From: Brachybacterium sp. FME24
Lineage (GTDB): Bacteria > Actinomycetota > Actinomycetes > Actinomycetales > Dermabacteraceae
DNA length: 64,000 nucleotides
Assembly (NCBI RefSeq): GCF_014897705.1
Contig: NZ_JABUXV010000006.1
Span: 62,001-126,000, forward strand
Direction: 5' to 3'
Part shown: in pieces, positions 1 through 64,000 of the stretch
Numbering within the stretch: position 1 is the stretch's first letter
Layout: each line of letters opens with the position of its first letter
Position numbers and translations under genes: made by a program
The notes under the pieces: generated by a model
Database searches by the model: none
The model's input: the letters and a program-made list of their open reading frames with translations, nothing else
What the model was told of the DNA's origin: nothing

Positions 1-371
1 ACGCCGCCCTCGACGGAGCACATGGCGAGATAGTTGCGGTTGGCCCGGTCCAGCAGCAGCGAGAAGTAGTACTCCTCGGCGATGTCGGCTCCGGCGGCGA
101 TCATGACGCGATGCACGGTGTGGCCCTTGATGTCCATGCCGAGGATCTCGGAGGCCTTCTGCTCCGCCTCCTCGGGGGACTTGGCGATCTTCACGCCACC
201 GGCCTTGCCGCGACCACCGGTCTTCACCTGGGCCTTGACGACGACGACCGGGGTGCCGAGCTGTTCGGCGCCGGCCTTTGCAGTGGCAGGATCCTCCGCG
301 ACTACTCCTCCGAGCACGGGGACGCCGTGCTTCTCGAAGAGATCGCGGGCCTGGTACTCATACAGGTCCAC
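1..371 (-). CDS. sucC: Succinyl-CoA ligase (ADP-forming) beta subunit, N-terminal part
   Basis: SucC forms the ATP-grasp beta subunit of succinyl-CoA synthetase in the TCA cycle. Only the first ~123 codons lie in the window and the gene runs off the left edge. The reading begins (M)[15 protein letters not shown] and continues with the [17 protein letters not shown] type loop, both hallmarks of the family. The start is a GTG at 369-371 preceded by a GAGAGG ribosome binding site about 11 bases upstream. A pcrA gene a few kilobases away is a common actinobacterial arrangement; sucD would be expected outside the window. Confidence 0.93.
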
Positions 372-557
372 GGGGTTGCATTCCTCTCGATATCGGCAGA
401 GGGCGGCTGGCCGTTGCGGCCACGATGCCACCCCTGGGAACGCGTTCAGGGTATCGCTTCCGCCACCGCTCACGGGCCGCAGGAGCCAGGGTGCGCGCTG
501 TCTCACGTCGACGACGCGCGAAAGCGTCCACGCCATCTGTTGTTCAGGTGCCACGGA

Positions 558-563
558 TACGAT
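558..563 (+). promoter_or_regulatory. Putative -10 box of a leaderless transcript
   Basis: TACGAT ends 6 bases before the ATG at 570. No Shine-Dalgarno sequence lies between them, so the mRNA probably starts at or next to the start codon. Confidence 0.5.
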
Positions 564-569
564 GGTCGG

Positions 570-845
570 ATGAGCCGACGATCCCGCAGTCTCGCCCAGC
601 GTGTGCAAGAGCACCTCGGCTTCAGCGTCATCGCCATCGGGGTGCTCTTCATCGTGCTGCGCCTGCTCGGGGTGCGCTCCACCTTCGCGGGATTCGCGTT
701 ATCCGTGGGGATCACCCTGGCCCTGAACGTCGGGCTCTCCTATTACAACGACCGCCGCGCCCGGAATCCGCGACCGCAGGTCGAAGGCCGAGGTGGAGGC
801 GACATCCGCTGGCGTGAGGACGATCGTCCGCGCGACGACCGCTGA
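570..845 (+). CDS. Small two-helix membrane protein of unknown function
   Basis: A 91-residue protein with a basic N-terminus ([11 protein letters not shown]), two hydrophobic segments at about residues 16-35 and 39-58 separated by a short loop, and a charged cytoplasmic tail rich in Arg and Asp. The size and layout resemble DUF4229-type actinobacterial membrane proteins, but I cannot confirm the family. The ATG at 570 is chosen because a TACGAT -10-like box ends 6 bases upstream, consistent with a leaderless message. The next gene starts 14 bases after the stop, so the two are probably co-transcribed. Function unknown. Confidence 0.65.
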
Positions 846-859
846 GGCGAGGAGACGCC

Positions 860-1468
860 ATGGCCGATTGGAAGACCTACGCGAAGGCCGCACGCAACAC
901 TGCCCGCAAGCAGGCGCCCGGCGCTCGTGACGCCGCGAAGCGGGCCACGTCGCGCGCCGGCGACTACGCCCGGGCAGCAGGTCGGGCAGTCGACGAGGGC
1001 CGAAGTGGCGACGATGCATCGCGCGGGGATGACCGATCCTCCCCTGACGGTGCGCGCCCCCCGCGCACCGACAGCCCGACCGCGGGCACCCGTGCTCCGC
1101 GCCCCGATGCCCGCCGCGAGGGAGCCGGCCGATCCGATACCCCCCGAACGGCCACCCAGCAGCGCCCGGCGGTCGATACCGACAAGCTCCGCAAGGACGC
1201 TGTGGCGTACTACACCGTGGCCGAACGCCGGATGCGCTCCGCTCAGATCGTTCCGCGCGTCCTGCGTGCCCTGCGCGACGCCCTGCTCATCGGGCTCTCC
1301 CTGTTCGTGATCTGGTTGGTGCTCGCGGCCGCGGGCCTCCAGATTCCGTTCACGACGGTGCTGATCGTGGTCCTGGTGATCGTCGCCCTGAGTTTCGCCG
1401 GGGGCGTGTACTCCCGTTTCCGGCAGCGCGGCAGGGGTGCCGAAGACGGTGAAACCCCCGACGACTGA
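860..1468 (+). CDS. Hypothetical membrane protein with long disordered N-terminal region
   Basis: A 202-residue protein. The first ~115 residues are low-complexity and rich in Arg, Ala, Asp, Pro and Thr, probably disordered. A helical segment containing YYTVAERRM follows, then two adjacent hydrophobic helices (about residues 142-162 and 165-183) and a short polar tail. The start has a good GAGGAG ribosome binding site 5 bases upstream. It sits directly behind the small membrane gene at 570-845 and probably forms an operon with it. No enzymatic motif is visible; function unknown. Confidence 0.7.
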   Translation: MADWKTYAKAARNTARKQAPGARDAAKRATSRAGDYARAAGRAVDEGRSGDDASRGDDRSSPDGARPPRTDSPTAGTRAPRPDARREGAGRSDTPRTATQQRPAVDTDKLRKDAVAYYTVAERRMRSAQIVPRVLRALRDALLIGLSLFVIWLVLAAAGLQIPFTTVLIVVLVIVALSFAGGVYSRFRQRGRGAEDGETPDD

Positions 1469-1534
1469 AGGCATCCACGGCCCCGCCGGTGAGCACGAGG
1501 TGCCGAGGCCAGCAGAAGGGGCCCAGGCGACTCG

Positions 1535-1617
1535 AGGGGCCGCGGCCAGCACCAGGGGCCGGAGCCAGCACGCGGGCCCGGCGGCGGCACGCGGGGCCGG
1601 AGCCGGCACCCGGGGCC
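1535..1617. repeat. 19-bp GC-rich tandem repeat, about 4.4 copies
   Basis: Four consecutive 19-base units start at 1535, 1554, 1573 and 1592, with a partial fifth to 1617. The approximate unit is AGGGGCCGGAGCCAGCACC with substitutions between copies. The tract lies between two gene ends and immediately before a long hairpin. A comparable tract-plus-hairpin arrangement occurs at 29356-29451. Confidence 0.8.
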
Positions 1618-1625
1618 AAGGTCGA

Positions 1626-1677
1626 AATGTCCCCTGAGGACCGATAGTCGTGACAGCACCGGTCCTCAGGGGACATT
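1626..1677. repeat. Long perfect hairpin (18-bp arms), REP-like or terminator
   Basis: Arms 1626-1643 and 1660-1677 are perfect inverted repeats around a 16-base loop. The left side (GAAATGT then, after 7 bases, GGACCGAT, from 1624) matches the left side of the hairpin at 29401-29422 at 18 of 22 positions. It lies downstream of the gene ending at 1468 and could end transcription. There is no U-tract, so a dispersed repeat role is equally likely. Confidence 0.75.
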
Positions 1678-1729
1678 CTCCGGTCCGTCCCGACCTCTCC
1701 CGGTGGAGGATCCTCGAGGGTCCGCGCCG

Positions 1730-1735
1730 TAGACT
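1730..1735 (+). promoter_or_regulatory. Putative -10 box of a leaderless transcript
   Basis: TAGACT ends 6 bases before the ATG at 1742, with no ribosome binding site between. Confidence 0.5.
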
Positions 1736-1741
1736 CTCGGC

Positions 1742-2188
1742 ATGAATCGTGACCATGAGCTGGGGTCCCGCTCGTCGCGCGCCGGGCTGCACCACCTGGA
1801 GCTGTGGACCGCCGACCTCGCCGTGACCGAGCCCGGCTGGCACTGGCTGCTGACCACGCTCGGCTGGATCCCCGAGCCCGTCGAGGGGTGGGCCACAGGC
1901 CGGATCTGGCGACATGGCGACGGCTCGTACATCGTCCTCGAACAGTCCGAGGCGGTGATCGGTGAGCGCTCCGAGCGCCGCGCTCCGGGAATGAACCACA
2001 TCGCCCTCACCGCACCGGACCGATACCACCTGGACGCGATTCGCGCCGCGGCGCCGGCTCACGGCTGGGGTGAGCTGTTCGCCGCGACATATCCGCACGC
2101 CGGCGGCCCGGACCACATCGCCTGGTACGGCGAGGACCCGGAGGGCATCGAGGTCGAAGTGGTGGCGCCGGGTTCTACAGCTTCGTGA
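1742..2188 (+). CDS. VOC (glyoxalase/bleomycin-resistance) family protein
   Basis: A 148-residue single-domain protein of the vicinal oxygen chelate fold. It opens with LHHLELWTADL, a typical first metal-binding strand with His, and later has MNHIALTAPD and a C-terminal GPDHIAWYGEDPEGIEVEV segment with a His and Glu placed as in metal-binding VOC members. The substrate cannot be inferred. The ATG at 1742 follows a TAGACT box by 6 bases, suggesting a leaderless message. Its last 14 bases overlap the 3' end of pcrA on the opposite strand. Confidence 0.8.
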   Translation: MNRDHELGSRSSRAGLHHLELWTADLAVTEPGWHWLLTTLGWIPEPVEGWATGRIWRHGDGSYIVLEQSEAVIGERSERRAPGMNHIALTAPDRYHLDAIRAAAPAHGWGELFAATYPHAGGPDHIAWYGEDPEGIEVEVVAPGSTAS

Positions 2189-5075
2189 GCGGGGCGTAGC
2201 GCAGCAGCAGGCGCTTCGTGCCATGCGGTGCCTTGAACTGCACCTCGACCTGGGTCTTCTCACCTTGACCGGCGATCTCGGTCACCGAGCCCATCCCGAA
2301 GGAATCGTGCGTCACGCGATCGCCCACGGAGAGCTGAGGCATGTTCGCCGCTGACGTGGGCTGGCGACCGGACCCGAAGCTCGGCCGCTTCACATCGCTG
2401 CGCCCGCCGCCGATACCGCCGCTGAACGACGGTCCACGCTGGCCATCGGACCGATTGCTGCCGCCGTACCCGCCGGAACGAGAGCCGGACCCCTGGCCGT
2501 ACCCGCCGAAGCCCGACCCGCCGAGGGTGGAACCTGCACGCGCCACGTCCAGCACGCTCTCGGGGATCTCGTCGAGGAACCGACTTCCCGGCATGAACTG
2601 CGACTGGCCCCACATGGCTCGCATCTGGGCGCGGGTCAGATAGAGCCGCTCGCGAGCACGGGTGATGCCCACGTAGGCAAGTCGTCGCTCTTCCTGAAGC
2701 TCATCGGGGTCCCCCAGGGTGCGGTTGTGGGGGAAGGTGCCGTCCTCCATGCCGGTGAGGAAGACGACCGGGAATTCCAGTCCTTTGGCGGTATGGAGGG
2801 TCATCAGCGTGACGAACTGGTCCTCCGAGCCCGGGATCTGGTCGGCGTCGGCCACCAGGGCGACCTTCTCCAGGAAGCGGTCCACGAGAGTCGCTTCCGG
2901 GTCATCCGGGGCATTCAGTGCCGCATCGGGGGCGACGTCGGACCCTGCAGGCGTCGGCGCCGAGGCGGCTCCCCGAGCCTCGGGGCCATCGGGATGCGAT
3001 CCCTCGGCGGCGTCTGTTTCTGCTTCTGCCGACGAGCCCGCCGCGCCACCTGAAACCGAGTCAGCGCCCGAATCCGTGTCGGCTCCTGCGTCTGGGTCGA
3101 CCTCGGCATTCTCCTCGTCGAGCTCCTCGAACTCGCTGGCGGCGGCGTCGGCAGCTTCGGTCTGGGCCTCGAACTCCGCGGCGACGCTGATCAGCTCGGC
3201 GAGGTTCTCGAGCCGGGACTCGTCCTGCGGGTCATCGCTGTCCTGCAGCTCGGCGTAGTAGCCCGAGCGCTGCAGGATCGCTTCGACCAGCTCCGCGGGG
3301 CCGTCGCCGCGAGCAGCCATCTCCTGGAGGTCCTCGAGCATTGCCACGAAGGTGCGCACCGCGTTCAGCGAGCGCGTCGCGATGCCGGGCGCGTCGTCGG
3401 CCCGCCGCAGAGCTTCGCCGAAGCTGATCCGGTCCCGCTCGGCGAGCATCGCGATCGCGGCCTCGGCCCGGTCGCCGATGCCGCGCTTGGGGACGTTGAG
3501 GATGCGACGCAGGTTGATCTCATCGGCAGGATTCGCGAGAACCCGCAGATAGGCCATCGCGTCCTTGATCTCGCGCCGCTCGTAGAAGCGGGTGCCTCCG
3601 ACCACCCGATAGGGCAGCCCCACGCGGATCAACTGATCCTCCAGCGCGCGGGACTGCGCATTGGCCCGGTAGAAGATCGCGATGTCCCCGGCGCTGCGAC
3701 CGTCGTCGACCAGGGCGTCGATCTGTCGGCCGATGTAGCGGGCCTCGGCCTGCTCGTCGTCGGCGACATACAGGGTGATCTGCTCGCCCTCGCCCTGGTC
3801 GGTCCACAGGTCCTTCTTGCGCCGCCCTTCGTTCTCCTCGATCACGGCGTTCGCGGCGGTGAGGATGTTCTGGGTGGAGCGGTAGTTCTGCTCGAGCACG
3901 ATGGTGCGCGCCGAGGGGAAGTCCTTCTCGAACTCGATGATGTTACGGATCGTGGCGCCCCGGAAGGCGTAGATCGACTGGTCGGAGTCGCCCACCACCG
4001 TGAGGTCCGCGCGCGGGTCCTCCCCCACCAGCTCCCGCACTAGCTGGTACTGGGCGGTGTTGGTGTCCTGGTACTCGTCGACCAGGAGGTGGCGGAAGCG
4101 GCGTCGGTAGCCCTCGCGGATCGCGGGGTTCTCACGCAGCAGCGTGACGGTCAGGCCGATGAGGTCGTCGAAGTCCACGGCGTTGGCCTGCCGCAGGCGC
4201 TCGGTGTAGTTCGTGTAGATCCGCGCGAGGGTCTTCTCGAAGGGGTTCTTCGAGCTCTCGGCCTGGTCGGCGAAGTCGATCGGATCGGTGAGGTCGTTCT
4301 TCAGCGAGGAGATCCGTGAGGCCAGGCCCCGCGGCGCATGCTTCTTGGTGTCGAGCTCGAGATCCTTGGCGATCGTGGTGATCAGCCGCAGCGAGTCGGC
4401 GCTGTCATAGATGGTGAACGAGCTCTTGAGCCCCGCGGCCTGGGCGTCCCGGCGCAGGATCCGCACGCAGGCGCTGTGGAAGGTGGAGACCCACATGCTG
4501 CGCGCGACCGTCCCAACGAGCTCCTCGACGCGCTCGCGCATCTCGGCGGCCGCCTTGTTGGTGAAGGTGATCGCGAGGATCTCTCCGGGCAGCGCCTCTC
4601 CGGAGCGCAGCAAATGGCCGATGCGACGCGTCAGGACCCGGGTCTTGCCGGAGCCGGCGCCCGCGACGATCAGCAGTGGGCTGCCCCGGTGCTCGACGGC
4701 CTCACGCTGGGCAGGATTCAGGCCGTCCGTGAGCTCGGTGAGCACGGCAGGATCGGAGGGCCCCCAGGGCCTGGCGCGGCTCGGAGCGCCCTCCGGGCCT
4801 CCACGCTCGGCGGGATGCGGCGCGAGCTCGTGCTCGGCCGGGGGCTGCGGCGTCGGCCGATCGTCCTCGACCGGCGGCGCCTCGTCGTACGGAGGCTCGT
4901 CGTACGGGGCCTCTTCCTCGGAGGGCGGTTCGTCCTGCGGCGGCGGCTCCTGCTCGAAGGGAGGTCGCGCCCCGCCCTCCTGCGGTGGCGCCGGCTCGGC
5001 CGACGGCGTGACCGTCACACCGTCGAGGCGGCGGAAGGCGTCGGGCAGCGAGAGATCGTCGAAGAGTGAGCTCAT
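2175..5075 (-). CDS. pcrA: ATP-dependent DNA helicase PcrA/UvrD
   Basis: A superfamily 1A 3'-5' DNA helicase (966 residues) acting in repair and replication restart. Visible motifs are the Q motif LNPAQREAV (119-127), Walker A AGAGSGKT (138-145), the VDEYQDTN Walker B box, GDSDQSIYAFRGA, and VVFLTGMEDGTFPH followed by EERRLAYVGITRAR near the C-terminal ATPase half. Three regions exceed the core fold: a ~115-residue Pro/Glu-rich N-terminal extension, an acidic Ser/Ala/Asp insertion in the C-terminal half, and a Gly/Ser linker leading to a Tudor-like end domain (VGDRVTHDSFGMGSV). The ATG at 5075 is chosen over an in-frame start 24 codons upstream because GGGAG precedes it and the extra residues look non-coding. 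Confidence 0.95.
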   Translation of the reverse strand: MSSLFDDLSLPDAFRRLDGVTVTPSAEPAPPQEGGARPPFEQEPPPQDEPPSEEEAPYDEPPYDEAPPVEDDRPTPQPPAEHELAPHPAERGGPEGAPSRARPWGPSDPAVLTELTDGLNPAQREAVEHRGSPLLIVAGAGSGKTRVLTRRIGHLLRSGEALPGEILAITFTNKAAAEMRERVEELVGTVARSMWVSTFHSACVRILRRDAQAAGLKSSFTIYDSADSLRLITTIAKDLELDTKKHAPRGLASRISSLKNDLTDPIDFADQAESSKNPFEKTLARIYTNYTERLRQANAVDFDDLIGLTVTLLRENPAIREGYRRRFRHLLVDEYQDTNTAQYQLVRELVGEDPRADLTVVGDSDQSIYAFRGATIRNIIEFEKDFPSARTIVLEQNYRSTQNILTAANAVIEENEGRRKKDLWTDQGEGEQITLYVADDEQAEARYIGRQIDALVDDGRSAGDIAIFYRANAQSRALEDQLIRVGLPYRVVGGTRFYERREIKDAMAYLRVLANPADEINLRRILNVPKRGIGDRAEAAIAMLAERDRISFGEALRRADDAPGIATRSLNAVRTFVAMLEDLQEMAARGDGPAELVEAILQRSGYYAELQDSDDPQDESRLENLAELISVAAEFEAQTEAADAAASEFEELDEENAEVDPDAGADTDSGADSVSGGAAGSSAEAETDAAEGSHPDGPEARGAASAPTPAGSDVAPDAALNAPDDPEATLVDRFLEKVALVADADQIPGSEDQFVTLMTLHTAKGLEFPVVFLTGMEDGTFPHNRTLGDPDELQEERRLAYVGITRARERLYLTRAQMRAMWGQSQFMPGSRFLDEIPESVLDVARAGSTLGGSGFGGYGQGSGSRSGGYGGSNRSDGQRGPSFSGGIGGGRSDVKRPSFGSGRQPTSAANMPQLSVGDRVTHDSFGMGSVTEIAGQGEKTQVEVQFKAPHGTKRLLLRYAPLTKL

Positions 5076-5094
5076 GAGGCTCCCAGGATAGGCG

Positions 5095-5128
5095 CGGGAC
5101 CCGACAGCGCGGACGCTGTCGGGTCCCG
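5095..5128. terminator. Perfect 15-bp hairpin between two leftward genes
   Basis: Arms 5095-5109 and 5114-5128 are perfectly complementary around a 4-base loop. It is downstream of the membrane gene ending at 5224 and just upstream of the probable pcrA promoter (TATCCT at 5085-5090, reverse strand), so it most likely separates the two transcripts. Confidence 0.75.
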
Positions 5129-5223
5129 TGTGGACAGAGGAAAACAATGGGGAGGATCTCCGGGGAGCGCCCGGTTGCTGACCCCGTACCGCTCGTCGTA
5201 CCGCTCGCGCCGCAGGGCGTCGC

Positions 5224-5559
5224 TCAGACGAAGACCGCGACGACGATGTTCACGATGATGGCCAGCGGGATGCCGAACCAGACCGCAGAGGGCGTCTCGG
5301 GGCCCTTCTTGGCCGCCATGTAGGCCAGCACGGTCGCGACGACGGCGAACACCAGCTTGATCCCGAGCTTCATATGGTTCGGGTCACCGACGATGGAGAC
5401 CAGCGCGGCCAGCACGATGCCGAGCACCAACGCACCGGCCACGGCATGTGCCATACCGGGGTTGGGGACACGGGTGCGAGCGGACGCCACCCAGGTGCCG
5501 AGCGCCACGGCCCAGCAGATCATGTGGAGCACGACGAGGAGTGAGATCACGAAGGACAT
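5224..5559 (-). CDS. Small four-helix integral membrane protein
   Basis: A 111-residue very hydrophobic protein with about four transmembrane helices: an N-terminal one (FVISLLVVLHMICWAVALGTW), a second around HAVAGALVLGIVLAAL, a third after DPNHMKLGIKLVFAVVATVLAY and a C-terminal IPLAIIVNIVVAVF. The WxxxxxxxR and DPNHMKLGIK loop pattern is typical of a widespread actinobacterial membrane family of unknown role; I do not recognise a named family. The ATG at 5559 follows a TATCGT box (5566-5571, reverse strand) by 6 bases, so the transcript is probably leaderless. A longer in-frame upstream reading would overlap the divergent gene and is rejected. Confidence 0.75.
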   Translation of the reverse strand: MSFVISLLVVLHMICWAVALGTWVASARTRVPNPGMAHAVAGALVLGIVLAALVSIVGDPNHMKLGIKLVFAVVATVLAYMAAKKGPETPSAVWFGIPLAIIVNIVVAVFV

Positions 5560-5620
5560 GCCTCCACGATAGCCCGCGCGGCCTGGGAGCCCTCCCCGTG
5601 CGACGTGCGAGAATCGCCGC

Positions 5621-6763
5621 ATGTCACCGGCTTCCGACGGCTCCCCCGACACCCCGGATCCGGCATCCGACCCCGCATCCGACCCCCGCCCCGCTGCGCA
5701 CCCCGGCCCCGCCGTGGGCCCGGACTGGCTGCCCGAGGAACTGGACATCGAGCAGCCGCCCCGGATCAGTGCCGGGAAGGTCGTCACCGGTGCTCTCTCC
5801 GTTCTGCTGGTCGCCGCGGTGCTGGCCTGGATCCTGCCGTGGGCCACCGGTGCGCAGTGGCCCCAGATCATCGACACCCTCCTGCAGGCTCCGGCCTGGG
5901 CGCTGCCCGCAGTGGCCCTGCTGGGCGCAGGTGCCCTCGCCCTCGAGGGCCTCACCGTGCGCACAGCGGTGACCGGTTCGCACTACTCCTCGGCCCTGCT
6001 CGGCCATACCGCCTCGACCGGGGTGGGTCTCGCCCTGCCGGGAGGCTCCGTGGTGGGTCTCGCGCTGATGGGCTGGATCCTGCGTCGGGCCGGCCCGGCC
6101 GTGCCTGTGATCATCACCGGGATCATCGCGGCATCCCTGGTGGAGATGGTGATCACCTCGGTTCTGATCCCTCTGCTGGGGCTCGCCTCCTACGCCGCCG
6201 GTTCGCTGCTGGCCCCCACCGGGATCGCACTGCCCGGCGCGATCTGGGCCGCCCTGCTCGCCGTGCTCGGCGCCATGATCGCCCTGGCCCTGACGACGGT
6301 GCTGCTGCGGCGGGCCGTGCTGACGTCGATCCTCGACCGGCTCGGGGACATGATCCCGTCGCACCTCACCCCGATGGTCCTCACCCAGCGTGACGCCCTG
6401 GTGGCGATACTGCGACGTCGGACGGTGCCGCTGGTGCTGCCGACGTTCGCGGCGCGGGTGCTGCAGTGGGCGGCGCTGCTGGTGGCGATCAACGCGGTCG
6501 GCGCCGACGTGCCGCTGCTGCTGACGGTGGCGATCTTCGCCCTGGGCCGGGTGCTCTCCTTGGTGCCTGTGACCCCGGGCGGCGCCGGTATCACCGAGAC
6601 GGTGGGAGCGGCGGCGCTGGTCGCGCTGGGGGTCGGTGCTGCCGACGCTGCAGCGGCGATGCTCCTGCTGCTGATCACGACGCTGGTGGTGCCCCTGGCC
6701 GCCGGGGCGATGGCCGTGACGGTGTCCTTCGTGCGCGCACCTGCTCGGCGCCGCAGGGCGTGA
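5621..6763 (+). CDS. YbhN/lysylphosphatidylglycerol synthase TM-region family protein
   Basis: A 380-residue polytopic membrane protein matching the flippase-like UPF0104 / LPG_synthase_TM family (the membrane part of MprF). After a Pro/Asp-rich hydrophilic N-terminus of ~45 residues come about eight hydrophobic segments. The stretch LSLVPVTPGGAGITETVGAAAL near residues 318-338 is the characteristic family signature (PGGxGxxE). There is no soluble synthase domain, so aminoacyl-lipid synthesis is not implied; lipid translocation is the usual guess. It ends with a basic tail. It is divergent from the small membrane gene at 5224-5559. Confidence 0.85.
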   Translation: MSPASDGSPDTPDPASDPASDPRPAAHPGPAVGPDWLPEELDIEQPPRISAGKVVTGALSVLLVAAVLAWILPWATGAQWPQIIDTLLQAPAWALPAVALLGAGALALEGLTVRTAVTGSHYSSALLGHTASTGVGLALPGGSVVGLALMGWILRRAGPAVPVIITGIIAASLVEMVITSVLIPLLGLASYAAGSLLAPTGIALPGAIWAALLAVLGAMIALALTTVLLRRAVLTSILDRLGDMIPSHLTPMVLTQRDALVAILRRRTVPLVLPTFAARVLQWAALLVAINAVGADVPLLLTVAIFALGRVLSLVPVTPGGAGITETVGAAALVALGVGAADAAAAMLLLLITTLVVPLAAGAMAVTVSFVRAPARRRRA

Positions 6764-6821
6764 AGAGCGAGGCCTGCGGGGCCACTGGCACCCATCGCTC
6801 GTCCCGTCAGTCCTTCTCCGC

Positions 6822-7298
6822 TCAGTCCTCCTCGGCGTAGTCCGGCGTATCGATGCCGAGGGTGTGGGAGGGGTGTGCCAGAAAGCCGTCCTCCGCGAGC
6901 GGCACCAGAGGGTAGCCGCCGATGCTGGCCCCCTGGGCGGTGCCCACGAACTCCGCGACCTCGACCACGTGGCGGTGGGCGTCATCACCGCGGCCCAGGA
7001 AGCCGGCCCCCGAATAGCCGCCGAGTCGTCGGCCGGCGGTGCGCTCGCGCGCGGTCGCGACCTCGTCGAGCCGCCGGGCGCTGGCGCGCAGGCCCGCTGC
7101 GATCCGCCCCAGCTCGGTGTACTCCTGGGCGGTCCAGTGCTCGTGGATCCGATCGCCGATGCGCCGAGCCCCGCGATCCTCGGACCGGGTGACGTCGACG
7201 ATGGCATTGGAGAGTCGGAGGCGGAGCAGGGTGAGCCGATCGGCGCCTCGTCGGAGGGCACCTGCGTGCCCACGCAGCTGACGCAGGTCCGAGGTCAT
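6822..7298 (-). CDS. Hypothetical helical protein
   Basis: A 158-residue protein I do not recognise. Residues 1-95 are predicted helical, Arg/Leu/Ala-rich and lack membrane segments (LRGHAGALRRGADRLTLLRL). They resemble the size and amphipathic pattern of WXG100/ESX-like helical hairpins but without a clear WxG. The C-terminal ~55 residues contain a Gly-rich GRRLGGYSGAGFLGRG segment and end in acidic DTPDYAEED. The ATG at 7298 has an AAGGAG ribosome binding site 8 bases upstream. It stands alone between a convergent membrane gene and the hydrolase gene. Confidence 0.6.
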   Translation of the reverse strand: MTSDLRQLRGHAGALRRGADRLTLLRLRLSNAIVDVTRSEDRGARRIGDRIHEHWTAQEYTELGRIAAGLRASARRLDEVATARERTAGRRLGGYSGAGFLGRGDDAHRHVVEVAEFVGTAQGASIGGYPLVPLAEDGFLAHPSHTLGIDTPDYAEED

Positions 7299-7376
7299 CC
7301 AGCTGCTCCTTCCCGCTGCTCACGATGCCGCTCGCGTGGACGGTACAACGCGGTCGGGCGCTCTCATCGTAGGGGG

Positions 7377-8339
7377 TCAGGCCTCGAGCGTCTCCAGCCA
7401 ACGGTCCAGGACCCCGATCGCCCGCGTCCGGGCGTCCGTGTCGGAGAGGAAGACGTCGTGCCGCGCTCCGGGGATCGCTTCGACCTGCACCTGGGGGCCC
7501 AGGCGCCGGGCCGCGGCGGCGAGGGCACGAACATCCAGCACCGAGTCGGAGCGGCGCATGTCCTCGAGGAACCACGCCCCGATCCGGCTCTGGGCCGAGT
7601 GCAGGACGAGCACCGGGATCGTCAACGGTCCCGCCGCGCGCAGTCGCTTCTGCCCGTCGAGCACCGCCGCGAGGGTATCGGCGGGGAAAGGGTGGCCGCC
7701 GGGCGGTTTGAGCGCCAGATCGTAGTCGTACATTCCGCCGAAGTCCCGGTGTGTGGTCCGGGCGAGGTGCGAGGAACCGCTCGGCAGGATGGGACGCTGA
7801 TGCAGTCTCTGGGCCAGGAGCCGCACCGGAGTCTCCGCGAGGGTCCGCGCTCCCGGCCCCAGATGCATCTCGAGCCACGGCGAGTTCAGCGCGACGGCAC
7901 GGACCGTTCCCGGGCGGCGCTGCGCCCACAGCGCGGCGGTGAGACCTCCGGTGGAGTGGGCCAGAAGGATCGGCGGGCGGTCCCTGCCGATGATCCGCAG
8001 CGCCTCGTCGATCTCCTGGTCGTACCGGCTGAGGTGGTCGACCGAGGTGGCCGTCTGACCTGGCAGCAGGCTGCGCCCATGTTTGCGCAGGTCAAGACCC
8101 CACACGTCGTATCCGCCACGGCCGAGGTGCTCGAGGAGATCCCGATCGAAGACATAGTCCGACCACCCGTGCAGCACGAGGATCGCCGGCTGGACCCGAC
8201 CCTTCCCGGCGTCGCGCCCGGTGATTCCGCTGCCGCGTTCGCGGTGGATCAGGGTCGCGATGACCGGCCCTTCGGCGTCGGATCCCAGCTCGAGTCGTCG
8301 AGTCGAGTACCCGTCACCGAGGACCGGGTCCGAGCTCAC
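7377..8339 (-). CDS. Alpha/beta hydrolase (lysophospholipase-like)
   Basis: A 320-residue alpha/beta hydrolase. The oxyanion segment VLHGWSDYVFD precedes the nucleophile elbow LLAHSTGG (Ser in H-S-T-G-G), and a C-terminal PGARHDVFLS supplies the catalytic His. The acidic residue is probably in the LVLHSAQSRIGAW region. The fold matches the serine aminopeptidase S33 / monoacylglycerol lipase group, but the substrate is unknown. The GTG start at 8339 overlaps the bldC stop by 4 bases (GTGA), so translation is coupled to bldC and the two form a leftward operon. Confidence 0.88.
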   Translation of the reverse strand: MSSDPVLGDGYSTRRLELGSDAEGPVIATLIHRERGSGITGRDAGKGRVQPAILVLHGWSDYVFDRDLLEHLGRGGYDVWGLDLRKHGRSLLPGQTATSVDHLSRYDQEIDEALRIIGRDRPPILLAHSTGGLTAALWAQRRPGTVRAVALNSPWLEMHLGPGARTLAETPVRLLAQRLHQRPILPSGSSHLARTTHRDFGGMYDYDLALKPPGGHPFPADTLAAVLDGQKRLRAAGPLTIPVLVLHSAQSRIGAWFLEDMRRSDSVLDVRALAAAARRLGPQVQVEAIPGARHDVFLSDTDARTRAIGVLDRWLETLEA

Positions 8340-8554
8340 GAGCTCTCAGTGCTGTCCCGCAGCAGGTCGACGACTTCGTCGCGCCGGTACCGGCGGTGGC
8401 CGCCCAGAGTCCGCATGTAACTGAGCTTGCCGGCCTGCGCCCAACGGGTGACGGTCTTGGGATCGACGTGGAACATCTTGGCCACCTGGGCAGGGGTCAG
8501 CAGCTCAGCGGCGTGATCGTCGCTCTCATGCGGTTGATCCGAGGATCCATTCAT
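8336..8554 (-). CDS. bldC: BldC-family MerR-type DNA-binding protein
   Basis: A 72-residue protein consisting almost only of a winged helix-turn-helix of the MerR/BldC type: LLTPAQVAKMFHVDPKTV, then TRWAQAGKLSYMRTLGGHRRYR. It lacks the effector domain and dimerisation helix of classical MerR regulators, as BldC does. BldC binds direct repeats cooperatively and controls developmental timing in Streptomyces; its role in this non-sporulating-looking genome is unknown. The ATG at 8554 has an AAAGG ribosome binding site. The neighbouring DUF3073 gene and purM/purF repeat the order seen in Streptomyces, supporting orthology. Confidence 0.92.
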   Translation of the reverse strand: MNGSSDQPHESDDHAAELLTPAQVAKMFHVDPKTVTRWAQAGKLSYMRTLGGHRRYRRDEVVDLLRDSTESS

Positions 8555-8905
8555 CAGGCAGGGACCTTTCAGCGGTGCAAAGGGAAGTCGGCGCCGTCGA
8601 CTCCAGGTCGGCCTCGTCCGCGACCCGGAGGTCGCCACGAGGAGCCTCGACGCGGTGCCCCGGAGGCTCGGGGACGCCAGCTTAGACGCTCGGGTTCCGC
8701 AGCAGGTAAACACTCTGTCCGCGTCGGGCCAAGTTCCCGGGCGTCTTGCCGCCTGCCCCGGCACGCCTGGAAGGGACGTCGGGCACGTCTGCGGGCCTGA
8801 GGTTCGCCGGATCCGAGGGCATGCATGTACTCTTGGGTTCCGTATCAATGCCATCTTCCGGGTCGACAAGAACGCCCGGCAGCCGACGCACAGGGGGTCA
8901 GATCC
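8555..8905. other. Divergent intergenic region between bldC and the DUF3073 gene
   Basis: 351 bases with no convincing gene. It must hold promoters for both flanking genes. The stretch around 8820-8850 (TGCATGTACTCTTGGG and nearby TATCAAT) is locally AT-richer and is the best place for the rightward promoter. No hairpin terminator or RNA gene is seen. Confidence 0.5.
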
Positions 8906-9103
8906 ATGGGTCGCGGCCGACAGAAAGCCAAGCACACCAAGGTGGCACGGGACCTCAAGTACTTCAGCCCGCCGACAGACCTGACGGCACTGCAGCGCGA
9001 GCTGCAGTCCGAGCGGAGCGAGACTTCCGCGAACGGCGAAGAGCGGGCCGAGGACAGCGACGAGTGGGCCGACGAGGACGCACCGTCCGTACGTCGACGC
9101 TGA
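8906..9103 (+). CDS. DUF3073 family protein
   Basis: A 65-residue highly charged protein beginning MGRGRQKAKHTKVARDLKY and ending in an acidic then Arg tail. The N-terminal GRGRxKAKxTKVARxLKY block is the diagnostic DUF3073 signature, found across Actinobacteria. Function is unknown. The small size and basic N-terminus suggest nucleic-acid or ribosome association, which is only inference. The start is preceded by CAGGGGG about 8 bases upstream. A strong terminator hairpin follows at 9221-9249. Confidence 0.88.
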   Translation: MGRGRQKAKHTKVARDLKYFSPPTDLTALQRELQSERSETSANGEERAEDSDEWADEDAPSVRRR

Positions 9104-9220
9104 GAACTGCCCGACGACTCGAGAGCCTGCAGTATCCGGCGAGTATCGTGCCGGTAGCGGGAAGTTCTCTGTCGAGCAGGCTCAGGACCGACCGGCGCAT
9201 GCAGGAACCGTGACCATGCA

Positions 9221-9249
9221 CGAGGGCCGACCCACCGGGTCGGCCCTCG
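9221..9249. terminator. Intrinsic-type terminator hairpin after the DUF3073 gene
   Basis: Perfect 12-bp arms at 9221-9232 and 9238-9249 around a 5-base loop, followed by TTCGTG. It lies between the convergent DUF3073 gene and purM and may serve both. Confidence 0.8.
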
Positions 9250-9285
9250 TTCGTGCAGGAGGGCTCGTGCCTGAGGGCAGGGCGC

Positions 9286-10434
9286 TCAGGCCCACCCCGG
9301 ATGCTGGCCCGCGAGCAGAACGGCTCCGCCCTCGACCCCCTTGGCGCCGGCGACGACCCGCTCCAGCGGCGCTCCGGGCTCCGGCAGGGAGTCCTCACCG
9401 ACGACCTCGCCGATCACCCGTGCTCCCAGCCCCCTCTCGGTCAGCACCGCGAGAGTCGCATCCGCCTGGTCGGCGCCGACCAGGGCGACCATGCCGATGC
9501 CCATGTTCACGGTGCCCTCGAGATCGAGCTGCGGCACCGAGCCCCAGCGGGCGATCTGCGCGAACACCGGCCCCGGTTCCCAGGAGGCGCGGTCCAGACG
9601 CGCAGCCAGACCGCTGGGCATGACTCGGGCCAGATTGGCGGCGAGCCCGCCGCCGGTGACATGGCTGAGCGCGTGGACGGCACCCGCGGTCCGAGGATCG
9701 GCGAGGACGGCGAGGACGTCCGTGGCGTAGATGCGGGTGGGCTCGAGGATCTCCTCGCCGAGAGTGCGTCCGAAGTCGTCGATGTGCGCATCCAGGGCAA
9801 GGCCCTGGGCGGCGATCACGGCGCGCACCAGGGAGTATCCGTTGGAGTGGAGACCGGAGGCATCCATGCCGATCACCACATCGCCACGGCGCACACTGTC
9901 CGGGCCCAGCAGGGCGTCGGCCTCGACGACGCCGACCGCGGCGCCCGCCACGTCATAGTCCTCCGGGGCCATCAACCCGGGATGCTCGGCGGTCTCGCCG
10001 CCGACCAGCGCGCACCCGGCGATCTGGCAGCCCTCGGCGATGCCGCGCACGATGTCGGCGATCCGCTCGGGCACGACCTTGCCGCAGGCGATGTAGTCGG
10101 TCATGGCCAACGGGGTGGCCCCGACCACCACGATGTCATCGACGACCATGCCCACGAGGTCGCGGCCGATGGTGTCGTGCACGTCGAGCTCGCGGGCGAT
10201 GGCGATCTTCGTGCCGACCCCGTCGGTGGAGGAGGCCAGCAGCGGGCGGCGGTAGTCCTTCAGTGCGCTGACGTCGACCAGGCCGGCGAAGGCACCGATC
10301 CCGCCGAGCACCTGGGGCCCGTGGGTCGCAGCCACGGCCTCCTTCATCAGCTCGACGGCGCGGTCACCCGCGGCGGTGTCGACGCCGGAATCGGCGTAGG
10401 TGATCGCAGGGCCTGCGGAGTTCGTGGAGTTCAT
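9286..10434 (-). CDS. purM: Phosphoribosylformylglycinamidine cyclo-ligase (AIR synthetase)
   Basis: PurM closes the imidazole ring to give AIR in purine synthesis, using ATP. The 382-residue protein shows ITYADSGVDTAAGD at the N-terminus, the ATP-binding STDGVGTKIAIA, GRDLVGMVVDDIVVVGA, and LVGGETAEHPG, all PurM/PurL superfamily signatures. A C-terminal extension of ~20 residues ends GGAVLLAGQHPGWA. Its ATG overlaps the purF stop by 4 bases (ATGA), indicating translational coupling at the end of the purA-to-purM leftward gene series. Confidence 0.97.
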   Translation of the reverse strand: MNSTNSAGPAITYADSGVDTAAGDRAVELMKEAVAATHGPQVLGGIGAFAGLVDVSALKDYRRPLLASSTDGVGTKIAIARELDVHDTIGRDLVGMVVDDIVVVGATPLAMTDYIACGKVVPERIADIVRGIAEGCQIAGCALVGGETAEHPGLMAPEDYDVAGAAVGVVEADALLGPDSVRRGDVVIGMDASGLHSNGYSLVRAVIAAQGLALDAHIDDFGRTLGEEILEPTRIYATDVLAVLADPRTAGAVHALSHVTGGGLAANLARVMPSGLAARLDRASWEPGPVFAQIARWGSVPQLDLEGTVNMGIGMVALVGADQADATLAVLTERGLGARVIGEVVGEDSLPEPGAPLERVVAGAKGVEGGAVLLAGQHPGWA

Positions 10435-11921
10435 GCGTCCTTCCCGACGGCGGTGATGTCGTGCTCACCCGAGGTGAGGATTCCCTGTGCACGAGCTACG
10501 GGCTCGGGCAGTGCCACCGGGTAGGTCCCGGAGAAGCAGGCGGTGCACAGCGCTTCGGCGGGCTGGTCGGTGGCGGCGATCATCCCCTCCTCGGAGATGT
10601 AGCCGAGCGAGTCCGCGCCGAGGGAACGAGCGATCTCGGCGATCCCCAGACCGTTGGCGATCAGCTCGGCCCGGGAGGCGAAGTCGATGCCGTAGAAGCA
10701 GGGCCAGCGCACGGGCGGCGAGGAGATCCGGACATGGACCTCGGCGGCGCCGGCCTCACGCAGCATGCGCACCACGGCGCGCTGGGTGTTGCCGCGCACC
10801 ACCGAATCGTCGACGACGACCAGTCGTTTGCCGGCGATGACCTCGCGCAGCGGGTTCAGCTTGAGACGGATGCCGAGCTGGCGGATGGTCTGGCTGGGTT
10901 GGATGAAGGTGCGGCCGACGTAGGCGTTCTTCACCATGCCCTGGCCGTAGGGGATGCCCGACTCCTGCGCGTAGCCGATCGCCGCGGGGGTGCCGGATTC
11001 CGGGGTGGGGATCACGAGATCCGCGTCCACGGGGTACTCCCGGGCGAGCTGGCGGCCCATCTCCGCGCGGGCCTCGTTGACGCTCTTCCCGGCGATCCGG
11101 GTATCCGGACGGGCGAGGTAGACGTACTCGAACACGCAGCCCTTGGGCTCGGGATCCATGACCTGTTCGCTGCGCAGTCCCTGTTCGTCGATCACGATCA
11201 TCTCGCCGGGAGCGACCTCGCGCACGAAGCTCGCGCCGCAGATGTCCAGGGCCGCGGTCTCGGAGGCGACCACCCAGCCGCGCTCGAGGCGTCCCAGCAC
11301 GAGGGGGCGGATCCCCTGCGGGTCGCGCGCGGCGTACAGGGTGCCCTCGTTCATCAGGGTGAAGCAGTAGGCGCCGACCAGGCGCGGCAGGATCTCGCGC
11401 AGCGCATCCTCGAGGCTGCCCTCGGTGTCCAGCAGCGCGGTCACCACGGCGGTGTCGGTGGTGTTGCCGCGGGCGAGCTCTCCGGTGCGGGGCTTTCCCT
11501 GGCGCTCCTCGACGAGCTCCAGCAGTTCCTCGGTGTTCACGAGGTTGCCGTTGTGGGCGAGGGCCACCGTGCCGTCAGGTCGCGGGCCGAGGGTGGGCTG
11601 GGCATTGGACCAGATCGATCCGCCGGTCGTCGAATACCGGGTGTGCCCGATCGCGATGTGCCCCTGGAGCGCCTCGAGGGAGGCCTCGTCGAACACCTGC
11701 GAGACCAGGCCCATGTCCTTGTAGACGAGGATCTGCGAACCGTCGCTGGCAGCGATGCCCGCTGATTCCTGCCCGCGGTGCTGCAGAGCGTAGAGACCGT
11801 AGTAGGTCAGTTTGGAGACGTCCTCTCCGGGGGCGAAGACGCCGAAGACGCCACAGGCATCCTGTGGGCCCTTCTCCCCGGGGAGCAGGTCATGGGAAAG
11901 GTTTCCGTCGCCGCGTGCCAC
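10431..11921 (-). CDS. purF: Amidophosphoribosyltransferase
   Basis: PurF makes phosphoribosylamine from PRPP and glutamine, the committed step of purine synthesis. The 496-residue protein has a class II glutamine amidotransferase N-terminus with the propeptide-type sequence before the catalytic Cys (QDACGVFG), LQHRGQESAGIA and NGNLVN. The C-terminal phosphoribosyltransferase domain carries VVVDDSVVRGNTQ, the PRPP-binding loop. I choose the GTG at 11921 (MARGDGNLSHDLLP): a CATCAT box ends 6 bases upstream, and the longer in-frame reading upstream is Arg/Pro-rich and intrudes on a neighbour. The start is less certain than the identity. Confidence 0.96.
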   Translation of the reverse strand: MARGDGNLSHDLLPGEKGPQDACGVFGVFAPGEDVSKLTYYGLYALQHRGQESAGIAASDGSQILVYKDMGLVSQVFDEASLEALQGHIAIGHTRYSTTGGSIWSNAQPTLGPRPDGTVALAHNGNLVNTEELLELVEERQGKPRTGELARGNTTDTAVVTALLDTEGSLEDALREILPRLVGAYCFTLMNEGTLYAARDPQGIRPLVLGRLERGWVVASETAALDICGASFVREVAPGEMIVIDEQGLRSEQVMDPEPKGCVFEYVYLARPDTRIAGKSVNEARAEMGRQLAREYPVDADLVIPTPESGTPAAIGYAQESGIPYGQGMVKNAYVGRTFIQPSQTIRQLGIRLKLNPLREVIAGKRLVVVDDSVVRGNTQRAVVRMLREAGAAEVHVRISSPPVRWPCFYGIDFASRAELIANGLGIAEIARSLGADSLGYISEEGMIAATDQPAEALCTACFSGTYPVALPEPVARAQGILTSGEHDITAVGKDA

Positions 11922-11976
11922 CGCACCATGATGCCACAGCCCGCGCCGATCCGGCGGCGCGGTCCGGGGCCGTGCC

Positions 11977-12357
11977 TCAGCGGCTGCGACGCCCTGAGGA
12001 GCGATGGACGAAGGCGTCGATCCCGGCCGCGACTGCCGCCAGCGGCACACCGACGAAGACCGCGGTGAGCAGGACGAAGTTGACGACGCCGCCGAGATCG
12101 ACGAAGTCCAAGAACGGCGAGATGACCAGCGCGACGACGGCGGGCACCACGATCACGAGAGCCACCCAGAACCCCAGGGTCGGGGTGCGGCTGCGGCGCA
12201 CGTAGACGCTGGTGTCCGTGGCGCCCTCGGGGCGATCCTCGGGGCCCTCCGGTTCCACGGAGTCCAGTTCCACGGGGTCGTTCACAGTTTCCACGGGGTC
12301 CGGTTCCACGGGGTCCGGTTCCACGGGGTCGTTCACAGGTTCTTCGGGGTTGTTCAC
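11977..12357 (-). CDS. Small membrane protein with repetitive acidic N-terminus
   Basis: A 126-residue protein. Residues 1-45 are a repetitive Pro/Val/Glu/Asp stretch (units like DPVEP) encoded by a degenerate 15-base DNA repeat. Two hydrophobic helices follow (about 62-82 and 90-112) and a short basic tail. The GTG start overlaps the cutC stop by 4 bases, and purF begins 55 bases downstream. It therefore lies inside the purine gene series. It may correspond to the unnamed membrane protein often seen next to purF in Actinobacteria. Function unknown. Confidence 0.7.
   Translation of the reverse strand: MNNPEEPVNDPVEPDPVEPDPVETVNDPVELDSVEPEGPEDRPEGATDTSVYVRRSRTPTLGFWVALVIVVPAVVALVISPFLDFVDLGGVVNFVLLTAVFVGVPLAAVAAGIDAFVHRSSGRRSR
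12251..12350. repeat. Degenerate 15-bp tandem repeat inside a coding region
   Basis: Units close to GGTTCCACGGGGTCC recur at least five times, some interrupted by a GTTCACAG segment. They encode the acidic DPVEP-like repeats of the 126-residue membrane protein. Such in-frame repeats can change copy number by slippage without shifting the frame. Confidence 0.75.
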
Positions 12358-13151
12358 AGCACTCCAGCAGCATCGACCGCGGCGGCCACGATCGCCGGGT
12401 CCGTCTCGGTATCGGGGGCGCCCGGTTCGACCGGAGCGCCCGGGCGGCGGCGGGCGGACAGGTGCACGTCGGTGACCCCGCTGCGATGGGCGAGATCGGC
12501 GAGGTCAGCAGGGCGGACCCCTCCTCCGGCGCACACGTCGAGAAAGCCTTCGGCGGCATCGACCATGGCTCCGAGGTCGTCGGTTCCGTCGAGCGCTCGC
12601 GCAGCCCCGCCGGAGCTGAGCACCCGGTGGAAGCCGAGGCCGAGCAGGGTTCGCATGGCCTCCGCGCGCTCCTCGCGACCGGCCAGGGCGTCGACGGCGC
12701 GATGACAGGTCAGGGTGATGCCTCGCAGCGCGGTCTGCGCGGACCGCAGGGCGGAGTCCCGGATGGTCTCGATGGCGGGGATGTCGAGGGAGCCGGCCGG
12801 GGTGAGGGCGCCGATCACGACGCCGGCGGCTCCGGCGGCGACGGTGTCGCCGGCCTGGCGGGCCATCAGCTCGATCTCCTCGGGCAGGTAGGCGAACTCC
12901 TCCGGCCGGTCCAGGAAGTCACCGTCCCCGGCCCGTGAGCGGATCAGCACGTGCACATCGAAATGCGGTTTCGCGTCGCGGGCGGCGACCAGGGTCGCGG
13001 CCCGCTGCACGCACTGCTCGACCAGGTCCACGGGAGGGGTCACTCCCCCACGGGCGAGATCGACGCACAGCTCCACGCGGTCGGCGCCGCCGAGCGCGGC
13101 GGCCTCGAGACCGGCGAGGTCCTGGACGGCGATCTCCACGGCGAGACTCAT
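12354..13151 (-). CDS. cutC: Copper homeostasis protein CutC family
   Basis: A 265-residue TIM-barrel CutC protein: VEIAVQDLAGLEAAALGGADRVELC at the start, VLIRSRAGDGDF, GVVIGALT, LTCHRAVDA and RVLSSGGAARALDG along the barrel. CutC is linked to copper handling in some bacteria, though its direct role is disputed. The ATG at 13151 overlaps the preceding stop (ATGA), and its own stop overlaps the next start (GTGA). It sits unusually inside a purine gene series between purA and purF. Confidence 0.92.
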   Translation of the reverse strand: MSLAVEIAVQDLAGLEAAALGGADRVELCVDLARGGVTPPVDLVEQCVQRAATLVAARDAKPHFDVHVLIRSRAGDGDFLDRPEEFAYLPEEIELMARQAGDTVAAGAAGVVIGALTPAGSLDIPAIETIRDSALRSAQTALRGITLTCHRAVDALAGREERAEAMRTLLGLGFHRVLSSGGAARALDGTDDLGAMVDAAEGFLDVCAGGGVRPADLADLAHRSGVTDVHLSARRRPGAPVEPGAPDTETDPAIVAAAVDAAGVL

Positions 13152-13588
13152 CGGGTCCCCTCCTCGGTCGGGTTCTCGGTCACGATCTCGGTCGTGCTCG
13201 CACGGGCGGTGCGCACGGTGCGGCGCGCCCCCGGCAGGGGCAGCAGCTCGGTGAGGTCGCTGCGCTCCCCGCTCGCACGGACGCGGCCGTCGGTGAGGGC
13301 GTCGGCCCAGGCCAGGTCGCCGCTCACGAGGGAGAGCCAGGTGAGCGCGTCGGTCTCCACCACGGCGGGCGGGGTCCCGCGGGTGTGCCGGCTCCCGGTG
13401 ATCGCCTGGACGGCGGCATGCGGGGGAACGCGCAGCTCGACCGCTCCGCCCGGGTACTCCTGGGCGAAGGTCTCCAGCGTGTGGCGAACGGCGGGGGCGA
13501 GCACGGAGCGCGTGGCGGTCTCCGGAGCAGTGGCCCACGTGGCCAGGGCACTGCGCCCTGCCTCAGGATCGGTACGGCGGGTCACCAC
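13148..13588 (-). CDS. Sterol-carrier-like family protein
   Basis: A 146-residue protein with the block RGTPPAVVETDALTWLSL, then GDLAWADALTDGRVRASGER, diagnostic of the actinobacterial sterol-carrier (SCP2-like) family found next to purF in related genomes. It probably binds a lipid or other hydrophobic ligand; no enzymatic residues are evident. Start: two consecutive GTG codons (13588, 13585), 1 base after the purA stop. Its stop overlaps the cutC start. The location implies co-expression with purA. Confidence 0.82.
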   Translation of the reverse strand: MVTRRTDPEAGRSALATWATAPETATRSVLAPAVRHTLETFAQEYPGGAVELRVPPHAAVQAITGSRHTRGTPPAVVETDALTWLSLVSGDLAWADALTDGRVRASGERSDLTELLPLPGARRTVRTARASTTEIVTENPTEEGTR

Positions 13589-13589
13589 G

Positions 13590-14888
13590 TCAGCTGGTCG
13601 CCTCCGGCAGGAGGTCGTGGACGGCGATGGTGGCGGCACGATCGGGGCCCACGCCGATGGCGCTGATGCGGCAGCCGGCGAGCTCCTCGAGCCGCTGCAC
13701 GTAGGCACGGGCGTTGTCGGGGAGATCGGCGAAGGTGCGGCACTCGGAGAGGTCCTCGGTCCAGCCGGGAAGGGTCTCGTAGACCGGTACCGCATGGTGG
13801 AACTCGGTCTGGGTCATCGGCATCTCGCGATGGATCACGCCGTCGACGTCGTACGCGGTGCAGATCGGGACCTCGTCGATGCCGGTGAGCACATCGAGCT
13901 TGGTCAGCACGATGTCAGTGAAGCCGTTGATGCGCACCGCGTGGCGGATCATCAGGGCGTCGTACCAGCCGCAGCGGCGGGGGCGCCCGGTGTTGACCCC
14001 GACCTCGCCGCCGACCCTCTGCAGGAACTCGCCCCACTCGTCCTCGAGCTCGGTGGGGAACGGCCCGGCGCCCACGCGCGTCGTGTATGCCTTCACGATC
14101 CCGATCACCCGGTCGATGCGGGTGGGACCGATGCCGGTGCCGATGCAGGCGCCGCCCGCGGTCGGGTTGGAACTGGTCACGAAGGGGTAGGTGCCGTGGT
14201 CGACGTCCAGATACGTGGCCTGGCCGCCCTCCATCAGCACGACCTCGTCGCGGTCGAGCGCGGAGTTCAGCAGCTCGGTGGTGTCCACGACCATCGGGAG
14301 CAGGCGCTCGGCATAGGAGAGCAGTTCCTGCGTGATCCCCTCGACCTCGACGGCCCGACGGTTGTACAGCTTGACCAGCAGCTCGTTCTTCTGACGCAGG
14401 GCGCCTTCGATCTTCTGGCGCAGGATCGACTCGTCGTACAGGTCCTGCACCCGGATGCCGAGGCGGCCGATCTTGTCCATGTACGCCGGCCCGATGCCGC
14501 GCCCGGTGGTGCCGATGGCGCGCTTGCCGAGGAAGCGCTCGGTGACCTTGTCGAGGGTCTGGTGATACGGGGCCACGATGTGGGCATTGGCACTGATGCG
14601 CAGACGCGACGTATCCACGCCGCGCGCGTTCAGCATGCCGATCTCCTCGAAGAGTGCCTCGAGGTTGACCACCACTCCATTGCCGATCACGGGGGTGACC
14701 TGCGGGGACAGGATGCCTGCGGGAAGGAGCTTGAGCTCGAACTTCTCGCCGTCGACGACCACGGTATGGCCGGCATTATTGCCACCATTGGGCTTGACGA
14801 CGTAGTCGACCCTCTCACCGAGGAGATCGGTGGCCTTGCCCTTCCCCTCGTCACCCCACTGGGCTCCGACGATCACGACGGCGGGCAT
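13590..14888 (-). CDS. purA: Adenylosuccinate synthetase
   Basis: PurA converts IMP and aspartate to adenylosuccinate using GTP, the first step from IMP to AMP. The 432-residue protein has the N-terminal P-loop [21 protein letters not shown], the IMP-binding [13 protein letters not shown] and the late STTGRxR-equivalent region [10 protein letters not shown]. The ATG at 14888 is preceded by AGGAG 5 bases upstream, which favours it over an in-frame start 19 codons earlier. It is the first gene of the leftward purA-SCP-cutC-membrane-purF-purM series. Confidence 0.97.
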
Positions 14889-15027
14889 AGCAACTCCTGG
14901 ATGAGCGGAAGGGAACCCGGGGATCGTACCAAGCACCGTCCGCACGCCGCCTGGACGGGGCGCGGACGGTGAGGTGCGCCATGCCGACGCGCTGGACGCA
15001 TCCGGGCCCAGCAGGAAGGGACGGGTC

Positions 15028-15453
15028 TCAGCCCAGCAGGGTGGGATCCGCCTCGCGCAGGAACTCGGTCACACGATCCGCTTCGGCCTGGTCGCCCAGA
15101 CGGCGGGAGGTCTCCCCCAGCATCGCCAAGGCCCTCAGGAATCCGCGGTTGGGCGCATGGGAGGCAGGGATCGGCCCCTGACCTCGCCAACCGGCCTTGC
15201 GCAGCGCATCGAGACCGCGGTGGTACCCGGTGCGGGCGAAGGCGTAGGCGGAGACTTCGTCGCCGTCGGTGAGCGCATCTTGGGCGAGAGCCGCCCAGAC
15301 CATCGGGGACTCCGGGTGCCGGGCGGCGATCTCGCGCGGCTCCCCGTCGGCGAGCTCGGAGGTCACCTGGACATCGATGAAATCGTCGGGAAGTCGGGTC
15401 TCCGGAATGCCCAGGAGGTTCCCGCTGGTGAGGTTATCGGTACGATCAGCCAT
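15028..15453 (-). CDS. DUF3151 family protein
   Basis: A 141-residue helical, TPR-like protein. Its central segment [19 protein letters not shown], then [22 protein letters not shown] and [16 protein letters not shown], is the conserved core of DUF3151, an actinobacterial family of unknown role. The ATG at 15453 follows a TACGAT box (15460-15465, reverse strand) by 6 bases, pointing to a leaderless message. The 44 in-frame residues upstream are rejected because they overlap the divergent gene's promoter region. Confidence 0.87.
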
Positions 15454-15508
15454 GCACGCATCGTAGGCGTTGGCGCCTGATGACCCCCGGACCAGTGAGA
15501 AACCATCC

Positions 15509-17110
15509 ATGTCACACACGCAGGACGGCTCGGAGCTGCTCACCGGCCCCGGCGCAGGAGGCCTGCTCCGCTCCGCCGTCGGCAACTCCGGCGGCGTGCT
15601 GCACAGCTGGCAGCTGGATCACGTCGATCATCGGCCCGGTCGCAGCACGAAAGCGCTCTACCGCACCATGGTCTCGTGGCCCGAGCTCGATGGTCCGCAG
15701 GCCCCGGCGCGCGAGGAGCTCTTCGGCGCGAGCGCCCATATCGGCGAGCGCGAGAAGAACCTCTACGTCGCCGAGCAGACCCTGGTCATGACCGACGGCG
15801 ACATCAACGTGCGCGTGTGGCGCTACCCCCACGACCCCTGGCTGCCGATGCTTCCGCTGGTCTGCTATCCGGACGTCGTCGGCCGCACCCTGCAGGACCT
15901 GGGTGTTTCCCTGGCACCGACGGACCCCGCGGAGCCGATCGCGATCGACGTCGTCTCCTACCGGCCCGGTCGCCGCGCGGTGCTGCGGGCGAGCCAGGGC
16001 GATCGAGCTGTGTACCTCAAGGTCATGCAGCCTCATCGCAGCACGGAGATCGTCGAGCGTCATCAGCGTCTCCTGGCGGCCGGGGTCCCGGTCCCTGCGG
16101 TCAAGGCGCATCACAACGGGCTGGTGGTGCTCGAGGAGCTGCCGGGCCGCCCGCTGGCCCGCGCGGTCATCGACGAGGGAGTCGCGGCCTGCACCGCCGA
16201 GGACCTGGTGGCGCTGCTGGACCGCCTGCCCGCCTCCATGTACACCCTGCCGCTGCGCCCGCCGTGGACCGACTCCGTGGAGTTCTACGCCGGGATCGTG
16301 AGCTCCTCGGTGCCCGCGCTGGGTCCCCGACTGGACGCGCTCGTGCGCACCATCCGTGACGGTCTGGCTGCCCTCGAGCAACGTATGGACATGCGTGCCC
16401 ATGACGTGGTCCACGGCGACTTCTACGAGGCCCAGGTCTTCGTCCAGCACGGCAAGGTGGTGGGCCTGCTCGATATCGACACGGTGGGCCCGGGCCGCAG
16501 GGCCGACGACCTCGCCTGCCTGCTCGCCCATCTCAGCGTGCTCGCCGACTACGGCAACGCCGGGCGCATCGACCGCGCCATGCAGGTGCGCGTCGAGGAG
16601 GCGATCCATACCTGGCACACGACGTTCGCGGACCGGGTCGACCCCACCGAGCTCGCCCTGCGTTCCGCGGGTGTGGTGCTCTCCCTCGCCACCGGCCCCC
16701 ATCGCCAGCAGGAGGCGTCCTGGGAGGCGGCCACCGAGGCGATCGTGCGCGTCGCCGAGGAGTGGGTCTCCCGAGCTCGCCAGGCCGAGTCCCGCCGCCT
16801 CGCCGGCGCGACGTCGTCGACCCAGGAGGCACCGGGGCAGCAGGCTCCCCCTCAGCAGTCCGCACCCGTTCCGCCCTCCCCGCCCGTCCCCGCGCCCGCT
16901 CAGCAGTCCGCACCTGCTCAGTACTCCGCACCGCTCCAGCCGCCGACTCCCCAGTTCGCGTCTCCTGAGCCCTCCACCACCCCACGGCAGTCGCCGCCGG
17001 CGACTGAATCGGCCCCGCTCCCAGGGCGGTCCAACGGTGCCGAAGACGTCCACAGCGGCGACGACTCCCCCACCCAGGAACGACGGATCGACTCGATCCT
17101 GCCCAGCTGA
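15509..17110 (+). CDS. Aminoglycoside-phosphotransferase-fold protein with Pro/Gln-rich tail
   Basis: A 533-residue protein. Residues ~125-400 form a protein-kinase-like APH fold: an ATP-lobe region with [18 protein letters not shown], the catalytic loop [11 protein letters not shown] (HGD at 302-304, but Y-E-A-Q instead of the usual x-x-x-N) and the metal site [10 protein letters not shown]. The N-terminal ~120 residues look like a separate small domain. From about residue 435 the chain is a disordered Pro/Gln/Ser-rich tail. The substrate is unknown; resistance should not be assumed, as family members also phosphorylate sugars and other small molecules. The ATG at 15509 is favoured over an upstream in-frame ATG. 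Confidence 0.8.
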
Positions 17111-17160
17111 CCGTCGCCACCGACTCCGGTCCCCGTCGCCCCCTGTGCCACCATCGGGGC

Positions 17161-17586
17161 ATGCGAGCAGTGCTGCAGAAGGTCGACGGCGCCCAGGTCG
17201 AGGTCGACGGCGAGATGATCGGTGCGGTCGAGGGCGAAGGGCTCCTGGCGCTGGTCGGGGTCACCCACGGCGACGGGCCGGAGCAGGTCGCCACGATTGC
17301 TCGCAAGATCTGTGAACTGCGGATCCTCGACGCAGAGCGCTCGGCGCTCGATGTCGGCGCCCAGGTCCTGGTCGTCTCCCAGTTCACGCTGTACGCCGAT
17401 GTCCGCAAGGGACGCAGACCCTCCTGGAGCTCCGCAGCCCCGGCCGCGGTCGCCGAGCCGCTCGTGGAGCAGGTCGTGGTGGCGATCCGCGAGCGCGGCG
17501 TGCACGTCGCCACCGGCAGCTTCGGAGCACACATGCGCGTGGGGCTGGTCAACGACGGACCAGTCACGATCCTCCTCGAAGCCTGA
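17161..17586 (+). CDS. dtd: D-aminoacyl-tRNA deacylase
   Basis: Dtd hydrolyses D-aminoacyl-tRNAs (and Gly-tRNA-Ala) in the cytosol, a translation quality-control step. The 141-residue protein is full length and has the signature [16 protein letters not shown] and the C-terminal LVNDGPVT motif with the cis-Gly-Pro used for chiral selection. It is convergent with the HAD phosphatase, whose stop codon begins at the next base. Confidence 0.96.
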
Positions 17587-18279
17587 TCAGCCCAGCAGCA
17601 TCTCCGTGAGCTCCTGGACCGTGCGCGCGAGCGGCAGACCGGATTCGCTCTCGACCTCCCCGCCGTAGCCCCAGCCCACCAGCACGGCCGGCAGACCGTG
17701 CTCCGCGGCGCCCGCGGCGTCGTGCAGGCGGTCCCCGACCATCACCGCGGGCGGTGCGCCCGCGGTATCGTCCGCGTCCACGCCCACGCCCAGTCGCTCC
17801 AGAACACTCCCGATGACCGCCGCCTTGTCCTCACGGCCGATGGCCCGATCCGTGCCGCCGATCAGGGCGAATTCACGGTCCAGGCCCTGATGGGAGAGCA
17901 GTCGGCGAGCGCTCGACTCGGGCTTGTTCGTCGCGACCGCGACGGTGCGGCCCGCTGAGGTCAGCGCGCTGACCAGGGACGGGATCCCCGCGTAGGGAGC
18001 TGCGGAGAGCAGGCCGTGCTGCTGGTAGTGCGCGGTGTATGCCAGACGCAGCTCCTCGGACCGCTCCGGGCTCAACCCCAGCGTGCCCTGGAACGAATCC
18101 GCCAGCGGTGGGCCGATGAAGGTGCGCAGCACAGAAGCAGGAGGGAGCGGCTCGCCGCACCGGGCGAACGCGTGCGCCAGGCCGTCGAGGATCCCCGGCC
18201 CGGAATCGACGATCGTGCCGTCCAGGTCCAGGAGAACGACGGGGATGTCGGTGAGGCGGGCGCCGTCGTGTGCGGTCAT
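17587..18279 (-). CDS. HAD-superfamily phosphatase (Gph-like)
   Basis: A 230-residue haloacid dehalogenase-like phosphatase. Motif I is [12 protein letters not shown] with the nucleophile and acid Asp pair, motif II is AVATNKP, and motif IV is [13 protein letters not shown]. The cap size and the [13 protein letters not shown] segment fit phosphoglycolate-phosphatase-like subfamily IA enzymes. The exact substrate cannot be read from sequence. The ATG at 18279 follows a TATTGT box (18287-18292, reverse strand) by 7 bases, suggesting a leaderless message divergent from gpmA. Confidence 0.9.
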
Positions 18280-18373
18280 GGGCCAGACAATATCGGCGCG
18301 TCCATCGAGTCTGCGCCATCGCCCGCGAGCGCCTGCCGGATGGGCACGACATGCGCGTCCCAGCGGCCCCGCG

Positions 18374-18379
18374 TACGCT
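18374..18379 (+). promoter_or_regulatory. Putative -10 box of leaderless gpmA
   Basis: TACGCT ends 6 bases before the gpmA ATG at 18386; the interval TGCCCC holds no ribosome binding site. Confidence 0.55.
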
Positions 18380-18385
18380 TGCCCC

Positions 18386-19132
18386 ATGACGTACACACTC
18401 GTGCTGCTCCGCCATGGCGAGAGCGATTGGAATGCAAAGAACCTGTTCACCGGCTGGGTCGACGTGGCCCTGACCGAGAAGGGCCGCCAGGAAGCCCTCG
18501 AAGGAGGCGACCTCCTGAAGGAGGCCGGCATCCTTCCCGATGTCGTGCACACCTCCCTCCAGCGTCGCGCGATCATGACGGCGAACCTCTCCCTGGACAC
18601 CGCGGATCGCCACTGGATCCCCGTCAAGCGCGACTGGCGCCTGAATGAGCGCCACTACGGCGCCCTGCAGGGAATGAACAAGTCCGAGATCCGTGAGAAG
18701 TACGGCGAGGAGAAGTTCATGGCGTGGCGCCGCTCCTACGACACCCCTCCGCCGGAGATCGAGTTCGGGACCGAGTTCAGCCAGGACCAGGACCCGCAGT
18801 ACGCGGACCTCGGCGAGCAGCTGCCCAAGGCCGAGTGCCTCAAGGACGTCGTCGAGCGCTTCCTGCCGTACTGGGAGAAGGGCATCAAGCCCGACCTCGC
18901 CGACGGCAAGGTCGTCCTGGTCGCCGCCCACGGCAACTCGCTGCGCGCGCTGGTGAAGTACCTCGACGGCATCTCCGATGACGCGATCTCCGGGCTGAAC
19001 ATCCCCACCGGCCAGCCGCTGGTGTACGAGCTGGACGAGAGCTTCCAGCCCGTCGAGAAGGGTGGCCGCTACCTCGACCCGGTCGCCGCGAAGGCGGCCG
19101 CCGAAGCCGTCGCCAATCAGGGCAAGAAGTGA
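18386..19132 (+). CDS. gpmA: 2,3-bisphosphoglycerate-dependent phosphoglycerate mutase
   Basis: GpmA interconverts 3- and 2-phosphoglycerate in glycolysis. At 248 residues it is exactly the usual length. [12 protein letters not shown] carries the phosphorylated His, followed by [30 protein letters not shown] and [11 protein letters not shown] with the second His. The C-terminus ends [19 protein letters not shown]. The last 130 bases (19003-19132) recur, 91.5 percent identical and without gaps, at 21743-21872 beyond an AT-richer insertion. The gene is complete and appears functional; its 3' end may be the incoming allele. Confidence 0.97.
19003..19132 (+). repeat. Left copy of 130-bp direct repeat (gpmA 3' end)
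   Basis: Aligns without gaps to 21743-21872 with 11 mismatches in 130 positions, ending at the stop codon of both copies. The two copies flank the AT-richer insertion. The remnant differs from intact GpmA by V to A, L to P, S to D and Y to C; the rest are synonymous or the stop (TGA versus TAA). Confidence 0.92.
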
Positions 19133-19163
19133 TCTGAACTCCCGCGATCAAGTTCACGATAGG

Positions 19164-19196
19164 AAGGCCCGCGACCAAATAGCTCGCGGGCCTTTT
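19164..19196 (+). terminator. Intrinsic terminator after gpmA
   Basis: Perfect 11-bp arms at 19164-19174 and 19184-19194 around a 9-base AT-rich loop, ending in TTTTC. This is the most canonical rho-independent terminator in the window and lies within the inserted DNA. Confidence 0.88.
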
Positions 19197-19370
19197 CGCA
19201 CCCCAAAGAGAATCTTCCTCGCACAACGCCGAGCGCCCATCTCAGGACACCCGACACACCGGGCTCGATCCACACGCACCGTATTCAGGCGATACTAAGC
19301 GCAAGCCCCGCAACGACACAGCGACCGGTCGCCCTACACCATGAAACCGGCACAACCTTGAGGAGACCCC

Positions 19371-21635
19371 ATGCTCGTGGAACTCAATTTAGGCAACCTT
19401 GCCGCATATGACTCCGCAGCGCGCATAGCTGACCTTGCTATCATAAACTTCATTTTTGGATCAAACGGCTCCGGAAAGACGTCAATCACTAAAGCAATTG
19501 ACACTTCCGACGACCAATTGGGGTCAACACTGAAATGGCTTGACCCTGCAGACACTTTTGAAGCATGCATCTATAATCGCGAATACGTCACAAGCATACT
19601 GCACTCCTCGACCACTATTCCTGGAGTGTTCGCCCTCGGCGGCGACTCTGCGCGCGCACTTGAACGGATTGATCAGCTCTCTTCAGAAAATGGCGAGATT
19701 GCGAAAGCAGAAAAGAAGGTCGAAGGCTTAAGGGGATCCCTTTCAGGAACCGACAAGAAACCCGGTCCAGAGACCCGGCTAAACGCCGCCCGCACAACCT
19801 TCGACGAGGATGCATGGAAGGTTCGGCAGTCACTATCGCCACAGATCACGGGTCTATTAACAGGGAGTGTCGGAACGAAAAAGCTTTTCGCCGAAAGGGC
19901 GATACGCGAACTCTCAAGGATTAACCCATCCCCAAAGAGCTCCAGCAAGGTAGACGAAGGCCATCCGTCGAACACCGGCGAGGGTTCCTTCAGAACTTCC
20001 CTTCAAGCGTTAAGTCAAGCAGTTGATGAGCTCGAAAACGATGACACCTCATTGTCCGATGTTGTACCGAGCATTGATTCATGCAAGCTCGAAGATCACC
20101 CCTCCAGAGGGCTAGTCTCGACTCCAATTGTCTCAACGGCGGACACTCCACTGGCGCGCGGACTCCGATCAAATGGGAGTATCGATTGGGCAGTCCAAGG
20201 CGTCGACTATTTAACCGAACACAACGAGTGTCCGATGTGTCTTCGCGAACTCTCCGACCCCCTTCGAGATGCAATACTGGGCCTATCAGATGCTCAATAT
20301 AGTTCCGAACTCGAGCAGTTATCCTCTTTTGAAGAGTTTGCAACTAGAAAGCTCGTCGGTCTCGAGCTGCAAATCCAATCAAGCCGTGCAATATTACCAG
20401 AAACCGTTCAATCATTGGCCGCATTTGAAGCCGTTGAGCGATCTGCCACCGCAATTCGAGAGAAGATTTCAGAGAAACTTCACGCCCCTGCGGCAGCTGT
20501 GGACTTGCCAAATATCGATACAGCAATATCTGCACTCAATGAGATCGTCCGCACGGAGAATAATGCCCGCAATGAGCTTCGCACCAAGCGGGAGTCACAC
20601 AAGGAGACTCGCAGGAAGTACGCTAACGAAGCTTGGGAGCTAATATCTCACGCACTTGCAGGACAAGCGCAGGCCTTTAGTGCTTTGGAAACTGAACTCG
20701 AACAGCAAATCAGCGAACAGCAAGGGCGGATCAATGAAGCGTTGGACTCTGTCGTCGCACTAAAACAAGAACTCTCCGATGCAACAAGCAGTATACGAAC
20801 TCATCGACCATGGATGGATACTGTCAATGAACTTCTTGAGAACGTCGGCTTCAGAACTTTCCGTTTCGACGAATCTGACGTCGTTGAAGGTGCTTACACA
20901 ATCGTTCGAGCCGACGGTTCGGCCGCGAACAATACTTTGAGCGAAGGGGAGCGGACCTTTGTGAGCTTCATGTACTACGTGAGTTCGCTGAGTTCCGTCA
21001 GAGAGGGCGGTGAGGGTCGGAAGCAGATCGCCATAATCGACGACCCCATCGCAAGTCTCGATAGCGATGTCATGTTTGTAGTTTCGGCACTTATTAAGAG
21101 GCTGATGTTAGATATCCACAAGAGTCGCGTTAATGTGGGTCAGCTATTACTCCTCACCCATAATATACACTTCCTAAAAGAGGTCTCGTACGCCCGACGC
21201 GGTGAAGAGTCTGCCGAGCGAGCTTTCTACGTTCTCAATAAGACTTCCACAGGAACCAAGGTGTCCGCGCGCGGACATTCCAATCCGGTAGAGGTGGAGT
21301 ACGTTCGTCTCTGGAGGCAAATTGGCAACTGGCGTGACTCACACGACTCTAATACCGGATTGCAGAATGCAATGCGCCGCGTTATCGAATTCTACTTTCA
21401 GACCATCGGCAGGGTTGATGAGAGGTCGCTCCTTGCGGGATTCTCGGGCGATGAAGCAATCGTCGCCAAGTCCTTTTTTAGCTGGATAAACGAGGGTTCC
21501 CATTCGCTTTTCGATGGCCTGCATTTCGCCCCGACTTCAGCAACTCCGGACCAGTACTTCAAGGTGTTCGAAGAAGTCTTTGACAAATCCGGACACAGGG
21601 GACACTTCGCAATGATGTCTGCGGATTGGAGCTGA
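19371..21635 (+). CDS. RloC-like AAA_13/ABC ATPase, probable anticodon nuclease
   Basis: A 754-residue protein. Walker A GSNGSGKTS is at 30-38, a zinc-hook-like CPMC (C287, C290) sits between coiled-coil stretches (roughly 310-370 and 390-475), the ABC signature LSEGER is at 523-528, Walker B and D-loop IAIIDDPIASLDSD at 553-566, and a switch His597 in LLTHN. After the ATPase half, R669-x3-E673 and N707-x3-H711 (SWINEGSH) match in kind and order the Arg-x3-Glu...His triad of PrrC and RloC anticodon nucleases. RloC combines exactly these parts: Rad50-like zinc-hook ATPase and tRNA wobble-base excision as phage defence. The start has a strong GAGGAG site. Codon use is foreign and no partner gene is present. 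A non-nuclease AAA_13 ATPase remains possible. Confidence 0.8.
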   Translation: MLVELNLGNLAAYDSAARIADLAIINFIFGSNGSGKTSITKAIDTSDDQLGSTLKWLDPADTFEACIYNREYVTSILHSSTTIPGVFALGGDSARALERIDQLSSENGEIAKAEKKVEGLRGSLSGTDKKPGPETRLNAARTTFDEDAWKVRQSLSPQITGLLTGSVGTKKLFAERAIRELSRINPSPKSSSKVDEGHPSNTGEGSFRTSLQALSQAVDELENDDTSLSDVVPSIDSCKLEDHPSRGLVSTPIVSTADTPLARGLRSNGSIDWAVQGVDYLTEHNECPMCLRELSDPLRDAILGLSDAQYSSELEQLSSFEEFATRKLVGLELQIQSSRAILPETVQSLAAFEAVERSATAIREKISEKLHAPAAAVDLPNIDTAISALNEIVRTENNARNELRTKRESHKETRRKYANEAWELISHALAGQAQAFSALETELEQQISEQQGRINEALDSVVALKQELSDATSSIRTHRPWMDTVNELLENVGFRTFRFDESDVVEGAYTIVRADGSAANNTLSEGERTFVSFMYYVSSLSSVREGGEGRKQIAIIDDPIASLDSDVMFVVSALIKRLMLDIHKSRVNVGQLLLLTHNIHFLKEVSYARRGEESAERAFYVLNKTSTGTKVSARGHSNPVEVEYVRLWRQIGNWRDSHDSNTGLQNAMRRVIEFYFQTIGRVDERSLLAGFSGDEAIVAKSFFSWINEGSHSLFDGLHFAPTSATPDQYFKVFEEVFDKSGHRGHFAMMSADWS

Positions 21636-21742
21636 TATTTCTCGTCACTCTCAGCCCGATCTACACAACAGTACGTTCATCATTTGAATGCTTGCATTAA
21701 CCCTTCAGTGGTGTCTAAAATTTCCCATAGGGTTATTGTTGG
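21636..21742. other. Right end of insertion with short inverted repeat
   Basis: AT-rich DNA between the ATPase stop and the gpmA remnant. TAACCCT (21698-21704) and AGGGTTA (21729-21735) form a 7-bp inverted repeat with a 24-base loop just before the junction. No gene is seen. Confidence 0.5.
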
Positions 21743-21872
21743 CCCCACCGGCCAGCCGCTGGCGTACGAGCCGGACGAGGACTTCCAGCCCGTCGAGAAG
21801 GGTGGCCGCTGCCTCGACCCGGTCGCTGCGAAGGCCGCCGCCGAGGCCGTCGCGAACCAGGGCAAGAAGTAA
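21743..21872 (+). pseudogene. Remnant of gpmA 3' end (right copy of direct repeat)
   Basis: Reads in frame as the last 42 residues of GpmA plus a TAA stop, with four amino-acid changes relative to intact gpmA, two of them drastic (Leu to Pro, Tyr to Cys). It lacks the rest of the gene and any start of its own, so it is a fossil of the displaced 3' end. The hairpin at 21903-21936 that follows is probably the original gpmA terminator. The substitutions suggest the copy has been free of selection for some time, or that the two copies came from different strains. Confidence 0.9.
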
Positions 21873-21902
21873 TCCTCCCCGTTCTCAAGAACCGGTGACC
21901 CT

Positions 21903-21936
21903 ACGGGCTCACGATCTCAGCAGATCGTGGGCCCGT
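21903..21936 (+). terminator. Hairpin downstream of the gpmA remnant
   Basis: Arms 21903-21917 and 21922-21936 pair at 14 of 15 positions (one G-T) around a 4-base loop. Probably the ancestral terminator of gpmA, left on the far side of the insertion. Confidence 0.7.
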
Positions 21937-22158
21937 CGTCCGTCTCCTGTGCGCCGGCCGATGCACACCGGGACGGGTCCGGACGGTTACGGTCGCAGCC
22001 AGGCGGTCCAAGCGGTCCAGGCAGTCCGTGTGGAGGCGGGCCAGGTGACCGATCGGTCTTCCCTTCCGGGCCGCCGTCTCATAGCGTCGTGGTGCCGGTC
22101 ACATCCGGCAGATCCGCAGCACGACGCACCGTGACGACGCACAGGGAAAGGGCTACCA

Positions 22159-22785
22159 ATGACCATCTCCGCACCTGACCGCCGAACTTTCTTCCGCGCT
22201 CTCGGGCTCACCGCAGCCGCCGGGCTCGGCACAGCCGCGCTCGCCCCCGCCGCTACAGCCGCGGGTGAGAAGGTGCTGCCGACGACCTACCGGGAGCAGC
22301 CGAACTTCTTCTACTGCGGGCCCACCGCTGTCTCCATCGCCCTGAGCGCGAAGGTGACGCCGCCGAGCTTGGACACGCTCGCCGCGGAGCTCGGCACCAC
22401 TGACAACGGCACGAACTTCGGCGCCGTCTCCCCCGTGCTCACGAACCGCCTGGCCGGGGCCACCTATCGCGATCAGTGGATGGATGCCTCCACGGCGAGC
22501 ACCACCGATGCGGACCTCCTGTGGGATCGCGCCACCACCAATGTCGACGACGGCTTCGCCACGGTGTGCAACTGGTGGGTGGTCGCCGGGGAGTACCCGA
22601 ACTGGGGCGGGAACACGTCGGACATCTACCATTTCGTGACGATCGACGGGTACGACGCCGACGCCCGCACCCTGCGCGTGGCGGATCCGGCCGGATCGAC
22701 CCTCACCGCGTCCCTCCCGTCCCATCACTGGCTCTCGCCGAAGCAGGTCGCGACGTACTGCGCGGGACGCGGCTACTTCTGGTGA
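22159..22785 (+). CDS. Tat-exported C39-like peptidase family protein
   Basis: A 208-residue secreted protein. A twin-arginine signal (RRTFFRALG, residues 8-16) followed by an Ala-rich hydrophobic stretch is probably cleaved near residue 35. The mature part has the papain-like triad in C39-family order: Cys53 in FYCGPTAVSI, His158 in DIYHFVTIDGYD and Asp176 in RVADPAGS. Cysteine peptidase or amidase activity outside the membrane is likely; the substrate is unknown. A GGAAAGGG ribosome binding site lies 7 bases before the ATG. It is the first normal-GC gene after the insertion. Confidence 0.85.
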   Translation: MTISAPDRRTFFRALGLTAAAGLGTAALAPAATAAGEKVLPTTYREQPNFFYCGPTAVSIALSAKVTPPSLDTLAAELGTTDNGTNFGAVSPVLTNRLAGATYRDQWMDASTASTTDADLLWDRATTNVDDGFATVCNWWVVAGEYPNWGGNTSDIYHFVTIDGYDADARTLRVADPAGSTLTASLPSHHWLSPKQVATYCAGRGYFW

Positions 22786-22788
22786 GCC

Positions 22789-24414
22789 TCAGCGGCGGCG
22801 CTTCGTGCCGAACAGGCCGCGGGTGATCTCGCGCCCCAGCACCGTGCCGGCGGAGCGGATGAACGACTTCACCGCAGGATTGCCGAACAGCCCTGAATCC
22901 TTCGCCTCCGAGCGAGAGGACTTCTTCGTCCCCGAGGACTTCGACGCGGCGGGTGCGTCGGCCGCGCTCCCCTCGGCCTCATCGGCCGCCGCCGCCTCCT
23001 TCTCGGCCCGGGCGGCGAGGATCTCGTAGGCGGACTCGCGATCCACCGGAGTCCCGTACCGCTCGGTCAGCGGTGACGTCTCCACCGCGGCGGAGATGAT
23101 CTCTGTCCCGGCCGGGTCCATGGAGGATTCCGGAGCCCGCACCGCGGTGATCGCGACCGGTGTGGGCGCGCCGTTCTCGCTCATGACGGTCACGATCGCC
23201 TCGCCGGTGCCGAGCGCCGGGATCACCTCGACCAGATCGTGCTCGCTGGTCGGGAAGGTGGAGGCGGTGGCCTTGAGCGCCTTCGCATCATCGGGGGTGA
23301 AGGCGCGCAGCGCATGCTGGACCCGGTTGCCGAGCTGGGCGAGCACGTCGCCGGGGATGTCCTTCGGGGTCTGGGTGATGAAGAAGATGCCCACGCCCTT
23401 GGAGCGGATCAGGCGGACGGTCTGGACCACCTGGTCCAGGAACGCCTTGGAGGCGTCCTTGAACAGCAGGTGCGCCTCGTCGAGGAAGAACACCAGCTTC
23501 GGGACCTCGGCGTCGCCGACCTCCGGGAGATCCTGGTACAGCTCGGCGAGCATCCACATCATGAAGGTGGAGAACAGTGCGGGCCGCGAGGCGACTCCCG
23601 GCAGTTCGAGGCAGGAGATGATCCCGGTGCCGTCCTCGGCTTTGCGCAGCAGCTGCTCGGTATCGAAGGCCGGTTCCCCGAAGAAGACGTCCGCCCCGGA
23701 GGCCTCGAACGAGGACAGGCTGCGAAGGATGACGCCCGCGGTGGAGGTGGAGATGCCGCCGATTCCCTTGAGCTCGTCCTTGCCCTCGTCGGAGGTGAGG
23801 AACTGGATCAGCGCACGCAGATCCTTGAGGTCCAGCAGTCCGAGGCCCTGGGTGTCGGCGTAGTGGAAGATCAGGCCCAGCGAGCTCTCCTGGGTCTCGT
23901 TGAGCTCGAGCACCTTGGCCATCAGCACCGGCCCGAAGTCACTGACCGTGGTCCGGATCGGCACGCCCTCGCCCTGCCCGCCGAGGGTGAAGAACTCGGT
24001 GGGGGCTGCGCGCGAGACCCACTCCTGGCCGCGAGCTGCGGCGCGCGTGGTCAGCTTCTCCGATTCGGCGCCCGGCACGGCGATCCCGGAGAGGTCCCCC
24101 TTCATATCGGCGACGAACACGGAGGCCCCGGCGTGCGCCGCCTGCTCAGCGATGACCTGCAGGGTGCGGGTCTTGCCGGTGCCGGTGGCACCGGCGATCA
24201 GGCCGTGCCGATTCAGCATGCCGACCGCCAGGTTCACGGCGACAGCGGCGTTGGGCTCCTCGCCCTCGAGCAGGGCTCCGAGGTGGATGCGCTGGCCGTC
24301 GAAGGCGTAGGCCTCACGCACCGCGAGAGCCGACTCGCTCAGTTCCGTAGGCGTCACGGTCTCCTGCTCGCTCGCGGCCGGGGCGGGACTCTGCTCGTGA
24401 TCCTGGGTGCTCAT
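22789..24414 (-). CDS. DUF853 / HerA-type ATPase
   Basis: A 541-residue P-loop ATPase of the HerA/FtsK-related DUF853 family. It has Walker A AGATGTGKTR, FVADMKGDLSGIA just after, FDTEQLL in the middle, Walker B KLVFFLDEAHLLF and a downstream FITQTPKDIPGDVLAQLGNRV arginine-finger region. The family is widespread in bacteria and thought to be a DNA translocase-like ATPase, but its role is unsettled. The C-terminal ~100 residues are Ala/Ser/Lys-rich and probably flexible. The ATG at 24414 is preceded by AGGAGGAG. It converges with the peptidase gene 3 bases away. Confidence 0.9.
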   Translation of the reverse strand: MSTQDHEQSPAPAASEQETVTPTELSESALAVREAYAFDGQRIHLGALLEGEEPNAAVAVNLAVGMLNRHGLIAGATGTGKTRTLQVIAEQAAHAGASVFVADMKGDLSGIAVPGAESEKLTTRAAARGQEWVSRAAPTEFFTLGGQGEGVPIRTTVSDFGPVLMAKVLELNETQESSLGLIFHYADTQGLGLLDLKDLRALIQFLTSDEGKDELKGIGGISTSTAGVILRSLSSFEASGADVFFGEPAFDTEQLLRKAEDGTGIISCLELPGVASRPALFSTFMMWMLAELYQDLPEVGDAEVPKLVFFLDEAHLLFKDASKAFLDQVVQTVRLIRSKGVGIFFITQTPKDIPGDVLAQLGNRVQHALRAFTPDDAKALKATASTFPTSEHDLVEVIPALGTGEAIVTVMSENGAPTPVAITAVRAPESSMDPAGTEIISAAVETSPLTERYGTPVDRESAYEILAARAEKEAAAADEAEGSAADAPAASKSSGTKKSSRSEAKDSGLFGNPAVKSFIRSAGTVLGREITRGLFGTKRRR

Positions 24415-24524
24415 CCTGATGCTCCTCCTGCGTCGGCACGGGCCGACGGGTTCGTGGTCTCGACCCTGAGATCGTAGCGGTCCAGATCACAGTCGGTGCG
24501 CGCTCAGCGGTACTGTGTCTGCCC

Positions 24525-25529
24525 ATGACCGATCGCCGTGATGCGCGCCCCCAGTTCCTCGGCGATCCGCCGACCTCCGTCCTCGCCTCCGATGACCTCT
24601 CGGTCGATGCGGTCGCCGCGATGCTGACCGCGCCGTCGGCCGCGGGCCTGCTCGAGAAGCTGGGGATCAGCGGGCAGGACCAGGAGGATCTCGCTCCCCT
24701 GCTGCCGCAGGCGGCGTCGGATCCGGAGATCCTCGCGGAGGTCACCCGCACCGCGAACCTGCTGCGCGCAGGCGCCGGTCTCGAGGTCCCCACCGTGGAA
24801 CTCGAATCTCTCACCTCGCAGCACGCGGCCCTTGCGCAACGGCTCGCCCCGGGCGAGGGACTGATCGCGATCCTCGCGCTCGTCGTGAGCACGAGCACGG
24901 TGCGCGCCTGGCACGAGGCCCGCGGGCTGAGCGTCGAGCAGTCCTGGGAGGTCCTGGCCGATCTCGGCCAGCAGATGCGGGTGCACCGACTCAGCTCCGG
25001 GCGCCTGGGCCTGCACCAGCTGGGCTGGATGGCGTTGAACTGGTGCGGCCGGTTGGTGCACCTGGGGCGCCTGCAGTTCGACCTGCATCGCACCGGCACC
25101 GGGACCGGCCAGGAGCGTTGGGTGGTCGGGACCCACATCCCCGCCCGCGGCCCGCTGACGCCGACGGCGGTCGAGGACTCCTTCGTCCGTGCCACCGAGT
25201 ACTTCACCACGCACTTCGCGGACCTCGATGCAGATCGTCCGGAGGGGGCGGCCCGCTTCGGTCACGAGTTCCTCTGCGACTCCTGGCTCATGAATCCCGT
25301 GCTCGTCCAGGAGCTCGGCGCAGGCTCCAACATCGGAGCCTTCGTGGACCGCTGGGAGATCTTGTCGACCACTCCCGGAGCGGATGGGGCAGCTTTCTTC
25401 GTCTTCCACCGCAGACCGCCGTACGACGCCGCGGCGCTGCCGCGCACCACCCGTCTGGAGCGCACGGTCGCCGAGCGACTGGCCGACGGACGTGGCTGGG
25501 AGAACGGCCTCGGTCGCCTGGTGCGGTGA
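24525..25529 (+). CDS. Acyltransferase-like protein (NAT_N plus GNAT_C type)
   Basis: A 334-residue protein that I place in the actinobacterial group with an N-terminal helical domain (DUF5596/NAT_N) and a GNAT-like C-terminal domain. The support is the layout and stretches such as LGLHQLGWMALNWCGRLV, then WVVGTHIPARGPLTPTAVEDSF and FLCDSWLMNPVLVQELGAGSNI. Substrate unknown. The ATG at 24525 follows a TACTGT box (24511-24516) by 8 bases with no ribosome binding site, suggesting a leaderless message. It is divergent from the DUF853 gene. Confidence 0.72.
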   Translation: MTDRRDARPQFLGDPPTSVLASDDLSVDAVAAMLTAPSAAGLLEKLGISGQDQEDLAPLLPQAASDPEILAEVTRTANLLRAGAGLEVPTVELESLTSQHAALAQRLAPGEGLIAILALVVSTSTVRAWHEARGLSVEQSWEVLADLGQQMRVHRLSSGRLGLHQLGWMALNWCGRLVHLGRLQFDLHRTGTGTGQERWVVGTHIPARGPLTPTAVEDSFVRATEYFTTHFADLDADRPEGAARFGHEFLCDSWLMNPVLVQELGAGSNIGAFVDRWEILSTTPGADGAAFFVFHRRPPYDAAALPRTTRLERTVAERLADGRGWENGLGRLVR

Positions 25530-25548
25530 AGCACCTCCGACGTCCCGT

Positions 25549-26202
25549 TCAGGCCTCGATGAGACCCGAGTCGTAGAGGTCGACGACCTCGTCGAAGGCG
25601 GTGATCAGATCGATCCCCTCCGACATCGACAGGGCGAAGGCGCTGCGGGTGAGGGCGAACCCGACCTGCACCGCGATGACCGCGAGGGTCCCGGCCTGCT
25701 CCCCCTCCAGATGCTCGGCGAGGACCTCGACCATCTCGGTCTGGACCTCGATGAGCTTCCCGGAGGAGATCGAGTGCAGCCGCGGCTCCTTGGCCATCAC
25801 CTGCTTCTTGAGCTCACGCAGGTCGGAATCCGACGGGATCGCGGTCAGAGCTTCGCGCAGCACGGTGCGCATCGCTTCCCGCGGGGAGCTGACCTCGAGC
25901 TGGATGCGCAGCGACTCGGAGATCTCGAACGATTCGCCCATGATGATCCCGAGGACCGCGGCGTCCTTCGTGCTCCAGTGGTTGAAGAACGTCCGGGTCG
26001 AGACGCCCGCGCGCCGGGCGATCATCTCCACCGTCACGTGGACGAAGCCGTGCTCGGCGACCAGCTCGAGCGCGGCCCGATGCATGGCGATCCGGGTCTG
26101 ACGCTTCTTCTGCTCGCGCAAACCCAGCCCGTCGTCGCAGGCGCCACCGGCGGCGGCAGAATCCGGGTCCGGGCCCGCGGCGGAGATCTGTGTGTCAGTC
26201 AC
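25549..26202 (-). CDS. TetR-family transcriptional repressor
   Basis: A 217-residue regulator. The N-terminal TetR HTH includes RQTRIAMHRAALELVAEHGF, then VTVEMIARRAGVSTRTFFNHW, and the C-terminal domain is a helical ligand-binding region. It is divergent from an MFS exporter, so it very likely represses that gene and responds to an exported compound. I take the GTG at 26202, which lies 7 bases after a TAGCAT box (26210-26215, reverse strand). The ATG at 26211 overlaps that box and has no ribosome binding site, but adding its three residues would not change the domain. Confidence 0.9.
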   Translation of the reverse strand: MTDTQISAAGPDPDSAAAGGACDDGLGLREQKKRQTRIAMHRAALELVAEHGFVHVTVEMIARRAGVSTRTFFNHWSTKDAAVLGIIMGESFEISESLRIQLEVSSPREAMRTVLREALTAIPSDSDLRELKKQVMAKEPRLHSISSGKLIEVQTEMVEVLAEHLEGEQAGTLAVIAVQVGFALTRSAFALSMSEGIDLITAFDEVVDLYDSGLIEA

Positions 26203-26216
26203 AGGCTCCATGCTAG

Positions 26217-28130
<1,914 letters not shown>

Positions 28131-28204
28131 TTCGCCACTGCTTCCCATCTCTCTTTTCTCGCACTGCCCGGTTCTTCTCCCCTACCGCGTGGCACCATGA
28201 TCGG

Positions 28205-29299
28205 GTGCTTCTCATCGATCACTTCCCGCCCACGATCCCCGTGACCCTGGTCGGCCACCTGACCACCCGGTTGCCTGTGGAGTCCGACGTCGAGCCTCTT
28301 GCCGCGCTGATCACCGCGGACATCCGGCGGCATACTGCGGACGGGGTGGCAGATGTCGCCGGGCTGCGCTCGCGCATGGTGGGTCTGAAGTCCTGGTCGC
28401 GCCGCCAGGTGGTGGTCGTTCCGGCCGCCCCCGATGGTTCCCCCACCCTCGACCGGGCTCCGGTCGCCTGGACGGCGCTGGAGGATCGCGCCGCAGGCCG
28501 CACCAACGTGCAGTTCGTCGTCGGCCAGGAGGTCCCGGAGCGCGATGCCCTCGTCGCCTCGCTGCTGGACTGGGCCGTCGAGGTCGCCGGGTCCTTCGCC
28601 CGCCACCGCGGCCTGGGGAGCACGCAGCTCTCCGCAGATGCCCACGAGCTGGACACCGACCGCGGGCTCCTGCTCGGCGCCGCGGGGTACGACATGGTGC
28701 GCACCTGGCTGCACATGCGCCGCCCAGTCACCGTCGAGGAGGCGACCTCGACCCCCGCGCCGCGCGAGGGAACGCGGGTGCGCCCCGTGCACCGGCACGA
28801 GTCGGGCCTCCCGGTCGCGCAGGACGTCCGCACCGTGCACCGGATGCTCGAGGAGTCCTTCGCCGACCACTTCAACTCCTACCGGGAATCCTTCGCCGAG
28901 TTCGTCCAGCGCCTCATCGAGAGCCCGGACGAGGCCGCGTGGGATCATTGGTGGATCGCCGAGATCAAGCATGGGGACAGGTGGCTTCCCGCCGGCGGGC
29001 TGGTCGCGGCCAGGATGCCGGCCACGCCCACCCTCGGGGAGGGCACGTATCTCGAGTATCTGGGTGTGCACCGCGCCGCGCGTGGGCACGGCATCGCGAA
29101 GTCCCTGCTGCGTGCCGCGACCCGAGACGCCGCCGAGCGTGGCCGCACCCACGTGGACCTCGAGGTGGACGCCGACTCCCCCACCGGCGCCGACGGTCTG
29201 TACGGCTCGATGGGCTGGGAGGCCTACGAGCGCACCCAGTCCTGGCACTCCTTCGCCCCCGCGCACCCCTCACGACTCCTCGAGCCCCCACCGGCCTGA
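28205..29299 (+). CDS. Tandem GNAT-fold acetyltransferase
   Basis: A 364-residue protein with two GNAT-like halves. The N-terminal half (~1-185) is degenerate. The C-terminal half has EYLGVHRAARGHGIAKSLL with the acetyl-CoA pyrophosphate loop (R-x-x-G-x-G) and DLEVDADSPTGADGLYGSMGW, typical of active GNATs. The layout resembles mycothiol synthase MshD and other double-GNAT actinobacterial enzymes, but the substrate cannot be assigned. GTG start at 28205 without a clear ribosome binding site. A long hairpin follows the gene. Confidence 0.82.
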   Translation: MLLIDHFPPTIPVTLVGHLTTRLPVESDVEPLAALITADIRRHTADGVADVAGLRSRMVGLKSWSRRQVVVVPAAPDGSPTLDRAPVAWTALEDRAAGRTNVQFVVGQEVPERDALVASLLDWAVEVAGSFARHRGLGSTQLSADAHELDTDRGLLLGAAGYDMVRTWLHMRRPVTVEEATSTPAPREGTRVRPVHRHESGLPVAQDVRTVHRMLEESFADHFNSYRESFAEFVQRLIESPDEAAWDHWWIAEIKHGDRWLPAGGLVAARMPATPTLGEGTYLEYLGVHRAARGHGIAKSLLRAATRDAAERGRTHVDLEVDADSPTGADGLYGSMGWEAYERTQSWHSFAPAHPSRLLEPPPA

Positions 29300-29355
29300 C
29301 GCTGCCGCTCCGCGCCCCGCGGTCCCGCGCCCGGCGCCTCGCGCCGAGCGCCCGG

Positions 29356-29391
29356 CACCCGCACCCGCGCCCGCGCCCGCGCCCGCGCCCG
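29356..29391. repeat. GC-rich hexamer repeat, six copies
   Basis: Two CACCCG and four CGCCCG units in tandem, followed by GGCACCCGCA and then the hairpin at 29406. The same order, tract then CCGGCACCCG then GAAATGT then hairpin, is found at 1535-1677. Confidence 0.75.
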
Positions 29392-29405
29392 GCACCCGCA
29401 GAAAT

Positions 29406-29451
29406 GTGAGCTGGGGACCGATGTTTCGCAGAACATCGGTCCCCAGCTCAC
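29406..29451. repeat. Very long perfect hairpin (20-bp arms), REP-like or bidirectional terminator
   Basis: Arms 29406-29425 and 29432-29451 are perfectly complementary around a 6-base loop, followed by AAAAGC. It separates the convergent GNAT and guaA genes and could terminate both. The GAAATGT...GGACCGAT shared with 1624-1645 and ACATCGGTCC shared with 36115-36124 point to a repeat family. Confidence 0.82.
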
Positions 29452-29487
29452 AAAAGCATGACGTGCCCCGCCGTCACACCCGCTCGA

Positions 29488-31083
29488 TCATTCCCACTCG
29501 ATGGTCCCCGGCGGCTTGCTCGTGATGTCGAGGGTCACGCGATTGATCTCGTTGACCTCGTTGGTGATGCGGGTCGAGATGCGGCTGAGCACGTCGTAGG
29601 GCACCTTGGCCCAGTCGGCGGTCATGGCGTCGTCGCTGGTGACGGGGCGCAGCACGACGGGGTGGCCGTAGGTGCGGCCGTCTCCCTGCACTCCCACCGA
29701 GCGCACCTCGGCCAGCAGCACGACCGGGCACTGCCAGATGTCGCGGTCCAGGCCTGCCGCGGTCAGCTCGGCGCGCGCGATCGCATCAGCCTGTCGCAGG
29801 AGATCCAACCGTTCCTTGGTGACCTCGCCGATGATGCGGATGCCGAGGCCGGGGCCCGGGAAGGGCTGACGCCAGACGATCTCGTCCGGCAGGCCGAGCT
29901 CGGAGCCGACGGCCCGGACCTCATCCTTGAACAGGGCACGCAGCGGCTCGACCAGCTCGAAGGAGAGATCCTCGGGCAGCCCGCCCACGTTGTGGTGGCT
30001 CTTGATATTGGCCGCGCCCTCGCCGCCGCCGGACTCGACCACGTCCGGGTACAGAGTGCCCTGGACGAGGAACGTGCTGGAGGCAGTGGCCGATCCGTCG
30101 CCCGCGATGACGCCCTGCTCGCGCAGGATGTCCTCCTGCGCCTTCTCGAAGGTGCGGATGAACTCGCGACCGATGATCTTGCGCTTCTGCTCGGGATCGG
30201 CGACACCGGCGAGCGCGGTGAGGAACTGCTCCTCGGCGTCGACGACGATCAGCTTCGCCCCACCGGTGGATTCGCCGAAGGTCTTCTCGATCTGCGCGGA
30301 CTCGTCCTGGCGCATGAGTCCGTGATCGACGTAGACGCAGGTGAGCCGGTCACCGATGGCCCGCTGCACGATCGCCGCCGCGACGGCGGAATCGACGCCG
30401 CCGCTCAGGGCGCAGATCGCGGTGCCCTCGCCCACCTGGGCACGGATCCGCTCGACCTGCTCCTCGATGACGCTGCCGGTGGTCCAGGAGGGCTCGATGC
30501 CGGCGCCCCGGTGCAGGAAGTTCTCGAGCACCTCCTGGCCGCGGTCGGAGTGGCCCACCTCGGGGTGCCACTGCACACCGTAGAGCTGCTTCTCGACGTT
30601 CTCGAACGCGGCGACCGGGCTCGCGGCAGAGGTCGCGATGGTCTCGAAGCCCTCGGGGGCGGCCGTCACGGAGTCACCGTGGCTCATCCACACGTTCTGG
30701 TCGACGTCCTGAGCACTCAGCAGCTGCGAGGAGGCATCCAGTGCTTCGAGACGGGTGGCGCCGTACTCGCGCACGCCCGTCGGGGCGACGGTGCCGTTCA
30801 GGGCCGCGGCCATCGACTGGAAGCCGTAGCAGAGCCCGAGCACGGGGATCCCGGCCTGGAGCATCGCCGGGTCAAGGCGTGGCGCACCCTCGGCGTAGAC
30901 GGAGCTGGGCCCCCCGGAGAGGATGATCGCGCGCGGCTTCTTGGCAAGGATCTTCTCCACCGACATCGTGTGGGGCACGACCTCGGAGTAGACCCGTGCC
31001 TCGCGGACACGTCGAGCGATGAGCTGGGCGTATTGCGCTCCGAAGTCGACGACGAGGACTGGGCGCTGGTCGGTGTCGGTCAC
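29488..31083 (-). CDS. guaA: GMP synthase (glutamine-hydrolysing)
   Basis: GuaA aminates XMP to GMP using glutamine and ATP. The 531-residue protein has a class I amidotransferase domain ([14 protein letters not shown], catalytic Cys in VLGLCYGFQ, His in VQWHPEVGH), then the PP-loop [11 protein letters not shown] and the C-terminal dimerisation domain ending [21 protein letters not shown] start at 31083. A TAGACT box (31091-31096, reverse strand) ends 7 bases upstream and no ribosome binding site is present, so the message is probably leaderless. Confidence 0.97.
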
Positions 31084-31090
31084 CTGGCCG

Positions 31091-31096
31091 AGTCTA
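31091..31096 (-). promoter_or_regulatory. Putative -10 box of leaderless guaA
   Basis: TAGACT on the reverse strand, 7 bases before the GTG start of guaA. Confidence 0.58.
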
Positions 31097-31234
31097 CGGG
31101 CGCGCGCCGCCCGACGGCGTCACCGTCCGGCCGATAGCGGCGCAATCCTCATCACGCCCGAGGGGCACGACCGCGCTCCGAGACGTCCGTCTGCGCCGCG
31201 GCGCCGCAACCCCGGCTCCGCTCCCGCGCCGAGG

Positions 31235-31648
31235 TCACTCCCCGCGGTCTGACCCGGCCTTGTCCTGCAGCGTCGGCCGACGCTGCAGATCCGATTCCAC
31301 CGACTGATGGGTCCACCGCTCGCCGAAGAAGGAGAGGACGGGGATCACGCCGAAGAACATGAGCAGCACCATGCGAGGCAGGCCCCACCGCATCTTCACC
31401 CACAGGTCGAAGCCGAGGATCACGTAGATCATGTAGATCAGGCCGTGGATCGGGGACCAGATCTCGGAGATCTGGGTCCACGTCTCGGAGGTGGTGGTGA
31501 AGAGCGCATCGCCGCCGAACACCACGTACCGCATGACCATGATCGCGACCAGCACGAGCAGGGCGATGCCCTCCACGATGGAGGCCACACGGAAGCGGGC
31601 GAAGGACGTCCTGATGGCGACTTCGTCCAGGGGGCGAGGGGTGGGCAC
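31235..31648 (-). CDS. DUF3817 membrane protein
   Basis: A 137-residue membrane protein with about three helices. RFRVASIVEGIALLVLV at the N-terminus, then PIHGLIYMIYVILGFDLW and a last helix around MVLLMFFGVIPVLSFFGERW, match DUF3817, an actinobacterial family often encoded near guaA or SURF1. Function unknown. It starts with a GTG 3 bases after the SURF1 stop, so the two form an operon. Confidence 0.88.
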   Translation of the reverse strand: MPTPRPLDEVAIRTSFARFRVASIVEGIALLVLVAIMVMRYVVFGGDALFTTTSETWTQISEIWSPIHGLIYMIYVILGFDLWVKMRWGLPRMVLLMFFGVIPVLSFFGERWTHQSVESDLQRRPTLQDKAGSDRGE

Positions 31649-31651
31649 GGG

Positions 31652-32563
31652 TCACACGTCCTTTTCGGGGGTCGAACCGGCCTGCACGGAAGCCGGGGAG
31701 GAAGAAGCGGCGACGGCCGTCAGGCCGGAATCGTCGGCAGGATGCACAGTATCGTCGTCAGGTCGGGCAGTGCCCTCGGCGGGTCCGGGCCCCTCCAGGG
31801 ACTCCTGCATCGCCTCGCGGCGCTCTGCGAGCTCGTCGAGATGGGCGGTGCGCACGGAGCGCCACCACAGGTAGAGGAAGAAGCCGCCGAACAGCACCCA
31901 CTGCAGGGAGTAGCCGATGTTCTGCCAGTCCAGGCCCTTGGAGAATTCTGACTGCGCCTCCGGCATCGGCTCCAATGCGCCGGTCGGATCGACCTGGGCG
32001 AGATAGCCGGAGTACATCGGCGAGCCCCACACGTTGACCAGCAGAGTGGTGGCGATCTCGCCGGCGATGCCGCCATCGATGCCGCCGGCGGCGGACTCGC
32101 TCGCCTCCAAGCGACCGGAGACCTCGACCTCGCCGCTCGGCAGCGGTGGGGCGAGCGCGGGGTCGAGCTCGCCGTCGGGTCCGGTGATCTCGTCGGCCGG
32201 AACCCAGCCGCGCGCCACCGGCAAACGGGCCTCGGTGCCGTCCTCGAGATCGAGGTGCAGGGAGGCCACGATGATCACTGCCTCCTCGCCGTCGATCAAC
32301 CGTCCCGGGACGATGATCTGCTCGTCCGCGGCGTACTGTCCTGTCGCGGTCACGATGTCGCCGACGACCGCGTTCGTGACAGGGTCACCGATGCCGACCA
32401 CGTCCCGGATGTCGCCGAGCTGCTCCGCCCCCGCGGCCTTGTCGGCGAGCGCGTGGTGCGCACGCTCCCACTGCCAGGTGGCGAGCAATCCGCACACGAT
32501 CGTCGCCACGACCATCAGGGCGAGCAGCCCGAGGAAGTGGGGACGGAGTGCGACGCGGAGCAT
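31652..32563 (-). CDS. SURF1 family protein (cytochrome oxidase assembly)
   Basis: SURF1 proteins help insert haem into terminal oxidases. The 303-residue protein has an N-terminal helix (LGLLALMVVATIVCGLLATWQW), a periplasmic domain with ARGWVPADE, a C-terminal helix around YSLQWVLFGGFFLYLWW, and a charged tail. The ATG at 32563 is selected over ATG 32572 because a TACGAT box (32571-32576, reverse strand) overlaps the earlier codon and ends 7 bases before 32563. Co-transcribed with the DUF3817 gene. Confidence 0.9.
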   Translation of the reverse strand: MLRVALRPHFLGLLALMVVATIVCGLLATWQWERAHHALADKAAGAEQLGDIRDVVGIGDPVTNAVVGDIVTATGQYAADEQIIVPGRLIDGEEAVIIVASLHLDLEDGTEARLPVARGWVPADEITGPDGELDPALAPPLPSGEVEVSGRLEASESAAGGIDGGIAGEIATTLLVNVWGSPMYSGYLAQVDPTGALEPMPEAQSEFSKGLDWQNIGYSLQWVLFGGFFLYLWWRSVRTAHLDELAERREAMQESLEGPGPAEGTARPDDDTVHPADDSGLTAVAASSSPASVQAGSTPEKDV

Positions 32564-32570
32564 AGGACCC

Positions 32571-32576
32571 ATCGTA
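32571..32576 (-). promoter_or_regulatory. Putative -10 box of the leaderless SURF1 transcript
   Basis: TACGAT on the reverse strand, 7 bases before the ATG at 32563. It also shows why an ATG at 32572 cannot be the start of the same transcript. Confidence 0.55.
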
Positions 32577-32632
32577 CGAGTCCCACCTGGGACCACCCGA
32601 TGAGCGACGTGTCACCCGAGGCGCCCCACCTC

Positions 32633-32638
32633 TATGCT
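32633..32638 (+). promoter_or_regulatory. Putative -10 box of leaderless pta
   Basis: TATGCT, the box closest to TATAAT in this set, ends 7 bases before the GTG at 32646. Confidence 0.55.
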
Positions 32639-32645
32639 GAGGGAC

Positions 32646-34745
32646 GTGACTCAGAGTGTGTATATCGCCAGTCCGGAGGGAATGACCGGGAAGTCCATGG
32701 TGGCTTTCGGTCTGCTCGAAGCCCTCGCCTCCCGATCCGACCGCGTCGGGGTCTACCGCCCCGTCGTCAAGGCAGATCACGCCCGCGACTACGCGGTCGA
32801 TCTGCTCACCAGCCACCCCGCCGTCGACCAGGACTACGACGATGCCATCGGGGTCGATCACCAACTGCTGCTGTCGGACCCGGATACCGCTCATGAGCGC
32901 ATCCTCAGCCGCCACCGCGACCTCGCCGAGCGCTACTCGATGCTCGTCGTGCTCGGCAGCGACTACGACGACCTCGCCAACCCGACGGAGATGGCGTTCA
33001 ACGCCGAGGTCGCCGCGAACATGGGCGCCCCGGTCGTCCTCGTCCTGTCGGGTCTTGACCGCAGCCCGGACCAGATCGCGGCCCTCGCCGCGGTGTCCGT
33101 CAGCGAGTTCAGCGCCCACCACGCCGCCCCGATCGCAGTCGTCGTCAACCGCGCCGAGATCGAGTCCCTCGACGCGATCGAGGCCGCCGTCGCCCCGAGG
33201 GCCCCCGGGGTGCTGGTCGCCGTGATCCCGGAGAACCCCGTGATCATGGCACCCACCGTGCAGGAGGTGAAGGACGCGGTGGACGGCAGCCTGCTGCAGG
33301 GCAACCCGGAGTGGATGGACCGCGTCTCCATCGGCACCGTCATCGCCGCGATGAGCCTGCCCAACGTGCTCAGCCGGCTCACCGAGAACTGCACCGTGAT
33401 CGCCCCCGGCGACCGGTACGACCTGCTGCCGGGGCTGATCATGGCCCAGCAGTCGGGCACCTTCCCGTCGCTGTCCTCGATCGTGCTGACCGGCGGCTAC
33501 GACGTCCCCGAGGAGGTTCTTCGCCTCATCACCGGTGTCCAGCAGGACCTCCCGATCATCGCCTCCGATCTGTCGACCTTCGACACCGCCGTGAGGGTCG
33601 ACCGCACTCGGGGCCGTCTCCGAGCCGGCAGCGGCCAGAAGATGGATGCCGCTCGTCGTGCGGTCGCCGAGCACCTGCCCACCTCCGAGGTGCTCGCCGC
33701 GCTCGAGGTCAGCCGCAGCGAGGTCGTCACCCCGATGATGTTCGAGTTCGAACTGCTCGCCCGCGCTCGCGGCGAGAAGAAGACCATCGTGCTGCCCGAG
33801 GGAGATGAGCCCCGCATCCTCGCGGCAGCAGAAGCGATCCTCGCGCGCGGCGTCGCGGACCTGATCCTGCTGGGCGAGGAGAACCAGATCCGTGCCAAGG
33901 CCTCGCAGCTCGGCCACGACATCTCCGAGGCAAGGATCGTCTCCCCGCAGGACCCCGAGCACCTGGAGCGGTACGCCACGGAGTACGCCCGGCTGCGCGC
34001 GAAGAAGGGGGTCACCCTCGACCAGGCGCGCGCCACCATCCAGGACGTCTCCTACTTCGGCACCATGATGGTGCAGATGGGCGAGGCCGACGGGATGGTC
34101 TCCGGGGCGGCCCATTCCACGGCCCACACGATCCGGCCGTCCTTCGAGATCATCAAGACGAAGCCCGGCGCCCAGATCGTCTCCTCGGTGTTCCTGATGG
34201 CGCTGGAGGATCGGGTGCTGGTCTACGGCGACTGCGCTGTGAATCCCGATCCCACGGCCGTGCAACTGGCCGACATCGCCGCGCAGTCCGCCGCGACGGC
34301 CGAGCAGTTCGGCATCGCCCCGCGGATCGCGATGCTGTCCTACTCGACCGGCACCTCGGGCACCGGGGCCGACGTCGACAAGGTCCGCGAAGCCACCGAG
34401 ATCGTCCGCTCCGCGAATCCTGGGCTCGACGTCGAGGGCCCGATCCAGTACGACGCGGCGGTGGACGCCTCGGTGGCCAAGACCAAGCTCCCGGATTCCT
34501 CGGTCGCCGGCCGCGCCACCGTGTTCGTGTTCCCGGACCTCAACACCGGCAACAACACGTACAAGGCGGTGCAGCGCTCGGCCGGGGCGATCGCCATCGG
34601 CCCGGTGCTTCAGGGTCTGAACAAGCCCGTCAACGATCTCTCCCGCGGCGCCCTCGTGGACGACATCATCAACACCGTCGTCATCACGGCGATCCAGGCC
34701 CAAGCAGAATCGGCGCGCCTCGCCGACTCCGCTGCCGAGAACTGA
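32646..34745 (+). CDS. pta: Phosphate acetyltransferase (long form)
   Basis: Pta exchanges CoA for phosphate on acetyl-CoA. The 699-residue protein is the long type: an N-terminal P-loop-like domain (YIASPEGMTGKS), a middle DRTGG domain, and the catalytic C-terminal PTA domain with VLPEGDEPRILAAAEAIL, then EADGMVSGAAHSTAHTIRP and FPDLNTGNNTYKAVQR. I start it at the GTG at 32646 because TATGCT ends 7 bases before it, fitting a leaderless message. An in-frame ATG four codons earlier overlaps that box. It is followed by ackA. Confidence 0.96.
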   Translation: MTQSVYIASPEGMTGKSMVAFGLLEALASRSDRVGVYRPVVKADHARDYAVDLLTSHPAVDQDYDDAIGVDHQLLLSDPDTAHERILSRHRDLAERYSMLVVLGSDYDDLANPTEMAFNAEVAANMGAPVVLVLSGLDRSPDQIAALAAVSVSEFSAHHAAPIAVVVNRAEIESLDAIEAAVAPRAPGVLVAVIPENPVIMAPTVQEVKDAVDGSLLQGNPEWMDRVSIGTVIAAMSLPNVLSRLTENCTVIAPGDRYDLLPGLIMAQQSGTFPSLSSIVLTGGYDVPEEVLRLITGVQQDLPIIASDLSTFDTAVRVDRTRGRLRAGSGQKMDAARRAVAEHLPTSEVLAALEVSRSEVVTPMMFEFELLARARGEKKTIVLPEGDEPRILAAAEAILARGVADLILLGEENQIRAKASQLGHDISEARIVSPQDPEHLERYATEYARLRAKKGVTLDQARATIQDVSYFGTMMVQMGEADGMVSGAAHSTAHTIRPSFEIIKTKPGAQIVSSVFLMALEDRVLVYGDCAVNPDPTAVQLADIAAQSAATAEQFGIAPRIAMLSYSTGTSGTGADVDKVREATEIVRSANPGLDVEGPIQYDAAVDASVAKTKLPDSSVAGRATVFVFPDLNTGNNTYKAVQRSAGAIAIGPVLQGLNKPVNDLSRGALVDDIINTVVITAIQAQAESARLADSAAEN

Positions 34746-34799
34746 CCTCGAGAACTCACCTCGAGAACTGACAGAACCGTCCAGGAGCTGATCCACCTC

Positions 34800-36023
34800 A
34801 TGACCGATATCGCCTCGGACGCCCGCGTCCTCGTCATCAACTCGGGATCCTCGTCGCTGAAGTTCCAGCTCGTGGTCCCCTCCGACGGCACCGTCGATGC
34901 CGTCGGCATCGTCGAGCGGGTCGGCCAGGACCAGGGCACCGCGACGATCAGCGCGGGCGAGAAGGAGTCCTCCTTCGAGGGGTCGGTCCCCGACCACGGC
35001 GCCGCGATGAAGATCGTGGAGAAGCTGTTCGGCGAGGTCGATCTCTCCTTGGCCGACGACCGGATCCGCGCCGTCGGACACCGCGTGGTGCAGGGCGGGG
35101 CTCGCTACTCCGAGCCCGTCCTCATCGACGAGCAGGTGCGTTGGGACATCCAGGACCTCGGCAAGCTCGCCCCGCTGCACAACTATGCCGCCGTCGACGG
35201 GATCGACGGGGCGAAGGCACTGCTGCCCGACGTTCCGCACGTCGCGGTCTTCGACACCGCCTTCTTCACAGGCCTGCCCGAAGCCGCTGCGAACTACGCG
35301 CTGAACCGGGAGATCGCCAAGGAGTACAAGGTGCGTCGCTACGGCGCCCACGGCACCAGCCACCAGTACGTCTCCCGCACGGTCTCGGAGCTGCTGGCTG
35401 CGCAGGGCAAGGACGTGGCGGACCTGCGCCAGATCGTCATGCATCTGGGCAACGGCGCCTCCGCCTCAGCGGTGCGCGGCGAGCTCGCGGTGGAGACCTC
35501 CATGGGGCTGACCCCGCTGGAGGGGCTGGTGATGGGCACCCGCACCGGTGACATCGACCCGACGATCTATCTGCATCTCCACCGACGAGCGGGCTTCGGC
35601 CCCGAGGAGATCGACGACATCCTCAACAAGCGCTCGGGCATGCAGGGCATGTGCGGGATGAGCGATTTCCGCGACATCACGGCGGCCGTCGAGGCGGGCG
35701 ACGAGGCGGCGACGCTCGCGACGGACGTGTACGTGCACCGGCTGCGCAAGTACCTCGGCTCCTACACCTTCGTCCTCGGCGGGCTGGATGTCCTCACCTT
35801 CACCGCCGGCATCGGCGAGAACGTGCCGATGGTGCGCGAGCGGCTGCTCAGCGGCCTCGAGGAGCTGGGCATCGAGTTGGACCTCGAGGCGAACGCGGCC
35901 CGCAGCAAGGAGGCCCGCGTGATCTCGACGCCCGCTTCGAGGACCCTGGTGATGATCGTGCCGACGAACGAGGAACTCTCGATCGCGCAGCAGGCCGCCG
36001 AGGTAGCACGCACCGCAGCCTGA
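34800..36023 (+). CDS. ackA: Acetate kinase
   Basis: AckA makes acetate and ATP from acetyl phosphate, completing the Pta-AckA route. The 407-residue protein has VLVINSGSSSLKFQL at the N-terminus, VGHRVVQGG, the catalytic region VFDTAFFTGLP, RRYGAHGTSHQYVS, GNGASASAV and FTAGIGENVPMVRE, all ASKHA acetate kinase signatures. The ATG has AGGAG 12 bases upstream, somewhat far. The 54-base gap from pta contains two near-copies of CCTCGAGAACT. The genes very likely share a transcript. Confidence 0.97.
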   Translation: MTDIASDARVLVINSGSSSLKFQLVVPSDGTVDAVGIVERVGQDQGTATISAGEKESSFEGSVPDHGAAMKIVEKLFGEVDLSLADDRIRAVGHRVVQGGARYSEPVLIDEQVRWDIQDLGKLAPLHNYAAVDGIDGAKALLPDVPHVAVFDTAFFTGLPEAAANYALNREIAKEYKVRRYGAHGTSHQYVSRTVSELLAAQGKDVADLRQIVMHLGNGASASAVRGELAVETSMGLTPLEGLVMGTRTGDIDPTIYLHLHRRAGFGPEEIDDILNKRSGMQGMCGMSDFRDITAAVEAGDEAATLATDVYVHRLRKYLGSYTFVLGGLDVLTFTAGIGENVPMVRERLLSGLEELGIELDLEANAARSKEARVISTPASRTLVMIVPTNEELSIAQQAAEVARTAA

Positions 36024-36088
36024 CCCCGGTTCCCTGGCCCCGACCCGCGCTTCGCCGCGCCGGGAGGGACATTCAGCGGTGGAGTGCC

Positions 36089-36124
36089 GTCCCATGGGCA
36101 GTCCTCCCCATGGGACATCGGTCC
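36089..36124. repeat. Hairpin related to the 29.4-kb element
   Basis: GTCCCATGGG (36089-36098) and CCCATGGGAC (36107-36116) form a perfect 10-bp hairpin with an 8-base loop. It is followed by ATCGGTCC so that ACATCGGTCC (36115-36124) matches the right arm of the 29.4-kb hairpin. GGGACATTC upstream (36066-36074) resembles the end of the 1.6-kb element. It lies after ackA and may also terminate it. Confidence 0.6.
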
Positions 36125-36175
36125 TGGTCGCCGTACTCTGCTGGGGACAAGTTGTTGCATTTTCAGGGGGAACAC

Positions 36176-36727
36176 ATGAATTACCAGACGTCCTACGGGT
36201 ACCTGCCGCCGCCGCGCAAGCGCCGCGGGATCAAGCGTCTCGTCTTCGGGATCCTGGGCATCATCGCGAACGCCATCGGACTGTTCGTCATGCCGCTGGT
36301 CGCGGGGTTCATCGCCCTGATGATCGCCGGGGTCGGTTCCATGGAACTGACACCTCTGGACCCCGACCAGGCACGCTTCGAAGGTTCCGCGATGAAGGCC
36401 TATTCCATCGCCGTGCCCCAGGAGGACCTCGAGACAGTGACCTGCGAGATCGACGGCACGAGCATCAGCGTCGAGCCGGGTGATTCGGAAGTCGCGTCCG
36501 GACAGGTCGACGGAGTCGACTACTACGACGTCTACGAGATCACCGTCAACAGCAACCAGGAGGTCACGGTCGACTGCGAGGGAGCGAGCGCGGTCGCTCT
36601 CTGGGAGATGGGCATGGGGGGAACCCTCATCAGTCTCGGCATCGGCATCGTCCTGCCGCTGGCCCTAGGGCTCGTGGCCCTCGCGCTGACGATCTGGGGC
36701 ACCATCGCCCTGATCCGCTCCTCCTGA
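36176..36727 (+). CDS. Hypothetical membrane protein
   Basis: A 183-residue protein with an N-terminal Tyr/Pro/basic head (MNYQTSYGYLPPPRKRRG), a first helix at about residues 25-50, an extracytoplasmic domain of ~85 residues containing two Cys (VTCEIDG and VTVDCEG, possibly a disulphide), and a C-terminal helix pair (LISLGIGIVLPLALGLVALALTIW, split across the bilayer). The ATG at 36176 has AGGGGG 6 bases upstream. The family is not recognised. The exposed Asp/Glu/Ser-rich domain is predicted to lie outside the cell. Confidence 0.7.
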   Translation: MNYQTSYGYLPPPRKRRGIKRLVFGILGIIANAIGLFVMPLVAGFIALMIAGVGSMELTPLDPDQARFEGSAMKAYSIAVPQEDLETVTCEIDGTSISVEPGDSEVASGQVDGVDYYDVYEITVNSNQEVTVDCEGASAVALWEMGMGGTLISLGIGIVLPLALGLVALALTIWGTIALIRSS

Positions 36728-36866
36728 CGCGCAGACTCCCACCGGGAGCATCCCGGGGAGGCCGAACTGTTCGGTTCCCCTCGCTCACGTCCGCCGTCGC
36801 GTCCCGGGACGTTCGGGTAGCGTGATCGTCGCCTGCGGCAGAATCCCCGAGGCCGGGGAACCGACC

Positions 36867-37979
36867 TCAGGCGGTGGTGACGACCTCGACCCGCTGGAAC
36901 TCCTTGAGGTCCAGGTATCCGGTGGTCGCCATGGCATGGCGCAGCGCTCCGACCAGGTTGGTGGTGCCGTCGGCCGCGAGCGACGGGCCGAACAGGATCT
37001 GCTCGAGAGGCGCGACCGTGCTGACGTCCACGCGGTGGCCCCGGGTGAGAGTCTGGTGATGGGCCTCACTGCCCCAGTGATGTCCATGGCCCGGCGCTTC
37101 CTCGGCGCGGGCGAGGGCCGCCCCCACCATCAGCCCGTCAGCACCGCAGGCGATCGCCTTGACCAGGTCGCCGGAGCGGCCGAGGCCGCCGTCGGCGATG
37201 ACGTGGACGTAGCGGCCGCCGGATTCGTCCATGTAGTCGCGACGGGCGGCGGCCACGTCGGCCACCGCGCTCGCGAGCGGCACGGAGATGCCGAGCGTCT
37301 CCCTGGTGGTCTGCGAAGCACCGCCGCCGAAGCCGACCAGTACGCCCGCGGCGCCGGTGCGCATGAGGTGCAGGGCCGCGGTGTACGTCGCGCAGCCGCC
37401 GACGATGACGGGGACGTCCAGCTCGTAGATGAACCTCTTGAGGTTCAACGGCTCACGACCGGTCGAGACGTGCTCGGCGGAGACGGTGGTGCCGCGGATG
37501 AAGAACAGGTCCACGCCCGCATCCACCACGGTCTTCCAGTGCTCCTGCGTGCGCTGCGGGGACAGTGATCCGGCCGCGGTGACGCCGGCGTCGCGCAACT
37601 GCTGGATCCGGTCGCGGATCAGCTCGGGCTTGACCGGCTCCTCGTAGATCTCGCGCATGACCTGGACGACCTGGTCGTCTGAGGCGCCCGCGACCTGGTC
37701 GAACTGCGGCGTCGGGTCCTCGTAGCGGGTCCACAGCCCCTCGAGATCGAGCACGCCGAGCCCCCCGAGCTGACCGAGCTGGATCGCGGTCTCCGGGGAC
37801 ATCAGGGAGTCCATGGGAGCGGCGAAGATCGGGATCTCGAAGCGGTAGGCGTCCACCTGCCAGGCGGTGGAGACATCTTCGGGGTCACGCGTACGACGGG
37901 ACGGCACCACCGCCACGTCGTCGAAGCTGTAGCTGCGGCGTCCCCGCTTGTTGCGGCCTATCTCGATCTCGCTCATCAC
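36867..37979 (-). CDS. guaB3: GuaB3 family IMP dehydrogenase-related protein
   Basis: A 370-residue TIM-barrel protein without CBS domains. SYSFDDVAVVPSRRTRDPEDV near the start, IPIFAAPMDSLMSPETA and the Cys-containing VIVGGCATYTAALHLMRTGA define the GuaB3 group. GuaB3 has been reported to act as a GMP reductase in cyanobacteria; the role here may be similar, which is inference. Start: GTG at 37979, immediately followed by ATG. A TAGACT box (37986-37991, reverse strand) ends 6 bases before the GTG, so the message is probably leaderless. Confidence 0.93.
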   Translation of the reverse strand: MMSEIEIGRNKRGRRSYSFDDVAVVPSRRTRDPEDVSTAWQVDAYRFEIPIFAAPMDSLMSPETAIQLGQLGGLGVLDLEGLWTRYEDPTPQFDQVAGASDDQVVQVMREIYEEPVKPELIRDRIQQLRDAGVTAAGSLSPQRTQEHWKTVVDAGVDLFFIRGTTVSAEHVSTGREPLNLKRFIYELDVPVIVGGCATYTAALHLMRTGAAGVLVGFGGGASQTTRETLGISVPLASAVADVAAARRDYMDESGGRYVHVIADGGLGRSGDLVKAIACGADGLMVGAALARAEEAPGHGHHWGSEAHHQTLTRGHRVDVSTVAPLEQILFGPSLAADGTTNLVGALRHAMATTGYLDLKEFQRVEVVTTA

Positions 37980-37985
37980 AGGGGG

Positions 37986-37991
37986 AGTCTA
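37986..37991 (-). promoter_or_regulatory. Putative -10 box of leaderless guaB3
   Basis: TAGACT on the reverse strand, 6 bases before the GTG at 37979. The same hexamer precedes guaA. Confidence 0.57.
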
Positions 37992-38032
37992 CCGTCGGGT
38001 TCCCGGTGCGCGGCCCGGGCTACCGTGAGTCG

Positions 38033-38584
38033 ATGAGCTCCGATCGCGACACCGGTGCCGCACCCGATTCGACGCCGGGGACGGATGGTCCTCCCCCGCT
38101 CGATTCCGGCCCGACCCTGCTCTGGCCCTGCATCGTCGCAGCTGCCGGCCTGGTGCTGACGATCCTCGAGGTGGGACGCCTGGTGCAGCTCGCCCCCGCC
38201 GACGGCCAGGCCAGGCCCCTGAACGGCCTGATCCTCGCCGCGGCCCTCGCATGCGGCGGATTCTCGATGACGCGGCTGCTGCAGCTGATGGTCTTCGCCG
38301 GCTCCCGACGCACCCGGCACACCGCAGGCGTCGGAGCTCCGCGCCGCGAGGTCCCCTGGCAGCTGACCGACGTCCACTCCCTGCACGCTGTGTGGGTGAT
38401 CGGGGTGGGCGCCTCGATCGCGCTCATGGGGCTGCTCGGGCTGTGGTCCCTCCTCGGCGGGCTCCCCTCGGGGCTCGAGCCCGGCTGGCCCTCGCTGCTG
38501 ATCGGCGCCCTGGTGGCGCTCCTCGCACGCCTGGCCTGGCAGCGCACGACGGCGCGGTGGACGGCCTCGGGCGACGGGATCTGA
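38033..38584 (+). CDS. Hypothetical four-helix membrane protein
   Basis: A 183-residue membrane protein: a hydrophilic Asp/Pro-rich N-terminus (~30 residues), then hydrophobic segments at roughly 32-52, 63-87, 117-142 and 147-165, and a short basic end. No known family recognised. The ATG at 38033 follows a TACCGT box (38021-38026) by 6 bases; an upstream in-frame ATG is not supported. Divergent from guaB3, with the two putative -10 boxes only about 30 bases apart. Confidence 0.7.
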   Translation: MSSDRDTGAAPDSTPGTDGPPPLDSGPTLLWPCIVAAAGLVLTILEVGRLVQLAPADGQARPLNGLILAAALACGGFSMTRLLQLMVFAGSRRTRHTAGVGAPRREVPWQLTDVHSLHAVWVIGVGASIALMGLLGLWSLLGGLPSGLEPGWPSLLIGALVALLARLAWQRTTARWTASGDGI

Positions 38585-38604
38585 GCAGACCCGATCGGAA
38601 CCCC

Positions 38605-39312
38605 TCAGAGCGGCCAGGTGGTGGAGACGTCCGGCGTCTTGCCCTTCTTCTTCAGGAATTCGTTGAAGTTCTCCGCCCAGCTCCGGTGCCATCCGATCTG
38701 TTCGCGGTGAAGGTCCTCCAGCGAGGACGCGCCCACCTGCGGATGCGCGGCGACGATGGCACGCAGCACATCCAGGGTCGCGGAGACGTCGACGTCGGCC
38801 GTGTGCAGGCGCCCGTCCTGCTCGATCCCGTAGTGGGCGAGCATGTCCGTCAGGGTCCGCTTGCCCTTGCGGAAACGGTCCACACCACGGTCCACGACCA
38901 GCGGGTCGATCACGGGGGCGACGTCGTGACCGAGGCGCGAGGTGAGCGTGGGCAGACCCAGCCGGGTCAGTTCGTTCTCGAGGATAGCCAGGTCGAAGCT
39001 GCCGTTGAAGGCGACCAGCGGCACATCCTTGCCCAGGGACTCGGCGATCATCGAGGCGACCTCCTCGAGCGCGTCGGCAGCTTTCAGACCGTGGGCGCGG
39101 GCGTGGTCGGTGCTGATCCCGTGGACGCGCTGGGCGGGCTCGGGGATGTCCATCTCGGGATCGATCAGCCAGGTCGCGACGGTCTCGTGGTCGCGACCCG
39201 GGCCCACGGAGTGCACGAGGGCCACCGTCACGATCCGGTCGGTGGCCACGTTGGTGCCGGTGGTCTCGGTATCGAAGCCGAGCAGGGGTGCGTCGAGCCA
39301 GGTGCTGGTCAT
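38605..39312 (-). CDS. DnaQ-like 3'-5' exonuclease
   Basis: A 235-residue DEDD exonuclease. ExoI LGFDTETTGTN holds the D-x-E pair, ExoII LVAFNGSFDLAILENEL supplies the next Asp, and ExoIII HTADVDVSATLDVLRAI has the H-x-A-x-x-D pattern of DEDDh enzymes. It resembles the epsilon subunit or stand-alone exonucleases; without a BRCT or polymerase domain its partner is unknown. The ATG at 39312 follows a TACGCT box (39319-39324, reverse strand) by 6 bases. Confidence 0.9.
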   Translation of the reverse strand: MTSTWLDAPLLGFDTETTGTNVATDRIVTVALVHSVGPGRDHETVATWLIDPEMDIPEPAQRVHGISTDHARAHGLKAADALEEVASMIAESLGKDVPLVAFNGSFDLAILENELTRLGLPTLTSRLGHDVAPVIDPLVVDRGVDRFRKGKRTLTDMLAHYGIEQDGRLHTADVDVSATLDVLRAIVAAHPQVGASSLEDLHREQIGWHRSWAENFNEFLKKKGKTPDVSTTWPL

Positions 39313-39561
39313 GCCCTCAGCGTATCGGCCGGGCCCGACGATCGTTCCTCCCCAGAGCACCCGCCGTGCTCCCGCGACCAGTCCCCCACCCGATCACCGC
39401 AGGGCGAGGACCAGTGCGACCTTGGGCACGGAATGAACGCGTCAAGACCTGCGCAAAGTCACACGAGAAGCGAGGAGCCGGTCGCCACCGCGGAAGGTCG
39501 TGCCAGCCTCCACCGTGCGAGGTGGCGCCGGCGGCCCCGGCCCGCGATGGCGCCGAGCGCC

Positions 39562-41202
<1,641 letters not shown>

Positions 41203-41325
41203 TCACGGCGGGGCATCGAGGGGGCCCGCTGAGAGGGTCGATCGTGGCCTAGAGTGGCGTCGCCCCGGAGGCGGGGCATGCAGACGATCCACGAGACTGT
41301 CCACCTTCTTCCCGGGAGCTCGACC

Positions 41326-42969
41326 ATGTCCCCCACGAGCGTTCAGACCGATTCCGCCCTCCCCGGCTCGACCGGAGCCGGAAGCAACCGGAACTGGCAC
41401 CTCAGCTTCGGCCTCCTCACGGCTGCCACGTTCATCTCCCTCACCATCTGGTCGTTCTCCCACACCGACGCCTCGGTGAGCCCGGCGCTGCTGATCATCG
41501 CGATCATGTTCGGCCTGTTCATGGCGTTCAACATCGGCGGCAACGATGTCGCCAACTCCTTCGGCACGAGCGTCGGAGCCGGGACCCTCACGATGAAGCA
41601 GGCGCTCATGGTGGCCGCCGTCTTCGAGGTCTCCGGCGCGATCCTCGCCGGTGGTTCGGTCACCGAGACCGTCCGCAGCGGCATCGTCGACCTCGACAGC
41701 ATGCACGTGGACCCCCAGGATTTCGTCTACATCATGATGTCGGCCCTGCTGGGCGCAGCGGTCTGGCTGCTGCTGGCGACCAAGATGGGTTGGCCGGTCT
41801 CCACCACCCACGCGATCATCGGCGGCATCGTCGGGGCCGCGCTCACCACCGGAGTGGTCACCGGCACCGGCGGGCTGGACATGGTCCAGTGGGGCGAGAT
41901 CGGGCAGATCGCGATCTCCTGGGTCCTCTCCCCCCTCCTGGGCGGCGCCGCCTCCTTCATCCTGTTCGGTCTCATCAAGAGGCATATCCTCACGCCGGCG
42001 GCCCGTGCCGTCGCCCTGGGCTCGCACGGCTTCGACGACGAGGAGGACGACCTCGACGACGATGACGATGACGACGACGAGGACCAGGAACGGCGCCACG
42101 TCCCGGGCTACGAGCGCGTCTCCGAGCTCCAGCAGGCTGCGTTCGCCGAATCGGCCGCGCTCGACCTCAGGCCCGGTGGACCGGGGGCGCAGCTCGCCGA
42201 AGCCGCCGCGCTGCTGTCCAAGAAGGAACGCAAGGCCGCCCGCAAGATCGAGCGCAAGGCCGCGTACCACGCCCTGGAGCGGCGGGTCCCGCCGCTGGCC
42301 GCGGGAGGCGCCGTGATCATCGCGGCGATGCTCGTGTTCAAGGGCCTGCGCAATCTCGAGCTGGGCATCTCCCTCGGAGGCGGTCTGCTGCTGCTGCTCA
42401 TGGTCGGGGTCGCCGTGTGGATGGGCGTGACGCTGTTCGCACGTGCCCTGAAGAAGCAGTCGATCAACCGGGCCACGTTCATCATGTTCAGCTGGATGCA
42501 GGTGTTCACGGCCTGCGCCTTCGCGTTCAGCCACGGTGCCAACGACATCGCCAACGCGATCGGCCCGTTCGCAGCCGTGCTCGACGTGCTGCGCACCGGC
42601 GCCATCTCGGAGGAGGCCACGGTCCCCACCGCCGTGCTCGTCGCCTTCGGCATCGCCCTCGTCTCCGGCCTGTGGTTCATCGGCCGACGGGTGATCGCCA
42701 CCGTCGGCACCGGCCTGACGTCGATGCACCCGTCCTCCGGCTTCGCCGCTGAGCTCTCGGCCGCCGCGGTGGTGCTGGCCGCCTCCGTCATGGGCCTCCC
42801 GGTGTCCTCGACCCACATCCTCATCGGCGCGGTTCTCGGCGTGGGCATGGTGAACCGCTCGGCGAACTGGAGGCTGATGCGGCCGATCTTCCTCGCGTGG
42901 CTCATCACGCTGCCGGCGGCCGCCGGCATCGGCGCCCTCGGGGTCCTGGTTCTGCGCGCCGTCTTCTGA
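41326..42969 (+). CDS. pit: PiT-family inorganic phosphate transporter
   Basis: A 547-residue membrane transporter moving phosphate with cations. Both PiT half-signatures are present: GGNDVANSFGTSVGAG (71-86) and, in the C-terminal half, SHGANDIANAIGPF. The central cytoplasmic loop is long and very acidic, with eight consecutive Asp inside residues 237-254, followed by a basic helical stretch (KKERKAARKIERKA). The ATG at 41326 has GGGAG 7 bases upstream and is favoured over an ATG 24 codons earlier. Confidence 0.95.
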   Translation: MSPTSVQTDSALPGSTGAGSNRNWHLSFGLLTAATFISLTIWSFSHTDASVSPALLIIAIMFGLFMAFNIGGNDVANSFGTSVGAGTLTMKQALMVAAVFEVSGAILAGGSVTETVRSGIVDLDSMHVDPQDFVYIMMSALLGAAVWLLLATKMGWPVSTTHAIIGGIVGAALTTGVVTGTGGLDMVQWGEIGQIAISWVLSPLLGGAASFILFGLIKRHILTPAARAVALGSHGFDDEEDDLDDDDDDDDEDQERRHVPGYERVSELQQAAFAESAALDLRPGGPGAQLAEAAALLSKKERKAARKIERKAAYHALERRVPPLAAGGAVIIAAMLVFKGLRNLELGISLGGGLLLLLMVGVAVWMGVTLFARALKKQSINRATFIMFSWMQVFTACAFAFSHGANDIANAIGPFAAVLDVLRTGAISEEATVPTAVLVAFGIALVSGLWFIGRRVIATVGTGLTSMHPSSGFAAELSAAAVVLAASVMGLPVSSTHILIGAVLGVGMVNRSANWRLMRPIFLAWLITLPAAAGIGALGVLVLRAVF

Positions 42970-43003
42970 GGGGCACCGCTCCCCGCTGCTGCGGCTCGAG
43001 GGC

Positions 43004-43786
43004 CTAGGGCTTCGGGTCGCCCGGTCGAGCAGGCTCCTGGCCTCCGAGGACTCTGCGCACCCGGTCGAACTCGGTCCGGAAGGCCACGGCGTCGTCCTCG
43101 TAGCAGGGATGCCAGGGCATTCCGAGGCGCGCGGCGAGCTCCCGGTCGCGAGCCACGCGACGCCGACTGCGGGCGAGATCGACGAGCACCGCACGCGAGG
43201 GCGCGGGGCGCAGTCCGGCGACGCCCTGCAGGACACGCAGCCCGTCGAAGGACGCGGAATCCCAGCCGATCTCCGGGATCACCCACTGGTGGGACGTGCC
43301 ACCGGCCTGCTGCAGCCCGATGAGTGCCAGGCTCCCTCGTTCGGCCTCCCCCACCGCATAGTCCACCTCCGCGACCCGGGCGCGATCGACCACCCGCAGC
43401 CCGCGCCGCAGCCCGAGGGTGCCGTCGGCCTCGTCCAGGAGCGCGACGCGATGGGTGACGAGCACCGGGATGAGTCCCCACAGGGCGAACAGCGCCCACA
43501 GCAGCGCAGCGCCGACCAGCAGCTGCGTCCAGGCCGGCGCGAGGAGCTGTTCGAGCAGACCGTCGTGCCCGTCGCCGAGCCGGCCACGACGCCATTGCTG
43601 CAAGCCGGCCCCGGCGAACGGACTGAGCAGGACGGAGACGAGGGGCAGACCGATCAGGGCACCGGGCCGGTACCGCCCTGCGATGCTGGGGCCGATGATC
43701 ACGGCGCCACTGCGTGTGCGTCGCGGCTGCGGGGCATCATCGCGGGATGGCTGCTCCCCGGGCCCCTCGGTGCTGCTTGCCTTCAC
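43004..43786 (-). CDS. Hypothetical membrane protein
   Basis: A 260-residue protein with a polar N-terminal ~35 residues and two separated hydrophobic helices (about 41-60 and 87-108). The soluble domain that follows has alternating strands (VLVTHRVALLDEADGTLGLRR, then VDRARVAEVDYAVGEAERG) reminiscent of a bacterial PH-like domain. The GTG at 43786 is selected because a TAGGCT box (43793-43798, reverse strand) ends 6 bases before it; the earlier GTG touches the box. Function unknown. It lies alone between convergent pit and the RluA-type gene. Confidence 0.65.
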   Translation of the reverse strand: MKASSTEGPGEQPSRDDAPQPRRTRSGAVIIGPSIAGRYRPGALIGLPLVSVLLSPFAGAGLQQWRRGRLGDGHDGLLEQLLAPAWTQLLVGAALLWALFALWGLIPVLVTHRVALLDEADGTLGLRRGLRVVDRARVAEVDYAVGEAERGSLALIGLQQAGGTSHQWVIPEIGWDSASFDGLRVLQGVAGLRPAPSRAVLVDLARSRRRVARDRELAARLGMPWHPCYEDDAVAFRTEFDRVRRVLGGQEPARPGDPKP

Positions 43787-43795
43787 GGCCACAGC

Positions 43796-44776
43796 CTACG
43801 TACTCCGGGCCCTGGTCATGGACGCGGGATGCTGACGGGAGACGAATCGCCGCTGCGCCCCGCTGAAGGGGTCGGTGAAGGAGAGAGTGCGGGCCAGCAG
43901 CTGGAGCGGCATCGCGGGTGCGGCGCGCGGGGCGGGGTACAGATCTTCCCCGAGGATCGGGGCGCCACGGCTCGAGAGCTGGAGGCGCAGCTGGTGGGTG
44001 CGGCCGGTGCGGGGCCGCAGCCGCAGCAGCGCGGTACCGTCGCCGGCCACCTCGAGGACCGTGAGGTCTGTGACGGCGTTCGGCTCCCCCGCCAGCACCC
44101 GGGCGGTGAGCTCGCCGCGGAGTTTGACGAGATGGTCGCGCAGGATCGCCTCCTCGCCCTCCTGCAGGGCCAGGACGCACTCGGGGGCAGGGACCACGCG
44201 GGCCTCGTACACCTTGGCGACCTCGGACCGGGCGAACAGCTGCTGGTAGGCCGAGCGCTCCTGTGGACGGATACCGAAGGCGAGCACCCCGGCGGTGCGG
44301 CGATCGAGACGATGCAGCGGCACCAGGGTCTCGATCCCGGTGGCCCGGCGCAGCCTCACCAGGGCGCTGGAGAGCACATGCGCTCCCCGCGGCATGGTCG
44401 CCATGTCGTGGGGCTTGTCGAGCACCAGCAGGTGCTCGTCGCGGTGCAGGATCGACAGGTCGATCTCCGGCACGTCCTCGGCGCGCAGCTGCCGGTGGAA
44501 CCACAGTTCGGCCCCGGGGCCGACAGAATCCGCTGCCGCCCAGGGCCGGCCGTCGGCACCGACGATCTCGCCGCACGCGAAGCGCTCGCCCAACGGTTTC
44601 GCCTGCGGATCCGCCAGGGCCGGGAACCGCTCGAGCAGAGACTCGAGAGCGGGCCGGGACTCTGGTGCCTCCCGTGGGACCGACCAGCGGACGGCATCGA
44701 GGCCGTCACGCTGCGGCAACGGCGGGGGCTGCCTGCGCGCACGCCGTCGGGCCGCGCGGCCCGGTCGCTCGCTCAC
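43796..44776 (-). CDS. RluA-family pseudouridine synthase
   Basis: A 326-residue pseudouridine synthase acting on structured RNA (rRNA or tRNA). The catalytic motif LHRLDRRTAGVLAFG places Asp158 as nucleophile, with LLVLDKPHDMATMPRG upstream and RTGRTHQLRLQL downstream, all RluA/RsuA landmarks. It has a basic N-terminal extension and no obvious S4 domain. The GTG at 44776 overlaps the stop of the preceding gene by 4 bases, which decides the start. Exact target position unknown. Confidence 0.88.
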   Translation of the reverse strand: MSERPGRAARRRARRQPPPLPQRDGLDAVRWSVPREAPESRPALESLLERFPALADPQAKPLGERFACGEIVGADGRPWAAADSVGPGAELWFHRQLRAEDVPEIDLSILHRDEHLLVLDKPHDMATMPRGAHVLSSALVRLRRATGIETLVPLHRLDRRTAGVLAFGIRPQERSAYQQLFARSEVAKVYEARVVPAPECVLALQEGEEAILRDHLVKLRGELTARVLAGEPNAVTDLTVLEVAGDGTALLRLRPRTGRTHQLRLQLSSRGAPILGEDLYPAPRAAPAMPLQLLARTLSFTDPFSGAQRRFVSRQHPASMTRARST

Positions 44777-45474
44777 AGACCCCACACGGCGAAGGTCAGC
44801 ACGTTGTGGAAGACGTAGAACGCCGCGAGGGCGAGCAGCAGCAGATTCGGGTGGCGGTCCACGACGCTCAGTGCCTGCGGCGCCTGGGCGAGAAGGTCCG
44901 CCGTGGTGATCGCGTCGATATGGTCGATCCTCACGCCGGCCTCTCGGGCCCGATGCAGCGTCATCTCCTGCGCCCGCGGGCCGAAGAAGCGGCTGGAGAC
45001 GGCGAGCACTCGTCGGCCGGAGGAGTCCATCACGTAGACGCCGTCATACGCGGTCTCGGTGGCGTCCAGCATCTCCGCGGGGGTGGCGCCGCGATCGATG
45101 TCGCGCACGGCGATGACCCGGCCCACCTCGTCCCAGCGGGCCCTGCGGGTGCGTCGGGCCAGGCTGCGCAGTTCGAAGCCTTCGGCATCGATCTGCAACC
45201 AGGCGGTGAGGGTCCGCAGACAGACGATCGCGGCGAGCGTCGCGACCAGGACCCAGATCAGCAGGGGCGCCGTGAACACGACATCGCGCAGCATGTCGGG
45301 ATGGTTCCACAGCCGCTGGCCGACGAAGCTGATGAGCACGAGGAACTCGAGCACGACGACGAAGACGAACCCTGCCACCAGGGTGCCGATCACGACGCCG
45401 GCGGGCGGCCCGAAGGTACGGGTGGGCAGATCGCCGTCGTCCACGGGGTGGATGGCATCCGGACTGCTGATCAC
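44773..45474 (-). CDS. Membrane protein with PH-like domain
   Basis: A 233-residue protein: two N-terminal helices (VVIGTLVAGFVFVVVLEFLVLI and a second around LLIWVLVATLAAIVCLR), then a domain beginning LQIDAEGFELRSLARRTRRARWDEVGRV, which looks like a bacterial PH-type fold, and a C-terminal helix. The GTG at 45474 has GGAGGAG 5 bases upstream, which decides it over a GTG eight codons earlier. Coupled to the pseudouridine synthase by a GTGA overlap. Function unknown. Confidence 0.7.
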   Translation of the reverse strand: MISSPDAIHPVDDGDLPTRTFGPPAGVVIGTLVAGFVFVVVLEFLVLISFVGQRLWNHPDMLRDVVFTAPLLIWVLVATLAAIVCLRTLTAWLQIDAEGFELRSLARRTRRARWDEVGRVIAVRDIDRGATPAEMLDATETAYDGVYVMDSSGRRVLAVSSRFFGPRAQEMTLHRAREAGVRIDHIDAITTADLLAQAPQALSVVDRHPNLLLLALAAFYVFHNVLTFAVWGL

Positions 45475-45640
45475 CACTTCTCCTCCGACCGTCGGCACTC
45501 ATGGACTTGTTGGACGTGCCCATCTTAATCCGCGCAGTTCGTTCTCAGGAGTGCTTCACCGCACGTGGGACTCCGCGTCGCGGAACCCGCACGACCAGCG
45601 AGGACACCGGCTCCCGACCATCTGGTCGCCGACATGAGGA

Positions 45641-45680
45641 ACGGGCGGGCAGCACGGGTCTCCCCGTACTGCCCGCCCGT
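45641..45680 (-). terminator. Terminator hairpin after groEL
   Basis: ACGGGCGGGCAG (45641-45652) pairs with CTGCCCGCCCGT (45669-45680) and the stem continues with five more pairs after one mismatch around a 4-base loop. It lies downstream of leftward groEL, 43 bases past its stop. Confidence 0.78.
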
Positions 45681-45722
45681 CTGACGACCGTGAGCGACCC
45701 TCAGGTCAGCTCACATCTCGGC

Positions 45723-47611
<1,889 letters not shown>

Positions 47612-47720
47612 GCGGCTCACTCCTTCATGAAGAGATGACTCTGTATGAGTAGGGGGTCAGGGATCCCGATCCCGATCGTCGTCGCGGTGCCGATCGAGGA
47701 GGATCCCTCTGCAGCAGCTT

Positions 47721-47747
47721 CTGGCACTCTCGGCCGTCGACTGCCAA
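47721..47747. promoter_or_regulatory. Degenerate second CIRCE-like element
   Basis: CTGGCACTC, then 9 bases, then GACTGCCAA: each arm matches the CIRCE consensus at 7 of 9 positions with the right spacing. It lies just downstream of the groES -10 box, where a bound HrcA would block the start region. It is 49 bases centre-to-centre from the strong CIRCE. Confidence 0.6.
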
Positions 47748-47755
47748 CGACCCCA

Positions 47756-47784
47756 ACTCTAGGACCGCTTTGGCACTCGTGCAA
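47756..47784 (-). promoter_or_regulatory. groES promoter (-35 TTGCAC, -10 TAGAGT)
   Basis: On the reverse strand TTGCAC (47779-47784) and TAGAGT (47756-47761) are separated by exactly 17 bases. The -35 box sits in the spacer of the strong CIRCE, so HrcA binding would directly exclude RNA polymerase. The 5' leader of groES would be about 140 bases. Confidence 0.75.
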
Positions 47785-47796
47785 GGCGAGTGCTAA
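47770..47796. promoter_or_regulatory. CIRCE element (HrcA operator)
   Basis: TTGGCACTC, 9-base spacer, GAGTGCTAA: one mismatch from the CIRCE consensus TTAGCACTC-N9-GAGTGCTAA. HrcA represses class I heat-shock genes from this element; hrcA itself is not in the window. Confidence 0.92.
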
Positions 47797-47861
47797 TTCC
47801 GGATCTCCTGACCGCCTGCCACGGCACGCCCCCACACCCTCGAGCACCACCTGCGCGGCAG

Positions 47862-48017
47862 GTCACATACTTATTGTGAACTCGGCAACCAGGCGGGCTC
47901 CGGCTCTGGAAGTCGCGGCCCGACCGGGGTAGAACGGACGCTGTCGAACGTACCGCAGCACCTGCGATCCAGGGCTCGGCCATCCATGTCGCACCGAACC
48001 ACAGGGGACACTCCGCC
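47862..48017. other. Region between the groES control region and the small ORF
   Basis: No gene is seen. A short AT-richer stretch (CATACTTATTGTGAACTC at about 47866-47884) stands out and may hold a rightward promoter for the small ORF at 48018, but no convincing -35/-10 pair with normal spacing is present. Confidence 0.4.
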
Positions 48018-48188
48018 ATGACCTTCCTCCGCAAGCTCAGCACCGCTCTGAGCCGCAAGTCCGACCGCCTGCATGCCCAGGACATCGTCGAGGCCGGCGC
48101 CGCCGGTCGTCGCGAAGCCGATGCCTCCACCGCCACGATGAGGTCACATGGCACGCAGGGCATCCGCCCGTACGGCTTCGGATACTGA
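48018..48188 (+). CDS. Small 56-residue protein of unknown function
   Basis: An ATG-to-TGA reading of 57 codons gives a basic, soluble peptide (MTFLRKLSTALSRKSDRLHA, then an Ala-rich middle, ending GIRPYGFGY). The first ~20 residues form an amphipathic basic helix. Third positions are strongly GC (TTC CTC CGC AAG CTC AGC), as in true genes here. The stop is followed 25 bases later by a strong hairpin. A weak AGGGGAC precedes the ATG. It is divergent from groES. No family recognised; coding status rests on codon bias and the terminator. Confidence 0.6.
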   Translation: MTFLRKLSTALSRKSDRLHAQDIVEAGAAGRREADASTATMRSHGTQGIRPYGFGY

Positions 48189-48213
48189 GCACAGCTGCTG
48201 TCGATCCGCGATG

Positions 48214-48240
48214 CCCCTGCAGATCTCTGCAGGGGCTTCT
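48214..48240 (+). terminator. Intrinsic-type terminator after the small ORF
   Basis: CCCCTGCAGA (48214-48223) and TCTGCAGGGG (48226-48235) are perfect complements, followed by CTTCTTCG. It supports a real short transcript from the small ORF and may also serve the convergent phosphoesterase. Confidence 0.75.
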
Positions 48241-48265
48241 TCGTGCCCGGAATCGGCCGGGACGC

Positions 48266-49120
48266 TCAGCGTCCCGCCGCCTCCACGATCGCGGCGACCT
48301 GCTCCGGGCCGAAGTCGTAGACCGGGAGCTCGAGGTCTTCGAAGGTGTCCCCGGCGTTGGCGAACACCGAGGTGACCACTCGGGGTGCCCCGTTGCCGAG
48401 CTCGACGATGCTGGCTCCGGACTGTGCTCGTGACTGTTCGTGATCGCCTGCCGTGACGGGGTCGACCACGTTGGTGATGCCCGGGACCACGTGCACCGGA
48501 ATCCCGGCGATCGCGCCGGTCATCTCGTGGTGGTAGTGGCCCGAGAGCACGATCTGCACGTCCGATCCCTCGAGCACCGCGGCGAGTGCGTCCAGGCCGT
48601 CGAGGTCCAGCCCGCGCAGCAGCGTCGTTGCGCCGACCAGAGGCGGGTGGTGGATGGCGAGCACGGTCCCGGCCGGTGCCGGCTCGGCGAGGATGCCGCG
48701 CAGCCATTCCAGCTGTTCGGGGTCGAGATGTCCGTAGCCGGCACCCGGAACACTCGAGTCGAGCACGACGAGGCGCCCGCCGTCGGCGAGCGTGACGACG
48801 CGGTCCTGGACCGCGGTCCCGCGATCGCCGAGCGAGATCGTCTCGCCATAGACGGCGGAGACATCGTGATTGCCCATCACCACGACCAGCGGCGCCTCCT
48901 TCGAGGCCGCGAACGGCTCGAGGATCTCGTGCAGCAGGCGGTAGCTTTCGGCGGTGCCGTCCTCGGAGGCATCCCCGGTGTGGATAATCGCGTCGAGACC
49001 GGTGACCGCGTCCAGCCGCGCGAGCAGTCCGCGCAACGCGGCGGTGGTGTCGATGCGGTCGTAGTGCCGGGCCGACGGGTCACCGTAGAGATGGGTGTCG
49101 CTGAGGTGGAGGATGCGCAT
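48266..49120 (-). CDS. Metallophosphoesterase (CpdA-like phosphodiesterase)
   Basis: A 284-residue calcineurin-like phosphoesterase. The dimetal motifs are ordered as usual: LHLSDTHLYGD, IHTGDASEDG, VVMGNHDV, AIHHPP and LSGHYHHEM. Family members of this length include CpdA-type cyclic nucleotide phosphodiesterases, but the substrate here is not proven. The ATG at 49120 follows a TACCGT box (49127-49132, reverse strand) by 6 bases; the 77 in-frame residues upstream are Arg/Ser-rich shadow coding of the neighbour's 3' end. Confidence 0.87.
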   Translation of the reverse strand: MRILHLSDTHLYGDPSARHYDRIDTTAALRGLLARLDAVTGLDAIIHTGDASEDGTAESYRLLHEILEPFAASKEAPLVVVMGNHDVSAVYGETISLGDRGTAVQDRVVTLADGGRLVVLDSSVPGAGYGHLDPEQLEWLRGILAEPAPAGTVLAIHHPPLVGATTLLRGLDLDGLDALAAVLEGSDVQIVLSGHYHHEMTGAIAGIPVHVVPGITNVVDPVTAGDHEQSRAQSGASIVELGNGAPRVVTSVFANAGDTFEDLELPVYDFGPEQVAAIVEAAGR

Positions 49121-49199
49121 GGGGTCACGGTAACCACTGCAGGTAACGTGCAGGTGGCGTACAGATCTCCGGGCAGTTCCGGGCGCAGCCACGGCGTCG

Positions 49200-50315
49200 C
49201 TACCCCAGGGCGCCCACCCATTCGGTCTCCCCGTCGTCGAACACCTGGTGCTTCCAGATCGGGAGGCGCTGCTTGACCGTGTCGACGAGGTCGTCGCAGG
49301 CCACGAACGCCTGCTTCCGATGGGGTGCGGCCACCGCGCAGGTGAGCGCACTGTCCCCGATCTCGAGGTCGCCGTACCGGTGGGCGAGGGCCACCAGGGT
49401 GTCCGGGTAGCGCTCGGCGATCTCGCGGGCGACCTCGCCGATCACGTCCCCGGCGCCGGGGTGCGCGGAGTACGCGAGGCGCTCGACGCCGCGACCGCCG
49501 TCGTGGTCCCGGACCACGCCGTCGAAGGTGACGATCGCGCCGCAGCGAGGGTCGGTCACCGCGTCGACCATCCGCGCGACCGTCACCTCGCCCTCGCACA
49601 CCTCGGCGAGGCGCACGCGGTCGATGCCCTGCCCCATCTCAGGGTCCTCGGGGATCTGCAGCTGGGCGCCACCGGCCCCGAAGGGGGTCGCTCCCCGCGC
49701 GGGGTCCTCGCCGGCGTTGTGAGCGGAGACTGTCCCGTCGGCGCGTCCAGCCTGCTGACCGCCGTCGAACTCGTGCCCGCCGCCGTCTCGCTGGTCCAGC
49801 AGGTGGTCCAGGATCGGGTCGAGCACGGCGATCCCGTCGCGGACTCCCCCGCGCGAACCGGGCAGATTCACCACGAAACTGTTGCCTGCCATCCCCGCGA
49901 GCCCTCGACTGAGCAGAGACGTCGGGGACTTCTGGGCGCCGAGACGGCGCACCGCCTCGAGCACGCCGGGCATCTCCCGGGTCAGGAGCGGGGCAGTCTG
50001 TTCCGGGGTGACGTCGGTGGGGCTGATCCCCGTGCCGCCGGAGGTGAGGACGACGTCGATCCCTGCCTCGACCGCGGCGCGCAGGGCCGCGCCGACCTCG
50101 GGCCCGTCGGCCACCACGACCTTGTCGACACCCTCCAGGCCCCGGCTGCGCAGCCAGTCCACCAGCAGCGGCCCGGTGCGGTCCTCGTAGGTGCCGTCGG
50201 CCGCACGGGTCGAGGCGATGAGGACCCGCGCGCTGCCCTGCAGGTCCGGGCCGACGGTCTGATCCTCGCGCACGGCGCAATCCGCGTCGCTGCGCTGGGC
50301 GGGCATCTCCTTCAT
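49200..50315 (-). CDS. Mog/MoaB-MoaE fusion (molybdopterin adenylyltransferase and synthase large subunit)
   Basis: A 371-residue fusion of two Moco enzymes. Residues ~25-170 are a MoaB/Mog domain (VLIASTRAADGTYEDRTG, then VLTSGGTGISPTDVTPEQT), which adenylates molybdopterin. After a ~45-residue Gly/Asp-rich linker, residues ~225-371 are MoaE (GAIVTFDGVVRDHD, then VAAPHRKQAFVACDDLVD and PIWKHQVFDDG), the catalytic subunit of molybdopterin synthase with the conserved Lys residues. The ATG at 50315 overlaps the moaC stop by 4 bases. Its partner MoaD is encoded at 53432-53695. Confidence 0.88.
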   Translation of the reverse strand: MKEMPAQRSDADCAVREDQTVGPDLQGSARVLIASTRAADGTYEDRTGPLLVDWLRSRGLEGVDKVVVADGPEVGAALRAAVEAGIDVVLTSGGTGISPTDVTPEQTAPLLTREMPGVLEAVRRLGAQKSPTSLLSRGLAGMAGNSFVVNLPGSRGGVRDGIAVLDPILDHLLDQRDGGGHEFDGGQQAGRADGTVSAHNAGEDPARGATPFGAGGAQLQIPEDPEMGQGIDRVRLAEVCEGEVTVARMVDAVTDPRCGAIVTFDGVVRDHDGGRGVERLAYSAHPGAGDVIGEVAREIAERYPDTLVALAHRYGDLEIGDSALTCAVAAPHRKQAFVACDDLVDTVKQRLPIWKHQVFDDGETEWVGALG

Positions 50316-50815
50316 GACGTCCCCTCCTGCTCGCTCTCGCGGGTCCAGTCGCCACTCTTCCCGCCGGATTTCGCCAGCACCACCACGTCTTCGATGACCG
50401 CCAGGTGGTCGACGGCCTTGATCATGTCGTACACGGTCAGCGCCGCGACGGTGGCCGCGGTCAGCGCCTCCATCTCGACGCCGGTGACGCCGGCAGTGCG
50501 CACCCGAGAGGTGATCTCGATCCGGTCCTCCCGGGCGTCGAGGTCGAGCTCGACGCCGGTCAGGGGCAGCGGATGGCACAGCGGGATGAGCTCGCTGGTG
50601 CGTTTGGCGCCCATGATCCCGGCGATGCGGGCGGTCGCGAGCGCCTCTCCCTTGGGCAGATCGCCACGAGCGATGCGGTCGACGACGTCGGGCCGCGTGC
50701 GCAGCACGGCGCGAGCGGTCGCCTCGCGGGAAGTGATGGCCTTGTCGGTCACGTCGACCATGTGGGCGGAGCCGTCGGCCCGCACATGGGACAGGCCACT
50801 GGCGTGGTCGTTCAT
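50312..50815 (-). CDS. moaC: Cyclic pyranopterin monophosphate synthase accessory protein MoaC
   Basis: MoaC works with MoaA to form cyclic pyranopterin monophosphate, the first Moco step. The 167-residue protein contains MVDVTDKAITSREATARA, KGEALATARIAGIMGAKRTSELIPLCHPL and GVEMEALTAATVAALTVYDM, which are the family hallmarks (with the CHPL active-site loop). Stop-start overlaps link it to moeA upstream and the mog-moaE fusion downstream in one leftward operon. Confidence 0.97.
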   Translation of the reverse strand: MNDHASGLSHVRADGSAHMVDVTDKAITSREATARAVLRTRPDVVDRIARGDLPKGEALATARIAGIMGAKRTSELIPLCHPLPLTGVELDLDAREDRIEITSRVRTAGVTGVEMEALTAATVAALTVYDMIKAVDHLAVIEDVVVLAKSGGKSGDWTRESEQEGTS

Positions 50816-52065
50816 GAGTCTCCTCCAGGGATCAGCAGGGTCTCCAGGATGTCGCCGTCGCGCACGGTGTCGACGCCGACGGGGATCGTCACCAGGGCGT
50901 CGGCGGCCGCGAGGCCCCCGATGAGGTGCGAGGACGCTCCGCCCACCAGTCGTACCCTCCCCGACGGCAGCACACGCGCCCGCCGGTACTGCTCGAGGGC
51001 CGACGGAGACGCCTCGGCCGCCTCGAGCTGCAGCGGAAGGCGCAGACGCCTGCGCGGCGGTGCGCCGAGAGCGGGGCGGGCGATGAGCTCACAACTGAGG
51101 AGGGCGGAGACGGGGTTGCCGGGGAAGGCGAGCCACGGCAAGCGGCGGTCCGCGAGGTCGAGGGTGCCGATGCCCTGCGGCCCACCGGGCTGCATCGCCA
51201 CACTCGGGAAGGTCATCGTGACGCCGTCCCCGGCGGCGGCGTGCCGGACCACCTCGAAGGCACCGGCGCTCACGCCTCCGCTAGTGACGATCAGGTCCGC
51301 GTCGTGCGTCGCGACCTGTTCGCGCAAGCTGCCCACGAGCGCGGCCGCGTCATCCGGCACGGCTCCGCGATGGATCACCTCGGCGCCGGCGGCCCTCAGC
51401 GCGGCGGCCAGCCCGGGGCCGTTGGCGTCGAACACGCCCCCGGCGATCGGCGTCGCACCGCGGCTGGCGACCTCGCTGCCGGTGGACAGCACGATCACCC
51501 GCAGCGGCGCCTCGATCTCGACGTCGGCGACGCCGCACGCGGCGAGGTGGGCGATGCGCGCCGGAGTCAGCACCTGGCCTGCCCGCAGGATCGTGTCGCC
51601 GCGGTGCGTATCGGAGCCCCGCCGCCGCAGGAAACGGCCCGGCACGGTCGACTGCGCGGTGAGCGTCACGACGCGCGCCGCGTCGTCCCCCGCACCGAAT
51701 CGGCCGGACTCGCTCTCCTCGACCGGGATCACCAGATCCGCGCCCGCAGGGATCGGGGCGCCGGTCATGATCGGCCGCGCCGTGCCCGCCGCCAGCTCTC
51801 CGGGGAGGTCGCCCGCGGCGATCGTCGGCCCGAGCGGCAGAGTCACCGTGCCGGCGCCCGCGAGATCGACCCCCGCCACCGCGTACCCGTCCATCTGCGA
51901 GTTGTCGTGCCCGGGCACGTCCACGCCCGCCCGCGCCTGCGCGGCCGCAACACGGCCGACGGCGCTCTCGTCCAGCAATGCCACTTCTCCCCGTCGGGCG
52001 AGGGCGAGCAGGGCGGTGGCGTCGGCCACATGGTCGGCCAGGGGGATGCGGTCAGCACCAGCCAT
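50812..52065 (-). CDS. moeA: Molybdopterin molybdenumtransferase MoeA
   Basis: MoeA inserts molybdate into adenylated molybdopterin. The 417-residue protein has NSQMDGYAVAGVD, IMTGAPIPAGADLVIPVEES, VLSTGSEV, VTSGGVSAGAFEVV and WLAFPGNPVSALLSCEL, all canonical. The ATG at 52065 has GGGAGA 8 bases upstream. It starts the leftward moeA-moaC-mogE operon and is divergent from moaA. A second, more divergent MoeA is encoded at 60280-61506. Confidence 0.95.
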   Translation of the reverse strand: MAGADRIPLADHVADATALLALARRGEVALLDESAVGRVAAAQARAGVDVPGHDNSQMDGYAVAGVDLAGAGTVTLPLGPTIAAGDLPGELAAGTARPIMTGAPIPAGADLVIPVEESESGRFGAGDDAARVVTLTAQSTVPGRFLRRRGSDTHRGDTILRAGQVLTPARIAHLAACGVADVEIEAPLRVIVLSTGSEVASRGATPIAGGVFDANGPGLAAALRAAGAEVIHRGAVPDDAAALVGSLREQVATHDADLIVTSGGVSAGAFEVVRHAAAGDGVTMTFPSVAMQPGGPQGIGTLDLADRRLPWLAFPGNPVSALLSCELIARPALGAPPRRRLRLPLQLEAAEASPSALEQYRRARVLPSGRVRLVGGASSHLIGGLAAADALVTIPVGVDTVRDGDILETLLIPGGDS

Positions 52066-52306
52066 CGTCAGGGTCTCCCGTCGTCGCCAGGTGGGCCACT
52101 GTCGTGCGCGACCCCTTTCCAGTATGGCGCGCCTGCTGCTGACTCCCCGGTGCGGCACTCCCGCCCGTCTCGGCCCGCGGCGCACCCTGGACTCCTCGCC
52201 GACCCCCGCCACGACGCCGGGAGCTCCCCGAGGTCCCGGCTCGTGCACATCACGGGGGCCTATCCTGGGTGCAGAACCCGTTCGCCACGCGAGAGGAGGA
52301 CATGCC
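52066..52306. promoter_or_regulatory. Divergent moeA/moaA control region
   Basis: 241 bases between oppositely oriented Moco genes. TATCCT at 52261-52266 is a likely -10 box for moaA, giving a leader of about 33 bases with a GAGAGGAGG ribosome binding site. For moeA a CATACT box (reverse strand, about 52113-52118) is possible. No Moco riboswitch-like fold is recognised by eye. Confidence 0.5.
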
Positions 52307-53407
52307 ATGAGTTCCCGCCGCATCGGCCTGGGCATCCCCAAGCTGCGCACGACGGACGAGACCACCTCTGCTCTGCCCGACACCTCGGACCGCCCGGCGA
52401 CGCCTGCCTTGGCGGACCGCTTCGGTCGCGAGGCGACGGATCTGCGCCTCTCCCTCACCGACTTCTGCAATCTGCGCTGCACGTACTGCATGCCGGCCTC
52501 CGGCCTCACCTTCTTGAAGAAGGACCAGATGCTCTCGGTGGACGAGGTGGTGCGCCTGGTGCAGATCGGCGTGGAACGCCTGGGCATCGAGCAGGTGCGC
52601 TTCACCGGTGGGGAGCCGCTGACCCGGCCCGATCTCGAGGAGATCATCGCCGGCGTCGCCGCTCTGACCCCGCGCCCCGACATCTCCCTGACCACGAACG
52701 CGATCGGCCTGGACCACCGCGCCGCCCGCCTGCGGGAAGCCGGCCTGGATCGGATCAACGTCTCCCTGGATTCCGTGGTCTCCGAGACCTTCGAGCGGCT
52801 CAGCCGCCGCCCCCTGCTGCACCGGGTACTGGCCGGTGTCGACGGCGCCCGCGCGGCGGGTCTGGACCCGATCAAGGTCAACGCGGTACTGCTGCCCGGC
52901 GTCAACGATCACGAGCTGCCGGACCTGCTGGACTGGTGCCTCACCCGCGACCTGCAGCTGCGCGTCATCGAGCAGATGCCGCTGGATGCGGACCACATCT
53001 GGGACCGCGCCTCGATGATCTCGGCTGCCGATGTCCACGCGATGCTCGCCCCGCGCTACGCGCTCACCCTGGTCGCCGAGGCCCGCGACGGCGCCCCCGC
53101 GGAGCTGTTCGAGGTGGCCGACCCCGTCAGCGGCCTGCATCGCGGACGGGTCGGGATCATCGCCTCCGTGACCCGGCCCTTCTGCGCCGACTGCCGACGC
53201 ACCCGGCTCACCGCCGAGGGCCGGGTGCGCACCTGCCTGTTCTCCCGTGAGGAGACGGATCTGCGCGGCGCGCTGCGCTCCGGGGCCGACGACGAGGCGA
53301 TCGCGCAGATCTGGCGCGCCGCGCAGTGGGGGAAGAAGGCCGGGCACGGCATGGATCGTGCCGACTTCGTCCAACCCGAGCGCCCCATGAGCGCCATCGG
53401 CGGATGA
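52307..53407 (+). CDS. moaA: GTP 3',8-cyclase MoaA
   Basis: MoaA is a radical-SAM enzyme that cyclises GTP at the start of Moco synthesis. The 366-residue protein has the SAM cluster Cys54-x3-Cys58-x2-Cys61 (DFCNLRCTYCMP), the FTGGEPL SAM-binding segment, and the C-terminal second cluster CADCRRTRLTAEGRVRTC (C-x2-C-x13-C). A ~40-residue N-terminal extension precedes the core. The ATG at 52307 has GAGAGGAGG upstream; an overlapping ATG at 52302 meets a stop at once. Followed by moaD. Confidence 0.97.
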   Translation: MSSRRIGLGIPKLRTTDETTSALPDTSDRPATPALADRFGREATDLRLSLTDFCNLRCTYCMPASGLTFLKKDQMLSVDEVVRLVQIGVERLGIEQVRFTGGEPLTRPDLEEIIAGVAALTPRPDISLTTNAIGLDHRAARLREAGLDRINVSLDSVVSETFERLSRRPLLHRVLAGVDGARAAGLDPIKVNAVLLPGVNDHELPDLLDWCLTRDLQLRVIEQMPLDADHIWDRASMISAADVHAMLAPRYALTLVAEARDGAPAELFEVADPVSGLHRGRVGIIASVTRPFCADCRRTRLTAEGRVRTCLFSREETDLRGALRSGADDEAIAQIWRAAQWGKKAGHGMDRADFVQPERPMSAIGG

Positions 53408-53431
53408 GACAGAAAGACTGAGAAAGACGAC

Positions 53432-53695
53432 ATGACCACCATCGACAGGGTTCCCACGATCACGGTGCGGCTGTTCGCCGGTGCCGCCGCCGAGTACGGG
53501 GCCGAGACCGCTACCGCCCAGGGGGCGATGCTGCAGGACGCGCTCGAGGACCTGCTGCGCACCGCACCCCCGGAGGCCGCGCGAGTGATCGGCCGCTCCA
53601 GCTTCCTGGTGAACGCCGTGGCCTGCACTGATCTCACGCGCACGCTCACCGAGGGCGACAGCCTTGACGTGCTGCCGCCCTTCGCCGGCGGGTGA
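53432..53695 (+). CDS. moaD: Molybdopterin synthase sulfur carrier subunit MoaD
   Basis: An 87-residue ubiquitin-like protein: ITVRLFAGAAAEYGAETATA at the start, SFLVNAVACTDLTRTL, and the C-terminal DSLDVLPPFAGG whose Gly-Gly is thiocarboxylated and serves as sulfur donor to the MoaE domain. It lies 24 bases after moaA, likely the same transcript. No MoeB/MoeZ activating enzyme is in this window. Confidence 0.95.
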   Translation: MTTIDRVPTITVRLFAGAAAEYGAETATAQGAMLQDALEDLLRTAPPEAARVIGRSSFLVNAVACTDLTRTLTEGDSLDVLPPFAGG

Positions 53696-53700
53696 AGAGA

Positions 53701-53734
53701 GCGGGGCCCCGAGCGTCTCCGCTCGGGGCCCCGC
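53701..53734. terminator. Bidirectional terminator between moaD and oppA
   Basis: Perfect 15-bp arms at 53701-53715 and 53720-53734 around TCTC. Placed between two convergent gene ends, it probably terminates both. Confidence 0.85.
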
Positions 53735-53749
53735 CGTCCTCCAGGTCGG

Positions 53750-55480
53750 TCAGCCCTCGAGCTTGTCCGAACCTGCCACGTAGCCGATGGTCGTCCAGTC
53801 GGGCCGCTGGAAGCCCCAGGCGCCGAAGTTCGCGAGGTCGTCGACCGTCACGAAGAAGTCGTAGGACTGCCACAGCGGAATGACGCCCGCGAGCTGCCAC
53901 AGGTTCGCATCGAGCTGGTTGATCAGCTCGAGGCGCGCAGCGGGATCGGTCTCCACGGCGGCCTGGTCGATGAGATCGTCGGTCTCGGAGTCACCGATCT
54001 TGCCGAAGTTCTGCTCCCCCTCGGTCTTCCAGATGGCGTCGCTGGAGGAGAGGAACGGGTTGCCGACCCAGCCGAACAGGGTCAGGTCGAACTCGCCGGG
54101 GATCACGTACTTGGCGAAGAGGTCCGTCGGCGGCACCTTCTGCACCTTCATGGTGATGCCGATTGCGGCGAGCTGCTCCTTCACCACCGGGACGACGGCC
54201 TCATTGGTCTTCGACCCGTCGTTGTACACGTAGGTGATCTCGAGGGGGGCGCCATCCTTCGTGGCCAGGTCGCCCTCCATGGTGTACCCGGCCTCCTCCA
54301 GAAGCGCCTTGGCAGCCTCCTGGTCGGGGGTGCCGAGATCACCGGCGTTGTCCTGGTAACCCTCCTGGTTCGTCATCAGGACATGGTTGTTCAGGGGCTC
54401 GGTATTCTCCGGGTACGGCATCGTCGCGTTGACCGAGAGGAAGACCTCCTCACGATCGATCGCGAGGAAGACCGCCTGGCGCACGGACTGGTCCGCGAGC
54501 GGACGGCCCTCGGCGCCGTTGAGCGTGATGTGCGACCAGTTCGGGCCGGCCGCCTTCCGGAGCGTGACCCCGCTGCCGATCATCGGCTCCACCACGGAGT
54601 ACGTCGCCGGGACGGTGGTCTCGATGACGTCGAGCTGGCCGTTCTGGAAGCTCGTCGCGGTCGCGGTCGGATCCTCGATGGTGGTGAAGAGAACCTGCTC
54701 TAGGAGGGCCTTGTCGCCCCACCAGTTCTCATCCGGCTCGAGCAGCACGGTCTTGTTCGAGGCGTCGATCTTGCCGATCTTGTACGGGCCGGCAGTCACG
54801 AGGGGCTCCGCGAGCCACCCGGTGTTGAAGGCCTCGGCCGATTCCACGAGGGAATCCGGAGCGATGGCCGCGAGCCCGATCCAGTCGGCGTACTTCTCCT
54901 TGAAGGTGATGACGGCGATGAGGTCGCTATCGCCCTGCTCCACCTTCTCGACCTTGTCATAGCCCTCGGAGGACGAGACGCCGTACTCCTCCTTGGTGCC
55001 GTCCATCGTGGTGAAGACGTTCTCGATGGACGTGAAGTCGATCGGGGTGCCGTCGGACCACGTCATGCCCTCGTTGAGCTCGATCTCCATGACCTGCGGG
55101 TCCTCGGAGGTGAGCTCGATGCGCTTGGCGTAGTGCTGGTTCGGGGTGACCTCACCGGTGGCATTCGAGTACCACAGCTCGAGCGGGAAGATAGCCCGCA
55201 GCATCTCGCTGGTGTTCGCCTCGTTGCCATCCGAGTGCAGCGGATTCCAGTTCGCTGGGAACGCATTGTTCGCCAGACGCAGCACGCCGCCTTCGCCGAG
55301 CTCGTCACGCTCCATCGCATTGACGTCGTTCTCATCGACGGCGATCTGCTCCCCACCGTCACCGCCACCATCTGACCCGCCGGACCCCCCGGTCCCCGGA
55401 TCCTGGCTGCACGCAGCCAGCGTCGCCATCGAGACGGACAGAGCCGTCGCCCCCAGCATCGAACGCCGCGTCAAACGCAT
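53750..55480 (-). CDS. ABC transporter substrate-binding lipoprotein, peptide/nickel type
   Basis: A 576-residue family 5 solute-binding protein. A signal with RRSML (residues 5-9) and lipobox LAAC (Cys24) is followed by a Gly/Ser/Asp-rich linker, so it is a membrane-anchored lipoprotein, possibly Tat-exported. The mature part has GVLRLANNAFPANWNPLHSD and the usual two-lobe layout of oligopeptide-binding proteins. Start ATG at 55480 with AAGGAG 6 bases upstream. It follows the permease and ATPase genes after a 273-base gap and probably has its own promoter (TAGACT at 55596-55601, reverse strand). Confidence 0.92.
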   Translation of the reverse strand: MRLTRRSMLGATALSVSMATLAACSQDPGTGGSGGSDGGGDGGEQIAVDENDVNAMERDELGEGGVLRLANNAFPANWNPLHSDGNEANTSEMLRAIFPLELWYSNATGEVTPNQHYAKRIELTSEDPQVMEIELNEGMTWSDGTPIDFTSIENVFTTMDGTKEEYGVSSSEGYDKVEKVEQGDSDLIAVITFKEKYADWIGLAAIAPDSLVESAEAFNTGWLAEPLVTAGPYKIGKIDASNKTVLLEPDENWWGDKALLEQVLFTTIEDPTATATSFQNGQLDVIETTVPATYSVVEPMIGSGVTLRKAAGPNWSHITLNGAEGRPLADQSVRQAVFLAIDREEVFLSVNATMPYPENTEPLNNHVLMTNQEGYQDNAGDLGTPDQEAAKALLEEAGYTMEGDLATKDGAPLEITYVYNDGSKTNEAVVPVVKEQLAAIGITMKVQKVPPTDLFAKYVIPGEFDLTLFGWVGNPFLSSSDAIWKTEGEQNFGKIGDSETDDLIDQAAVETDPAARLELINQLDANLWQLAGVIPLWQSYDFFVTVDDLANFGAWGFQRPDWTTIGYVAGSDKLEG

Positions 55481-55753
55481 GTGCTACTCCTTCGTTCGCG
55501 GGCGCCGAGATCTTCGTGCCCGCTCGAGTTCTATGACCTGCAAGTCAGATGGAACAACGACCACCGTGGTCGCATCGCCCGCCTGCGGTTCCGACAGTCT
55601 AGGCACCGGTGCGATCCACAACACACTCCTTCGAGGCGCTGTTACCGGTTCGCAACACAACGTTTTACGCAGGGCGCGTTCGCATTTCCCGACCGGCATG
55701 ACGACAGCGCGGCGCCGCCGACCGAGGCGCCCGCTCCTCCTGGTCACCGCTGG
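55481..55753. promoter_or_regulatory. Intergenic region upstream of the substrate-binding gene
   Basis: 273 bases without a gene. TAGACT (55596-55601, reverse strand) is a plausible -10 box, but the -35 is weak. Separate expression would let the binding protein be made in excess over the membrane components, as is usual. Confidence 0.45.
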
Positions 55754-57523
55754 TCAGGAAGCCGTACCGGCGCCAGCGGCAGCTCCCCCCACTCCCTTGA
55801 AAGCGGAACGATCGATGACGTCCCGACGCCGTTGGCGCGCGATCTCCGGATCCGGAATAGGAACGGCCGAGAGAAGTTCTCGGCTGTATTCATGCTGTGG
55901 ATCGGAAAAGACATCCTCGGTATCGCCCAGTTCGACGATCTTCCCTTTTCGCATCACCGCGATGCGATCAGAGATGTGCCGGACCACCGAGAGATCATGG
56001 GACACGAACAGGAAGCTCACGCCCAGACGGACCTTGAGATCCGCGAGCATGGCCAGCACTCCCGCCTGGACCGTGACGTCCAGAGCGGAGGTCGGCTCGT
56101 CGAGCACGATCAGCTTGGGGTCGCAGGCCAGGGCCCGCGCCACGCCGACCCGCTGGCGCTGACCACCGGAGAACTCTGTCGGGAAGCGTGCCGCGTGCTC
56201 CGGGAGGAGGCCCACCGTCTTGAGCAGCCATTCGACACGCTCATCCATGCGTTCCTTCGTGTACCCCTGGACGCGCATCGGCTCCTTGAGGATGTCGGCG
56301 ATCGGCATCCGCGGATCCAGCGCCGCCATCGGGTCCTGGAACACGATCGTGACGTCCGAGCGCAGGGCCGCCCGCTCCTTACGGGTCAGGTCCTGCACCT
56401 CCGTGCCGTTGACGCGGATGGCGCCCTGCTGCGGGGCGCGCAGCTGCATGATCTCCATCAGCGTGGTGGTCTTGCCGCAGCCGGACTCTCCGACCAGGGC
56501 GAGGCACTCGCCTTCACGGATGTCGAAGGAGATCCCGTCGACCGCCCTCTGCTCGCCGATCTTCCGGCGCACGAGAGCACCCTTGGTGATCGGGTAGATC
56601 CGGTGGAGGTCCTCGACCTCGAGCACTGTGGGGCGCTGCTCGCGCGGCGTGCTCACCGTGGAGCCGGCGGCGGGGTCGGCGACATGACGCAGCGCGGAGC
56701 CGGCGATACTCTTGGACCCTTCCGACTCGGCGAGATCCACCCGGGGGACGGCGGCGAGGAGGCTGCGCGTGTACTCCTCGCGGGGCCGGTAGAAGATTTC
56801 GTCGACTCCCCCGGTCTCGACCATCTGGGAGTCCTTCATGACCAGGACCCTGTCCGCGAAGCCGGCGACGACACCCATGTCGTGGGTGATGAGCACGGTC
56901 GCCGCACCCAGCATCTCCTGAGCGGATTTCAGGAGATCCATGACCTGCGCCTGGATCGTCACATCGAGCGCAGTCGTCGGCTCGTCGGCGATGATCATCT
57001 CGGGCTCGTTGGCGATCGCCATGGCGATCATCGCGCGCTGACGCATCCCGCCCGAATACTCGTGGGGATACTGGGTCGCTCGACGGGCCGGCTCGGGGAT
57101 CCCCACGGCCTCGAGCAGCTCGATCGCTCGCCGGTCCGCCCGGGACACCGACACCTCCGGGTGGTGGATGCGGACGACCTCGGCGATCTGCTTCCCCACC
57201 TGGAAGACAGGGGTCAGGGCGGACAGGGGGTCCTGGAACACCATGGAGATGGTGTTGCCCCGCAGCGTCGAGAGCTGGCCGTCATCCATGGTGAAGAGCT
57301 TCCGGCCGAGCAGTTCGATCTCGCCGCTCACGGTGGCGTTGCGCGGGAGCAGCCCCATCACGGCGAGGGAGCTCACGGACTTCCCGGACCCGGACTCCCC
57401 CACGATGGCGAGGGCTTCGCCCTTGTGCACCTCGTAGCTGAGGTTCGAGACGGCATGGACGGTGCCGTACTCGGAGGGGAAGGAGACGCTCAGGTCCCGG
57501 ACGGACAGGATCGGTTCAGACAT
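55754..57523 (-). CDS. Fused ABC transporter ATPase (DppD-DppF type)
   Basis: A 589-residue protein with two ABC ATPase domains. The first has Walker A GESGSGKS, signature YSGGMRQRAMIAMA and Walker B MIIADEPTTALD; the second has GESGCGKTT, FSGGQRQRVGVARALA and LIVLDEPTSALD. Both switch His residues (LITHDMG, FVSHDLS) are present, so both sites look active. A ~45-residue linker joins the halves. It energises the OppB/OppC-type permeases encoded directly upstream. Confidence 0.95.
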   Translation of the reverse strand: MSEPILSVRDLSVSFPSEYGTVHAVSNLSYEVHKGEALAIVGESGSGKSVSSLAVMGLLPRNATVSGEIELLGRKLFTMDDGQLSTLRGNTISMVFQDPLSALTPVFQVGKQIAEVVRIHHPEVSVSRADRRAIELLEAVGIPEPARRATQYPHEYSGGMRQRAMIAMAIANEPEMIIADEPTTALDVTIQAQVMDLLKSAQEMLGAATVLITHDMGVVAGFADRVLVMKDSQMVETGGVDEIFYRPREEYTRSLLAAVPRVDLAESEGSKSIAGSALRHVADPAAGSTVSTPREQRPTVLEVEDLHRIYPITKGALVRRKIGEQRAVDGISFDIREGECLALVGESGCGKTTTLMEIMQLRAPQQGAIRVNGTEVQDLTRKERAALRSDVTIVFQDPMAALDPRMPIADILKEPMRVQGYTKERMDERVEWLLKTVGLLPEHAARFPTEFSGGQRQRVGVARALACDPKLIVLDEPTSALDVTVQAGVLAMLADLKVRLGVSFLFVSHDLSVVRHISDRIAVMRKGKIVELGDTEDVFSDPQHEYSRELLSAVPIPDPEIARQRRRDVIDRSAFKGVGGAAAGAGTAS

Positions 57524-57534
57524 AGCAGTTCCCC

Positions 57535-58560
57535 TCAGAGACGGCTGGAGCCGCTGGTCGGGTCGAGGGCATCGCGGAGGGCTTCACCCATGAGGTTGAT
57601 GGAGATGACGAGTGCCGCGAGGACCGCCGCCGGCGGGATCCAGGTGTAGGGCGCGGAGATGTTGTAGTCCTGCAGAACGGTGCCCAGCGAGACCTGCGGA
57701 TACTGGATGCCGAAGCCGATGAAGGACAGCCCCGTCTCGCCGAGGATCGCCGCACTCACTCCGAGGGTGGTGTCGATGATGATCCAGCTGGCGATGTTGG
57801 GGATGATGTGCCGCGTCATCGTGATCAGTGGGTTCACGCCCATGAAGCGTGCGGCTTCGACGTACTCGGTGCGCACGAGCTGCTGCGTCATCGCGCGCAG
57901 CACACGAGCTGTGAGCATCCAGGCGAAACCCGCGAGCAGCGGGATCATCCACAGCCAGGTGGCCTGCTGGAGGACCGGGCTGAACAGCATCAGCAGCAGC
58001 AGCGACGGGATCACCAGGAACAGGTTGATCAGGTTGACCAGACCGCCGTCCGCGATGGCGCCCCACTTGCCCTTGTTGCCGACGTAGCCGGCGACGATGC
58101 CCACGGCCAGCGCGAGGAACGAGGTGAGGAAGGCGGTGCCGATGCCGATCACCAGGGAGATGCGCAGACCCTGCAGGGTGCGCGCGAAGATGTCCAGACC
58201 GTTCTCGTTCACGCCGAGCCAGTGGTACATGCTCGGGCCTGTCAGTGCGTTGCGCAGGTCCCGCTCGAACGGTCCGTACTGGTAGATCATCGGCCCGAAG
58301 ACCGCCATCAGCACGAGCAGCGCGAAGATGATCATGCCGAACCAGGCGCTCGTGCTGCGGAGGAACCGGCGGCGCAGGAGCTCTCCCCGGCTCAACGATT
58401 CGATCAGTTCGAGCCCTGAGATGTTCTCCGGATCGCCGCCCGGCGTCGAGGTGTTGGTATCGCCGACGGCAGCGCCGAGCACGGGGTTGGCCTCGGGGTC
58501 CGTGCTCGCGCGCAGTTGTGCCGCGTCGCCGGTGGAACGGATGTCCTGGGGATTCGTCAT
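57535..58560 (-). CDS. ABC transporter permease, OppC/DppC type
   Basis: A 341-residue permease with a hydrophilic ~75-residue N-terminus, then about six helices. RTLQGLRISLVIGIGTAFLTS and the EAA loop YVEAARFMGVNPLITMTRHIIPN, which contacts the ATPase, are clear OppC landmarks. It ends DALDPTSGSSRL. Start 4 bases after the OppB-type stop; operon with the flanking genes. Confidence 0.94.
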   Translation of the reverse strand: MTNPQDIRSTGDAAQLRASTDPEANPVLGAAVGDTNTSTPGGDPENISGLELIESLSRGELLRRRFLRSTSAWFGMIIFALLVLMAVFGPMIYQYGPFERDLRNALTGPSMYHWLGVNENGLDIFARTLQGLRISLVIGIGTAFLTSFLALAVGIVAGYVGNKGKWGAIADGGLVNLINLFLVIPSLLLLMLFSPVLQQATWLWMIPLLAGFAWMLTARVLRAMTQQLVRTEYVEAARFMGVNPLITMTRHIIPNIASWIIIDTTLGVSAAILGETGLSFIGFGIQYPQVSLGTVLQDYNISAPYTWIPPAAVLAALVISINLMGEALRDALDPTSGSSRL

Positions 58561-58564
58561 GGTG

Positions 58565-59557
58565 TCACCGGATCCTCGGGTCGAGCGCGCCCTGCAGGAA
58601 GTCTGCGAAGGTCGCGGAGATCAGGGTCAGGATCGCGGTGTAGAGCACCACGCCCGCCGTGCCGTTGACGTCCGCCATGGCGATCGCGGAGATCACGAAG
58701 CGTCCGATGCCCTGCCAGTTGAACATGAGCTCGACGAAGAGCGATCCGGAGAAGGCACCGCCGACGGCGAAGGCGAAGTACTGGCCCATCGGGATCAGGG
58801 CCATGCGCAGGCCATGGCGGTTCATCGCCCGCCCGCGGGTCAGACCTTTTGCCCGCGCGGTGCGCAGGTAGTCGCTCCCGAGCACGTCCAGGGTGGTCAC
58901 CTTCATGTACCGCGAGTACGAGGCGGCGGCCGCCAGGGCCAGCACGATGGTGGGCATCACCAGCGCTTTGATCTGGTACCGGATCGATTCCCAGGACCCT
59001 GCTTCCAGCAGCGGGTTGATCGGGTTGATCGCCGGGAGCCCCCAGCCGGTGCCGTCCATGATCAGCTGGTTCGTCTGCTGCACGATCAGGATGATGACCG
59101 GGGTCGGCAGCGACAGCAGGAAGAAGGCCAGCAGGGTCGAGGCGCGATCGCCGAGGGAGTCGCGGCGCACCGCGGCGACCATGCCCAGGATGATGCCCAG
59201 GGCGGTGCCGATCACGGTGCCGAGCACGATGAGGCGGAGGCTGATCGGGATCCGTGTCTTCAGTTCGTCGAACACCGGGACCATCGACTTGTTCGTCCCG
59301 GTGGTGACGCCGAGGTCGCCGCGGATGAGGCCTCCGAGCCAGTTGGCGTAGCGCTCGAAGAGGGGCGTGTCGGGATTGATGTTGCGGGTGTTGAGGTAAA
59401 GCTGCGCGGTCTGGTGCGGAACGGGTTCCGTCGCCGCCGGCGGATACAGCACTTCCTCGGGGTGCATCAGGGAAGCTGCCAACAGGTAGGCGAAGCTCGT
59501 GGCGACGAACGCCAGGATCACGTACGTGAGCAGCCGGATGGAGATGAACCTAATCAC
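58565..59557 (-). CDS. ABC transporter permease, OppB/DppB type
   Basis: A 330-residue permease starting (M)IRFISIRLLTYVILAFVATS with the N-terminal helix typical of OppB. A periplasmic loop contains NPDTPLFERYANWLGGLIRGDLG, and the coupling EAA region is YLRTARAKGLTRGRAMNRHGLR. GTG start at 59557 with AGGAG 5-7 bases upstream. It opens the leftward transporter operon; two matching palindromes lie 120-175 bases upstream. Confidence 0.94.
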   Translation of the reverse strand: MIRFISIRLLTYVILAFVATSFAYLLAASLMHPEEVLYPPAATEPVPHQTAQLYLNTRNINPDTPLFERYANWLGGLIRGDLGVTTGTNKSMVPVFDELKTRIPISLRLIVLGTVIGTALGIILGMVAAVRRDSLGDRASTLLAFFLLSLPTPVIILIVQQTNQLIMDGTGWGLPAINPINPLLEAGSWESIRYQIKALVMPTIVLALAAAASYSRYMKVTTLDVLGSDYLRTARAKGLTRGRAMNRHGLRMALIPMGQYFAFAVGGAFSGSLFVELMFNWQGIGRFVISAIAMADVNGTAGVVLYTAILTLISATFADFLQGALDPRIR

Positions 59558-59678
59558 GGTGTCTCCTGAGCAAACTGTCGAACATCCGCCAGCATTCCTC
59601 TCAGTACCTCGCGGGTACATCTGTCCAGTTTCCGTGCCGGAGCGGTTTCGCTCCGTTCCGGAGCCATGACCGGGTCGG

Positions 59679-59730
59679 CCACATCGGTGTGGCTCGAGAC
59701 GTCCGTACGACCCATGACACATCGGTGTGT
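59679..59730. promoter_or_regulatory. Twin palindromes upstream of the transporter operon
   Basis: CCACATCGGTGTGG (59679-59692) and ACACATCGGTGTGT (59717-59730) share CACATCGGTGTG, with centres 38 bases apart. They lie between the permease gene and the divergent small membrane gene and are likely operators for an unseen repressor controlling one or both. Confidence 0.6.
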
Positions 59731-59838
59731 TGCGGGTCTCCCCCGTCCTGCACGTCGACACGATAGCGCCTCACACGCCGTCACTGTGTCGTCACTGGAC
59801 CGGCCAGCCACCACCAGGCACACGGTTATGCTCGAATC

Positions 59839-60156
59839 GTGACCTTCTTGCACCTTCTCGTGCTGGCGCTGGGCATTCCTGCCGCCCTCGCTGCCGCCGA
59901 TCTCCTCGGGCACCGGAACATCGGCCCCTGGCCGATCGGCCTGGTTGCTCTTGCCCTGATCCCGGTGGCCGGGTGGTTCTACAGCCCTTGGATCGCCGCC
60001 TTCGCCCTGGGCCTGGCGGTCGGAGCAGCCGGTGTCATCGTCACCTCGTGGACCCGATCGTTCGTGCACCGGCGTCAGACCCGCCGAGAGCAGGCGCGTC
60101 AACGAGAGCATTCCCGATCCCGCCAGCTCGAGGAGCCACTCACCCGCGATCGCTGA
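59839..60156 (+). CDS. Small membrane protein
   Basis: A 105-residue protein with three or four hydrophobic segments (TFLHLLVLALGIPAALAAADL, then WPIGLVALALIPVAGWFY and WIAAFALGLAVGAAGVIV) and an Arg/Gln-rich cytoplasmic tail. The GTG at 59839 follows TATGCT (59827-59832) by 6 bases and has no ribosome binding site, so the message is probably leaderless. Family not recognised. Confidence 0.7.
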   Translation: MTFLHLLVLALGIPAALAAADLLGHRNIGPWPIGLVALALIPVAGWFYSPWIAAFALGLAVGAAGVIVTSWTRSFVHRRQTRREQARQREHSRSRQLEEPLTRDR

Positions 60157-60279
60157 CCCCGCGCCGGAGACGTCGCCCTTTGAGCCCTACCAAACGGTCA
60201 CCACCGTCGCACCGCACGACGGCGCAGCTCGTCGGTCGCCGGCCATTCGGCCACCAACCCCTCGGCCTGCAGCCCTCGG
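60157..60279. other. Intergenic region between convergent genes
   Basis: No gene or strong hairpin is seen. Confidence 0.5.
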
Positions 60280-61506
60280 TCAGAGGGGAATGATCAGCGT
60301 CGTCTCCTCGTTCAGCGGGCCGGATCCGCCGCGCCGCTGATCGCCTCCACGCAGCACGATCGCGTCGGCCCGCCCATAGGGCGCGAGCCGTCTGCCGGGG
60401 AGCAGATCCACTCGCTCCCGTCCGGTCCCGTCCCGACCCAGACGGCCGGGCAGCGCGCGCACGCCGTCCGGCCGGCGGCGCCCCGCCTCCGCACCGTCGT
60501 CCCCGAGCAGTACGCGACGAGGCTCGGCAGATGCCCCCGGCAGCAGCGGTCGCACGAAGAGGTGATAGCCCACGAGCGCCCCCACCGGGGTCCCGGGAAG
60601 ATGGATCATCGGCGTGCCATCGGCCAGGTGCCCGTACCCCTGAGGGCCGCCGGGCCGCAGCAAGAGGTGTTCGAAACGGGAGGTGCCGGCGCCGCGCTCG
60701 CCGAGCAGAGTCTTGACCACGTCGAAGGCTCCGTGCCCGATCCCGCCGGTGGTGATCACCAGATCGACGTCGACCGCCGCCACCTCGAGACCGCTGCGCA
60801 GCTGCTCGTGCTCATCGCCGCTGTGGACCGCGTGAGCCTCGGCGCCATCGGCGGCGAGGGCGGCGCTCAGCATCGCGCCGTTGGACTCGCGCACGGTGCC
60901 GGGCTCCGCGGCCTCCCCGGTGAGCTCGTCCCCGGTCACCACCACCCCGACGCGCAGCGGCCGCAGGACCGGGAAGGTCGCCAGGCCGAGGGTGCGGGCC
61001 AAGCCGATCAGACCGCCTCCGACCCGGTCCCCTGGGCGGGCGAGCACGTCACCGCGCGCGACCTCTTCGCCCGGCCCGCGGACGTGACGCTGCGCCGGGG
61101 GCAGAGCCGCAAGCATGAGGGTCACGATCCCCGGCGCCGAGCCGAACGGGTCGGCGTCGGTGGCCTCGACCTCGATCACGACGTCGGCTCCGGCAGGAAC
61201 CGGGGCGCCGGTCATGATGCGTGCCGCCGTGCCGGGCTCGAGCGCCGCGATCTCGCCCGGGCGTGCGGCGATGTCGATGCTCACCGGGAGCGCGGTCGAG
61301 CCCGTGGCGAGGTCCTCGCGTCGCACCGCGAAGCCGTCCATCGCGGCGGTCGGCACAGCGGGGATCTCCTCCGGGCTGCTCACCGGTGCGCCGAGCACCC
61401 TGCCCAGGGCGTCGCCCACCGGGACGTCGACAACGCCGCGCGGCAGATCGATCTCACGGCGCAGGAGGTCACGCCACTGCCAGGGCTCGAGGCCTGCGGC
61501 GGTCAT
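60280..61506 (-). CDS. Second, divergent MoeA-like protein
   Basis: A 408-residue MoeA paralogue. PTAAMDGFAVRREDLA, then IMTGAPVPAGADVVIEVEATD and VVVTGDELTGE show the fold. Two active-site blocks differ from the cluster MoeA: TTGGIGHG replaces TSGGVSAG, and LPGTPVGAL replaces FPGNPVSAL. It may handle a different metal or substrate, or be a weak paralogue. The ATG at 61506 has AGGAGG 3-4 bases upstream. It stands apart from the other Moco genes. Confidence 0.88.
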   Translation of the reverse strand: MTAAGLEPWQWRDLLRREIDLPRGVVDVPVGDALGRVLGAPVSSPEEIPAVPTAAMDGFAVRREDLATGSTALPVSIDIAARPGEIAALEPGTAARIMTGAPVPAGADVVIEVEATDADPFGSAPGIVTLMLAALPPAQRHVRGPGEEVARGDVLARPGDRVGGGLIGLARTLGLATFPVLRPLRVGVVVTGDELTGEAAEPGTVRESNGAMLSAALAADGAEAHAVHSGDEHEQLRSGLEVAAVDVDLVITTGGIGHGAFDVVKTLLGERGAGTSRFEHLLLRPGGPQGYGHLADGTPMIHLPGTPVGALVGYHLFVRPLLPGASAEPRRVLLGDDGAEAGRRRPDGVRALPGRLGRDGTGRERVDLLPGRRLAPYGRADAIVLRGGDQRRGGSGPLNEETTLIIPL

Positions 61507-61615
61507 GGTCCTCCTGAGGGGTCCGGGCGGGTGGGGCGACCACTCTCCATGATCCCCCATCCACAGCCCAGCGGGCTCCCACCCATCGGTCGGTCCGGGG
61601 GTGCATGATGGGTCC

Positions 61616-62602
61616 ATGCGCGAGATCCGTTTCGACCGCTTCGGCGGCCCCGAGGTCCTGACCCTGCACTCCGATGCCCCGAGCCCGCAACCGGCGCCCG
61701 ACGAGGTATTGGTCCGGGTCGCCTACGTGGGATTGAACCCTCTGGACTACAAGGTCCGCGACGGCTCGTCGGGGATGTCCAAGGACCTGCAGCTCCCTGC
61801 CGGCACCGGCCGCGAGATGGCCGGCACCGTGATCAGCGCGGGCTCCGGCCTGGACGACGCGGAGCTCGGCTCCCGCGGCCTGAACCCCGGCACCCGCGTG
61901 TTCGGCATGCGCGCACCGGGCGACGTGCGCGGCATGGCCGCCGAGGTCATCGCGATCGGAGCCGACGAGCTCGCCCCGATCCCCGACGAGATCCAGGACG
62001 AAGACCTCCCGCGCTGGGCCGGCCTGGCCCTGGTCGGCCTCACCGCGATCGCCACCATCGAGGACACCGCCCGGATCGAACCCGGCCAGACGGTTCTCGT
62101 GCACGGCGGCAGCGGCGGCGTGGGCCAGCTGCTGATCCCGATGGCCCTCGAGGCGGGCGCCGCCCAGGTCTGGGCCACCGGCCGCGCCGCCAACGCTGAG
62201 CGCATCCGCGACCTGGGAGCCATCCCGATCGCCTACGACGCCGAGGACTGGCAGGCGGAGATTCATCGCCAGACCGATGGCCGCGGCGTCGACGTCGTCC
62301 TGGACACCCACTACCACTCCACGTTCCTGCCCAGCCTCGATCACGTCACCGAGGGCGGGCTCCTGGTCACCCTGCCGACCCTCGCGGACCTCACCCCGGC
62401 CCATGAGCGCGGTGTCGACGCGAAGGTGCCCCGCATCAAGCCCGGCCGGGACCGTCTGGACCGGCTGGTGCAGGGGATCCGCGCGGGCCGCTACCCGCTG
62501 GAGGTCTCCCAGGTGCTGCCGCTCGCCGAGATCGCGCAGGCTCACCGCCTGCTCGAGGACGGCCACACCCGTGGCAAGCTCGTGCTCGACGCCCGAGCCT
62601 GA
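61616..62602 (+). CDS. Zinc-independent MDR oxidoreductase (quinone oxidoreductase-like)
   Basis: A 328-residue medium-chain dehydrogenase/reductase. MREIRFDRFGGPEVLTL opens the GroES-like domain, and VLVHGGSGGVGQLLIPMAL is the NADPH-binding Rossmann loop. The zinc-ligand residues of alcohol dehydrogenases are absent, which fits quinone or enone reductases. Substrate unknown. The ATG at 61616 follows a CATGAT box by 6 bases; an in-frame ATG five codons earlier is less likely. Confidence 0.88.
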   Translation: MREIRFDRFGGPEVLTLHSDAPSPQPAPDEVLVRVAYVGLNPLDYKVRDGSSGMSKDLQLPAGTGREMAGTVISAGSGLDDAELGSRGLNPGTRVFGMRAPGDVRGMAAEVIAIGADELAPIPDEIQDEDLPRWAGLALVGLTAIATIEDTARIEPGQTVLVHGGSGGVGQLLIPMALEAGAAQVWATGRAANAERIRDLGAIPIAYDAEDWQAEIHRQTDGRGVDVVLDTHYHSTFLPSLDHVTEGGLLVTLPTLADLTPAHERGVDAKVPRIKPGRDRLDRLVQGIRAGRYPLEVSQVLPLAEIAQAHRLLEDGHTRGKLVLDARA

Positions 62603-62683
62603 GCCCGACCTCCCGACTCCCTCGCTGCGCCACCCCTCGAACGGGTGACGCCGGACACATGTCCACCAGGTAGCCTGGCCCGC

Positions 62684-63958
62684 ATGGTTTCGCCTTCCCC
62701 CGACGACTCTGATGCAGCCGTTCGCGCTCTCGAGCCGGTCCTGCAGAGCTCCGGGTGGGCGCTGCTGAACTCCCTGCCGCCCTATCAGGAGAAGGACGCG
62801 CTGCGTCAGGGCGCGCAACTGCGCCAGGCGGGCCACCCTCCGGAGCTGGTCGCCGCCGTGATGACCCAATCGCGGCTGCGCACGAAGGCCATCGACAAGT
62901 TCGGCGAGTTCGCCGCCTCGATGCTGTTCACCCCGCACGGCCTCGAGCAGGCGACCCGGTTGCCGGTCGCAGCGATGCACGCCGAACGGTTCCAGCGCGC
63001 CGGCGTCACCTCGGTCGCGGACCTCGGCTGCGGCATCGGCGGCGATGCCATGGCCCTGGCAGGGCTGGGCCTGGAGGTGCGGGCCGTGGACCGCGATCCC
63101 CTGGCGGTCGCCGTCGCCACCATGAACCTGCGGCCCTTCCCCTCGGCCCGGGCCAGACTCGGTGAGGCGGAGGGCCACGATCCCGCCGAGACCGACGGAA
63201 TCTGGCTGGATCCCGCCCGTCGAGCTCCCACCCGCGGCGGCACCCGCCGGCTGCACGATCCCGAGGAGTACGAGCCGCCGCTGTCCACGGTCATCGAGCT
63301 CGCCCGTCGGCTCGGCACCGACGGTGACGTCGGCCCCCTCGGCGCGAAGCTCGGGCCCGGCATCGACCGCTCGGCGCTGCCGGCCGACGTCGAGACCCAG
63401 TGGCTCTCGTTCCACGGCCAGGTCCTCGAAGCCACAGCGTGGTTCGGGCCGCTCGCGCGCGCCGGCGTCGCCTCCTCGGCGGTGCTCATCGACCGCGCCG
63501 GTGCGCACCGCCTGGATCATGGGCCCGAGGCCCCCGGCGACCCCGAGCCCGGCACGCTCGGCGATCACCTCTACGAGCCGGACGGCGCCGTGATCCGTGC
63601 GAACCTCATCGGGCGTCTCGCCGAGGATCTGGGCGCCCATACGATCGACCCGACCATCGCGTACCTGACCGGCGACCGTCACGTGCGGACGCCCTTCGCC
63701 CGCGGCTACTCCGTGCGCGATGTGATGCCCTTCGGTCTCAAGCGCTTGACCGCCTACCTGCGCGAGCACCGCCTCGGCGTGCTCGAGATCAAGAAGCGCG
63801 GCACCGCGGTGGAGCCCGATGACCTGCGCCGCAAACTGCGCCCGCGGCGCTTCGGCGACGAGTCCGCCACGCTGATCCTGACCCGCATCGCCGGGGAGCA
63901 GTCCATCATCATCGCCTCCCCGCATGGCGCAGCGGCAGCGCCCGAGGCGGCGCCGTGA
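62684..63958 (+). CDS. SAM-dependent methyltransferase with THUMP-like C-terminal domain
   Basis: A 424-residue protein. An N-terminal helical region precedes the Rossmann methyltransferase core, whose motif I is VADLGCGIGGDAMALAGLG and acidic loop AVDRDPLAV. DGIWLDPARRAP follows as a motif IV-like segment. The C-terminal part (GYSVRDVMPFGLKRLTAYLRE, then VLEIKKRGTAVEPDDLRRKL) matches the THUMP-like domain, which binds RNA. The target is probably RNA but unknown. The ATG follows TAGCCT (62671-62676) by 7 bases. The next gene's GTG overlaps the stop. Confidence 0.87.
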   Translation: MVSPSPDDSDAAVRALEPVLQSSGWALLNSLPPYQEKDALRQGAQLRQAGHPPELVAAVMTQSRLRTKAIDKFGEFAASMLFTPHGLEQATRLPVAAMHAERFQRAGVTSVADLGCGIGGDAMALAGLGLEVRAVDRDPLAVAVATMNLRPFPSARARLGEAEGHDPAETDGIWLDPARRAPTRGGTRRLHDPEEYEPPLSTVIELARRLGTDGDVGPLGAKLGPGIDRSALPADVETQWLSFHGQVLEATAWFGPLARAGVASSAVLIDRAGAHRLDHGPEAPGDPEPGTLGDHLYEPDGAVIRANLIGRLAEDLGAHTIDPTIAYLTGDRHVRTPFARGYSVRDVMPFGLKRLTAYLREHRLGVLEIKKRGTAVEPDDLRRKLRPRRFGDESATLILTRIAGEQSIIIASPHGAAAAPEAAP

Positions 63959-64000
63959 GCTCCCTCGACCCCCGATCCGCCCACACTGCACGCGACCCCG
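63955..64000 (+). CDS. Start of an unidentified gene (truncated by the window edge)
   Basis: A GTG overlaps the methyltransferase stop codon (GTGA), the same coupling seen elsewhere in this window, and 15 codons stay open to the edge (MSSLDPRSAHTARDP). Too short to identify. Confidence 0.4.
   Translation, partial: MSSLDPRSAHTARDP

Follow-up and report, generated by a model that had tools for sequence, protein, structure and literature searches.

How did the last 130 nt of gpmA come to stand twice on one strand in Brachybacterium sp. FME24, once as the end of a working gene and once as an orphan beyond a gene of unlike composition? A sequence-only reading of this 64,000-nt stretch (the window) had described an ungapped repeat with 11 mismatches around about 2.6 kb of AT-richer DNA, and had taken it as the footprint of an island that entered the gpmA 3' end, restored the gene, and lacks an integrase. 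In the present analysis, the locus is regarded as a scar left when a gene was acquired long ago at a recurrent insertion site; homologous (RecA-type) capture is the most likely route, with a moderate degree of confidence. The features are as follows.

18386..19132, + strand: intact gpmA, 248 aa (NCBIfam NF010718 phosphoglyceromutase, 443 bits)
19003..19132, + strand: left repeat copy, the working gpmA 3' end, probably borne by the insert
19119..19132, + strand: AGGGCAAGAAGTGA, the last 14 nt of gpmA; the B. massiliense element has these 14 nt as its direct repeat
19133..19370: left spacer, GC 0.605, starting with TCTGAACTCCCGCG, somewhat like other Brachybacterium gpmA downstream starts
19371..21635, + strand: 754-aa AAA_13 / PDC-S06 ATPase with RloC hallmarks (profile matches, motif alignment)
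21636..21742: right spacer, GC 0.41
21743..21872, + strand: right repeat copy, without a gene body; probably the native gpmA 3' end, displaced and now in decay
21873..22158: native gpmA downstream region with the GATCTCAGCAGATC hairpin, collinear with B. tyrofermentans (G036) except for a 63-nt stretch

The two gpmA ends and the DNA between them

The repeat search found a single long direct repeat (19003-19134 and 21743-21874; 132 nt, ungapped, 92%), and alignment of 19003-19132 with 21743-21872 gave 11 mismatches over 130 nt, as claimed earlier. Since the next longest direct-repeat family in 17500-23500 has only 34 nt at 71%, a chance origin is excluded. Throughout the 4.8-Mb genome, the 132-nt query matches twice (E<=0.001), both times at the window copies. 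The AT-richer DNA of about 2.6 kb is borne out by both composition profiles: GC in 500-base windows is 0.65-0.75 in the flanks and 0.49-0.54 in the insert, with abrupt shifts near both repeats, and the ATPase ORF (GC 0.512) has a GC3 of 0.535 versus 0.916 for gpmA. Between the copies there is one long ORF, AAA_13, and no RepSA or FtsK/TraB gene. Nor was an integrase matched in the 64-kb window by 30 integrase queries at E<=0.01, in agreement with the sequence-only reading. Insertion borne by a tRNA gene was rejected, since no tRNA was found in the window or in four other gpmA loci (L175, L183, L199, and L248).

An empty site, which the earlier reading had proposed to seek in relatives, is present in B. 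tyrofermentans, where there is one gpmA end and no insert. Apart from one 63-nt gap, the window is collinear with this genome from the right copy through C39 (90-97% per 100 nt). Because the right copy is followed by the same downstream region as this empty site, it is probably the displaced native end, now decaying, and the left copy probably arrived with the insert; confidence in this assignment is moderate. Of the 11 differences, four arose in the right copy, each by a transition; three of these (V>A, L>P, and Y>C) lie at second codon positions invariant in all 34 other Brachybacterium genomes, and the state of the fourth (position 84) is present in one of the 34. At the remaining seven the left copy departs from B. 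tyrofermentans, with which the right copy agrees at every one. The description of the right copy as a non-coding fossil with drastic residue changes holds as to the missing gene body and the three replacements, but only 4 of the 11 differences reflect its decay. If the right copy's four changes are discounted, the two copies agree at each of their first 37 positions.

Without its four changes, the right copy is 1/127 from B. tyrofermentans and the left copy 7/127, while 30 other genomes are at least 3/127 away (G025, G019, and G030, with gpmA ends shifted or cut, are left out of these counts). Distance by itself cannot tell the native copy: 164 genome pairs whose gpmA genes have diverged to a similar extent give a minimum of 2, so that 1/127 falls below them all, a value of 7/127 is nothing unusual in a native end, and the corrected right copy is also just 2/127 from G003. 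The sequence after the stop of the left copy resembles the gpmA downstream starts of other species by one of two tests: the mean score was reached by 6 of 500 shuffles and, in the second test, the best score by 97 of 1000. Overall, the earlier reading is upheld in part: the entry of foreign DNA at the gpmA 3' end, the whole gpmA, the fossil other end, the lack of an integrase match, and the empty site in a close relative are supported, entry through an integrase is one possibility, and confidence as to which end is native is moderate.

The ATPase of the insert

The best profile for the 754-aa protein is PADLOC PDC-S06 (522.6 bits, residues 1-751), followed among profiles of another name by LmuB (51.8 bits); the PrrC profile matches weakly (E 1.8e-6), and no solved structure has a sequence match. 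The ABC ATPase motif set (Walker A, signature, Walker B, and switch His) is present, with Walker A from residue 30, LSEGE at 523-527, IIDDPIASLD from 555, and LTHN from 595. A putative CxxC zinc-hook motif is found as CPMC at 287-290, with CPxC in all ten aligned sequences, and LSEGE and Arg669 are likewise invariant in 10/10. The triad R669-x3-E673-x37-H711, with S710, has a spacing within the RloC catalytic triad Arg-X3-Glu-X36-52-His, often with Ser before the His, as given in passages of PMC2610378. Glu673 and Ser710-His711 are kept in nine of the ten sequences; the one without them is L167, the sole relative annotated as RloC. The neighbours scanned were gpmA, C39, and HerA.

Judging from these profiles and motifs, the only gene of the insert is likely an anti-phage gene of the RloC type, most likely acting in abortive infection. 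An ABC/Rad50-like ATPase with a zinc hook would sense DNA damage or phage, upon which a C-terminal tRNA anticodon nuclease would be released and translation halted.

The gene is not universal in the genus and its GC3 is atypical, which fits the foreign origin read earlier: among 38 genomes of the genus, relatives occur in 2, and the second is at another locus and 31% identical. Pattern-based scans found no relative in genome_contigs or viral_contigs, and the matches, in 244 plasmid records and 9 phage records, stay below 60% identity throughout. The gpmA C-terminus matched two weak phage records, 23 plasmid records, and one partial viral contig; the B. massiliense integrase has no relative in viral_contigs. 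Across the plasmid, phage, genome_contigs, and viral_contigs searches, no donor arrangement of the insert was found.

The gpmA end as a recurrent insertion site

Other cargo at the same site, as had been predicted, is seen in B. massiliense mt5 (G014, L041, L175), with a 10.2-kb integrase element and a 14-nt repeat at the gpmA end, in B. squillarum, with an sce7726/sce7725/RES cassette, and in two other family members, with low-GC genes resembling glycosyltransferases. Among the family loci, all low-GC 1-kb blocks (399 blocks examined, one short locus, L049, excluded) are in runs starting at the gpmA stop, at 5 of 43 loci. A second gpmA end adjoining gpmA was found in no further genome among 47 from the family and 396 from the order. 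In 30 other order genomes a second gpmA C-terminus match was rejected as a paralogue and not a fossil, because it is on a different contig or over 400 kb away, in an open frame of at least 260 aa.

At least two same-strand copies of the 18-nt gpmA end are carried by 53 of 392 Streptomyces genomes; 20 such pairs, 2-20 kb apart, were retrieved, with an integrase match in 12 and defence-type cargo in some. In each of the 22 att-flanked elements examined at gpmA, the exact repeat, 14-40 nt long, lies at the last codons; these elements were found via the gpmA end itself, so elements that leave it unrepeated would be missed. The 100 nt before the core are unrepeated in all 20 measurable Streptomyces elements (27-39% identity; L290 was not measurable). 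In this genus, repeats are also kept where the integrase has decayed to scraps (L286, L300) or fragments (L297), or where none was found (six). The integrases of the two lineages are only 24-27% identical.

The gpmA 3' end is thus an attachment locus, as the sequence-only reading had suggested, and insertions have recurred there in no fewer than two Actinomycetota lineages; AGGGCAAGAAG, a stretch of this end, may be the attachment site. Its repeated use by mobile elements, defence-type cargo included, in two such distant lineages makes it a defined place to seek attachment sites and defence systems not yet described. In the window there is an aged scar at which a single defence-type gene was kept without a recombinase.

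Mode of entry and comparison with known systems

Homologous capture is judged most likely because the repeat is far longer than those of the integrase elements at gpmA and no integrase is present; homologous or illegitimate capture accounts for the 130-nt repeat no less well than integrase entry. The incoming DNA would have brought along a gpmA 3' end, derived either from another Brachybacterium or from a gpmA-end element, with a defence gene of AT-richer source behind it. Its gpmA end would have recombined with the resident gpmA, which stayed whole, either by homologous joining at one end and illegitimate joining at the other or by a single crossover of a circle bearing the gpmA end. The last 130 nt of the resident gene would have been displaced about 2.6 kb downstream, beside their own downstream region, and would have decayed since.

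At icd, e14 and phage 21 supply a replacement for the 3' end of the target gene and leave the old end distally. An integrase element of this type that crossed over about 130 nt before the gpmA stop, supplied a new 3' end, and later lost its integrase and other genes is rather unlikely as the source of the insert. The structure fits, with gpmA intact at the left through an incoming end and a second, fossil 3' end at the far side (the native-copy assignment being of moderate confidence); the identical first 37 positions and the loss of integrases with kept repeats in Streptomyces speak for it as well. However, the 22 att-flanked elements, ascertained via the gpmA end, repeat only the last codons onward and none crosses at 19003, and the insert has no convincing integrase scrap (best E 0.067).

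Doubtful, too, is an integrase-mediated entry that used the last 14 nt of gpmA as its core, the element itself already ending on the right in about 112 nt of gpmA sequence, whereby the left copy would be native and the right one imported. Although AGGGCAAGAAGTRA is present in both window copies and the distance of the left copy to B. tyrofermentans is normal for a native end, the 112-nt fragment is unexplained, none of the 20 measured Streptomyces elements carries one, and the right copy equals B. tyrofermentans at all 7 sites where the left copy differs. A local tandem duplication followed by a separate foreign insertion between the copies requires no donor gpmA, but it is highly improbable, as a constrained left copy would have 7 changes versus 4 in an unconstrained right copy, and composition changes abruptly near both repeats.

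Beyond homologous capture at this one locus, it can be tentatively proposed, as a somewhat unlikely extension, that the gpmA 3' end serves as a docking site conserved throughout Actinomycetota, used first by integrases, after which integrase-free single defence genes spread between species by homologous recombination in the shared gene end. If so, the window would be a fossil of this second, integrase-free mode, and the gene end a natural recombination handle.

The gpmA end is a little-described insertion site, and the insert is a further case of a known type of event. The literature searches turned up no report of gpmA serving as an attachment gene. The supplementary table of PMC9513070 may already list the site; that paper mentions 14 elements in protein-coding genes, which are given in this table. 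The words 'mutase' and 'gpm' are absent from PMC3218068, PMC9513070, PMC6722414, and PMC4057263. As cargo, gpmA figures in PMC4458695, PMC3235134, and PMC5971314, and a pgm gene adjoins an integrase in PMC3516476. PAISt of Streptomyces turgidiscabies, at the bacA 3' end, is also an element at a protein-gene end in an actinobacterium; however, its target is an 8-bp palindrome in another gene, and 'gpm' and 'mutase' are absent from its paper.

The B. massiliense mt5 element shares genus, gene end, and 14-nt core with the window, but its genes include a tyrosine integrase as well as DUF3631 and PIN genes, and its repeat is 14 nt, whereas the window has no integrase match and a 130-nt repeat. The Streptomyces AICE-type elements and remnants use the same gene end and resemble the window in the defence-type cargo of some and the lack of an integrase match in several; they differ in their exact repeats of 18-40 nt, and the features of the type (an integrase, a short repeat without a longer gpmA repeat, and RepSA/FtsK/TraB genes) are absent from the insert. 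With e14 and phage 21 at icd, the window probably shares a replacement gene end with the old end left distally, but it has no integrase match. As for the RloC anticodon nuclease (PrrC/RloC; AAA_13; PDC-S06), the window protein is only 27-32% identical to its six order-panel relatives and its nuclease activity is predicted; nevertheless, it has the same ABC motifs, CxxC, and Arg-X3-Glu-X37-Ser-His.

The repeated gpmA end and its probable native copy

A repeat search returned a direct repeat of 132 nt (19003-19134 and 21743-21874; 92% identity, no gaps), and alignment of the left and right copies gave 11 mismatches over 130 nt, so the ungapped 130-base repeat of the gpmA end described in the sequence-only reading is borne out. 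The repeat query matches the 4.8-Mb genome at two places (E ≤ 0.001), which are the two copies themselves. As proposed earlier, gpmA is whole despite the insertion (18386-19132) and GC drops clearly within the insert, from 0.65-0.75 in the flanks to 0.49-0.54 (500-base windows). The ATPase reading frame has a GC of 0.512 and a GC3 of 0.535; the GC3 of gpmA is 0.916. No tRNA genes were found across the window.

gpmA is matched in 35 of the 38 genomes of the genus panel, which includes B. massiliense, B. squillarum, B. tyrofermentans and B. paraconglomeratum. The empty site sought in related genomes is present in B. tyrofermentans, where a single gpmA end is followed by 223 bp, a C39 peptidase gene (96% amino acid identity) and HerA (86%). 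ATPase relatives occur in two of the 38 genomes, one being the window's own and the other lying away from gpmA in genome G011 (31% identity). The window and B. tyrofermentans are 90-97% identical per 100 nt over the right copy, the intergenic stretch behind it and C39; past C39 the identity drops and varies more. One stretch without a counterpart interrupts this alignment:

Window, about 21974-22036, between gpmA and C39: 63 nt that contain short internal repeats of the GCGGTCCA type and are missing in B. tyrofermentans

The presence of the C39 peptidase and HerA genes (window 22159-24414) behind gpmA varies across Brachybacterium; HerA was not found in the 11.7-kb gpmA locus of G021, G009, G001 and other genomes.

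The right copy adjoins the native gpmA downstream region without a break, and with moderate confidence it may be regarded as the native gpmA end. It accounts for four of the 11 differences, all transitions. Since three of these (V>A, L>P, Y>C) alter second codon positions that do not vary among the 34 other genomes, the right copy is no longer under constraint; the state of the fourth is shared by one of the 34. At the remaining seven sites, B. tyrofermentans has the state of the right copy and not that of the left. When the four changes are disregarded, the distance to B. tyrofermentans is 1/127 for the right copy, 7/127 for the left copy and no less than 3/127 for 30 other genomes (three genomes with shifted ends excluded). 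However, these distances are no proof of the native copy, because none of 164 comparable genome pairs is as close as 1/127 (their minimum is 2), a distance of 7/127 is nothing unusual, and after correction the right copy lies just 2/127 from genome G003 as well. The terminal TGA of the left copy is followed by TCTGAACTCCCGCG, whose likeness to the gpmA downstream starts of other species appeared in one test (6/500 shuffles) and was not clear in a second (97/1000).

The ATPase gene

In profile searches, the 754-aa protein matches PF13166 (AAA_13, 346 bits) and PADLOC PDC-S06 (523 bits); its match to PrrC, at residues 496-730, is weak. RloC is described as having ABC ATPase motifs, a CxxC zinc hook and Arg-X3-Glu-X36-52-His (PMC2610378). 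The counterparts in the window are C287/C290, R669, E673 and H711; 37 residues separate E673 and H711 and Ser precedes the His, which fits the RloC pattern. In an alignment of ten sequences (the window, six from the order panel, and three selected hits from plasmids or phages), all ten have CPxC, LSEGE and R669, and nine retain E673 and S710-H711, the exception being a Streptococcus phage protein annotated RloC (L167). Family and motifs thus suggest a defence role. A tyrosine integrase is encoded upstream of the homologue on an Acinetobacter plasmid. Because a simulated free reading frame of this length, at the substitution load of the fossil right copy (4/130), gained a mean of 2.6 stops and stayed open in 8% of runs, the open ATPase frame is a mild sign that it has been kept as a gene.

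Other DNA inserted behind gpmA

The gpmA C-terminus is matched in 44 of 47 family genomes, and downstream DNA was taken for all 44 (window included) as far as contigs reach. Other cargo at this place in relatives, as the earlier reading had anticipated, includes the following:

L041:1748-11961: B. massiliense gpmA element, 10.2 kb, with integrase, DUF3631 and PIN genes
L048:1943-4775, gpmA orientation: B. squillarum AT-rich cassette, sce7726-sce7725-RES, directly behind gpmA

In B. massiliense, a tyrosine integrase lies directly behind gpmA and copies of the 14-nt direct repeat AGGGCAAGAAGTGA are 10.2 kb apart, the second with a terminator-like hairpin and HerA behind it. Integrases 60-64% identical to that of B. 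massiliense lie elsewhere in four genomes (B. squillarum, B. tyrofermentans, G028 and G037). The B. squillarum insert (3 kb, GC 0.50-0.56) is a candidate defence cassette. The inserts of G045 and G046 between gpmA and HerA (loci L153, L154; GC 0.41-0.47) carry what look like glycosyltransferases; these low-GC genes differ between the two genomes, which are two species of one genus. Behind gpmA, G040 has about 6 kb of genes with normal GC, and G041 a masked stretch.

Low-GC one-kb blocks, more than 8 points under the locus median, occur in five of 43 family loci with 399 blocks in all (the window, B. squillarum, G044, G045 and G046), and every such run begins at the gpmA stop. Among the best 80 named loci (653 blocks), four have them: at the gpmA stop in B. 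squillarum and Streptomyces sp. BV286, and 8 kb off in B. massiliense (within the element) and S. daqingensis. No other of the 47 family genomes, and no other among 396 of the order, showed a further gpmA end next to gpmA; 30 other order genomes have two gpmA-end matches, the second being a distant paralogue. In other families of the order, 17 integrase queries found no match at gpmA (51 loci, E ≤ 1e-6; 60 loci fetched, two holding N).

The best 80 of the 313 named loci include two with an integrase match downstream of gpmA, those of B. massiliense and Streptomyces sp. H27-C3, in the latter 516 bp past gpmA and with an exact 18-nt repeat, CCAGGGCAAGAAGAAGTA, in copies 4.7 kb apart. This 18-mer is present in 297 of 392 Streptomyces genomes (totals counted by hand from a table), with at least two same-strand copies in 53 and one per strand in eight; the reversed control gave 0 in every genome row. 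Coordinates listed for 27 of the 53 gave 20 one-contig pairs, 2.2-19.9 kb apart, which were fetched (L282-L301); the other seven have copies on separate contigs or megabases apart. The first copy is the gpmA end in all 19 fetched loci holding gpmA (L290 is trimmed). The exact repeats measure 18-40 nt (the search word itself had 18). In all 20 elements measured, these 19 and L199, the 100 nt ahead of the core are unrepeated (27-39% identity).

Integrase matches were found in 12 of the 20 fetched elements. Those of L285, L287, L288, L292, L293 and L294 match mutually over at least 400 residues, and those of L282, L284, L290, L295, L297 (fragments only) and L299 match over a shorter length. Full Streptomyces integrases are 65-95% identical mutually and 24-27% identical to that of B. 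massiliense. Just integrase scraps are left in L286 and L300, and L283, L289, L291, L296, L298 and L301 gave no integrase match. Two large elements, partly scanned, are termed AICE-type because both have FtsK/SpoIIIE and L293 also has an integrase, a GntR regulator and the C-terminal half of RepSA; at least one is possibly decaying. PADLOC matched four of ten proteins chosen from integrase-poor elements, namely Shedu SduA in L283 (an element with three tandem cores), a TIR protein in L300, PDC-S32 in L291, and an NB-ARC/TPR protein in L301 through a generic TPR model; six had no match. Two of seven proteins from L292 and L293 also matched (a capP-type protein and a CBASS-effector-type nuclease domain). 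Overall, the Streptomyces loci (L282-L301, L199) are AICE-type elements and their remnants, some with defence-type cargo.

Origin of the insert and known systems

By anatomy, the gpmA end is a recombination target. The island interpretation stands with regard to the empty site and the family cargo; the 130-nt repeat without an integrase, however, is better explained by homology than by an integrase. In 22 att-flanked gpmA elements (the 20 fetched, L199 and B. massiliense), the repeat comprises the last codons and following DNA only; since these were located via the gpmA end, elements with a crossover elsewhere in gpmA would escape. RecA-type capture is therefore somewhat favoured: incoming DNA, consisting of a gpmA end and a defence gene, would recombine in gpmA and then rejoin inside the resident gene. 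In bacteria, homology-facilitated illegitimate recombination has been reported (PMC3240628). Insertion by an icd-type integrase that was then lost, the element supplying a replacement gene end as in e14 and phage 21, seems rather unlikely given the short repeats of the 22 elements. Insertion at the 3' core by an element already carrying gpmA sequence is improbable, and local duplication of the gpmA end, in which the copy under constraint would have to have changed more than the unconstrained one, is very improbable.

The repeat observation is thus confirmed, and its earlier interpretation is supported in part and extended. A gpmA end serving as an attachment site common to Brachybacterium and Streptomyces was not found in the literature searched. 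Accretion and decay of AICEs at a single site have been described (PMC9513070), and an RloC-like gene, insertion at the 3' end of a gene, and defence cargo on integrative elements are each of an already known kind.
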